Below are positions 1-33,594 of a DNA stretch of 33,594 nucleotides, in pieces. This DNA comes from Bacteroidia bacterium (GTDB taxonomy: Bacteria; Bacteroidota; Bacteroidia; JANWVE01). The notes beneath the pieces are model-generated. The model ran no database searches and was not told where the DNA came from. It saw only the letters and a list, made by a program, of their open reading frames with translations. How positions within the stretch are numbered: the stretch's first letter is position 1; each line of letters opens with the position of its first letter. The translations under genes were made by a program, and so were the position numbers. The stretch spans positions 1 through 33,594 of the forward strand of contig JANWVW010000006.1 of NCBI GenBank assembly GCA_025056095.1. Reading direction: 5' to 3'.

Positions 1-123
1 GAAGGGCGTGCGTCAGCACGGTGCGTAGCGAAGCGCAGCACCGAAGCGATAGCGTAGCCCGTAGCACGCCGACCTTGCCCATACAAGCGCAGCGAAGTAT
101 GGGCAAGGGCACGCCCAAAAAAA
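1..123. repeat. Partial copy of dispersed GC-rich palindromic element (copy A)
   Basis: GC-rich block in AT-rich surroundings, cut by the window edge. It ends with the family's terminal sequence GGGCACGCCCAAAAAAA. Just inside lies a perfect 12-bp stem, CCTTGCCCATAC at 73-84 with GTATGGGCAAGG at 97-108. Further left are the family modules (GTAGCACGCCGACC, AGCGCAGCACCGAAGCG). The same modules occur at 7435-7790, 13182-13542 and 33518-33594. No protein is supported here. Confidence 0.85.
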
Positions 124-133
124 GAAAAATATA

Positions 134-1291
134 TCATCCTTCATAACCTACTACCTTGCAAAGAAAATATATCCATTTAAAAATTTTTTCAATGATACAT
201 TCCCAAAAGTGCTTTGCGCTCAATGTGGTTTTTTGTGGCTTTACCTTGCTTTTGTGATAGCTCAAAACACAACACTCATGCTCATGAGAAGACTCCACTT
301 TGCCTATTAGCTCTATAAATACACTTTCTCGGTCTTTTTGCAGAGGATTTTGAGCATACTTTTTCCACAGAGCTTGCTCTTGTTCAATTGTTTTCAGCTG
401 CGCAGCGGATAATCTTTCTTTGGCTAGTTCAATTAAGTCAGGTTTGCCTGCTTTTTCCCATGCAGTGCGCCAAAATGAACCTATTCGCAAAATAGCCTTA
501 CGCATACGGCGCTCTACCTGTCCATTTAAGCGACTATGATAAGCAGCCGAGAATTCTTTTGAATAGACTTTTACTAGTACGCCATTACGATTTTCAAAAC
601 TGTATTTTTTATCAGGTGGGAAGACCTTGCTCAACTCTTTTTCAAAAGATAATACACTATCCAAAGCTGCATGCGATTCCAAAACAGTTGCCCAAGCCTC
701 CTCTAAGGTATTTTTGATAAAATATGCTTTTCCAACAAAAAAGTTGTACGTTTCTCCAAAGAGTTCAGGTAAACGAGACTCCCAAAAGCCATGAATTCCT
801 TTTTGCCCTGTAAGCTGACCATTGTAGTTTTCAGTAGTGTGCAGGGGTACGTGTGCGTCTGCTACATAATGCCCTAACTCTGCACTGTATTTGAGAATTT
901 TTTCAAGATTTTTTTCTTTGAAAGCATTTGTCAGTTGTGCTAAGCTAACTTGAATATGCCAAGGCACAATTCCATAAGTGATTAAAGTATCTTCTGTGTA
1001 GGTTGCTTTGGCGTCTTCCCATTGGCGTGGTACATTAAGAAAAGGATATTTGCCATAGTGGTCAATATCAATAAAGTGTCTTGGGGCTTCATATTCTACT
1101 GCATATCTACGACTGTCTGGGTCTGTAGCATGTTCAGTGATAAATTCAATATGTGCCTTATAAAAAGGAATCATTTCGGCGGGTAAAGTAAAGACTGCTA
1201 TTCGGTTGATGCGTTGATGCGCCCAAAAGCCCCAGCTGTACGCTGTGTAACTTATCAGAATTAAGGTTAAAACAAAAAGTAGCTTTTTCAT
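134..1291 (-). CDS. Secreted zinc-dependent phospholipase C / S1-P1 nuclease-like protein
   Basis: 385 aa. A signal peptide (1-19) is followed by WGFWAHQRIN. If cleaved before W20, the free N-terminal Trp would act as a zinc ligand, as in S1/P1 nucleases and bacterial phospholipase C. Other likely trinuclear-zinc ligands are H25, H72 (RHFIDIDHYG), H141 and D145 (ELGHYVADAHVPLH), H151, and H167/E171 (GIHGFWE). The spacings W-x4-H and H-x3-D-x5-H match that fold. Substrate, phospholipid or nucleic acid, cannot be told from sequence. The last ~25 residues are rich in aromatic and aliphatic residues and could bind membrane. The gene lies 4 bases after the HU/SPOR gene on the same strand, so the two are probably co-transcribed. 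The ATG at 1291 is chosen because the signal peptide starts there. Confidence 0.85.
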   Translation of the reverse strand: MKKLLFVLTLILISYTAYSWGFWAHQRINRIAVFTLPAEMIPFYKAHIEFITEHATDPDSRRYAVEYEAPRHFIDIDHYGKYPFLNVPRQWEDAKATYTEDTLITYGIVPWHIQVSLAQLTNAFKEKNLEKILKYSAELGHYVADAHVPLHTTENYNGQLTGQKGIHGFWESRLPELFGETYNFFVGKAYFIKNTLEEAWATVLESHAALDSVLSFEKELSKVFPPDKKYSFENRNGVLVKVYSKEFSAAYHSRLNGQVERRMRKAILRIGSFWRTAWEKAGKPDLIELAKERLSAAQLKTIEQEQALWKKYAQNPLQKDRESVFIELIGKVESSHEHECCVLSYHKSKVKPQKTTLSAKHFWECIIEKIFKWIYFLCKVVGYEG

Positions 1292-1295
1292 AGTA

Positions 1296-2417
1296 TCATT
1301 GGTATAGTATCCATAGGTCTTTTTTACCTGTTTTAGATTTGAGTTCTGCTAACATATTTACTGCATCTTGCTCGTTGTTTGTTTGAGAGAGATAAAGTCT
1401 ATATCTACCTTGGGGCGAAACGAGCAAATGGGCTTCAAAGCCTTTGTTTCGCCATTTTTCTATTTGTTTGTTGGCTGTTTCAAAGCTAGTGAAAGAACCT
1501 GCAATAATATAATAAGAGCCATTTGCATTGCCAGCTTCATTAACAATATCGCTACGGGTTGGTAGATTACTTGTAGGAGGGGTTGGAGTTTGGTTTTCGA
1601 TTGATACTTTTTGTGTAGAGTCTTTATGCACTGTACTTTTTGTTGTATCTAGATACACTGCTTGATTTTTTGCAGAGTCTATTTTTGTGTGGTGGTAGAT
1701 ATGCAGAGCATCAAGAGAAGGAAAGAAATAGCTCAAGCCGAACATAAATATACTAACGAATAGAAGCCCCATTCCAACAGTTAAAACAATCGGGATCAGA
1801 ACAGGGGCTTCTACTTTTTTTTGTTGCTCTTTTTGGATTTTTTCTTTTTCTTCCATTTCTGCTAAACTCATTTTTAGTTCCTGTGCAGTGATTTTAGCTG
1901 GTTGAGTGGTTGTGATGGATTGACTACCTATTTTTTGAGCTTCTTCGGTAGGTTTTTGTTTTTTTTCTGAGCTATTTTGAGGCGTAAGTGTAGAGCGAGT
2001 TGAAGAGATAAAGTGAGCTTCACCGAGTCCAAAATACAAAGGATTATCTGCGAAAGCATCAGGATTTTGCTCAAAAGAGATTTCTTTAGTGTCAGGGTTA
2101 TACTTGAACTTGCCTAGCTTGTCTAATTGGTACTCGTATTGAGTTTCTAAAACGGCTTTAAGTTCTGAAATAAACTTTTCTACTTTAATTTGAGCTTGTT
2201 TTTCTGTAATATTTTGGGTTATACAAAGGTAGCGTATAAAATCTTTGCTGTTTGTAACTTCTTTGCTAAACTCAATGTACATTTTAGGGGGGATAAAAAC
2301 TTTAGCTGCTACATCTAATTTAGCAGGAGTATGCTTGCGTTCTAGTGTGCCTATTCCTTCGAAAGATACTTTTTTAAATTCATAAAAGTACTCTGCTATT
2401 AGTTTGGCAGGTATCAT
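1296..2417 (-). CDS. HU-like domain / SPOR domain membrane protein
   Basis: 373 aa. The N-terminus (about 1-120) looks like the tandem HU-type (CCDC81-like) domains found in Bacteroidota SPOR proteins: GIGTLERKHTPAKLD, then LDKLGKFKYNPDTKEISF. A charged coiled-coil-like linker (180-202) leads to one membrane segment (about 205-230). A periplasmic Thr/Ser-rich linker ends in a SPOR domain (300-372; YYIIAGSFTSFETANKQIEKW), which in known families binds denuded peptidoglycan glycans. The topology puts the HU-like part in the cytoplasm and SPOR in the periplasm, a possible link between nucleoid or cytoskeleton and septal wall; that role is inferred. It is the first gene of a two-gene operon. Its promoter places the transcription start almost at the ATG. 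Confidence 0.82.
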   Translation of the reverse strand: MIPAKLIAEYFYEFKKVSFEGIGTLERKHTPAKLDVAAKVFIPPKMYIEFSKEVTNSKDFIRYLCITQNITEKQAQIKVEKFISELKAVLETQYEYQLDKLGKFKYNPDTKEISFEQNPDAFADNPLYFGLGEAHFISSTRSTLTPQNSSEKKQKPTEEAQKIGSQSITTTQPAKITAQELKMSLAEMEEKEKIQKEQQKKVEAPVLIPIVLTVGMGLLFVSIFMFGLSYFFPSLDALHIYHHTKIDSAKNQAVYLDTTKSTVHKDSTQKVSIENQTPTPPTSNLPTRSDIVNEAGNANGSYYIIAGSFTSFETANKQIEKWRNKGFEAHLLVSPQGRYRLYLSQTNNEQDAVNMLAELKSKTGKKDLWILYQ

Positions 2418-2421
2418 AGTT

Positions 2422-2452
2422 CAAATATAATACAGACTAATAGAGAAACAAA
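2422..2452 (-). promoter_or_regulatory. Promoter of the HU/SPOR-phospholipase operon
   Basis: Read on the minus strand: TTTG (2452-2449), a 19-base spacer, and TATATTTG (2429-2422). This is a full match to the Bacteroidota TTTG/TAnnTTTG promoter. Only four bases separate the -7 box from the ATG at 2417. Confidence 0.75.
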
Positions 2453-2488
2453 ATTATTTGCAGTTTAATCCAATTTGTAGGATGAGAA

Positions 2489-2518
2489 TTTGTATGCTGT
2501 AATATTTTCTTAATTTTG
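2489..2518 (+). promoter_or_regulatory. lpdA promoter
   Basis: TTTG at 2489-2492, an 18-base spacer and TAATTTTG at 2511-2518. The predicted start near 2522 gives a leader of about 14 bases before the ATG at 2536. Confidence 0.7.
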
Positions 2519-2535
2519 TCAAGCTAAACAGAAGT

Positions 2536-3933
2536 ATGAACAATTTTGATATCCTTGTCATTGGCGCAGGACCTGGGGGCTATGTAGCTGCCATACGCGC
2601 TTCACAGTTAGGTTTCTCCGTTGGACTAATTGAAAAAAATAAACTTGGCGGAGTATGCTTAAATGTAGGTTGTATTCCTACCAAAGCTCTACTCAAAAGT
2701 GCAGACGTGTTTCAATACATTGCTCATGCCAAAGACTACGGTATAGACGTGGTAGAAGCTAAGCCTAATTTTGCAGGAATGATAAAACGCAGCAGAGAGG
2801 TTGCAGAAGGTATGAGCAAAGGTATTGAGTTTTTAATGAAGAAAAACAAAATAAATGTAATTAAAGGTGCTGCTACATTTAATAAAGATAAAAGCGTGAG
2901 TGTAAAAGATGATAGTGGAAAAGTAACTACCTACACAGCTAAGCATATTATCATTGCTACGGGTGCTAAACCTCGTTCTCTTCCCTCTATGCCAATTGAT
3001 GGTAAAAAGATTATTTCTTCTACCGAAGCAATGATGCTTTCTACTCAACCTAAAAAGATGATTATTGTAGGTGCAGGAGCTATTGGGGTGGAGTTTGCGT
3101 ATTTCTATCATAGTATCGGTACGCAAGTAGTTTTAATTGAATTGCAAAAAAATATCTTACCTGCAGAAGACGAAGAGATTTCTCGCACTTTGGAGCGCAT
3201 TTACCGAAAAAATGGTATGGAAATTAAGACAGAAAGTGTAGTTGAGAAGGTAGAACATACACCTAACGGAGTTAAAGCGTACGTCAAAACTCCTTCAGGG
3301 GTAGAAACTATTGAAGCGGATGTATTGCTTTCTGCAGTAGGCGTTGCGCCCAACACAGAGGGACTAGGATTAGAAAATGTGGGAGTGGCTACAAACAAGG
3401 CAGGTTGGATACAAGTAGATCAGTGGTATCAGACTAATGTACCAGGTATTTACGCAATAGGGGACGTTAATGGTACAGGACCTTGGCTAGCTCATGTAGC
3501 TAGTGCTGAAGGAATTATTTGCGTAGAAAAGATTAAGGGTTTGCCCGTAGAACCATTGGATTACAGCAATATACCTGGATGTACATACTGTACACCACAA
3601 GTAGCTAGCGTAGGTCTAACGGAGAAGAAAGCAAGAGAACTAGGCTACGAGATTAAAGTAGGTAAATTTCCTTTTACTGCATCGGGTAAAGCAAAGGCAT
3701 CAGGTAAAAGTGAGGGCTTAGTTAAAGTAATTTTTGATGCCAAGTATGGAGAATGGTTAGGTTGCCACATGATAGGCGAAGGAGTTACAGATATGATTGC
3801 AGAAGCTGTGGTAGCACGTAAGTTAGAAACTACGGGACATGAGATTATTAAATCTGTACATCCTCATCCCACGCTTTCCGAAGCCATTATGGAAGCTACA
3901 GCAGATGCTTACGGCGAAGTAATTCACATATAA
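2536..3933 (+). CDS. lpdA: Dihydrolipoyl dehydrogenase (E3)
   Basis: 465 aa, normal length for the family. FAD-dependent reoxidation of dihydrolipoamide with NAD+, serving pyruvate, 2-oxoglutarate or branched-chain dehydrogenase complexes or glycine cleavage. The FAD-binding GAGPGGYVAAI is at 10-20 and the redox-active disulfide is C41/C46 in GGVCLNVGCIPTK. A second nucleotide-binding motif, IIVGAGAIGVEFA, follows mid-protein. The second FAD motif YAIGDVNG is present, and the C-terminal dimer interface carries the catalytic H444-P-x5-E449 (HPHPTLSEAI). No E1 or E2 genes lie nearby, so the complex or complexes it serves are unknown. The start is supported by the promoter 17 bases upstream. Confidence 0.95.
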   Translation: MNNFDILVIGAGPGGYVAAIRASQLGFSVGLIEKNKLGGVCLNVGCIPTKALLKSADVFQYIAHAKDYGIDVVEAKPNFAGMIKRSREVAEGMSKGIEFLMKKNKINVIKGAATFNKDKSVSVKDDSGKVTTYTAKHIIIATGAKPRSLPSMPIDGKKIISSTEAMMLSTQPKKMIIVGAGAIGVEFAYFYHSIGTQVVLIELQKNILPAEDEEISRTLERIYRKNGMEIKTESVVEKVEHTPNGVKAYVKTPSGVETIEADVLLSAVGVAPNTEGLGLENVGVATNKAGWIQVDQWYQTNVPGIYAIGDVNGTGPWLAHVASAEGIICVEKIKGLPVEPLDYSNIPGCTYCTPQVASVGLTEKKARELGYEIKVGKFPFTASGKAKASGKSEGLVKVIFDAKYGEWLGCHMIGEGVTDMIAEAVVARKLETTGHEIIKSVHPHPTLSEAIMEATADAYGEVIHI

Positions 3934-3971
3934 GCGCTAACAATCATTTTTTGATAAATTCGAATCTACAA

Positions 3972-4001
3972 TAAGTGGGCTAAGCTTATATAGCCCACTT
4001 A
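3972..4001 (+). terminator. Hairpin after lpdA
   Basis: Perfect 11-bp stem TAAGTGGGCTA / TAGCCCACTTA with an 8-base loop, 38 bases after the lpdA stop. The following sequence (CTTTATGTC) is only weakly T-rich, so it may end transcription weakly or protect the 3' end. Confidence 0.6.
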
Positions 4002-4023
4002 CTTTATGTCAAAACTATAGCTT

Positions 4024-5052
4024 ATGGCAGAGAATGAGGTTTTGGAAACAGAAAATGAAGGTTATGAACATTATCGGATAAAAGTAGATCCTGGACAATC
4101 TCCTATTCGCATAGACGTTTTTTTGGCACATAGGTTAGGGAATAAAACTTCGCGTACTAAAATTAAGTACGCTGCGGAAGCAGAGTGCATTCGTGTCAAT
4201 GAGAAGCCTGTTAAGGCAAGCTATAAAGTCAAACCGAATGATGTTATTAGTATAGTTTTACCTACTCCTCCTCCACCTGAGTGCGAACCCGAATATTTAC
4301 CTTTGGATATTGTGTATGAGGATGAGCATTTGATTGTTGTTAATAAACCTGCGGGTATAGTGGTGCATCCTGGCGTAGGGAATTATCATGGCACGTTAGT
4401 ACAAGGTTTGATGTGGTATTTTAATCAACTACCTAGTTCACAGGGCAAAGAGTATAGACCAGGATTAGTTCATAGGATAGATAAAAATACTAGTGGCTTA
4501 TTAGTTGTGGCTAAAAGCGAATTGGCTATGGTGAAATTAGCTAAACAATTTTTTGAACATACTATAGAGCGTAAATACATTGCTTTAGTTTGGGGAGATG
4601 TCAAGCAAGATAGAGGCACAGTAGTAGGAAATATTGTCAGAGCTTCGCAGGATAGAAAAGTGTATGCTGTAAGCAGGGACCCCCAGCAGGGTAAGCATGC
4701 CGTTACACATTACCAAGTTTTAGAACGTTTCGGAGAAACAACTTTGCTTTCTTTACAATTAGAAACAGGTAGAACACATCAAATACGAGTTCACATGAAG
4801 CATATTGGGCATACTCTTTTTGGGGATGAAAACTACGGAGGAGATAAGATACTATATGGTCAGATTACACAAAAATACAAGCAGTTTATTGAAAATTGCT
4901 TTAAGTTATGTCCAAGGCAAGCACTACATGCTCACACTTTGGGATTTATTCACCCTGAAACGTATAAAAAACTTTATTTTGAGCAGCCCTTACCTGAGGA
5001 CATGGAGAATCTCATTCAAAAATGGAGAAAATATAAAAATTTGATTTCTTGA
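4024..5052 (+). CDS. rluD: RluD-family 23S rRNA pseudouridine synthase
   Basis: 342 aa. An S4 RNA-binding domain (about 27-80; RIDVFLAHRLGNKTSRTKIKYAAE) precedes the RluA/RluD catalytic domain. The family motif HRIDKNTSGLLVVAK contains the presumed catalytic D153. Also present are VVNKPAGIVVHPG and the LETGRTHQIRVHMKHIGH block. By family it isomerises uridines in 23S rRNA; RluD itself modifies helix 69 (positions 1911/1915/1917 in E. coli). S4 domain plus length favour RluD over RluA or RluC, but substrate specificity is inferred. It follows lpdA after a hairpin, so it is probably transcribed separately or by read-through. Confidence 0.88.
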   Translation: MAENEVLETENEGYEHYRIKVDPGQSPIRIDVFLAHRLGNKTSRTKIKYAAEAECIRVNEKPVKASYKVKPNDVISIVLPTPPPPECEPEYLPLDIVYEDEHLIVVNKPAGIVVHPGVGNYHGTLVQGLMWYFNQLPSSQGKEYRPGLVHRIDKNTSGLLVVAKSELAMVKLAKQFFEHTIERKYIALVWGDVKQDRGTVVGNIVRASQDRKVYAVSRDPQQGKHAVTHYQVLERFGETTLLSLQLETGRTHQIRVHMKHIGHTLFGDENYGGDKILYGQITQKYKQFIENCFKLCPRQALHAHTLGFIHPETYKKLYFEQPLPEDMENLIQKWRKYKNLIS

Positions 5053-5109
5053 TTGGCATATTTATTAAAAACCTATGACTGAAAGTATCTGCCCTGGTTT
5101 GTAGCTTAA

Positions 5110-5141
5110 TTTGTAAATACTGTAAAATATTTTTATCTTTG
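5110..5141 (+). promoter_or_regulatory. Promoter of the cysteine-less redoxin gene
   Basis: TTTG at 5110-5113, a 20-base spacer and TATCTTTG at 5134-5141, giving a leader of about 20 bases. A second box-like TATTTTTG (5155-5162) lies only two bases before the ATG and lacks a clear upstream element. Confidence 0.6.
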
Positions 5142-5164
5142 AGTTTGAAATTTGTATTTTTGCA

Positions 5165-5830
5165 ATGAGTATGAAAAGAGTGGTATTAGGCTTACTTATA
5201 GGATTTGTAGTTTTTAATGTGCAATGCGCTTGGGCGCAGGGAGGTGTTATAGGTTTAACTCCACCAAGACTTGAAGCCAATAAGTTTCCTACAGGTTTAG
5301 AGATAGGGCAAAAAGCACCTCCAATTACAGCTTTGGACAATCATGCTGACCCTATTTTTCTTTTGAACTTACTTAAAAAAGGACCTGCAGTAATTCTATT
5401 TTATGGAGGACGCTGGGATCCTGTAGCTCGTAAGCAAATTAGAGATATCCAAGACTCTCTCAAATACATTACAGAAAAAGGTGCTTTTTTGATTGCTGTT
5501 ACTGCTGATAGTTATGAAGAGATTGATAAAATGGTAGAAGAAACAGGCGCAACCTTTCCTATTATCCATGACCGAAGCCACTTAATCATGGATGCCTATA
5601 AGGTTTCTTACCGTGTAACCGAAGACATGGTGGCGAAATTCAAAAAAATGAATATTACTTTGAAAAAGAATCCTGACGAAGAATTTTATACCTTACCTGT
5701 TTCCTGCACTTACGTAATAGGCAGGGATAGAAGAGTAGCAGCCATCTGGTTAAATAAAAATTATGAACTAACTGCAGGCGTTCGCTACATTATCAACAAG
5801 CTCAAAGAGTTAGGTATGAAAAAGGAATAA
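5165..5830 (+). CDS. Secreted thioredoxin/AhpC-TSA-fold protein lacking active-site cysteines
   Basis: 221 aa, with a signal peptide (about 1-25, ending CAWAQ). The rest aligns by eye with AhpC/TSA-type redoxins: APPITALDNHADP, then PAVILFYGGRWDPVARKQI, then IHDRSHLIMDAYK, then a cis-Pro-like region near TLPVSCTYVIGRD. The redox centre WCxxC is WDPVA here, so D85 and A88 replace the two cysteines. The paralogue at 19533-20219 keeps WCKPC and shares the IHDRSHLIMDAYK block. Loss of both cysteines while the fold is kept suggests a non-redox role such as binding or scaffolding; that is inference. C-terminal residues beyond 150 diverge from the paralogue. The ATG at 5165 gives a clean signal peptide. 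Confidence 0.82.
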   Translation: MSMKRVVLGLLIGFVVFNVQCAWAQGGVIGLTPPRLEANKFPTGLEIGQKAPPITALDNHADPIFLLNLLKKGPAVILFYGGRWDPVARKQIRDIQDSLKYITEKGAFLIAVTADSYEEIDKMVEETGATFPIIHDRSHLIMDAYKVSYRVTEDMVAKFKKMNITLKKNPDEEFYTLPVSCTYVIGRDRRVAAIWLNKNYELTAGVRYIINKLKELGMKKE

Positions 5831-5879
5831 AATTAATAAATCAAAAACCTATCTCTACGTCAATCAATCAAATTTGTTT

Positions 5880-7400
5880 ATGGGAAAAAAGAATATGATG
5901 AAATACCACGTCCTTATTGTACTAAGCATTCTCTGTGCTTCAATAATTCAAGCACAGACGCCAGGTCGTTCTAAATACGGTAAGATTGTCAATCTTGGCA
6001 AAAATGTAAATTCCTCTTACGAGGATTACCAGCCCACTATTACTGCTGATGAAAAGATGATACTGTTTGTTTCCTATCGTCCAGGTGGGTTGGGTGCGGA
6101 AGATTTCTGGATTACAGAAAAAATAGACAGTGTAAGGTGGGGAGTAGCTTACAATGTGGGCGCACCTGTAAATACACCTGGTACAGAAGGAAGTGGTTGC
6201 ATCTCTGCTGATGGACAAAAAATTTATTATGTGAGAAATTTAGATGATGGTAACAATTGCGATATATTCGTTTCTACTCTCAAAGGCAAACAGTGGTCCC
6301 CACCCGAAAGACTACCACCTACAGTCAATAGCCCTTATTGGGACTCTCAACCCAGCATTTCAGCAGATGGTACTATGCTATTTTTTGCAAGCAACAGACC
6401 CGGCGGAAAGGGACTGACAGACATTTGGTGGTCGAAAAAAGGACCTGATGGTAAGTGGCAGCCTGCTAGACCTATTAACAAAATCAACACTCCTGAATCC
6501 GAAGCTACTCCATACATTCATGTAGATAATAGAACACTATTTTTTAGTACAAATGGCAGACCGGGTTTAGGCGGTTATGATGTATTCAGGTCTGTTTATG
6601 ACCCCGAAAAAGATGAATGGTCTACGCCTGTAAACATGGGCGATCCTATCTGTTCAGAGCTAGATGACAAGTATTTTATTCTCTCTCCTGATGGAAATAG
6701 GGGCTACTTTGCTTCCAATAGAGATGGCGGTTTTGGCGAACATGACCTATACATGATAAATATGTTTGCAGGCAGCAAACAAGTAATCGTAACCTTAACA
6801 GGTTTTGTCAAAGATGCAAAAACCCTCAAACCCATAGGCGCAAAGGTTACTCTCATGAACCTTACCAAAGGTGAAAAAATCAATGAATTTGATGCTAACT
6901 CAGATAATGGTAAGTACCTTGTGGTAATGCAAGGTGGAAACAACTACGGTCTATTTGTAGAAGCAGAAGGATACGCTCCATTCTCAGAAAGCTATTACAT
7001 TGACCAATATGCAGGTTCTGGTACGTATCCCCGAGATATATTACTCAAGCCTCTTGTAGGCGAAACTGCCACATTCAACAATATACTCTTTGAAACAGGA
7101 AAAGCAGTCTTACTCCCTGCGTCAAAAATTGAGCTGGATAAAATGGTAGAAATCATGAAGAAAAACCCAAGCTTAAAAGCTGAAATTATTGGACATACAG
7201 ACAATCAAGGTACTCCTGAAGCTAATCAAAGGTTGTCAGAAGAGCGTGCAAAAGCAGTAGCAAAATATTTGATAGATAATGGCATAGCTGCTGATAGATT
7301 GAAGACAAAGGGATACGGTGATACCAAGCCTGTTGCAGATAATTCAAATGAAGAAGGAAGAAGAAAGAATCGTAGAGTAGAAATGGCGTTTATTAAGTAG
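5880..7400 (+). CDS. PD40 (TolB-like propeller) / carboxypeptidase-regulatory-like / OmpA outer-membrane protein
   Basis: 506 aa from the ATG at 5880; an in-frame TTG six bases earlier is less likely. Signal peptide to about residue 26 (SIIQAQ). Residues ~45-290 hold PD40/WD40-like repeats (ISADGTMLFFASNRPGGKGLTDIWW and variants). About 300-385 is a carboxypeptidase-regulatory-like beta-sandwich (GFVKDAKTLKPIGAKVTLMN). The C-terminus is an OmpA-like peptidoglycan-binding domain (ILFETGKAVLLPASKIELDKMV, GHTDNQGTPEANQRLSEERA). Bacteroidota proteins of this order attach envelope assemblies to the wall. PorE of the T9SS has the same order plus an N-terminal TPR, which is absent here. T9SS cargo is encoded in the window, so a link is possible but unproven. 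Confidence 0.85.
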   Translation: MGKKNMMKYHVLIVLSILCASIIQAQTPGRSKYGKIVNLGKNVNSSYEDYQPTITADEKMILFVSYRPGGLGAEDFWITEKIDSVRWGVAYNVGAPVNTPGTEGSGCISADGQKIYYVRNLDDGNNCDIFVSTLKGKQWSPPERLPPTVNSPYWDSQPSISADGTMLFFASNRPGGKGLTDIWWSKKGPDGKWQPARPINKINTPESEATPYIHVDNRTLFFSTNGRPGLGGYDVFRSVYDPEKDEWSTPVNMGDPICSELDDKYFILSPDGNRGYFASNRDGGFGEHDLYMINMFAGSKQVIVTLTGFVKDAKTLKPIGAKVTLMNLTKGEKINEFDANSDNGKYLVVMQGGNNYGLFVEAEGYAPFSESYYIDQYAGSGTYPRDILLKPLVGETATFNNILFETGKAVLLPASKIELDKMVEIMKKNPSLKAEIIGHTDNQGTPEANQRLSEERAKAVAKYLIDNGIAADRLKTKGYGDTKPVADNSNEEGRRKNRRVEMAFIK

Positions 7401-7434
7401 CCTTATGCAAAGTATGTTTAAGTAAAAAGTTAAG

Positions 7435-7790
7435 TTTAATTTTTTGGGCGTGCCCTTGTGGGCAAAAGCCCACAAGGTCGGCGTGCTTCGGGCTACGCTG
7501 ACGCTTCGGTGCTGCGCTTCGCTCCGCACTGGGCTAACGCCCACCCTCCGCATGCCTCACGCAAGGGATCTCTGAAATAATCGTTTCTCTGTGTGTTATG
7601 CAAAGTTTTAGCTTGTAAGTACTTGTACTTCAAGCTTAAACAAGGTAAAGAGATAACTGCACAGGTCATCTGCGTGAGGGGCATGGAGCATGCCGTTAGG
7701 CAGTACGAAGCGCAGCGAAGTACCGAAGCGAAGCGCAGTGCGGAATGCCCCGACCCTTGCGTCAGCAAGGGGCACGCCCAAAAAATTAAA
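7435..7790 (+). repeat. Complete 356-bp MITE-like palindromic element (copy B)
   Basis: Bounded by perfect 21-bp terminal inverted repeats: TTTAATTTTTTGGGCGTGCC plus C at 7435-7455 and its complement at 7770-7790. Inside the left end is a 10-bp stem, CCTTGTGGGC / GCCCACAAGG (7454-7477). Inside the right end is CCCTTG...CAAGGG (7754-7771). A second inverted pair (GCATGCCTCACGCA at 7550-7563, TGCGTGAGGGGCATGG at 7671-7686) flanks an AT-rich core of about 107 bp. That core contains a hairpin AGCTTGtAAGTAC-TT-GTACTTCAAGCT. No transposase or believable gene is inside. It fills most of the gap 7401-7850. The element at 13182-13542 is its close relative in reverse orientation. Confidence 0.88.
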
Positions 7791-7850
7791 TTACTTTAAA
7801 ACTACAAGACACAAGTACATAAACTCTATTGCTGCATAAATTTGACAAAT

Positions 7851-8969
7851 TCATTCGCACATGTTATTGATGGCATTCAGCGCCTCACTGTATCCTAGTT
7901 CTTGGGCTTTTTTAAGGTCATCACAAGCGCCCACATTGTTTTTAAGTGAAGCTCTAGCAATTCCTCGCCCAAAGTAAGCTTTTGGATTTTTGTTATCTAA
8001 CTCTATTGCTTTATCAAAATTTTGTATGGCTTCTTTGTGCTTATTCATAGCCGAAAGACATATACCAAGATGGATGTAAGCATCCACATATTTAGGATTC
8101 ATAGAAATTACCTTTTCAAAATCTACTGATGCAGCGTTATAGCTTTGTTCCATCATGAGCGCTAAGCCTCTGTGATAGTAACCGGCTATATCTGTGGGAG
8201 CAAGTTCTATTACTTTTGTAAAGTCGTCAATAGCGTTTTTGATAGATTTGAGCTTGAGTTGTATATTTCCTCTTTCTATGTAGTAACGAGTTTGTTTGGG
8301 GGCATGTAAAATAGCTTGGTCGTAGTCTTCTAGTGCGCCTTTCAAATCGTTGTTCTCAATTTTGAGTGCAGCTCTATCACGATAATTTTTAGCATAAAAT
8401 GGATCTATTTTGATAGCTTGATTAAAGTCTTGCATAGCGCCCTCTTTATCATTGAGGGCAATTTTGACCATAGCTCTATCTGCATAAAGTTTTGAATCAA
8501 GTGGTTCTAGTTCAATAGCTTTGTTGTAATCTGCAAGTGCTTCTTGGTATTTTTTATTTGCATAAGATAAGAAACCGCGCCAACTGTACGCTGCGGCGTC
8601 ATTGGGCGCTAGTTCAATAGCTTTGTTGTAATCTTGGGCTGCGCCTTCGAAATCTCGCATAGCATATTTTGCAAAAGCACGCCCGCCGTAAGCTTTGGCG
8701 TATGTTTTATCTAATTCCAGTGCTTTATTGTAGTCCTCAATCGCTCCTTTGTAATCTTGCAACATCATTTTGGTATTTGCACGGATACCATATATTTTAG
8801 GATTATTGGGTTCTATCTCTGCTGCTTTATTTAGATTTGCTAAGCAGCCATTGTAATCTCCAATGTTACGGCGCTTTTTAGCCATTTCTATATACTCTTC
8901 CGCAGTCTGAGCATATATAAAACAAAAGCCTACAAGCATTCCACAAAGTAATCCATACAACCTTGTCAT
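7851..8969 (-). CDS. Secreted tetratricopeptide-repeat protein
   Basis: 372 aa from the ATG at 8969; a TTG start 30 bases upstream is possible, but the promoter box at 8982-8975 overlaps that stretch, so ATG is preferred. Signal peptide MTRLYGLLCGMLVGFCFIYAQ. The rest is a near-continuous run of about ten 34-residue TPRs (for example YNKALELDKTYAKAYGGRAFAKYAMRDFEGAAQDYNKAIEL), a superhelical protein-binding scaffold. No enzymatic domain is seen. Predicted periplasmic or envelope location. Function is not assignable; such proteins often assemble envelope complexes. Divergent from the helix-hairpin-helix gene, with start codons 58 bases apart. Confidence 0.85.
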   Translation of the reverse strand: MTRLYGLLCGMLVGFCFIYAQTAEEYIEMAKKRRNIGDYNGCLANLNKAAEIEPNNPKIYGIRANTKMMLQDYKGAIEDYNKALELDKTYAKAYGGRAFAKYAMRDFEGAAQDYNKAIELAPNDAAAYSWRGFLSYANKKYQEALADYNKAIELEPLDSKLYADRAMVKIALNDKEGAMQDFNQAIKIDPFYAKNYRDRAALKIENNDLKGALEDYDQAILHAPKQTRYYIERGNIQLKLKSIKNAIDDFTKVIELAPTDIAGYYHRGLALMMEQSYNAASVDFEKVISMNPKYVDAYIHLGICLSAMNKHKEAIQNFDKAIELDNKNPKAYFGRGIARASLKNNVGACDDLKKAQELGYSEALNAINNMCE

Positions 8970-8974
8970 ATTAG

Positions 8975-8982
8975 CAAAAATA
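8975..8982 (-). promoter_or_regulatory. -7 box of the TPR gene
   Basis: TATTTTTG read on the minus strand, five bases before the ATG at 8969. A TTTG lies upstream (9000-8997) but at a short 14-base spacing, so only the -7 box is claimed. Confidence 0.5.
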
Positions 8983-9015
8983 ACAAGATTTTTACTCAAA
9001 TAAAAGAAAGAATTC

Positions 9016-9023
9016 TATATTTG
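9016..9023 (+). promoter_or_regulatory. -7 box of the helix-hairpin-helix gene
   Basis: TATATTTG ends four bases before the ATG at 9028. There is no good TTG element about 19 bases upstream. If real, it makes the mRNA leaderless. Confidence 0.45.
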
Positions 9024-9027
9024 AAGT

Positions 9028-9708
9028 ATGTCTTTTAAGCACTATTTTATATTTAGCAGGACAGAAAAAATAGGCATTTTTACAATTTTTATTTTGATAG
9101 TTCTTACTGTAAGTTTGCCAAGATTTATTTTTCTCAATAAAGAAAAAATACAAATTGACCAAGACAGCATTATTAAGTACCTTGCCAAGCAAGAAGCCCC
9201 CAAGCAAGAAGATAAATCTACTCTAAGCAATAATGATAACTTACTTTTTTCAGAACAAAGTACAAATTTGAGCGATAAAAAAAGTAACTTTGAAAAAATA
9301 AATTTGAATACTTGCGACTCTCTTCAATTGGTACAGATACGCGGAGTAGGCGAAAAAACTGCAAAAAAAATTTTACAGGTACGGCGTAAGATTAAAATCT
9401 TTCACAGCATTGGACAATTAGCTTGTATTGGTTTATATCCTGAAATTGTGCATCGTTTGCAGCAACACTGTTATGTGGAAAGTGATGCTTACAAGCAAGT
9501 TCAAAAAATAGAGTTAAATGAAGTAGAAGATAAATCTTTGTTCAGAATGCCAGGTTTTACGTATGATATAGCTAAATCTTTCATAAAGTATCGCAAATTT
9601 CTCAAAAAACAAGGTAAAAAAATTACTTCGTGGCAGGAGGTTCTACAAAATGTGGAAGGAATAGATGAACAATGGCTATCGTGCTGGCAAATATATTATC
9701 AAATATAA
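9028..9708 (+). CDS. Membrane-anchored ComEA-like helix-hairpin-helix protein
   Basis: 226 aa. A membrane segment (about 15-35) follows a short basic N-terminus. A polar linker (40-88) leads to a ComEA-type helix-hairpin-helix unit at 90-150 (INLNTCDSLQLVQIRGVGEKTAKKI). A second, more diverged unit lies at 160-222 (LNEVEDKSLFRMPGFTYDIAKSFIKY). ComEA proteins bind double-stranded DNA during natural transformation, so a DNA-uptake role is possible. The missing secretion signal cleavage and the diverged second unit leave other DNA-binding roles open. No other competence genes are nearby. There is no other ATG in the N-terminal part, so the start is secure. Confidence 0.75.
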   Translation: MSFKHYFIFSRTEKIGIFTIFILIVLTVSLPRFIFLNKEKIQIDQDSIIKYLAKQEAPKQEDKSTLSNNDNLLFSEQSTNLSDKKSNFEKINLNTCDSLQLVQIRGVGEKTAKKILQVRRKIKIFHSIGQLACIGLYPEIVHRLQQHCYVESDAYKQVQKIELNEVEDKSLFRMPGFTYDIAKSFIKYRKFLKKQGKKITSWQEVLQNVEGIDEQWLSCWQIYYQI

Positions 9709-9727
9709 CGATGGTAGCAGCTTACAC

Positions 9728-10390
9728 TTAACTCAAATGACCAAAAGTTTTTTCAACCGTGTTTTGGATTACCTGGCAAACTACTGATAGAGGAACATTC
9801 AAGTTATCTGCAATTTTTTGATATAAAACCTGAATGGGAATAGGGTTAGTATCACTTTCTAATAAGATTTGTGCAGGGTATTCTTTCCATACGGGCATAA
9901 AAACTTGTTTTATAAACCTGTTATCATCCAAAGCCATACCGAATGAAAGCATAGCACCTTTTTGTAATAAATCTTTGGCTAACGTATAGGACTTGTTAAA
10001 TCCATGAAAAATATAGGGCTTGTCCCACTTAACTTGGTTGAGAATAGATAAAACTTCGTAATAAGCTTTTACAGAGTGAATAATAACGGGTTTATCAAAC
10101 TTTTTAGCCATGTTTAATTGAGCTTTGAAGCGATAAATTTGAATTTGCCAATCTATGCCTTTTACTTTGTCTAGTCCTATTTCACCTATTGCAACACAGT
10201 GTTCATTTTGCCATTTAGGAACTAAGCAGGTTTGATAGTACTCTATTCTATCCTCGGGCAGCATTTGCCAAGGATGAAAACCTGCCGAAAAAAAAGATTG
10301 AGGTATTTCAGTTTCATCGCCAAAAAGGTTGTATATACTTATCTCATGAGGATGTTTCTGCAAAAAATGACAATGAGTATTGTAAAACAT
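9728..10390 (-). CDS. TatD-family metal-dependent hydrolase
   Basis: 220 aa from the ATG at 10390 (MFYNTHCHF), which resembles usual TatD starts; an in-frame ATG at 10405 also exists, but a -7 box lies between the two. TatD motifs occur in order: NTHCHF, GEIGLD, PVIIHSV, FHGF and LLESD, supplying the His/Asp/Glu metal ligands of the amidohydrolase TIM barrel. Somewhat shorter than typical TatD (about 255-265 aa). Members are DNases or deacylases; the true substrate is unknown. It converges with the helix-hairpin-helix gene and diverges from the symporter gene. Confidence 0.85.
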   Translation of the reverse strand: MFYNTHCHFLQKHPHEISIYNLFGDETEIPQSFFSAGFHPWQMLPEDRIEYYQTCLVPKWQNEHCVAIGEIGLDKVKGIDWQIQIYRFKAQLNMAKKFDKPVIIHSVKAYYEVLSILNQVKWDKPYIFHGFNKSYTLAKDLLQKGAMLSFGMALDDNRFIKQVFMPVWKEYPAQILLESDTNPIPIQVLYQKIADNLNVPLSVVCQVIQNTVEKTFGHLS

Positions 10391-10393
10391 AGA

Positions 10394-10401
10394 CAAATGT
10401 A
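10394..10401 (-). promoter_or_regulatory. -7 box of the TatD-family gene
   Basis: TACATTTG on the minus strand, three bases before the ATG at 10390. No clear upstream TTG. Its position argues for the 10390 start over 10405. Confidence 0.45.
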
Positions 10402-10421
10402 GCATTTTAGAAATAATCTTT

Positions 10422-10429
10422 TACCTTTG
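10422..10429 (+). promoter_or_regulatory. -7 box of the symporter gene
   Basis: TACCTTTG, six bases before the ATG at 10436. The TTG inside it could be read as an in-frame start but is more likely part of the promoter. The upstream -33 element is weak. Confidence 0.5.
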
Positions 10430-10435
10430 CTTGTT

Positions 10436-11668
10436 ATGCGAAAACCGAAACTAACCACACAGATATTTTTAGGAATGATATTAGGAATAATAGTGGGCTA
10501 CCTATATCGGGAATTTTATCCTGAAAAAGCAGACTATCAAATTTTTGTAGATCGGGTTAAAATTTTAAGTGATATTTTTTTGCGGTTGATTAAGATGATT
10601 ATTGCGCCGTTAGTATTCTCAACTTTGGTTGTAGGTATAGCAAAATTGGGAGATTTCAAGACCGTAGGTAGAATTGGGCTAAAAACGATTATATACTTTC
10701 AGATTGCTACTATTTTAGCACTAAGTTTAGGTTTAGTGTTAGTAAATGTAGCGCAGCCTGGCTATTTAATGCATATAGAGTTACCTTCCAAAGGTTCGGA
10801 AGTAGAAATAGCGGCTAAAAAAACAACGTTATCCCATTTTATTACTCATATTTTTCCTAAAAGTGTAGTTGAGTCTATGGCAAATAATGAAATTTTACCT
10901 ATCGTAGTTTTTTCTTTATTTTTTGGGATAGCTACGGCAAGCATCGGAGAAACAGGACAAATTATCATTAAGTTTATGGATGCCGTAGCTCAAGTAATGT
11001 TCAAAATTACACACTATGTCATGCAGTTTGCGCCGTTTGGTGTATTTGGGGCAATTAGTGCAGTAGTTTGTGCGCAAGGTATAGGAATTTTGAAAGGGTA
11101 TCTCTACCTTATTTTATGCTTTTTTGCAGGTCTGTTAATTTTTATATTCATTATTTTACAAATTATCTGTTGGATAGCTAAAATACCTTTTTGGAGGCTT
11201 ATTCAGCATGTCAAAGAACCTATTTTATTAGCGTTCAGTACAGCTAGTTCTGAAGCTGCTTTTCCTAAAACAGTAGAGGGATTAGAAAGATTTGGATGTA
11301 GTTCTCGGATTGTTACCTTTGTTTTGCCCTTAGGGTACTCATTTAACTTAGATGGCTCTATCATGTATATGACCTTTGCCACTGTATTTATTGCTCAGGC
11401 ATATAACATACATTTGACTATTGCCCAGCAGATTACCATGATGCTGACTTTATTGATTACTAGTAAAGGCATGGCGGGGGTTCCACGGGCGTCCTTAGTT
11501 GTTATTGCAGGTACCTGTGCTATGTTTGGTATTCCTGTGGAAGGATTACTGATTTTATTAGGTGTAGATCAAGTACTAGATATGGGCAGAAGCGCCACAA
11601 ACGTAATAGGAAACGCTGTGGCTACGGCAGTAGTATCCAAATGGGAAAAAGAATTGATTAGTCAGTGA
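10436..11668 (+). CDS. Dicarboxylate/amino acid:cation symporter (DAACS, SLC1 family)
   Basis: 410 aa, typical length. Multi-spanning inner-membrane carrier for glutamate, aspartate or C4-dicarboxylates driven by Na+ or H+. Family hallmarks: the serine-rich re-entrant loop (STASSEAAFPKTVEGLE), NLDGS in TM7 (NMDGT in archetypes, part of the cation site), the second hairpin SKGMAGVPRASLVVIAGT, and DQVLDMGRSATNVIGNAVA in TM8, where the Asp and Arg contact substrate. The Arg in DMGRSATN favours acidic substrates. No regulatory or metabolic neighbours identify the substrate. Convergent with kbl, with 12 bases between the two coding regions. Confidence 0.92.
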   Translation: MRKPKLTTQIFLGMILGIIVGYLYREFYPEKADYQIFVDRVKILSDIFLRLIKMIIAPLVFSTLVVGIAKLGDFKTVGRIGLKTIIYFQIATILALSLGLVLVNVAQPGYLMHIELPSKGSEVEIAAKKTTLSHFITHIFPKSVVESMANNEILPIVVFSLFFGIATASIGETGQIIIKFMDAVAQVMFKITHYVMQFAPFGVFGAISAVVCAQGIGILKGYLYLILCFFAGLLIFIFIILQIICWIAKIPFWRLIQHVKEPILLAFSTASSEAAFPKTVEGLERFGCSSRIVTFVLPLGYSFNLDGSIMYMTFATVFIAQAYNIHLTIAQQITMMLTLLITSKGMAGVPRASLVVIAGTCAMFGIPVEGLLILLGVDQVLDMGRSATNVIGNAVATAVVSKWEKELISQ

Positions 11669-11680
11669 GAGTTAGGCTTT

Positions 11681-12880
11681 TTAGGTAGCTTGTTTAAGCA
11701 CGCCGAGTTCTCTGCCCACTTCTGTAAACGCTTGTATAGCTCTGTCTAAATGATGTTGTTCATGTGCGGCGGATATTTGTACGCGTATACGGGCTTGTCC
11801 TTGTGGTACAACAGGATAATAGAAACCTATCACATAAATTCCTTTTTCAAGCAGCTTATCTGCAAAAACTTGGCTTAATTTAGCGTCGTAGAGCATGATA
11901 GGTACAATAGGATGTGTGCCTGGTTTGATGTCAAATCCTGCAGCAGTCATTTTTTCACGGAAGTATTTTGTGTTTCTTTCTAGTTTATCTCTCAATTCTG
12001 TGGTTGAAGAGAGTAGGTCAAAAACGGCAATACTTGCACCTACGATTGAAGGGGCTAAGGTATTTGAGAACAAGTAAGGTCTAGAACGCTGTCTAAGAAT
12101 GTCTATAATTTCTTTTCTTCCCGTAGTAAAGCCTCCTGATGCGCCGCCGAGTGCCTTACCTAGTGTACCTGTAATAATGTCCACTCTGCCCATTACATTG
12201 CGATATTCAATCGTACCTCTACCTGTTTTGCCTATGACGCCTGTGGCGTGGCATTCATCTACCATGACCAAAGCTTTGTATTTATCCGCTAAATCACAAA
12301 TTTTATCTAATTGTGCAATCGTTCCATCCATAGAAAATACACCATCGGTTACTATGATTCGGTGTCTTTTATGTTGAGTTTTTTTGAGTATTTCTTCCAA
12401 CTCTTGCATGTTATCGTGGGCGTATCTATGGCGTTCTGCTTTACACAATCTAATTCCGTCAATGATAGAGGCATGGTTTAAGGCATCAGAGATAATTGCA
12501 TCCTCTTCGTTGAATAAAGGTTCAAACACGCCTCCGTTAGCATCAAAAGCAGCAGCGTACAAAATGGTATCCTCTGTACCTAAAAATTCGGCAATTTTTC
12601 TTTCCAAAACTTTATGAATGTCTTGTGTACCGCAAATAAATCGTACGCTGCTCATGCCGAAGCCATGTGTGTCAATAGCTTTTTTAGCTGCTTCTATCAC
12701 TAACGGGTGAGAAGACAAGCCTAAGTAGTTGTTGGCACAAAAGTTAATTACCTTTGCACCTGTATCCAAAGTAATTTCTGCACCTTGTGCTGATGTGATG
12801 ATACGTTCTTTTTTGTACAGCCCTGCATTTTTAAGGCTTTCAATTTCTTGTTCTAATATAGGTTTTAAGGTTTCGTACAT
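11681..12880 (-). CDS. kbl: Glycine C-acetyltransferase (2-amino-3-ketobutyrate CoA ligase)
   Basis: 399 aa. PLP-dependent alpha-oxoamine synthase that splits 2-amino-3-ketobutyrate with CoA into glycine and acetyl-CoA, the second step of threonine breakdown. It matches E. coli Kbl closely from memory: KERIITSAQ, VINFCANNYLGLSSHP, HGFGMSSVRFICGTQDIHK, SDALNHASIIDGIRLCKA. PLP lysine is K242 in GTLGKALGGASGG; D208 and H211 lie in VDECHATG. These blocks separate it from serine palmitoyltransferase and BioF. The partner threonine dehydrogenase gene (tdh) is not in the window. A -7 box lies 17 bases upstream of the ATG at 12880. Confidence 0.94.
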   Translation of the reverse strand: MYETLKPILEQEIESLKNAGLYKKERIITSAQGAEITLDTGAKVINFCANNYLGLSSHPLVIEAAKKAIDTHGFGMSSVRFICGTQDIHKVLERKIAEFLGTEDTILYAAAFDANGGVFEPLFNEEDAIISDALNHASIIDGIRLCKAERHRYAHDNMQELEEILKKTQHKRHRIIVTDGVFSMDGTIAQLDKICDLADKYKALVMVDECHATGVIGKTGRGTIEYRNVMGRVDIITGTLGKALGGASGGFTTGRKEIIDILRQRSRPYLFSNTLAPSIVGASIAVFDLLSSTTELRDKLERNTKYFREKMTAAGFDIKPGTHPIVPIMLYDAKLSQVFADKLLEKGIYVIGFYYPVVPQGQARIRVQISAAHEQHHLDRAIQAFTEVGRELGVLKQAT

Positions 12881-12897
12881 AGCTTGTGGAATAATGA

Positions 12898-12905
12898 CAA
12901 ATTTA
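12898..12905 (-). promoter_or_regulatory. -7 box of kbl
   Basis: TAAATTTG on the minus strand (12905-12898). It predicts a leader of about 12-15 bases. No upstream TTTG at ideal distance. Confidence 0.5.
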
Positions 12906-12947
12906 AGTAAAAAATGTTTTCAATGTAAAGACAGCAGTTAAATATCA

Positions 12948-12979
12948 TTTGGATTTTTTGATATAGTGTTATATCTTTG
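12948..12979 (+). promoter_or_regulatory. tRNA-Arg promoter
   Basis: TTTG at 12948-12951, a 20-base spacer and TATCTTTG at 12972-12979, 11 bases before the mature tRNA 5' end. Confidence 0.7.
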
Positions 12980-12990
12980 CCGAAAATTTT

Positions 12991-13064
12991 GCACCCATAG
13001 CTCAACTGGATAGAGCAACTGCCTTCTAAGCAGTCGGTTACAGGTTCGAGTCCTGTTGGGTGTA
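12991..13064 (+). tRNA. tRNA-Arg (anticodon UCU)
   Basis: 74 bases without encoded CCA. Acceptor GCACCCA pairs with TGGGTGT (first pair G-T wobble), with discriminator A. D arm is CTC...GAG, anticodon stem ACTGC/GCAGT with loop CTTCTAA (anticodon TCT, reads AGA/AGG), and T arm ACAGG-TTCGAGT-CCTGT. The variable loop is five bases. Confidence 0.95.
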
Positions 13065-13086
13065 CAGGTTAGCAGTTTTCAGTCGT

Positions 13087-13126
13087 GCTTTTTAATCTTT
13101 GAGGTTAAAAAGCCATTTTATTTTTT
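13087..13126 (+). terminator. Intrinsic terminator of tRNA-Arg
   Basis: 11-bp stem GCTTTTTAATC / GGTTAAAAAGC (one T-G pair, 5-base loop) followed by ATTTTATTTTTT. It begins 23 bases after the tRNA. Confidence 0.75.
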
Positions 13127-13181
13127 GTAGGGGATTTTTACAGAAGTAGTAACTTTTTATTGACTTATTTTAAGAAAATAA

Positions 13182-13542
13182 TTTTTTGGGCGTGCCCCTT
13201 GCTGCGCAAGGGTCGGGGCATTCCGCACTGCGCTTCGCTTCGGTACTTCGCTGCGCTTCGTACTGCCCTGACGGGCATGCTTCATGCCCCTCACGCAATT
13301 GACCTGTGCAGTTATGTCTTTACCTTGTTTAAGCTTGAAGTACAAGTACTTACAAGCTAAAACTTTGCATAAGAAACAGAGAAACGATGGTTTCAGAGAT
13401 CCTTTGCGTGAGGCATGCGAAGGGTGGGCGTTAGCCCAGTGCGGAGCGAAGCGAAGCACCGAAGCGTTAGCGTAGCCCGAAGCACGCCGACCTTGCCCAC
13501 ACCAGCGCAAGCGAAGTGTGGGCAAGGACACGCCCAAAAAAA
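13182..13542 (-). repeat. Complete 361-bp MITE-like palindromic element (copy C), reverse of copy B
   Basis: Bounded by TTTTTTGGGCGTGCC (left) and GGACACGCCCAAAAAAA (right, one mismatch in the inverted repeat). Its reverse complement follows copy B module by module: end, 12-bp stem (13491-13502 with 13516-13527), ACGCTTCGGTGC module, inner inverted pair (13283-13297 and 13404-13417), conserved AT-rich core with the AGCTTG...CAAGCT hairpin, then the CCTTGCTGCGCAAGGG end hairpin. Several open frames cross it but none is a believable gene. It ends 12 bases before the promoter of the cobalamin riboswitch transcript. Confidence 0.88.
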
Positions 13543-13553
13543 TATCAATAAAC

Positions 13554-13582
13554 TTGATTATTACAAATATTTTTTATCTTTG
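13554..13582 (+). promoter_or_regulatory. Promoter of the cobalamin riboswitch transcript
   Basis: TTG at 13554-13556, an 18-base spacer and TATCTTTG at 13575-13582. The predicted start near 13586 lies just before the riboswitch P1 stem. Confidence 0.65.
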
Positions 13583-13594
13583 CACTGCTGTTGC

Positions 13595-13743
13595 CCTGTA
13601 TTACTCATGGAAGTAGGTGAAATTCCTACACTGTCGCGCAACTGTGATGAACGTAAAAGCTTTACACATTATGCCATTGTGCTTACCCCAAGCATGAGAA
13701 GGCGTGTAAAGTAGTTCTCAGTCAGGATACTTGGTAATACAGG
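13595..13743 (+). promoter_or_regulatory. Cobalamin (B12) riboswitch aptamer
   Basis: Closing stem P1 is a perfect 10 bp: CCTGTATTAC (13595-13604) with GTAATACAGG (13734-13743). Within it are the conserved cobalamin aptamer blocks GGAAGTAGGTGAAATTCC (13609-13626), CGCGCAACTGTGA, AAGCATGAGAAGGCG, and the B12 box AGTCAGGATACTTGG (13720-13734). All key segments occur in canonical order. It controls the next gene, whose ATG is 154 bases downstream. Family riboswitches switch expression off when B12 is plentiful. Confidence 0.93.
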
Positions 13744-13745
13744 TT

Positions 13746-13781
13746 AGTACGCTCTGCTTCGCGGTCTAAGCAAGAGGTACT
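13746..13781 (+). promoter_or_regulatory. Candidate expression-platform hairpin of the B12 riboswitch
   Basis: Begins two bases after the aptamer: AGTAC-g-CTCT-GCTT pairs with AAGC-a-AGAG-GTACT, 13 pairs with two single-base bulges. No T-run follows, so it is not a standard terminator. It may be part of a translational or Rho-linked switch; the mechanism is unknown. Confidence 0.45.
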
Positions 13782-13897
13782 GTAACGCAAGAAAAAGGCG
13801 TAGCTTGGCTTTAAAGAACGCTCTACTTACGTTATTGTAGCTTTTGGCTTACAGCAAGAGCGCGTACAACAGCATAATGCTGGTAAAGAAACAAACT

Positions 13898-15151
13898 ATG
13901 AAAACAATATCCTATCTATTGGGGGTACTCGCCATAGGGCTTGTAGTACCTGTGCTCAAGGCACAAACTGTTTTACAGCACATATACGTGCTCAACGAAG
14001 GTGCTTACGGCAAAGGCAACGGAAGCTTGACTAAAACAAACTATCCTACTTACAGTGCAAGCACAACACCTGTACATAATCCTAGCTATTTTGGAACAAC
14101 CTTGTACCTAGCAAACAATAAATTGTACGCAGCTTATGATACGGTAGTCTATACGGTCAATCCTGCTACTATGCAAAAAATTGATAGCATTTTCATTGAA
14201 GGAGTAAGAGTAGCCAAAGTGAAAGACAGCATTTTATACGTAACTCGTGATACTCCACCTTATTTTCAAGCTTACAGTCTAAATACAAAAATGTTGAAGT
14301 GGAGTACTGTGGGCTTAAAAGGTGCTTCGGAAGGATTTGCTTTTATGCCAGGAAACAGAGCAGCAGTATGCGTCAATGGATTTGGATTAGAGGATACTTT
14401 GGCTATTATCAATCTCTCTAACGGTACTATTATGCAACAGTACGCCACAGCACTTAATCCCCAAGATGTGTATTTTCATGGTACGAAGCTGTATGTCTTT
14501 TGTACTACTAACTTCACTAACTCCGCTATCACAACTATTGACATAATGACTTCTACTATTACAACGGTTACAACAGGCTTGATTTCCTACGGCGGTATGA
14601 CCGTAGATACTACTTTGCAACGAATGTATTTTATAGCTACAAATGGAAGTTTCACAACTCCTAAATACTGGGTAAAACGCTTTGACTTAATACCTCAAAC
14701 TCTTGTTGCAGGTAATGTAATTGACACTGTATATACAGATGCCCTCTACTCCATTTGCTACGACCATGTTAATAACCAATTTTTCTGCGGGATAACTGAC
14801 TACTTCAGCTTCGGCAAAGTAAATAGATATGACCAGTTCGGTAACTTACAGGATTTCTTTACTACAGGCGTCGCACCAAGAAGCATTGTATTACAACACG
14901 GTATTGGAACTGACATAACAGAAAACAAATTTGACAGTAATCCTATATTTATCTATCCTAATCCTGCTCAAAGTTATGTATGGGTGGAAGCTTCTTCAAC
15001 TGTGATAGCAGAATTATTTGATGTTCTTGGACAAAGAGTGAATACTTTTCTGATAAACAAAGGTACACAAATGGTGGATATTAGCAACTTACCTTCGGGA
15101 ATGTACTACTTAAGGACTGAAAATAGCATAACAAAACTGGTTAAAAATTAA
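13898..15151 (+). CDS. BtuG-like secreted beta-propeller protein with T9SS type A sorting domain
   Basis: 417 aa from the ATG at 13898, chosen because a signal peptide starts there (MKTISYLLGVLAIGLVVPVLKAQ); an earlier ATG (13877) and TTG (13844) are in frame. The body starts HIYVLNEGAYGKGNGSLTKTNY, the opening typical of DUF5074/YncE-like propellers, and continues with repeated blades (LYLANNKLYAAYDTVVYTVNPATMQKID, then NGFGLEDTLAIINLSNGTI). This fold includes BtuG, the Bacteroides surface lipoprotein that captures cobalamin for BtuB. There is no lipobox. The C-terminal ~80 residues are a type A sorting domain (FIYPNPAQSYVWVE, ELFDVLGQRV, LPSGMYYLRTE). The upstream B12 riboswitch supports a cobalamin role. 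No btuB follows. BtuG homology is inferred from fold signature and context. Confidence 0.82.
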   Translation: MKTISYLLGVLAIGLVVPVLKAQTVLQHIYVLNEGAYGKGNGSLTKTNYPTYSASTTPVHNPSYFGTTLYLANNKLYAAYDTVVYTVNPATMQKIDSIFIEGVRVAKVKDSILYVTRDTPPYFQAYSLNTKMLKWSTVGLKGASEGFAFMPGNRAAVCVNGFGLEDTLAIINLSNGTIMQQYATALNPQDVYFHGTKLYVFCTTNFTNSAITTIDIMTSTITTVTTGLISYGGMTVDTTLQRMYFIATNGSFTTPKYWVKRFDLIPQTLVAGNVIDTVYTDALYSICYDHVNNQFFCGITDYFSFGKVNRYDQFGNLQDFFTTGVAPRSIVLQHGIGTDITENKFDSNPIFIYPNPAQSYVWVEASSTVIAELFDVLGQRVNTFLINKGTQMVDISNLPSGMYYLRTENSITKLVKN

Positions 15152-15220
15152 AAAAAGCCCTTGAAAGTGCTGCAATACAAGCAGGGCGTGTGAAATTTAA
15201 GTTTGAGCTGGTCAAATAAA

Positions 15221-15258
15221 GTTTTGGGCGACCTGCGAAGCAGGTCGCCCAACAAAAT
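15221..15258. terminator. Strong bidirectional hairpin between convergent genes
   Basis: TTGGGCGACCTGC / GCAGGTCGCCCAA, 13 bp with a GAA loop, between the BtuG-like gene and dnaK stops. It is flanked by TTTT and AAAA tracts and lacks a long T-run in either direction. The ends TTTTGGGCG and CGCCCAACAAAA resemble the tips of the dispersed element at 7435 and 13182. Confidence 0.65.
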
Positions 15259-15272
15259 TTTCTGAATGAAGA

Positions 15273-17177
15273 TTATTTTATTTCTTCGTAGTCTGCGTCT
15301 GTGATGTTGCTATCGTTCTTGTTGTTGCTGCTGGCTGTACTTTGCTGTTGTGTGTTGTTTTGTTGTTGAGCAGCATTATAGATTTCCATAGAAGCGGCTT
15401 GCCATGCTTGGTTAAGTTTAGCCGTAGCAGCATCAATGCCAGGTATATTGCGAGTTTTATGGGCTTCTTTGAGTTCATTGAGTGCTGCTTCTATGGCTTT
15501 TCTGTTAGCTTCGGAGATTTTGTCTTTGTACTCATTGAGTTGTTTTTCAGTGTTGTAGATGAGGTTGTCCGCTTGGTTCATTTTTTCAATCTCTTGCCTT
15601 ATGCGTCTATCTTCTTCTTCGTTTGCTTTGGCTTCATTTTTCATGCGTTCGATTTCTTCTTTGGTCAAGCCTGAAGAAGCTTCTATGCGAATTTTTTGCT
15701 CCTTACCTGTACCTTCATCGGTTGCAGTTACGTTTAGTACACCGTTAGCATCAATATCAAATTTTACACGTATTTTAGGTACACCTTTTGGAGCAGGAGG
15801 AATGCCATCTAAATAGAATCTACCTAGGCTGCGGTTTTGGATAGCTAGAGGTCTTTCACCTTGTAGTACGTGAATTTCGACGGAGCTTTGGTTATCTGCT
15901 GCAGTAGTGAAAATTTCGGACTTACTTACAGGTATGGTAGTTTGAGCTTCGATAATTTTAGTCATTACACCACCGAGAGTTTCAATGCCTAAAGAAAGGG
16001 GTGTTACGTCTAAAAGTACCATACCTTGAATTTCTTTGTTCAAGATAGCTCCTTGAATAGCGGCGCCTAGTGCTACGGCTTCATCAGGGTTTACACTTTT
16101 GTTAGGTTTTTTACCAAAGAATCTTTCTACTTCTTGTTGAATACGAGGAATGCGAGTAGAACCGCCTACAAGGATAACTTCGTCTATATCTTCGGGTCTT
16201 AACCCTGCATCTTCTAAGGCTTTGCGGCAAGGTTCAATAGTTCTTTTGACAAGGTGTTCAGTGAGCTGTTCAAATTTAGCACGAGTAAGTGTAGTTACTA
16301 AGTTTTTAGGTACTCCATCTACGGGAATTAAGTAAGGTAGCATAATTTGATATTGAGTGCTAGTAGAGAGTTCTTTTTTAGCTTTTTCAGCTTCATCGCG
16401 TAGACGTTGAAGTGCCATAGGGTCTTTGCGAGGGTCTACTTTGGGGTTATCTTTCATGAACTCTTCTGCCATCCAGTCAATAATGACCTTATCAAAATCA
16501 TCACCTCCGAGATGTGTATCGCCATTAGTAGCTTTAACCTCAAATACTCCTGAACCTAACTCTAAAATAGATATATCAAACGTACCACCTCCTAAGTCAT
16601 ATACTGCAATTTTGAGGTCTTTATCTCGTTTATCTAGTCCAAAAGCTAGAGCTGCTGCGGTAGGTTCGTTTACAATGCGCCTTACATTTAGCCCTGCTAT
16701 TTGACCTGCTTCAATAGTAGCTTGGCGTTGCGCATCGTTGAAATAAGCAGGGACAGTAATTACAGCATCTTTGACCTCATGACCCAAGTACTCTTCCGCA
16801 GTTCTTTTCATTTTTTGTAAAATCATTGCGGAGATTTCTTGGGGAGTGTATTGCCTATCACCAATTTGTACGCGAGGAGTGTTGTTGCTACCTCTTACTA
16901 CTTTGTAAGGAACATTTTTTATCTCTTCAAGTACTTCGTCATAAAATCTACCCATGAAACGCTTTATGGAATAGATAGTCGTTTCTGGGTACATTATAGC
17001 TTGTCTTTTGGCAGATTCACCTACTTTACGTTCACCATTACCATTGTTTGTGAAAGATACTACTGAAGGCGTAGTAGGCCAGCCTTCCTCATTGATGATT
17101 ACTACGGGCTTGTTGTTTTCTACGACAGCCACGCAGGAGTTTGTGGTCCCTAAATCAATACCGATAATTTTGCTCAT
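15273..17177 (-). CDS. dnaK: Chaperone DnaK (Hsp70)
   Basis: 634 aa, normal length. Cytoplasmic ATP-dependent chaperone working with DnaJ and GrpE. The nucleotide-binding domain opens [14 protein letters not shown] and has [15 protein letters not shown] and [11 protein letters not shown]; the substrate-binding domain has [21 protein letters not shown] Gln/Asn-rich linker precedes the ending [11 protein letters not shown], the usual DnaK acidic tail type. It lies downstream of the small lipoprotein gene (49-base gap) and hsp20, all on the minus strand. A near-consensus -7 box (CATCTTTG, 17216-17209) lies in that gap. I see no CIRCE operator (TTAGCACTC-N9-GAGTGCTAA), so HrcA control at this site is unlikely. 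Confidence 0.97.
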
Positions 17178-17226
17178 AGTACCTATCCTTTCTTTTAATT
17201 AAAATTTGCAAAGATGAAAATTATGT

Positions 17227-17736
17227 TTATTTAACTTGTCTTTCTACCAATTCGATTTCCTCAATAACAGGCATTTTGTTTTCATCTTTGCCGACCACAA
17301 TTCTCTCTACTAAGTAGCCGCCATCTCTGCCATCTTCATATTTGAGTTTAATTTTTACAGTGTATACTCTACCGAAGCGAGCGCCTAAACTTTTATCAGT
17401 GTTGGTGCCATCGTTCATTTCGTAATCAACCATTTTAGGGTCGTTGATGAAGAAAAGTTTTTCTCTTAACACTGCTTCGTTGAGTTGAGTACCCCTATTC
17501 TTATCGTAGGGGTTTTCTATGGGAGTGTAGCGTTGTAAAAATTTTTTACTCAAACAAGGAGTTTTGTTTCTACCGTTTACAATAGTATTGAAATCTTGAT
17601 TCAAGCGAAGTGTCATAAATTCTTTAATTAGCGTTTCTGCTTCTTGCTTACTTACATCAGGTTTTTTGATATCCCCGCAAGCGGCTATTAGAACTAGTGC
17701 GGGTAGTACAATAGTACTGAAAATGTACCTATACAT
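17227..17736 (-). CDS. Small lipoprotein of unknown function
   Basis: 169 aa from the ATG at 17736, giving MYRYIFSTIVLPALVLIAACGD with lipobox LIAAC (lipidated Cys about 20). A longer TTG-initiated frame to 17820 would bury this signal, and the promoter at 17796-17766 lies inside that extension. The mature part is about 150 aa with alternating charged segments (LIKEFMTLRLNQDFNTIVNGRN, then RVYTVKIKLKYEDGRDGGYLVERIVVGK) suggesting a small alpha/beta domain, but I recognise no family. It sits between hsp20 and dnaK with its own promoter, so an envelope stress role is only a guess. Confidence 0.72.
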   Translation of the reverse strand: MYRYIFSTIVLPALVLIAACGDIKKPDVSKQEAETLIKEFMTLRLNQDFNTIVNGRNKTPCLSKKFLQRYTPIENPYDKNRGTQLNEAVLREKLFFINDPKMVDYEMNDGTNTDKSLGARFGRVYTVKIKLKYEDGRDGGYLVERIVVGKDENKMPVIEEIELVERQVK

Positions 17737-17765
17737 GGTGGTTAAAGTTTTTAAGATTGTGGGGG

Positions 17766-17796
17766 CAAAGTTAAATGCCTTATTGAGTTTTTCAAA
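17766..17796 (-). promoter_or_regulatory. Promoter of the small lipoprotein gene
   Basis: On the minus strand: TTTG (17796-17793), a 19-base spacer and TAACTTTG (17773-17766). The predicted leader is about 26 bases before the ATG at 17736. Confidence 0.7.
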
Positions 17797-17812
17797 TTTT
17801 TTTCTGAATTTT

Positions 17813-18223
17813 CTACTCAATCACAATAGTTGTTTCTTTATCTTTTTCTATTTCTAATTTTTGTAAGGTAATATACAGTACTCCTTCTTCAAATTTGGCT
17901 TTTATATTTTGGGGGTTTATATTTTCGCCTATTTTGAAAGTGCGTTTGAAATCACCTTGCTGGCGTTCTACTTGAATTAGTTTTTCATGCTCGTATGATT
18001 TTCTTTGCTTTTTACCTTGTATGACAATCTGTCCATCCTCTAGTGTAAGTTTTATGTCTTCTTTTCTTACACCAGGGAGTTCTACTTCAATGACATAACT
18101 GTCAGGAAGCGATACAATATTTGCGTTTATATCTATTGTTTTCTCAAAATAAAATTCTTTTTGAATTTCATTAAAAAACTTGTTGAATTTTTCGTTAATT
18201 TGCTGAAAAGAATAATTTTTCAT
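17813..18223 (-). CDS. Hsp20 / alpha-crystallin small heat shock protein
   Basis: 136 aa. Short N-terminal arm (1-30), then an alpha-crystallin domain (about 31-123): NIVSLPDSYVIEVELPGVRKEDIKLTLEDGQIVIQG and the hallmark AKFEEGVLYITL with G114-V-L. The charged C-terminal tail has a V-I-E end rather than a clear I-x-I/V motif. ATP-independent holdase that keeps unfolding proteins soluble for DnaK. Upstream of the lipoprotein and dnaK genes on the same strand. No recognisable TAnnTTTG box just upstream, so an alternative sigma factor may be used. Confidence 0.92.
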   Translation of the reverse strand: MKNYSFQQINEKFNKFFNEIQKEFYFEKTIDINANIVSLPDSYVIEVELPGVRKEDIKLTLEDGQIVIQGKKQRKSYEHEKLIQVERQQGDFKRTFKIGENINPQNIKAKFEEGVLYITLQKLEIEKDKETTIVIE

Positions 18224-18251
18224 GCCTATACTCTATCAATCAATATGCCAT

Positions 18252-18281
18252 AAAAAAAGCATGACAAAATGTCATGCTTTT
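18252..18281 (-). terminator. Intrinsic terminator of the four-helix-bundle gene
   Basis: Perfect 12-bp stem AAAAGCATGACA / TGTCATGCTTTT with a 3-base loop. On the minus strand it runs straight into TTTTTTT. It lies five bases after the stop at 18286. Confidence 0.85.
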
Positions 18282-18285
18282 GGTC

Positions 18286-18780
18286 TTATATTTCGTAATC
18301 AGATTTTTGCTTATTTTCCCCAGCTGTGCTTTGATGATGCTGTTGGGAGTGGTTGCCGTGAGTATGTTGGCTTCTGTGTCTGCGAGGGTAAGTAGGTCTG
18401 TTATTTGATTGCATCTTTTTACTTAGGATACTAGTGAGGGTAGAGATTTGTCGGGCTACAATTTCGTATTCTGATACGAGTTCCTGTAATTCAGCTTCTG
18501 TAGCCATGTTTAATGCAGGTAGAATTTGCAAGGTCATATCTATTTCAGATACAATGTGTCTTGCTGTCTTTAAGCAAGCTACGTACTCTGGTAGTACGCC
18601 TCTGAGAAACCCCTCACTAATAAGTGCAGGAATTTGCAGCGACTTTTCGATAAGGTTTTTGATAATGTGGCTTCTTTGAGCTAGCTCTGTATTTTCGTAC
18701 TTATTTGCCACTTGGGTAGCTAAGCGAAATGCTCTTTGCCAAACCTCTAAATCTTTGTAGTGTTCTATTCTTGTTTTCAT
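18286..18780 (-). CDS. Four-helix-bundle protein (S23/Avd-like family) with His/Gln-rich tail
   Basis: 164 aa. KDLEVWQRAFRLATQVANKY and IPALISEGFLRGVLPEYVACLKTARHIVSEID match the small four-helix-bundle family named for 23S rRNA intervening-sequence proteins, related to the Avd accessory protein of diversity-generating retroelements. No reverse transcriptase or template repeat is present, so a retroelement role is not supported. After residue ~128 a basic, disordered tail carries many His and Gln residues (HRSQHTHGNHSQQHHQS) and could bind metal or nucleic acid. Ends at a strong terminator. 92 bases separate it from pcm, so it is probably transcribed on its own or as the operon tail. Confidence 0.8.
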   Translation of the reverse strand: MKTRIEHYKDLEVWQRAFRLATQVANKYENTELAQRSHIIKNLIEKSLQIPALISEGFLRGVLPEYVACLKTARHIVSEIDMTLQILPALNMATEAELQELVSEYEIVARQISTLTSILSKKMQSNNRPTYPRRHRSQHTHGNHSQQHHQSTAGENKQKSDYEI

Positions 18781-18872
18781 ATTTTATGTGTTTGTTTATG
18801 TTTATTCTTTTATGAATGTAACGGCAATATTAGAAATTTTGTTTCAATAGTAGAAAAAAATTTAAGGAATTT

Positions 18873-19529
18873 CTAATCTGTCCAACCTTGTTCGCCTAGG
18901 AGAGGCACGAATCTAAAAGTATCTAAATGGGTTACTTCAATCTTTTTATCAGAAACTTTTCTTACCAAAGTCATTACTTGAACTTCTTTACTTCCTACAG
19001 GAATAATCATCAATCCATCAACTTTGAGCTGGTCTACTAAATTTTGGGGAATATCAGGTGAACCTGCGGTTACAATAATTTTATCAAAAGGAGCATGTTC
19101 CGCCCATCCCAATGTACCATCTCCAAGTTTGCAGTAGATATCCATACCAAATGTACTCAGCAGTGCAGCAGCTTGTTCATACAGTATTGGAATACGTTCA
19201 ATAGTATAAACTTTAGCCCCCAGTGCAGCCAAGATTACTGATTGATATCCCGAACCTGTGCCTATTTCTAGTACTTTATCTCCTTTTTGAACCTTCAAGT
19301 ACTGTGTTTGATAAGCTACAGTATAAGGTTGCGAAATAGTTTGTCGTGCCAAAGTAGGCAAAGCTTGATCTTGGTAGCAGAGTTCCTCCAATCCCGGTGT
19401 AACAAAATAGTGCCGAGGCACATTTTCTATAGCTTGTAAAACTCTTTCGTCTTGGATACCTTTTCTTCTCAACTCTTCAACTAATTGTCTTCTTAGACCT
19501 TTCAGTTTATAGGTATCTTCGCGTGGCAT
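18873..19529 (-). CDS. pcm: Protein-L-isoaspartate O-methyltransferase
   Basis: 218 aa, normal length. It methylates isoaspartyl residues with S-adenosylmethionine to start repair of aged proteins. Family blocks: QTISQPYTVAYQTQ (63-76), SAM-binding VLEIGTGSGYQSVILAAL (87-104), VYTIER, LGDGTLGW and FDKIIVTAG. It starts 3 bases after the redoxin stop, so it is translated from the same message as the redoxin and chorismate mutase genes. The N-terminal LRRQLVEELRRKGIQDERVLQAIENVPRHYFV is also standard. Confidence 0.94.
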   Translation of the reverse strand: MPREDTYKLKGLRRQLVEELRRKGIQDERVLQAIENVPRHYFVTPGLEELCYQDQALPTLARQTISQPYTVAYQTQYLKVQKGDKVLEIGTGSGYQSVILAALGAKVYTIERIPILYEQAAALLSTFGMDIYCKLGDGTLGWAEHAPFDKIIVTAGSPDIPQNLVDQLKVDGLMIIPVGSKEVQVMTLVRKVSDKKIEVTHLDTFRFVPLLGEQGWTD

Positions 19530-19532
19530 ATC

Positions 19533-20219
19533 TTACTTGTTTTCTTCTCTTTTTATAGGATGTTTGAGATGAAATTGCAAAGCCTCCTCTACTGCTGCGG
19601 TAATTTCATCAATTTTTGGGTTAGGCTTAAAGTCAGGATTAACATCTGCGTAATACACATGCCTTTCCTTACCTTCTTTACCCCCTCTACCAATCACATA
19701 AACAGCCGTAAAGGTAATTGTGTAATCCTTTTCACCTGCGTATCTGTGTAACATATTAGAGTCTTCCACAGGAATAGTTCCGTCAGCTGTATTATAACTG
19801 ATAGAAGTTTTATAGGCATCCATAATTAGATGGCTTCTATCGTGAATCATTGGAAATTCTATACCTAGATTCTTAGCTATTTGGTCAATTGTTTCAGGTA
19901 GTTCGGAAGTAATTCCAATAAGATGCACCCCTTTTTCTTTAAGTTTGGGATATAGTTCTTTTTGAATCTGTTTTAACTCGTCTGTACATGGTTTGCACCA
20001 CTGACCACTGTAAAACACAACTACAGCAGGGGCAGTTTTTAGTTTTGAAGATAGTAAAAAGGGATCCCCATGATTATCTAATGCAATAATGTTAGGTGCA
20101 AGCTCACCTTTTAGAATTCCTATTTTTCGCACTTCAGAGTTTGAGTTTTGCCCAAAAACCCAAAGAAAATGTCCTATAATAAATATGCACAAAAAGAAAC
20201 TTGTTTTATACAGATTCAT
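19533..20219 (-). CDS. Exported thioredoxin-like redoxin (AhpC/TSA fold, WCKPC)
   Basis: 228 aa from the ATG at 20219; an ATG at 20237 would overlap the upstream gene by 14 bases. Signal peptide or anchor at 3-23 (YKTSFFLCIFIIGHFLWVFGQ). Redoxin fold: APNIIALDNHGDPFLL, then PAVVVFYSGQWCKPCTDELKQI with C75 and C78, then FPMIHDRSHLIMDAYK and TFTAVYVIGRGG. A CxxC pair in a periplasmic redoxin suggests a TlpA/ResA-like disulfide reductase. The 5165-5830 protein is a paralogue lacking both cysteines. Begins 4 bases after the chorismate mutase stop and ends 3 bases before pcm. Confidence 0.87.
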   Translation of the reverse strand: MNLYKTSFFLCIFIIGHFLWVFGQNSNSEVRKIGILKGELAPNIIALDNHGDPFLLSSKLKTAPAVVVFYSGQWCKPCTDELKQIQKELYPKLKEKGVHLIGITSELPETIDQIAKNLGIEFPMIHDRSHLIMDAYKTSISYNTADGTIPVEDSNMLHRYAGEKDYTITFTAVYVIGRGGKEGKERHVYYADVNPDFKPNPKIDEITAAVEEALQFHLKHPIKREENK

Positions 20220-20223
20220 AAGA

Positions 20224-20505
20224 CTACAAAGGTACATTTTTTTTCATTCTATTGATAGATAGATCTTGTAAGAGTTCAAAAAAAACTTGAATTTCCGCAG
20301 CATCCAAGCCAATTTTTTGACCATACTCTTGCTTTTGTTTGAGCGAAAAGTTAAAATATTCAGGATCTTGGTAGGGCATACAAGCCCTTCTTTTTACTTC
20401 TCCTATTTTTTCAGCATATTCTAAACGTCGAGATAGTAGTTCCATCATTTTTTTATCTAATTCTAGTACTTTTTCTCTTAGCATATCCAAATCGCTTATA
20501 CTCAT
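20224..20505 (-). CDS. Chorismate mutase, AroQ type
   Basis: 93 aa from the ATG at 20505. ATGs at 20523 and 20598 are in frame, but the AroQ domain starts just after MSISD. It converts chorismate to prephenate for Phe/Tyr synthesis. All-helical AroQ pattern: LREKVLELDKKMMELLSRRLEYAEKIGEVKRR with R10, R27 and K38 at the active-site positions, D47 in YQDPEYF, and E77 (VFFELLQ) where E. coli has Gln88; yeast chorismate mutase also has Glu there. It is monofunctional, with no prephenate dehydratase or DAHP synthase fusion. First gene of a tight operon with a redoxin and pcm, an unusual pairing. Confidence 0.85.
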   Translation of the reverse strand: MSISDLDMLREKVLELDKKMMELLSRRLEYAEKIGEVKRRACMPYQDPEYFNFSLKQKQEYGQKIGLDAAEIQVFFELLQDLSINRMKKNVPL

Positions 20506-20537
20506 AGTATAAAAGTACAGCATTTTTTTATTTTTTG

Positions 20538-20545
20538 TAACTTTG
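20538..20545 (+). promoter_or_regulatory. -7 box upstream of the response regulator
   Basis: TAACTTTG, 72 bases before the ATG at 20618. It would give a leader of about 68 bases holding the dyad at 20564-20589. No clear -33 element. Confidence 0.4.
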
Positions 20546-20563
20546 TAACAACTAATTTCGTAT

Positions 20564-20589
20564 ATAGTATGGTAGATATACCATACTAT
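20564..20589. promoter_or_regulatory. Perfect 11-bp dyad upstream of the response regulator
   Basis: ATAGTATGGTA-GATA-TACCATACTAT, between the divergent chorismate mutase and response regulator genes, 28 bases before the ATG at 20618. It could be a protein-binding operator or an mRNA hairpin. The AT-rich stem favours the operator reading. Confidence 0.5.
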
Positions 20590-20617
20590 CAAACACACGT
20601 ATCAATCTCAATCTCAC

Positions 20618-20989
20618 ATGAAACATATTCAAGTACTTATTGTAGAAGATGAACCTGCTATGGCTTTTGTTCTCAATCGCCAAGTAGAGCGTTCAGGCTT
20701 TTCAGTCTGTGGAATTGTAAGCTCTTCCGAGGACGCTTTGCGATGTTTTCATACTCACCAACCCCATGTAATACTAATGGACTTCCATATTTTGGGCATG
20801 ATGAACGGAATTGAAACCGCCCAAGAAATACATAAACATAAACCTATTCCCATTATTATGATGAGCGCTACGCTTAATGACGAAATAGAAAAGATAATAA
20901 AGAATACCCCGAATCTTTATTTTTTACCCAAGCCTGCGGAAACTGCTAACCTAGTCCAAATGATAAAGCAATGTTTGTCTCTTTGCTGA
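20618..20989 (+). CDS. Single-domain response regulator
   Basis: 123 aa consisting only of a receiver domain. The acidic pair is E10/D11 (VEDEPAMAF), the phospho-acceptor D55 (VILMDFHILG), the switch Ser S83 (IIMMSAT) and the Lys K105 (FLPKP). A MMNGIE block follows D55, as in typical receivers. There is no output domain, so it acts by phosphotransfer or protein contact, as in CheY- or Spo0F-like proteins. No kinase is adjacent; the nearest, at 23076, is separated by three minus-strand genes. Preceded by a perfect dyad. Confidence 0.9.
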   Translation: MKHIQVLIVEDEPAMAFVLNRQVERSGFSVCGIVSSSEDALRCFHTHQPHVILMDFHILGMMNGIETAQEIHKHKPIPIIMMSATLNDEIEKIIKNTPNLYFLPKPAETANLVQMIKQCLSLC

Positions 20990-21040
20990 TTAAGTTTAAT
21001 CTTACTAAATCCAACAATACAAAAAGTACCTCTTTATCTC

Positions 21041-21709
21041 TCACCAATTCTTGAATTTATTCTTCCCCTTATTATTAAAGTTGTTTTTGAATTTTTTCTT
21101 CTTCTTTTTCTTTCTATTTCTTTCATTTTCGCGGGCTTTGATAAATCGATTCATGTCTAACTCTTGCTCACGTATATCAATTTTTCCCTTGGATATTTCG
21201 TAAATGTGTTGGGCAATAACGCTATCACTCAAAGTGTGGTCTTTGCTCCATTGCTTATGATTAAGTTTCATTACATTAGCAATAACCATGATCTGTGCCG
21301 CTTTGAGTTCTTCATCTTCGGTTTCAATAGCTTTCTGTATCATTTCTTGTACAATACTTCCGTACTGCTTAAACATAGCAGCGTTCTGGTTAGGATAAGG
21401 TAAAGGTTGGTAGCATTTAACATAACAAGGCTGCTTGTGTTCAGGTAACGGATAGGGGACATCCACATCTAACTTGTAATCGCTCATTTGCATCAGATGC
21501 AGCCATAACTTAGGTAATAGGTCATCTTTACTGATTCCGCCATTACCACTACTCAAAGTGATGTTCATCATAATACGAATAATCTCTTTTGCTGCAAGGT
21601 TACGCTCCTCTTTGGTAGGTAAGTGAATAGCTGCATCTACCATTTTTTGAACATTTCTGCCATATTCCTTGAATAGCAAGGGCTTTTCATTTAAATACTC
21701 ATCTATCAT
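21041..21709 (-). CDS. DUF4290 family protein
   Basis: 222 aa. Recognised as DUF4290, a Bacteroidota-specific family of unknown function, from LLFKEYGRNVQKMVDAAIHLPTKEERNLAAKEIIRIMMNI and KLWLHLMQMSDYKLDVDVPYPLPE. About 170 residues of mixed helical domain are followed by a very basic, Lys/Asn-rich low-complexity tail (190-222; RKKKKKKKFKNN and NNKGKNKFKNW), likely disordered and possibly RNA- or ribosome-binding. No signal peptide, so cytoplasmic. In the window it lies downstream of two OmpH genes with a 101-base gap; whether they share a message is unclear. Confidence 0.85.
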   Translation of the reverse strand: MIDEYLNEKPLLFKEYGRNVQKMVDAAIHLPTKEERNLAAKEIIRIMMNITLSSGNGGISKDDLLPKLWLHLMQMSDYKLDVDVPYPLPEHKQPCYVKCYQPLPYPNQNAAMFKQYGSIVQEMIQKAIETEDEELKAAQIMVIANVMKLNHKQWSKDHTLSDSVIAQHIYEISKGKIDIREQELDMNRFIKARENERNRKKKKKKKFKNNFNNKGKNKFKNW

Positions 21710-21810
21710 ACTTATTAGTTATTTAACCCATTTAGTTTTTATTCTAAATGTGAAAGTAAATCCATTAGTTTTCAAATCCAATTAACTCAAAAACAGCTTT
21801 TTCAAACAGT

Positions 21811-22338
21811 TTATCGTGTAATACCCAGTTTTTTCTTGACTAGTTCGGTGATATTAAATTCCTCTGGACCATACAACAAAATTGGCGAAGTTCCTGAACC
21901 TGCGTCTGTGTTGAAGATATAAGTATAGTCATTTTCTACTGCCACTTCTTTGATTACTTTATCTAATTTTTCATACAAAGGCTGCATGAGCTCCTGATTT
22001 TTTTTAATAAGCTCTTCTTCCATTTGACTTTCTGCCTTGAGCAATTCTTGCTGCTCTTTGAGCAGCTCTTCTTCTTTTTGTTTTTTAGCAGCTTCGTTCA
22101 TTGTGGACATCTTAGCTTGATATTCTTTTACCTTGTTCTCATACGCAGCTAATTGTTCTTTGAGCTTATTTTCTAACTGTAAACGATATGTAGCATAATC
22201 TTTTTCTACTATTTTTAGTTCAGGCATGAGCTGAATAAGGTACTCTACGTTAGTATAGCCTATTTTAAGAGGCTTAAACTGTGCATAAACAGTACAAAAA
22301 CAAAATAATAAAGTACTAATAACCAAATGTTTGAACAT
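21811..22338 (-). CDS. OmpH/Skp family periplasmic chaperone (second copy)
   Basis: 175 aa, with a signal peptide (about 1-19, ending TVYAQ). KIGYTNVEYLIQLMPELKIVEKDYATYRLQLENKL, then a long helical coiled-coil hairpin rich in Glu/Lys/Gln (45-115), then YEKLDKVIKEVAVENDYTYIFNTDAGSG. This is the Skp layout: small beta core with protruding helical tentacles that hold unfolded outer-membrane proteins for BamA. It follows a paralogue by 13 bases. The two share the start (PLKIGYTNV) and end (GPE...ITELVKKKLGI) and differ mostly in the tentacles, so they arose by tandem duplication. Confidence 0.92.
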   Translation of the reverse strand: MFKHLVISTLLFCFCTVYAQFKPLKIGYTNVEYLIQLMPELKIVEKDYATYRLQLENKLKEQLAAYENKVKEYQAKMSTMNEAAKKQKEEELLKEQQELLKAESQMEEELIKKNQELMQPLYEKLDKVIKEVAVENDYTYIFNTDAGSGTSPILLYGPEEFNITELVKKKLGITR

Positions 22339-22351
22339 AATTCAATTAACC

Positions 22352-22891
22352 TTACTTGCTAATTCCTAATTTTTTCTTTACCAAATCAGTAATATTTCCC
22401 TCATCAGGTCCATGTAAAAGAATAGGTGTAGTACCTGCACCTGCATCAGAATTGAATATATATGTATAACCGTTTTCTTGGGCTACTTCTTTTATAGCCT
22501 TGTCTACCTTGTCTAATATAGGTTGTAGCAGAGCTTGTTGTTTTTGAGCTAATTGACTTTCGGAGCTTTTTTCTAACTTACCCAGCTCTTCTTGCATAAT
22601 AAGCAAGTCTTTTTCTTTTTGGAGTTTAGTAGGTCCTGATATAGTTCCTGCCTTTACACCCTCAGAATAACTCTTTAATGCGTTTTCATAAGCTTCATAT
22701 TTAGCCTTCAAAGTTGCCTCTAGTTCTTGTTTGTATTTAATCAAGTCCTCTTCTACTTTTTTAGCCTCAGGCATTAAACTTACTATGTAATCCACGTTTG
22801 TATAACCTATTTTTAAGGGTTTTATGGGCTGGGCAGCTGCAGCAAAGATAGTTACACTTACTACCACAAGAGCTACAATTTGTTTGTTCAT
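22352..22891 (-). CDS. OmpH/Skp family periplasmic chaperone (first copy)
   Basis: 179 aa, with a signal peptide (MNKQIVALVVVSVTIFAAAAQ). The same domain plan as the next gene: KPLKIGYTNVDYIVSLMPEAKKVEEDLIKYKQELEATL, helical tentacles (50-120), and VDKAIKEVAQENGYTYIFNSDAGAGTTPILLHGPDEGNITDLV. It probably binds nascent outer-membrane proteins in the periplasm; the two copies may form hetero-trimers. Here no BamA gene sits upstream, as it often does in Bacteroidota; a histidine kinase gene diverges instead. A near-perfect promoter lies 13 bases before the ATG. Confidence 0.92.
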   Translation of the reverse strand: MNKQIVALVVVSVTIFAAAAQPIKPLKIGYTNVDYIVSLMPEAKKVEEDLIKYKQELEATLKAKYEAYENALKSYSEGVKAGTISGPTKLQKEKDLLIMQEELGKLEKSSESQLAQKQQALLQPILDKVDKAIKEVAQENGYTYIFNSDAGAGTTPILLHGPDEGNITDLVKKKLGISK

Positions 22892-22904
22892 AATAACCTA
22901 AACG

Positions 22905-22935
22905 CAAAACTACTATGTTTTTCTATATTTGCAAA
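22905..22935 (-). promoter_or_regulatory. Promoter of the tandem OmpH operon
   Basis: On the minus strand: TTTG (22935-22932), a 19-base spacer and TAGTTTTG (22912-22905). The predicted leader is about 10 bases. Confidence 0.72.
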
Positions 22936-22987
22936 AAAGAATTTGAAAATACAACACTGCGTTTTGCAAAATCTTAATGTACAAAAG

Positions 22988-23018
22988 TTGATTAAAAAAA
23001 CAAAAGAACATACCTTTG
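22988..23018 (+). promoter_or_regulatory. Promoter of the histidine kinase gene
   Basis: TTG at 22988-22990, a 20-base spacer and TACCTTTG at 23011-23018. The leader before the ATG at 23076 is about 53 bases. Confidence 0.6.
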
Positions 23019-23075
23019 CAATAAACATGCTAAGACTTTTGATGTAATACTATGCGTCTATTCACATAAAAAACT

Positions 23076-24146
23076 ATGCTCAAAAAATTATCTGCTACTA
23101 ATGCCGTAGTACTATTCTCAGTTATTGTAGGGATAGCCAATGGAGTAGCTGTTCACCTTATTGGGAAAATGAATGTATTTTTTTCTATTCTATCTGCAAT
23201 TTTAGTAGCAGGGCTGAACAGTGCAGTATTGTTGTTTTTGTTAGAATTCTTTTTTTACAGGCGCATACGAAGAATATACAAAAATATAGCTGCCCTAAAA
23301 GCCAATCAATTTGAGCGTATTGCTTATCCTGAAACAAAAGTTACTCAAAATGATCCACTTGAAAACATCAACTATGAAATAATAGAACTAGCAAATAAAA
23401 GCCGTGAAGAGATAAAAAAACTCAAAGACCTGGAACAATATCGTAAGGAGTTTATTGCAAATGTATCCCATGAGCTTAAAACCCCGATATTTGCTGTACA
23501 AGGTTATATTGATACCTTATTAGAAGGTGCAATTGATGACGCTAAATTTAACCGCATCTTTTTACAAAAAGCCATGAATAATGCTGAAAGGTTAGTTACT
23601 TTAGTTCAAGACCTAATGGCTATCTCTCAGTTAGAAACAGGACAGTTGCAAATGGAAATGAAACCTTTTTTAATTCATGATTTAGTAGCTGAAACGATAG
23701 AAAGTTTAGATCTCCAAGCTAAAAGTAAAAAAATTACTCTACAAATGGTTAACCCTGATGCGGTCCGTAAAACGTATGTAATTGCGGATAAAGAAAGAAT
23801 AAGGCAAGTTTTTGTTAATCTGATTTCTAATTCCATACGATACGGAAAAGAAGGGGGAACAACTAATATCTATTTTAACGTATCTACTCGTAAAGTTAAA
23901 ATTAGTATAGAAGATAACGGAATTGGTATAGCTGCTGAACATCTACCCCGTATTTTTGAACGCTTTTATAGAGTAGACAAAAGCCGCTCACGCGAAGGCG
24001 GAGGTACAGGTTTAGGTCTTTCTATCGTTAAGCATATCTTAGAAGCCCATAACGAACCTATAGAAGTATATAGCGAACCCAACGTAGGAACTACTTTTTC
24101 ATTTTCTCTAGATATATACTCTTCTCCACTTACTCATAACTCTTAA
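23076..24146 (+). CDS. PhoR-like sensor histidine kinase
   Basis: 356 aa. Two N-terminal membrane segments (about 10-30 and 35-60) with almost no periplasmic loop, so it likely senses within the membrane or through partners. A short linker and coiled coil (100-125) lead to the dimerisation/phosphoacceptor domain with H132 in FIANVSHELKTPIFAVQGYIDTLLEG. The ATPase domain has the N box NLISNSIRYG, G1 DNGIGI, F box FERFYRVDKSRSREGG and G2 GTGLGLSIVKHILEAH. All catalytic motifs are intact. No response regulator is adjacent. The export operon begins 91 bases downstream on the same strand and could be co-transcribed. Confidence 0.93.
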   Translation: MLKKLSATNAVVLFSVIVGIANGVAVHLIGKMNVFFSILSAILVAGLNSAVLLFLLEFFFYRRIRRIYKNIAALKANQFERIAYPETKVTQNDPLENINYEIIELANKSREEIKKLKDLEQYRKEFIANVSHELKTPIFAVQGYIDTLLEGAIDDAKFNRIFLQKAMNNAERLVTLVQDLMAISQLETGQLQMEMKPFLIHDLVAETIESLDLQAKSKKITLQMVNPDAVRKTYVIADKERIRQVFVNLISNSIRYGKEGGTTNIYFNVSTRKVKISIEDNGIGIAAEHLPRIFERFYRVDKSRSREGGGTGLGLSIVKHILEAHNEPIEVYSEPNVGTTFSFSLDIYSSPLTHNS

Positions 24147-24237
24147 TTAAAATACATGCGCCGTGTACTAATTTTTACGTATTATTGAACTGTTTTCATC
24201 TTATTTTTCATTTTATCTGCAACTTATATAGAGAAAC

Positions 24238-25773
24238 ATGAATCCTATTGGTTTATTTTTCAAATACATGGGCTTGTATCGCAAACATGTCATATACGTT
24301 TTGATTTATAGCCTAGTCAATGGAGTTATTACCCTAATTATTCCATTTTCTACCCAGTTGCTTATTACATACATCAGCACAGGTGTATTATTTGCTTCCT
24401 GGTATGTGCTAGTAGTCTTGTTAGGTATTGCAATTGTGTTTAATGGCATTCTACAAGTTTATCAACTTACCATTACTGAAAATTTACAACAAAGCTTGTT
24501 CAGAAATATTGGATTAAATTTACATAACCGTATCCTTAAAGGGGTATTTACCGAAAAAAATGCTATTGAAATTGCTAACCATTTCTATGAAGCAATTTTA
24601 CTACAAAAAGCTGTTCCCAAAGTTTTAATTGATTTGCCTACAGCTTTTCTACAAATTTTACTAGGCTTTTTACTTATTAGCTTTTATCATTCCTTCTTTG
24701 CCTTTTTAGTAATTGTAATGCTATTGATTACGTATTTAGCTATCCGCAGCATAAGCAATAAAACCTTTAAAATCTCTGTGGAAGAATCAGAGCATAAATA
24801 TGCTACCCTGCACTGGCTGCAGATCAAAGGAAATGATGAAGAAAGCACTACTATCATTCACAACCCATTCTCATGGAAAAAAGTAGACAGTTATATTGCC
24901 AAATATCTACGTAAAAGAAATGAGCACTTTCGAATGCTTAAACAGCACTATATCACTCTAATTATTATTAAAGTAATTATTACTCTCACGTTAATGTTTT
25001 TAGGTGGAGTATTAGTGGGTCAAGGTACGATTACCTTTGGTCAATTTGTCGCATCTGAGTTAATTATTTTAATTATGATTGCAGCGGTAGAAAAGATTAT
25101 TTTTAGTGTAGACATCATTTATGACATGCTAACCAACATTTATAAAATTGAAAAAATCCTGACCATCAAAGAATATGAAGAAATGCCTTTGCCCGAATTT
25201 GATATACACTTCCCACTTACGATTGAGTTTAAAGATGTAGTAATTAACATAGATGGATATGAAACGCATATCAACGAAGTAATTCACCTCTATCAAGGCG
25301 AGCAGAAAAAGTCTTCTGTACAGCTTCTGGAATATCTTTACTTCATTTTACATAAGCACAAGGTAGTAGTACTAAGTGGAGAGCTACTCTTTAATGGTAT
25401 TAACATTCTCAAAGTCCATTATGACCACCATGATATGCTCTTTATCAATCGCCATGATCAACTCTTCAAAGGTACCATACGAGAAAATATCTGTCTTACA
25501 CACAACATTAGTGATATGGAACTGATAGAATGGCTGCAATCTTTTGGAATATGGGATACTATTCAACACTTAGAGTACGGACTAGATACTGTTATTACTC
25601 ATCAATCTATTTTATCTGACCGATTTACGTATAAAATCATTTTATTGAGAACTTTGTTAGTCAACCCAACTCTATTGATTGTTAATAATATTTTCAGTTA
25701 TTTAGATGATGAATTTATTGAAGCTTTCAAAAAAGAACTTCAAAGGCGGAATATTACTTTAATTTATAGCTAA
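24238..25773 (+). CDS. ABC-exporter-like membrane protein with degenerate ATPase domain
   Basis: 511 aa. Residues 1-310 resemble a type-1 ABC exporter membrane domain with about six segments (17-40, 53-75, 133-152, 153-170, 240-262, 270-292). Residues 327-511 align with an ABC ATPase (LTIEFKDVVINIDGYETHINEVIHLYQGEQ, GELLFNGINI, LFKGTIRENI, LLRTLLVNPTLLIVNN, SYLDDE), but every catalytic motif is gone. The P-loop is deleted after GEQ (354-356); the Q-loop Gln is R405; LSGGQ reads LSDRF (459-463); Walker B Asp/Glu are N483/N484; and the protein ends (ITLIYS) just where the H-loop His should be. The frame is intact, so it is not a pseudogene. HlyD and TolC partners follow in the same operon. Mechanism and substrate are unknown. 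Confidence 0.87.
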   Translation: MNPIGLFFKYMGLYRKHVIYVLIYSLVNGVITLIIPFSTQLLITYISTGVLFASWYVLVVLLGIAIVFNGILQVYQLTITENLQQSLFRNIGLNLHNRILKGVFTEKNAIEIANHFYEAILLQKAVPKVLIDLPTAFLQILLGFLLISFYHSFFAFLVIVMLLITYLAIRSISNKTFKISVEESEHKYATLHWLQIKGNDEESTTIIHNPFSWKKVDSYIAKYLRKRNEHFRMLKQHYITLIIIKVIITLTLMFLGGVLVGQGTITFGQFVASELIILIMIAAVEKIIFSVDIIYDMLTNIYKIEKILTIKEYEEMPLPEFDIHFPLTIEFKDVVINIDGYETHINEVIHLYQGEQKKSSVQLLEYLYFILHKHKVVVLSGELLFNGINILKVHYDHHDMLFINRHDQLFKGTIRENICLTHNISDMELIEWLQSFGIWDTIQHLEYGLDTVITHQSILSDRFTYKIILLRTLLVNPTLLIVNNIFSYLDDEFIEAFKKELQRRNITLIYS

Positions 25774-25777
25774 GACT

Positions 25778-27133
25778 ATGGGACTAGGAGGAACACATCT
25801 TAATGAGTACAAAACGCCAAGTTTAGAGCAGTTAAGCGATATTCGCCCACATGTAGTGTTGGCGAGAATTATTCAAATTTTTTTAGTTATTCTAATAGGA
25901 TTTATGTTTTTACCTTGGACGCAAAATGTTCAAGGTGTAGGTACGGTAACTACTTTGCGACCCAATGATAGACCACAGTCAATTCCCTCTATTATTACAG
26001 GCAGGATTGAGGAGTGGTATGTACGAGAGGGAGATTTTGTTAAAAAAGGGGACACTATTGTACGCATTTCAGAAGCAAAAGAGGACTACTTCGATCCAAA
26101 TCTAATAGAAAACACTAATAAACAAATTATCGCTAAGGAAGAAGCCATCAAAGCATACATGGAAAAGGTTAATGCTTTGGAAATGCAGCTCAAAGCCCTA
26201 AGAGAAGGACTACAAGCTAAACTTAGTCAAGCCTACAACAAGTTAGAACAAGCTAAACTTAAATTAGTTATTGATAGTAACGAATATGTTAATGCTAAAG
26301 TAAATTTAGATATTTCTAATGCACAAGCTAAACGTTTTGAAGAACTCTACAAAGATGGGCTTAAATCTTTAACAGAATTAGAAGGGCGAAGATTGAAGCA
26401 ACAAGAGGCACTAAATAAATACAATGCTTCTTTGAATAAACTCAACATTACTCAACAAGAAATTAACAATGCCAAGTTAGAAATTGCTAACATTACCGCA
26501 GAATATAATGACAAAATAGCTAAAACAGAAGCCGAGCAGTTTTCTACCTTATCTGCGGCGTATGACGCGCGTGCTACGGTAGCAAAATTACGTTCTCAAC
26601 TTAATACATACACTAAAAGACAATCTTACTACTACATTACTGCACCACAGGATTGTTACATTGTTCAAGCAATTAAATTAGGTATTGGGGAGATAGTCAA
26701 AGATGGAACGCCTTTGGTTACCATAGTTCCTGCAAATTATCAAGTAGCTTCCACAATCTACATTAGTCCCAGAGATTATCCCGTAGTCCATATTGGTGAT
26801 GAAGTGCGCATGCAATTTGACGGCTATCCCAGCTTAGTATTCGGTGGGTGGCCTAACGCGAGTATAGGTACTTTCAAAGGTAAGGTAGTAGCTATTGATA
26901 AAAACATTAGTGAAAATAATAAATACAGAGTATTAGTAGCCCCCGCAGAAGGTGAAAAGTGGCCCGATAAATTAGCTATCAATTCAGGTAGCACAGGGAT
27001 TATACTTCTAAAAGACGTACCTTTGGGCTATGAAATATGGCGCCAACTCAATGGCTTCCCACCTCAATACTATGAAGAAGTTAACACCCCTGACAAAAAG
27101 TATAAGAAAAATGACAAGTCTGATAAAAAGTAA
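25778..27133 (+). CDS. HlyD-family membrane fusion (periplasmic adaptor) protein
   Basis: 451 aa. One membrane segment (about 28-46; IIQIFLVILIGFMFLPW), then a lipoyl/barrel-sandwich half-motif (SIITGRIEEWYVREGDFVKKGDTIVRI). A long alpha-helical hairpin follows (about 105-275), long enough to reach an outer-membrane channel, then the second lipoyl half (YYITAPQDCYIVQAIKLGIGEIVKDGTPLVTIVP) and a beta-barrel domain (VASTIYISPRDYPVVHIGDEVRMQFDGYP). It starts 4 bases after the ABC-like gene and overlaps the TolC-like gene by 23 bases, so the three are translationally linked. Role: bridge between the inner-membrane component and the outer-membrane channel. Confidence 0.92.
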   Translation: MGLGGTHLNEYKTPSLEQLSDIRPHVVLARIIQIFLVILIGFMFLPWTQNVQGVGTVTTLRPNDRPQSIPSIITGRIEEWYVREGDFVKKGDTIVRISEAKEDYFDPNLIENTNKQIIAKEEAIKAYMEKVNALEMQLKALREGLQAKLSQAYNKLEQAKLKLVIDSNEYVNAKVNLDISNAQAKRFEELYKDGLKSLTELEGRRLKQQEALNKYNASLNKLNITQQEINNAKLEIANITAEYNDKIAKTEAEQFSTLSAAYDARATVAKLRSQLNTYTKRQSYYYITAPQDCYIVQAIKLGIGEIVKDGTPLVTIVPANYQVASTIYISPRDYPVVHIGDEVRMQFDGYPSLVFGGWPNASIGTFKGKVVAIDKNISENNKYRVLVAPAEGEKWPDKLAINSGSTGIILLKDVPLGYEIWRQLNGFPPQYYEEVNTPDKKYKKNDKSDKK

Positions 27134-28487
27134 GAGTTTTTTAGTTTGCTTTTGTGTAGTGTGGTATACTTACCTGCCTGCCGATAGTTTATCTAAAAAA
27201 ACACTTTCTTTCGAGGACTTCTATGGTATTATCAAAGAACACCACCCGCTAGTCCAACAACTGCGGATAGGTATTGCGTTAGCAAGAGCAGAAAAAGCCA
27301 AAGCTAATGCTGCTTTTATTCCAAAATTTGGTCTGCAAGCAGATGAAAAATTTCTTAATCAACCTTATTATAGCTTACTTAACGCTAATTTCAAAGCCCC
27401 TACTTGGTATGGAATAGACCTTAAAATACAATATGAGCAAAATCGCGGTAGATATATTAACCCTGAAAACGTTACTCCAAAAGAAGGCTTGCTTACCGCA
27501 GGTATAAGCATCCCACTAATGGAAGGACTAATCCAAAATGAAAATCGGATTCGTGCTTTACAAGCTAAAATTGGCGTATTCAACGCAGAGAATGAACTGA
27601 TTATCATCCTTAACCAAATTATGATGGACGCTACCCAAGCTTACTGGGAATGGACTTACCATTATTTCAATCTTAAACTTTCGCAAAAGCTGTATCAACG
27701 GGCTGTAGATAGACACAAAGGTATCTGCACTATGTTCTTCAAAGGAGATAGACCTGCTTCTGATACACTAGAGTCTTTTACTTTTGTACAAGATAGACAA
27801 ATTACCCTTTTAGACGCAGAGCGAAAATTCATAGAGTCCCAATGGACCCTTAATACTTTTTTCTGGCTTAACAATCAGCCTATGCCTATTAGCGAATTAC
27901 TTGTTCCACATAGAATTCAAAATGTTATCTCTAAACCCATAACTGTGGATACAATACTTTCGCAACATCCTTTTATTCGCTACTATGACTACAAAATTCA
28001 ACAACTTAATCTTGACCTTAAACTTAAACGAAACAAAATTCTTCCCGAAGTTTATTTGGACTATAACTTTTTAAGCAAAGGATTTTCGGGTAGTTGGAGC
28101 AGCAATAACTATAAATGGCGAGTTACCATAGCCTTTCCACTATGGGTGCAAAAAGAACTAGCCGATGTGCGAATCACTCGATATAAGCTACAGCAAACAC
28201 AATTAGGTAGGGACTTTAAGCGCATAGAGCTAAACAACAAACTTCAAAACTATAAAACTCAACTAGAACTCTTACAAGCTCAAAATGAAAACTTGGACAA
28301 AGCAGTTGAAAACTTCAAAACCTTGCTCAAACAAGAAGAAATTAAATTTCAAATGGGTGAAAGTTCTATCTTTATGATTATTAGCCGTGAAAACAAATTG
28401 TTTGAAGTAGAGCAAAAGCAAATCAAAATACAAACAGAGTACTACAAATATGAGAGCTTACTCAGAGCATTACAAATGCAGTTCTAG
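27111..28487 (+). CDS. TolC-family outer-membrane efflux/secretion channel
   Basis: 458 aa from the ATG at 27111, chosen because a signal peptide starts there (MTSLIKSKSFLVCFCVVWYTYLPADS); upstream in-frame ATGs lie deep inside the adaptor gene. The protein has the TolC-type pair of internal repeats: long helices rich in Ala/Gln/Lys/Glu with LSFEDFYGIIKEHHPLVQQLRIGIALARAEKAKANAAFIPKFGLQAD in the first half and LKLKRNKILPEVYLDYNFLSKG in the second. It forms the trimeric exit duct. Last gene of the three-gene export operon, ending 10 bases before the convergent LamG gene. Confidence 0.88.
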   Translation: MTSLIKSKSFLVCFCVVWYTYLPADSLSKKTLSFEDFYGIIKEHHPLVQQLRIGIALARAEKAKANAAFIPKFGLQADEKFLNQPYYSLLNANFKAPTWYGIDLKIQYEQNRGRYINPENVTPKEGLLTAGISIPLMEGLIQNENRIRALQAKIGVFNAENELIIILNQIMMDATQAYWEWTYHYFNLKLSQKLYQRAVDRHKGICTMFFKGDRPASDTLESFTFVQDRQITLLDAERKFIESQWTLNTFFWLNNQPMPISELLVPHRIQNVISKPITVDTILSQHPFIRYYDYKIQQLNLDLKLKRNKILPEVYLDYNFLSKGFSGSWSSNNYKWRVTIAFPLWVQKELADVRITRYKLQQTQLGRDFKRIELNNKLQNYKTQLELLQAQNENLDKAVENFKTLLKQEEIKFQMGESSIFMIISRENKLFEVEQKQIKIQTEYYKYESLLRALQMQF

Positions 28488-28497
28488 TTCGCTCTGC

Positions 28498-29595
28498 TTA
28501 CTCTTGTTGCATTAAATTAGCGTAGATTATTTTTCCATTTTCTTCTATACAAACCCATAATAACCTTCTTAGCGTACTTTTTTGAAGGATTACACTGTTT
28601 TGTGTAAGATTAAATTCAACTTTTCTACCCAAAGCATCAAAAATTAAAAGATTTTGATTCGGCTTTAAGCTATTTTTCAAATAAAATTGTGTATCAAACG
28701 GATTGGGATAAAAGTTATGCAATGAGTTTAATCTATTTTCCTCTACCGTTGTAACTGATGACTTTAGTACCCATACAGGTCCAGGGGTACCTGACCCTCC
28801 AAACTTCACTATTCCATTACTAGGTCCACCTGAATAGCCTGATACATCTAATAAAGTAGTGCCTGAACCTTCATCAAAGTGGTATAGACCAACAGTATTA
28901 GCATCGGTTGTAAAAGGAGTAGTAGGAGGAGTGAAGTTAGTAGTGTAGCGAATTACGTTAGAAATTCTCAATTCGTCAATATATCCGTTATAAGAAGGAT
29001 AAACAAGAGGGTTGTAGTCATGTTTTTCTGCACCGATAACAATGTAAGGGTCATTGGGATAGCTAGTTATACGCCCATTTCGGTAACTAATATTTCCTGT
29101 AGGTCCGGTAGACACAGAAGCATCTAAATTTCCGTCCACGAATATTCGCATACTACCCGTAGTGCTATTGCGAGTAACAGCTATATGGTGCCAAGCGTTA
29201 TCCGCAACGTTTGTGCTACCTATCAAAGTAAAAGATTGTGTACCATTATTAACACCAAAAGCAATTTTTCCCGCTACTAATGAAATACCGTAATCTCCAT
29301 AATCTCCTGCTCCAAAAATGTCCCTGTCTATAATAATATGACCCAAAGTCCAATCATCATTACTTCCTTGTACAGCGCTGCTGCCTAATGGATTGTCGGA
29401 AATAGAAGCTCTCATTTCAAACTCAATAGTAAAATCGCTAGATACATCCACAGGTTTTTCAGGGGCATCAATAGGAATTTTTACTCTGTCAATATCACCT
29501 GTGCCATGCCCATAAAAACGCATGCAATAATTTTGGGCGCTTGTATAGGAAACTACTAACAAGCATACTACAAAAACATATTTCATTTTCACCAT
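28498..29595 (-). CDS. Secreted LamG/concanavalin-like protein with T9SS type A sorting domain
   Basis: 365 aa. Signal peptide to about SYTSAQ (residue 21); an ATG nine bases in is also possible. A LamG/concanavalin A-like jelly roll (about 45-255) shows FTIEFEMRASIS, NAWHHIAVTRNSTTGSMRIFVDGNLDASV, YIDELRISNVIRYT and VGLYHFDEGSGTTLLDVSGYSG. The C-terminal ~75 residues are a type A sorting domain (HNFYPNPFDTQFYLKN, LLIFDALGRKVEF) for export and attachment by T9SS. Probable surface adhesin or glycan binder; ligand unknown. The second half of the sorting domain is slightly unusual, with a Cys and no GxY motif. Confidence 0.85.
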   Translation of the reverse strand: MVKMKYVFVVCLLVVSYTSAQNYCMRFYGHGTGDIDRVKIPIDAPEKPVDVSSDFTIEFEMRASISDNPLGSSAVQGSNDDWTLGHIIIDRDIFGAGDYGDYGISLVAGKIAFGVNNGTQSFTLIGSTNVADNAWHHIAVTRNSTTGSMRIFVDGNLDASVSTGPTGNISYRNGRITSYPNDPYIVIGAEKHDYNPLVYPSYNGYIDELRISNVIRYTTNFTPPTTPFTTDANTVGLYHFDEGSGTTLLDVSGYSGGPSNGIVKFGGSGTPGPVWVLKSSVTTVEENRLNSLHNFYPNPFDTQFYLKNSLKPNQNLLIFDALGRKVEFNLTQNSVILQKSTLRRLLWVCIEENGKIIYANLMQQE

Positions 29596-29610
29596 AATTG
29601 ACTATTTAAG

Positions 29611-29618
29611 CAAATATA
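29611..29618 (-). promoter_or_regulatory. -7 box of the LamG gene
   Basis: TATATTTG on the minus strand (29618-29611), 15 bases before the ATG at 29595. No upstream TTTG at the usual distance. Confidence 0.5.
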
Positions 29619-29700
29619 CCAAAACAAATTTGTAAATGAAAGCTTTCCTTTACTTTATTTCTTTACTTTATTGATTGAGTTTTGTAAAAATGTGATAACT

Positions 29701-32190
29701 TCACACTGCATCCACAATCTTTCTGTACTCTTTTATTCTACGGCGGATAGCTAAACCAAAGCCTACCATTAGCAAGCCTGTACCTAACCACAAAACATTT
29801 ATCAAGGGCTTTCGCATAGCTTTGAGTACAACCCAGTCTGCATTAACACTTTTAGTAGGTTCAACTTGAATAACAATTTTCCGTTGTTCAGGTAGAATTT
29901 GCATAAACCGAATAATTTCTCCTGTTTCCTTGAACTCCACATCTTGCCCTGTGGGTGTGTTAGAGTTTTTTTCTACTAAATAGATAGGTTCAATATCAGC
30001 TATTTGTTTAGTACCAATTGCTTTTATTTTTGCACCTACGGCAATGTCGTACTGTTCAGGATTATCTACTTTGACCTGCGTGTTCAGACCTTCAAGAATA
30101 AGGTAACTTTTACCTGTATCTATTGTATCTCCTATTTGTACAGTGTAGTTACGTATTTCCATTGCTTTTCTTTTAGCCTCAGGGTTAGGAATACTCGTGA
30201 TATGCACATAGATATCGCCATCTATTTTAGTTTTGATAGCAGGGCGAGGGGCGTCGCCCATACGAGGATTTTCATCTACAACAGGATACAAAGTAAACGT
30301 TTTGCCATTAGATTGTTGAAATTCTATTTCATAAATTGTTCTGATACCTTTTTGCTCTTCTCCCTTGTATGTTACTAGATAATCCCCCATTTGACGGGGC
30401 TGGTCTTTTATCAATAGTACATTTTCTCGCCTGTCTTTCGGTGTAGCAAAACCTTTTCCTAACTCATTTTCATTCGTGTTGATAGAAATAACCCGATTAT
30501 AGCCCGAAGAGAATAAAATTCCAATTAACATAAGTCCTACACCGATGTGCGCTACAGCACCTCCTGCAATAGAAATGTTTCGCTTCAGAATAGTAAGAAT
30601 TAACATTAAATTAGAAACCACTGTGAAACAAGCTGCAAGTAAGAGTACGATATATTTTAAATAAGTAAGCTGTCCTAAATACTGTGCAACGTCATTTTCA
30701 GGTTTCATGATGAACAATATGATAAGTGCTGTAAGAACATAAGTAATACTTAGCGGAGTCATAAGAGACTTGAACACAGAAGTGCTTGTTTTTTGCCAAA
30801 ATACCCATTGCGCTATTCCTGATGCCGTGGCTAAAAGTACCATTAGCCAAAGCTGCCATTCGCTATAAAACTGAATAGGATCTGCCAAAGCAGCGTTCGT
30901 ACCAAAAATTTTGTTAAATACAGGTAGAGAAGTAGGTATAATAACTTGAAAAGCACTCAAAACTAAAATGACCACTCCTATAAAAAGCCAAAATTCTCTG
31001 TGGTAAATTTTTATTTCTTTGTCTGTAATGGGAATATGCTTGAAACGATAGACTAGTAAGCCAACAGACAAACCTAAAAAAAGAAATATGAATAAAAGTA
31101 GCTGTCCTGAAAGTCCTAAATCAGTAAAACTATGTACAGAACTGTTACCCAATATTCCGCTTCTGGTTAGAAAGGTACTGTATAAGATTAACATCCAAGC
31201 GGCAATAACTAAGATAAAAGTAGTTCGAAGGGCATTTTTAGAGTGCTTGTATATTATCATAGTGTGGATACTGGCTACACCTATCAACCACGGCACGTAA
31301 GAGGCATTTTCTACAGGATCCCAATTCCAGTAACCCCCAAAGTTTAAGGTTACGTAAGCCCAGTAGCCCCCCATCAAAATACCTAATCCTAACACCGCTA
31401 CCGCAAGAATGTTCCAAGGCATAGCAGGTTTGATCCAAGCATCAAATTCTTTTTTCCACAAACCTGCCATACAATACGCAAAAGGTACTATCATTAAAGC
31501 AAAACCTAAAAATAATGTCGGCGGATGTATGACCATCCAATAATTTTGCAGCAAAGGATTCAATCCTTTTCCATCTTTGGGGACAAAATTTGGATTTATC
31601 TTATACACAGGTAGATCAGGATTGGCATCTTTCATAAAAATAAAAGGATCGCTACCTATTTTAAGCCCAAAAATGTACGTTCCTAAAAGCATACTTGCTA
31701 ATACAAATTGACAAGCACTCAAAATAGATAAAAGCCTATTTTCAAAATGCTTAGCCGTTTTAATTAACACTAAACCAATAATACTATGCCAAAACATCCA
31801 TAGCCAAAAACTACCCTCTTGTCCTTCCCAAAAGCATGAAATCATGTAATACCAGGGTAAATCATTAGAAGAATGGTTCCACACATAGAAATATTGATAT
31901 TGATGCGTGTGAATTAGATAAAACAATGCTATTCCAATCCCTAATACTGAACTTACATGCAAATAAAAGCTCAATTTACCTATTCGCTGCCAGGTAAAAG
32001 ACTCTACTGTATTTGTTTTTTGTTCAGCAAAAAAATAGGCATAAGCAGCTAAAAAAGCAGTTAAAAGTGCCATGATGACAAAAAAGTGCCCTGCAAAACC
32101 TGTATGATGCGTTCTAGAAAATACTCCTGCAATAATGTACAGTAAGCCAACACCCAAATATATATAGTGCTTGAACTTTATATTTTTCAT
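29701..32190 (-). CDS. CcmF/CcsA-type cytochrome c heme lyase
   Basis: 829 aa, larger than proteobacterial CcmF (about 650). Inner-membrane protein with about 15 segments that handles heme for attachment to apocytochrome c. Motifs: SFWLWMFWH (127-135), the CcmF stretch NPLLQNYWMVIHPPTLFLGF (211-230) and the tryptophan-rich heme-binding WWD-type motif GGYWNWDPVENASYVPWLIG (285-304). Conserved His residues on the flanking segments fit heme ligation. A large soluble beta-rich periplasmic domain (about 570-790) precedes a last membrane segment (LINVLWLGTGLLMVGFGLAI). No ccmE or apocytochrome gene is adjacent. Confidence 0.92.
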   Translation of the reverse strand: MKNIKFKHYIYLGVGLLYIIAGVFSRTHHTGFAGHFFVIMALLTAFLAAYAYFFAEQKTNTVESFTWQRIGKLSFYLHVSSVLGIGIALFYLIHTHQYQYFYVWNHSSNDLPWYYMISCFWEGQEGSFWLWMFWHSIIGLVLIKTAKHFENRLLSILSACQFVLASMLLGTYIFGLKIGSDPFIFMKDANPDLPVYKINPNFVPKDGKGLNPLLQNYWMVIHPPTLFLGFALMIVPFAYCMAGLWKKEFDAWIKPAMPWNILAVAVLGLGILMGGYWAYVTLNFGGYWNWDPVENASYVPWLIGVASIHTMIIYKHSKNALRTTFILVIAAWMLILYSTFLTRSGILGNSSVHSFTDLGLSGQLLLFIFLFLGLSVGLLVYRFKHIPITDKEIKIYHREFWLFIGVVILVLSAFQVIIPTSLPVFNKIFGTNAALADPIQFYSEWQLWLMVLLATASGIAQWVFWQKTSTSVFKSLMTPLSITYVLTALIILFIMKPENDVAQYLGQLTYLKYIVLLLAACFTVVSNLMLILTILKRNISIAGGAVAHIGVGLMLIGILFSSGYNRVISINTNENELGKGFATPKDRRENVLLIKDQPRQMGDYLVTYKGEEQKGIRTIYEIEFQQSNGKTFTLYPVVDENPRMGDAPRPAIKTKIDGDIYVHITSIPNPEAKRKAMEIRNYTVQIGDTIDTGKSYLILEGLNTQVKVDNPEQYDIAVGAKIKAIGTKQIADIEPIYLVEKNSNTPTGQDVEFKETGEIIRFMQILPEQRKIVIQVEPTKSVNADWVVLKAMRKPLINVLWLGTGLLMVGFGLAIRRRIKEYRKIVDAV

Positions 32191-32206
32191 ATTCTTATTG
32201 ACGTTA

Positions 32207-32214
32207 CAAAGGTA
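32207..32214 (-). promoter_or_regulatory. -7 box of the ccmF-type gene
   Basis: TACCTTTG on the minus strand (32214-32207), 16 bases before the ATG at 32190. No clear -33 element. Confidence 0.45.
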
Positions 32215-32323
32215 AAAACAATTTTTTGTATCTCTTTTGTTCTAACTTTCAATAAAAATTGAAAATTGCTTTCAGGCAATTTCAGGGAATTTGTTTTGTT
32301 TTTAAGTTAGATAAATTTTTTCT

Positions 32324-32331
32324 TAGTTTTG
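32324..32331 (+). promoter_or_regulatory. -7 box of the aminotransferase gene
   Basis: TAGTTTTG, six bases before the ATG at 32338. The TTG inside and after it could be misread as a start codon. A TTTG upstream (32295-32298) is a poor 25 bases away. Confidence 0.45.
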
Positions 32332-32337
32332 TTAAAT

Positions 32338-33486
32338 ATGGGCTTTATCAGCAGCAAATTGCCGAACGTAGGTACAACTATTTTTACTGTAATGAGTGCT
32401 TTGGCTAATGAATACCAAGCCATTAACTTATCGCAGGGCTTTCCAGATTTTGAGATTGACAGTGAGCTCATAGAATTGGTCTATCAAGCTATGAAAGATG
32501 GATACAATCAATATGCACCAATGCCCGGCTACATGCCTTTACGCGAAGAAATTGCTAAAAAGCTATATTACACATATCGAATTGAAGTCAATCCTGATAC
32601 TGAAATTACCATTACCTCTGGTGCTACAGAAGCCATATTTGATGCTATTCAAGCCATTGTAAAACCTAATGACGAAGTAATTATTTTTGACCCTGCTTAT
32701 GATTGTTACCTGCCTGCTATTGAGTTAGCAGGGGGAAGGGCAGTTAGTATACCTCTCAATCCCCCTACTTTCTCACCTGATTGGAACAAAGTCAAAGAAG
32801 CAGTTTCTTCAAAAACCGTAGCCATCATGATTAATACTCCTCACAATCCTACGGGTACAACTCTCAAAGCTCACGACATTCAAAACTTAATTGAGATCGT
32901 GCAGGAAAATAATTTGTACATTATCAGCGATGAAGTGTATGAACATTTAATTTTTGATAATCAAGTTCATCACAGTGTGTTGCGTTATCCCGAATTGAGA
33001 GGGCGAAGTTTTGCGATATATTCATTCGGCAAAACTTTTCATGCCACAGGTTGGAAAATAGGCTATTGTGTTGCTCCGCCCATGCTTACCCAAGAGTTCA
33101 GAAAAGTGCATCAGTTTGTAACTTTTGCTTCACCTGCGCCTCTGCAAGTGGCTTACGCGGCTTACTTAAAGAACCCTGAACATTACCTTAAAATATCGGA
33201 CTTTTACCAACAAAAACGAGATACCTTTCGCAGTCTGTTACAACAAAATACCCGATTTGAAGTTTTACCTTGTGAGGGCAGTTATTTTCAGCTGGTTTCT
33301 TATCAAAACATTACAGAAGAAGCAGATACCGAATTTGCTGTCCGAATGACCAAAGAAATAGGTGTAGCGGCTATTCCTGTGTCTGTTTTTTATCAAAACA
33401 AGCAGCAAGATAAAGTGCTTCGTTTTTGTTTTGCTAAAAAGGAGGAAACGCTTCAAAAAGCAGTGGAAAGACTGTCTAAACTTTAA
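32338..33486 (+). CDS. ybdL: Methionine-type PLP aminotransferase (YbdL-like)
   Basis: 382 aa from the ATG at 32338 (a TTG nine bases earlier lies in the promoter box). Class I aminotransferase closest, from memory, to E. coli YbdL, a methionine/aromatic aminotransferase: KLPNVGTTIFTVMSAL, INLSQGFPDFE, NQYAPMPGYMPLREEIAKK, ITSGATEAIFDAIQA, FDPAYDCYLPAIEL. PLP site: N170 (INTPHNPTG), D198 and Y201 (ISDEVYEHL), Schiff-base K232 (SFGKTFHATGWKIGYCVAPP). The C-terminal part GVAAIPVSVFYQNK and LRFCFAKKEETL is near identical in wording to YbdL. Likely substrate is methionine or its 2-oxo acid; not proven. A repeat copy begins 31 bases after the stop. Confidence 0.9.
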   Translation: MGFISSKLPNVGTTIFTVMSALANEYQAINLSQGFPDFEIDSELIELVYQAMKDGYNQYAPMPGYMPLREEIAKKLYYTYRIEVNPDTEITITSGATEAIFDAIQAIVKPNDEVIIFDPAYDCYLPAIELAGGRAVSIPLNPPTFSPDWNKVKEAVSSKTVAIMINTPHNPTGTTLKAHDIQNLIEIVQENNLYIISDEVYEHLIFDNQVHHSVLRYPELRGRSFAIYSFGKTFHATGWKIGYCVAPPMLTQEFRKVHQFVTFASPAPLQVAYAAYLKNPEHYLKISDFYQQKRDTFRSLLQQNTRFEVLPCEGSYFQLVSYQNITEEADTEFAVRMTKEIGVAAIPVSVFYQNKQQDKVLRFCFAKKEETLQKAVERLSKL

Positions 33487-33517
33487 ATTCTTTTTTGTTA
33501 AGTTGATTAGGTTTTTA

Positions 33518-33594
33518 TTTTTTGGGCGTGCCCTTGTGGGCGTTTCGCTGCGCTCATGCCCACAAGGTCGGCGTGCTTCGGGCTACGCTATCGC
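33518..33594 (+). repeat. Partial copy of dispersed palindromic element (copy E)
   Basis: Begins TTTTTTGGGCGTGCCC and holds the stem CCTTGTGGGC (33532-33541) with GCCCACAAGG (33558-33567), loop TTTCGCTGCGCT, then TCGGCGTGCTTCGGGCTACGCT. The window ends inside it. Same module order as copy B. Confidence 0.85.

Follow-up and report, generated by a model that had tools for sequence, protein, structure and literature searches.

A Bacteroidota-wide HlyD-TolC operon family whose ABC-exporter-derived subunit has a predicted dead or absent ATPase

ABC exporters are defined by the coupling of ATP hydrolysis to transport. An operon in a 33,594-nucleotide stretch of DNA from a Bacteroidia bacterium (the window throughout this text) raises the question of what such an exporter can do in a tripartite envelope system when its own ATPase is predicted to be dead. 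We propose, as the probable answer, that the operon represents a conserved tripartite envelope system, composed of an exporter transmembrane domain (TMD), HlyD and TolC and descended from a type I-secretion or PCAT-like ABC exporter, which has abandoned ATP hydrolysis at its inner-membrane subunit in the branch to which the window belongs.

The operon and its inner-membrane protein

The operon (24238-28487, forward strand) begins with a gene (24238-25773) for a 511-aa inner-membrane protein of ABC-exporter origin, in which the nucleotide-binding domain (NBD) is predicted to be dead and truncated. Encoded together with it, on the same strand, are a 451-aa HlyD-type periplasmic adaptor (25778-27133), whose hairpin tip R-L-S (KRFEELYKDGLKS) is kept across the family, and a TolC-type outer-membrane factor (27111-28487). 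The longest version of the TolC reading frame starts at 27030; the likely start is 27111, which gives a signal-peptide-like N terminus (MTSLIKSKSFLVCFC). With this start the predicted spacing of the genes holds, namely a gap of 4 bases before HlyD and an overlap of exactly 23 bases between HlyD and TolC. A PhoR-like sensor histidine kinase gene (23076-24146) ends 91 bases upstream of the operon, and two adjacent OmpH/Skp-like chaperone genes occupy 21811-22891 on the reverse strand. Directly after the TolC gene lies a reverse-strand gene for a LamG-type protein (28498-29595) with a weak match to a type IX secretion C-terminal sorting domain, followed by that of an 829-aa protein (29701-32190) matching Cytochrom_C_asm and CcmF_C, which are associated with cytochrome c biogenesis.

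Profile and fold searches group the 511-aa protein with PCAT1, HlyB and PrtD, and it is an ABC-exporter fold by descent. PCAT1 was the best match in the fold search, with HlyB and PrtD within the top 20. The best NCBIfam match over the TMD was NHLM_micro_ABC1, and NCBIfam type I secretion ATPase models matched residues about 380-503. The Pfam search returned a weak match to ABC_membrane only and none to ABC_tran. The structural evidence consists of two monomer predictions, one for the window protein and one for an N-extended relative; AlphaFold confidence for the former is high over residues 1-310, low over residues 311-400 and good over residues 401-505. The TMD (residues 1-310; 24238-25167) is conserved in the family and includes the invariant residues E81, K124, K187, E274, E285, K286 and K303. 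Within it lies the ICL2 coupling-helix segment (residues 194-215, LQIKGNDEESTTIIHNPFSWKK; 24817-24882), from which the family consensus TFKLAG has been erased.

The degenerate NBD (residues 311-511; 25168-25770) has Arg405 at the Q-loop position (25450-25452), LSDRF in place of the LSGGQ signature (residues 459-463; 25612-25626) and Asn483-Asn484 at the position of the Walker B Asp-Glu pair (25684-25689), and these residue calls of the original prediction hold. Loss of the P-loop was likewise called correctly, but its proposed deletion after G354-E-Q is uncertain: the remnant QGEQKKSS (residues 353-360; 25294-25317) fits onto GxxGSGKST without gaps, having lost the glycines and retained the Lys and Ser residues, and the motif may have been substituted in place instead of deleted, a verdict that depends on the alignment. 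The description of the ATPase fold as intact does not stand. The chain ends in ITLIYS directly before the H-loop, which leaves it about 40-60 residues below the length of most relatives, and in other lineages the domain is wholly absent. As judged from its motifs, the 511-aa protein lacks an ATP-binding cassette competent to bind and hydrolyse ATP.

The NBD remnant was nevertheless suspected to be selected rather than decaying, and its relatives within the genus bear this out. The 511-aa frame recurs at unchanged length in two sister species, with 92-93% identity. Within the genus, the remnant has a dN of 0.04-0.09 against a saturated dS (about 2, or not computable), and the TMD and HlyD behave in the same manner with respect to dN/dS. 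Because two congeners keep the same length at these values of dN and dS, the remnant is, by substitution rates, under strong purifying selection. The draft state of the genome (397 contigs) could invite suspicion of a recent pseudogene or of an assembly or sequencing error; given the shared frame in two sister species, and given that NBD-less members of the family are located in multi-megabase contigs, the probability of such an artefact is negligible. Recent decay or a frameshift was thus excluded by the two congeners and the saturated dS. Seemingly split or truncated genes in four other genomes (G245, G179, G235 and G284) were attributed to contig ends and left out.

Distribution of the family and loss of the ATPase

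By homology, the TMD-HlyD-TolC family is Bacteroidota-wide. A member was found in 28 of 60 relative genomes (the window's own genome counted), with scores well apart from those of ordinary exporters. A class-wide scan listed about 150 places, a phylum scan located members in 78 of 297 genomes, and a scan of named genomes confirmed at least 570 relatives, the best 80 of which include Flavobacterium, Polaribacter, Olleya, Aquimarina, Salegentibacter, Roseivirga and Saprospiraceae and also take in metagenome bins, labelled either as Bacteroidota or with no precise name. Like the window genome, most of the relatives are known from draft assemblies, and many of these are metagenomic. From the scan results 128 loci were picked, with odd lengths included on purpose, and fractions among them are biased frequencies. 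Within this biased sample, HlyD and TolC follow almost always: the operon order is kept in 123 of 126 loci (HlyD then TolC in 117, TolC after a TMD-HlyD fusion in six), and the three exceptions comprise two contig ends and one unexplained locus (L117). The latter encodes a 758-aa member, and no HlyD or TolC gene was detected in the 9.2 kb examined. One genome (G016) carries two operon copies in distinct places (L042 and L052). Members of 690-830 aa (L048, L042, L250, L254 and others) have an N-terminal domain that aligns over its full length with the N-domain of PCAT1 and HlyB in fold searches; along the tree it is gained or lost about 7 times. An active C39 peptidase was considered for this extension and rejected, since despite the fold alignment none of the 33 extended members had a Pfam match to that peptidase.

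The alignment columns of the motifs were located with the help of ordinary exporters from the same genome. In the 113 NBD-bearing members that could be used, the signature was found in none, the Q-loop Gln in 3, the P-loop in 88, the Walker B Asp-Glu pair in 10, the H-loop His in 10, and the pair together with the His in 3. The 80 further named loci had no signature, no Asp-Glu and no His, and retained the Q-loop Gln in 3 cases and the P-loop in 71. Pooled, the 193 NBD-bearing relatives on the window's branch have LSGGQ in 0, the Q-loop Gln in 6, Asp-Glu with His in 3 and the P-loop in 159, and with LSGGQ at 0/193 a functional combination of Walker A, Walker B, signature and H-loop is missing. 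These counts show the predicted hydrolysis machinery to be lost throughout the branch. The losses are, on the alignments, family-wide and not peculiar to the window copy; close homologues share them and do not carry normal motifs. The family has its own consensus at two of these sites: LPxSxxxK replaces the signature, and LLxED occupies the Walker B site. These positions are therefore constrained, not random. Retention of the P-loop in about 80% of NBD-bearing members shows, as far as motif conservation can, that nucleotide binding still matters in most of them.

The NBD is missing from some members. Five genomes encode a protein of 333-339 aa that consists of the TMD only, with HlyD and TolC directly after; four of the five genes overlap the HlyD start by 8 bases and the fifth stops 34 bases before it, and three of them lie on contigs of 3-7 Mb. 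In six other members TMD and HlyD are fused into a single chain of 749-781 aa, with TolC next. Comparison of these proteins with the rest of the family shows that the whole predicted NBD was lost on two branches with the other parts and the gene order kept, and the ATPase domain would appear to be dispensable.

A tree built on TMD and HlyD, with branch support from a quick search, places TMD-only proteins and fusions in clades distinct from each other, each with full support. This tree contains 16 changes of P-loop state, of which at least 12 are forced by well-supported branches, and the motif appears to have been lost about 12-16 times, the window genus included. Fifteen rows of relatives from other classes group together as a supported outgroup, in which the P-loop is present in 15/15, Asp-Glu and His in 13/15, and LSTGQ in 3; the outgroup too is without the Q-loop Gln at the aligned position. 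Asp-Glu and His are lost on the 127-row side of the rooted tree. Because the outgroup keeps the P-loop, Asp-Glu and His, and sometimes LSTGQ, the direction of change is read as loss from an ATPase-bearing ancestor. The hydrolysis machinery would have been lost first, on the window's branch, then the P-loop, repeatedly, and then the whole domain. Four loci labelled as another class (L243, L244, L245 and L261) fall on the degenerate side, being equally degenerate and 60-74% identical in the TMD to same-class members; gene transfer or taxonomy may account for their placement.

Energy source of the conduit

The original prediction had offered three readings of a system built on a pseudo-ATPase: another energy source, an active half-transporter partner encoded elsewhere, or a static conduit. 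The first and the last both stand, whereas the existence of relatives lacking an NBD and the erosion of the coupling helix disfavour the partner. Such a partner, an active ABC exporter joining the window protein in a heterodimer like TmrAB or TM287/288, would supply the hydrolysis. Site degeneracy is commonplace among heterodimeric exporters, a P-loop survives in most members of the family, and the window genome does encode three other ABC exporters. These are, however, ordinary full-length proteins, unlinked to the operon and 25-28% identical in the NBD, and the window holds no second ABC exporter cassette gene. Among the loci examined, no co-conserved ABC gene lies beside the operon outside one family of genomes (f3), in which an ordinary ABC exporter gene adjoins it; this gene, confined to f3, was rejected as a partner and taken as a chance neighbour. 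The genomes with TMD-only members contain no family-type NBD, their best matches reaching 18-30% identity versus 62% for the true sister NBD in a control genome. Known heterodimers also keep one consensus site formed from both chains; in the present family the signature, Walker B and H-loop have disappeared together. In exporters of this type the ICL2 coupling helix docks on the NBD, and we take the corresponding segment in the family to be the residues placed by alignment. Identity of this coupling helix 2 to the consensus is 0.59 in P-loop members, 0.16 in TMD-only members, 0.06 in fusions and 0.00 in the window genus, a drop far larger than that of the whole TMD (0.63, 0.46, 0.38 and 0.38, respectively). 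Coupling helix 1 is eroded in the fusions and the window genus and retained in the TMD-only clade (0.64). The putative NBD-docking helix is therefore eroded where the ATPase is predicted to be broken or gone, which holds for coupling helix 2. With no second catalytically competent half alongside the operon or consistently present in the genomes, a dedicated heterodimer partner is quite improbable. A generic ATPase, unlinked and unrelated, may act in trans, which is compatible with the sequence evidence.

If ATP hydrolysis has been abandoned at the inner membrane, as we propose, the TMD, probably a dimer as in its relatives, would act as the docking hub on which HlyD and TolC assemble into a conduit, or as its gate. 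The NBDs that still bear a P-loop would do no more than bind ATP, serving as a dispensable clamp or sensor with a structural or regulatory role, and the work would be powered by something else, for example a gradient across the membrane, loading that is downhill or takes place in the periplasm, or cargo passed on by another transporter. A bolder and more tentative version, to which we give somewhat less than even odds, is that an ABC-exporter TMD freed of its ATPase acts as the gradient-driven or energy-free inner-membrane part of a TolC conduit, with members forming a natural series from ATPase-bearing to dead, to none, and to the single-chain TMD/adaptor fusion. It is also possible, though on the doubtful side, that ATP binding without hydrolysis closes the NBDs and thereby assembles or gates the conduit in most members, the minority without P-loop or NBD being derived and bypassing the switch. 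The frequent P-loop in members that have lost the hydrolysis residues, and the constraint expressed in LLxED and LPxSxxxK, speak for this, but such a switch is inapplicable to the window genus, the TMD-only clade and the fusions, the P-loop has been lost many times over, and the signature, which is the normal clamp of the gamma-phosphate, is gone in all. An ABC TMD that draws on a proton or ion gradient, with E81, E274, K124 and other charged residues (window numbering) as the pathway, is rather unlikely. In the numbering of locus L037, E85, K131, K194 and K311 are present in 126/126 members and E282 in 125/126, NBD-less members included, D304 is also invariant or nearly so, and, in the same genome, three ordinary exporters carry different residues in the E85, K131, K194, E282 and K311 columns. 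The same invariant charges are nonetheless found in other-class relatives with a plausible ATPase, and they are therefore candidates for function and do not indicate that a proton pathway has newly arisen.

The remaining components bear on what the conduit might carry. The R-L-S hairpin tip of the HlyD adaptor is kept in about 77-94% of rows and is reported to be the shared TolC-binding motif of such adaptors (PMC3391258). A TetR/AcrR-like regulator gene, assigned by sequence pattern, stands beside the operon in 72/126 loci (e.g. L037, L038 and L072, as the gene at -1), including all six fusions, and points to a small-molecule or membrane-stress cue over a dedicated protein substrate. No gene for a secreted protein carrying a leader or C-terminal signal was conserved among the clustered flanks. 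In the window genus a histidine kinase gene takes the place of the TetR-like gene; a congener (L036) has a similar kinase gene upstream, where most of the family has the TetR-like regulator instead.

Relation to known systems

The claim that no system of this make-up had been described agrees with our literature search: among the papers it covered, chiefly those in open-access journals, none described a type I exporter of this kind with a dead ATPase or with no NBD. A general model of type I secretion systems (T1SS) is available (PMC4793230), a survey of flavobacterial genomes counts ABC-MFP-OMF sets as complete T1SS (PMC5395568), and Bacteroides fragilis has several putative T1SS with no known substrates (PMC4319957). 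Calls of complete T1SS in Bacteroidota, for example in Flavobacterium, may include systems incapable of ATP-driven secretion. The family is widespread, and its motor appears broken across one entire branch and deleted from some lineages within it, with the other components conserved. It offers a natural experiment, from which one may learn what the ABC membrane fold is capable of by itself and how energy may reach a tripartite conduit. The compactness of the TMD-only and TMD-HlyD fusion members makes the question directly testable.

The family shares with the HlyB-HlyD-TolC and PrtD systems the gene order ABC-MFP-OMF, a TMD and NBD that align with HlyB and PrtD, and the R-L-S adaptor tip. It differs from T1SS in that its ATPase is predicted to be dead or absent, no adjacent substrate gene was detected and a TetR-type regulator is common; the defining ATPase feature fails, and the family is therefore not to be filed as T1SS. 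PCAT1, ComA and NHLM ABC1 resemble it in the best fold match (PCAT1), the best NCBIfam TMD match (NHLM_micro_ABC1) and the N-domain of the 690-830-aa members. Unlike PCATs, the window protein has no N-terminal domain and the family no C39 peptidase match in its extended members; the family's ATPase is predicted to be dead, and its partners are HlyD and TolC. Degenerate catalytic residues in an exporter NBD are shared with TmrAB and TM287/288; in the family, by contrast, all motifs are degenerate, there is no partner gene and two clades have dispensed with the NBD. SUR1/SUR2 (ABCC8/9) and CFTR are ABC folds turned to non-pumping roles, which keep at least one working ATP site, whereas the present family forms part of a TolC conduit and includes members devoid of an NBD. 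With AcrAB-TolC (RND) and EmrAB-TolC (MFS) the family has in common an adaptor, TolC and an inner-membrane subunit predicted not to hydrolyse ATP, but that subunit has an ABC-exporter fold (ABC_membrane being its only Pfam match), unrelated to RND or MFS transporters. The lineage is, by homology, ABC-exporter/T1SS in descent, and by analogy the system possibly works like a tripartite efflux conduit.
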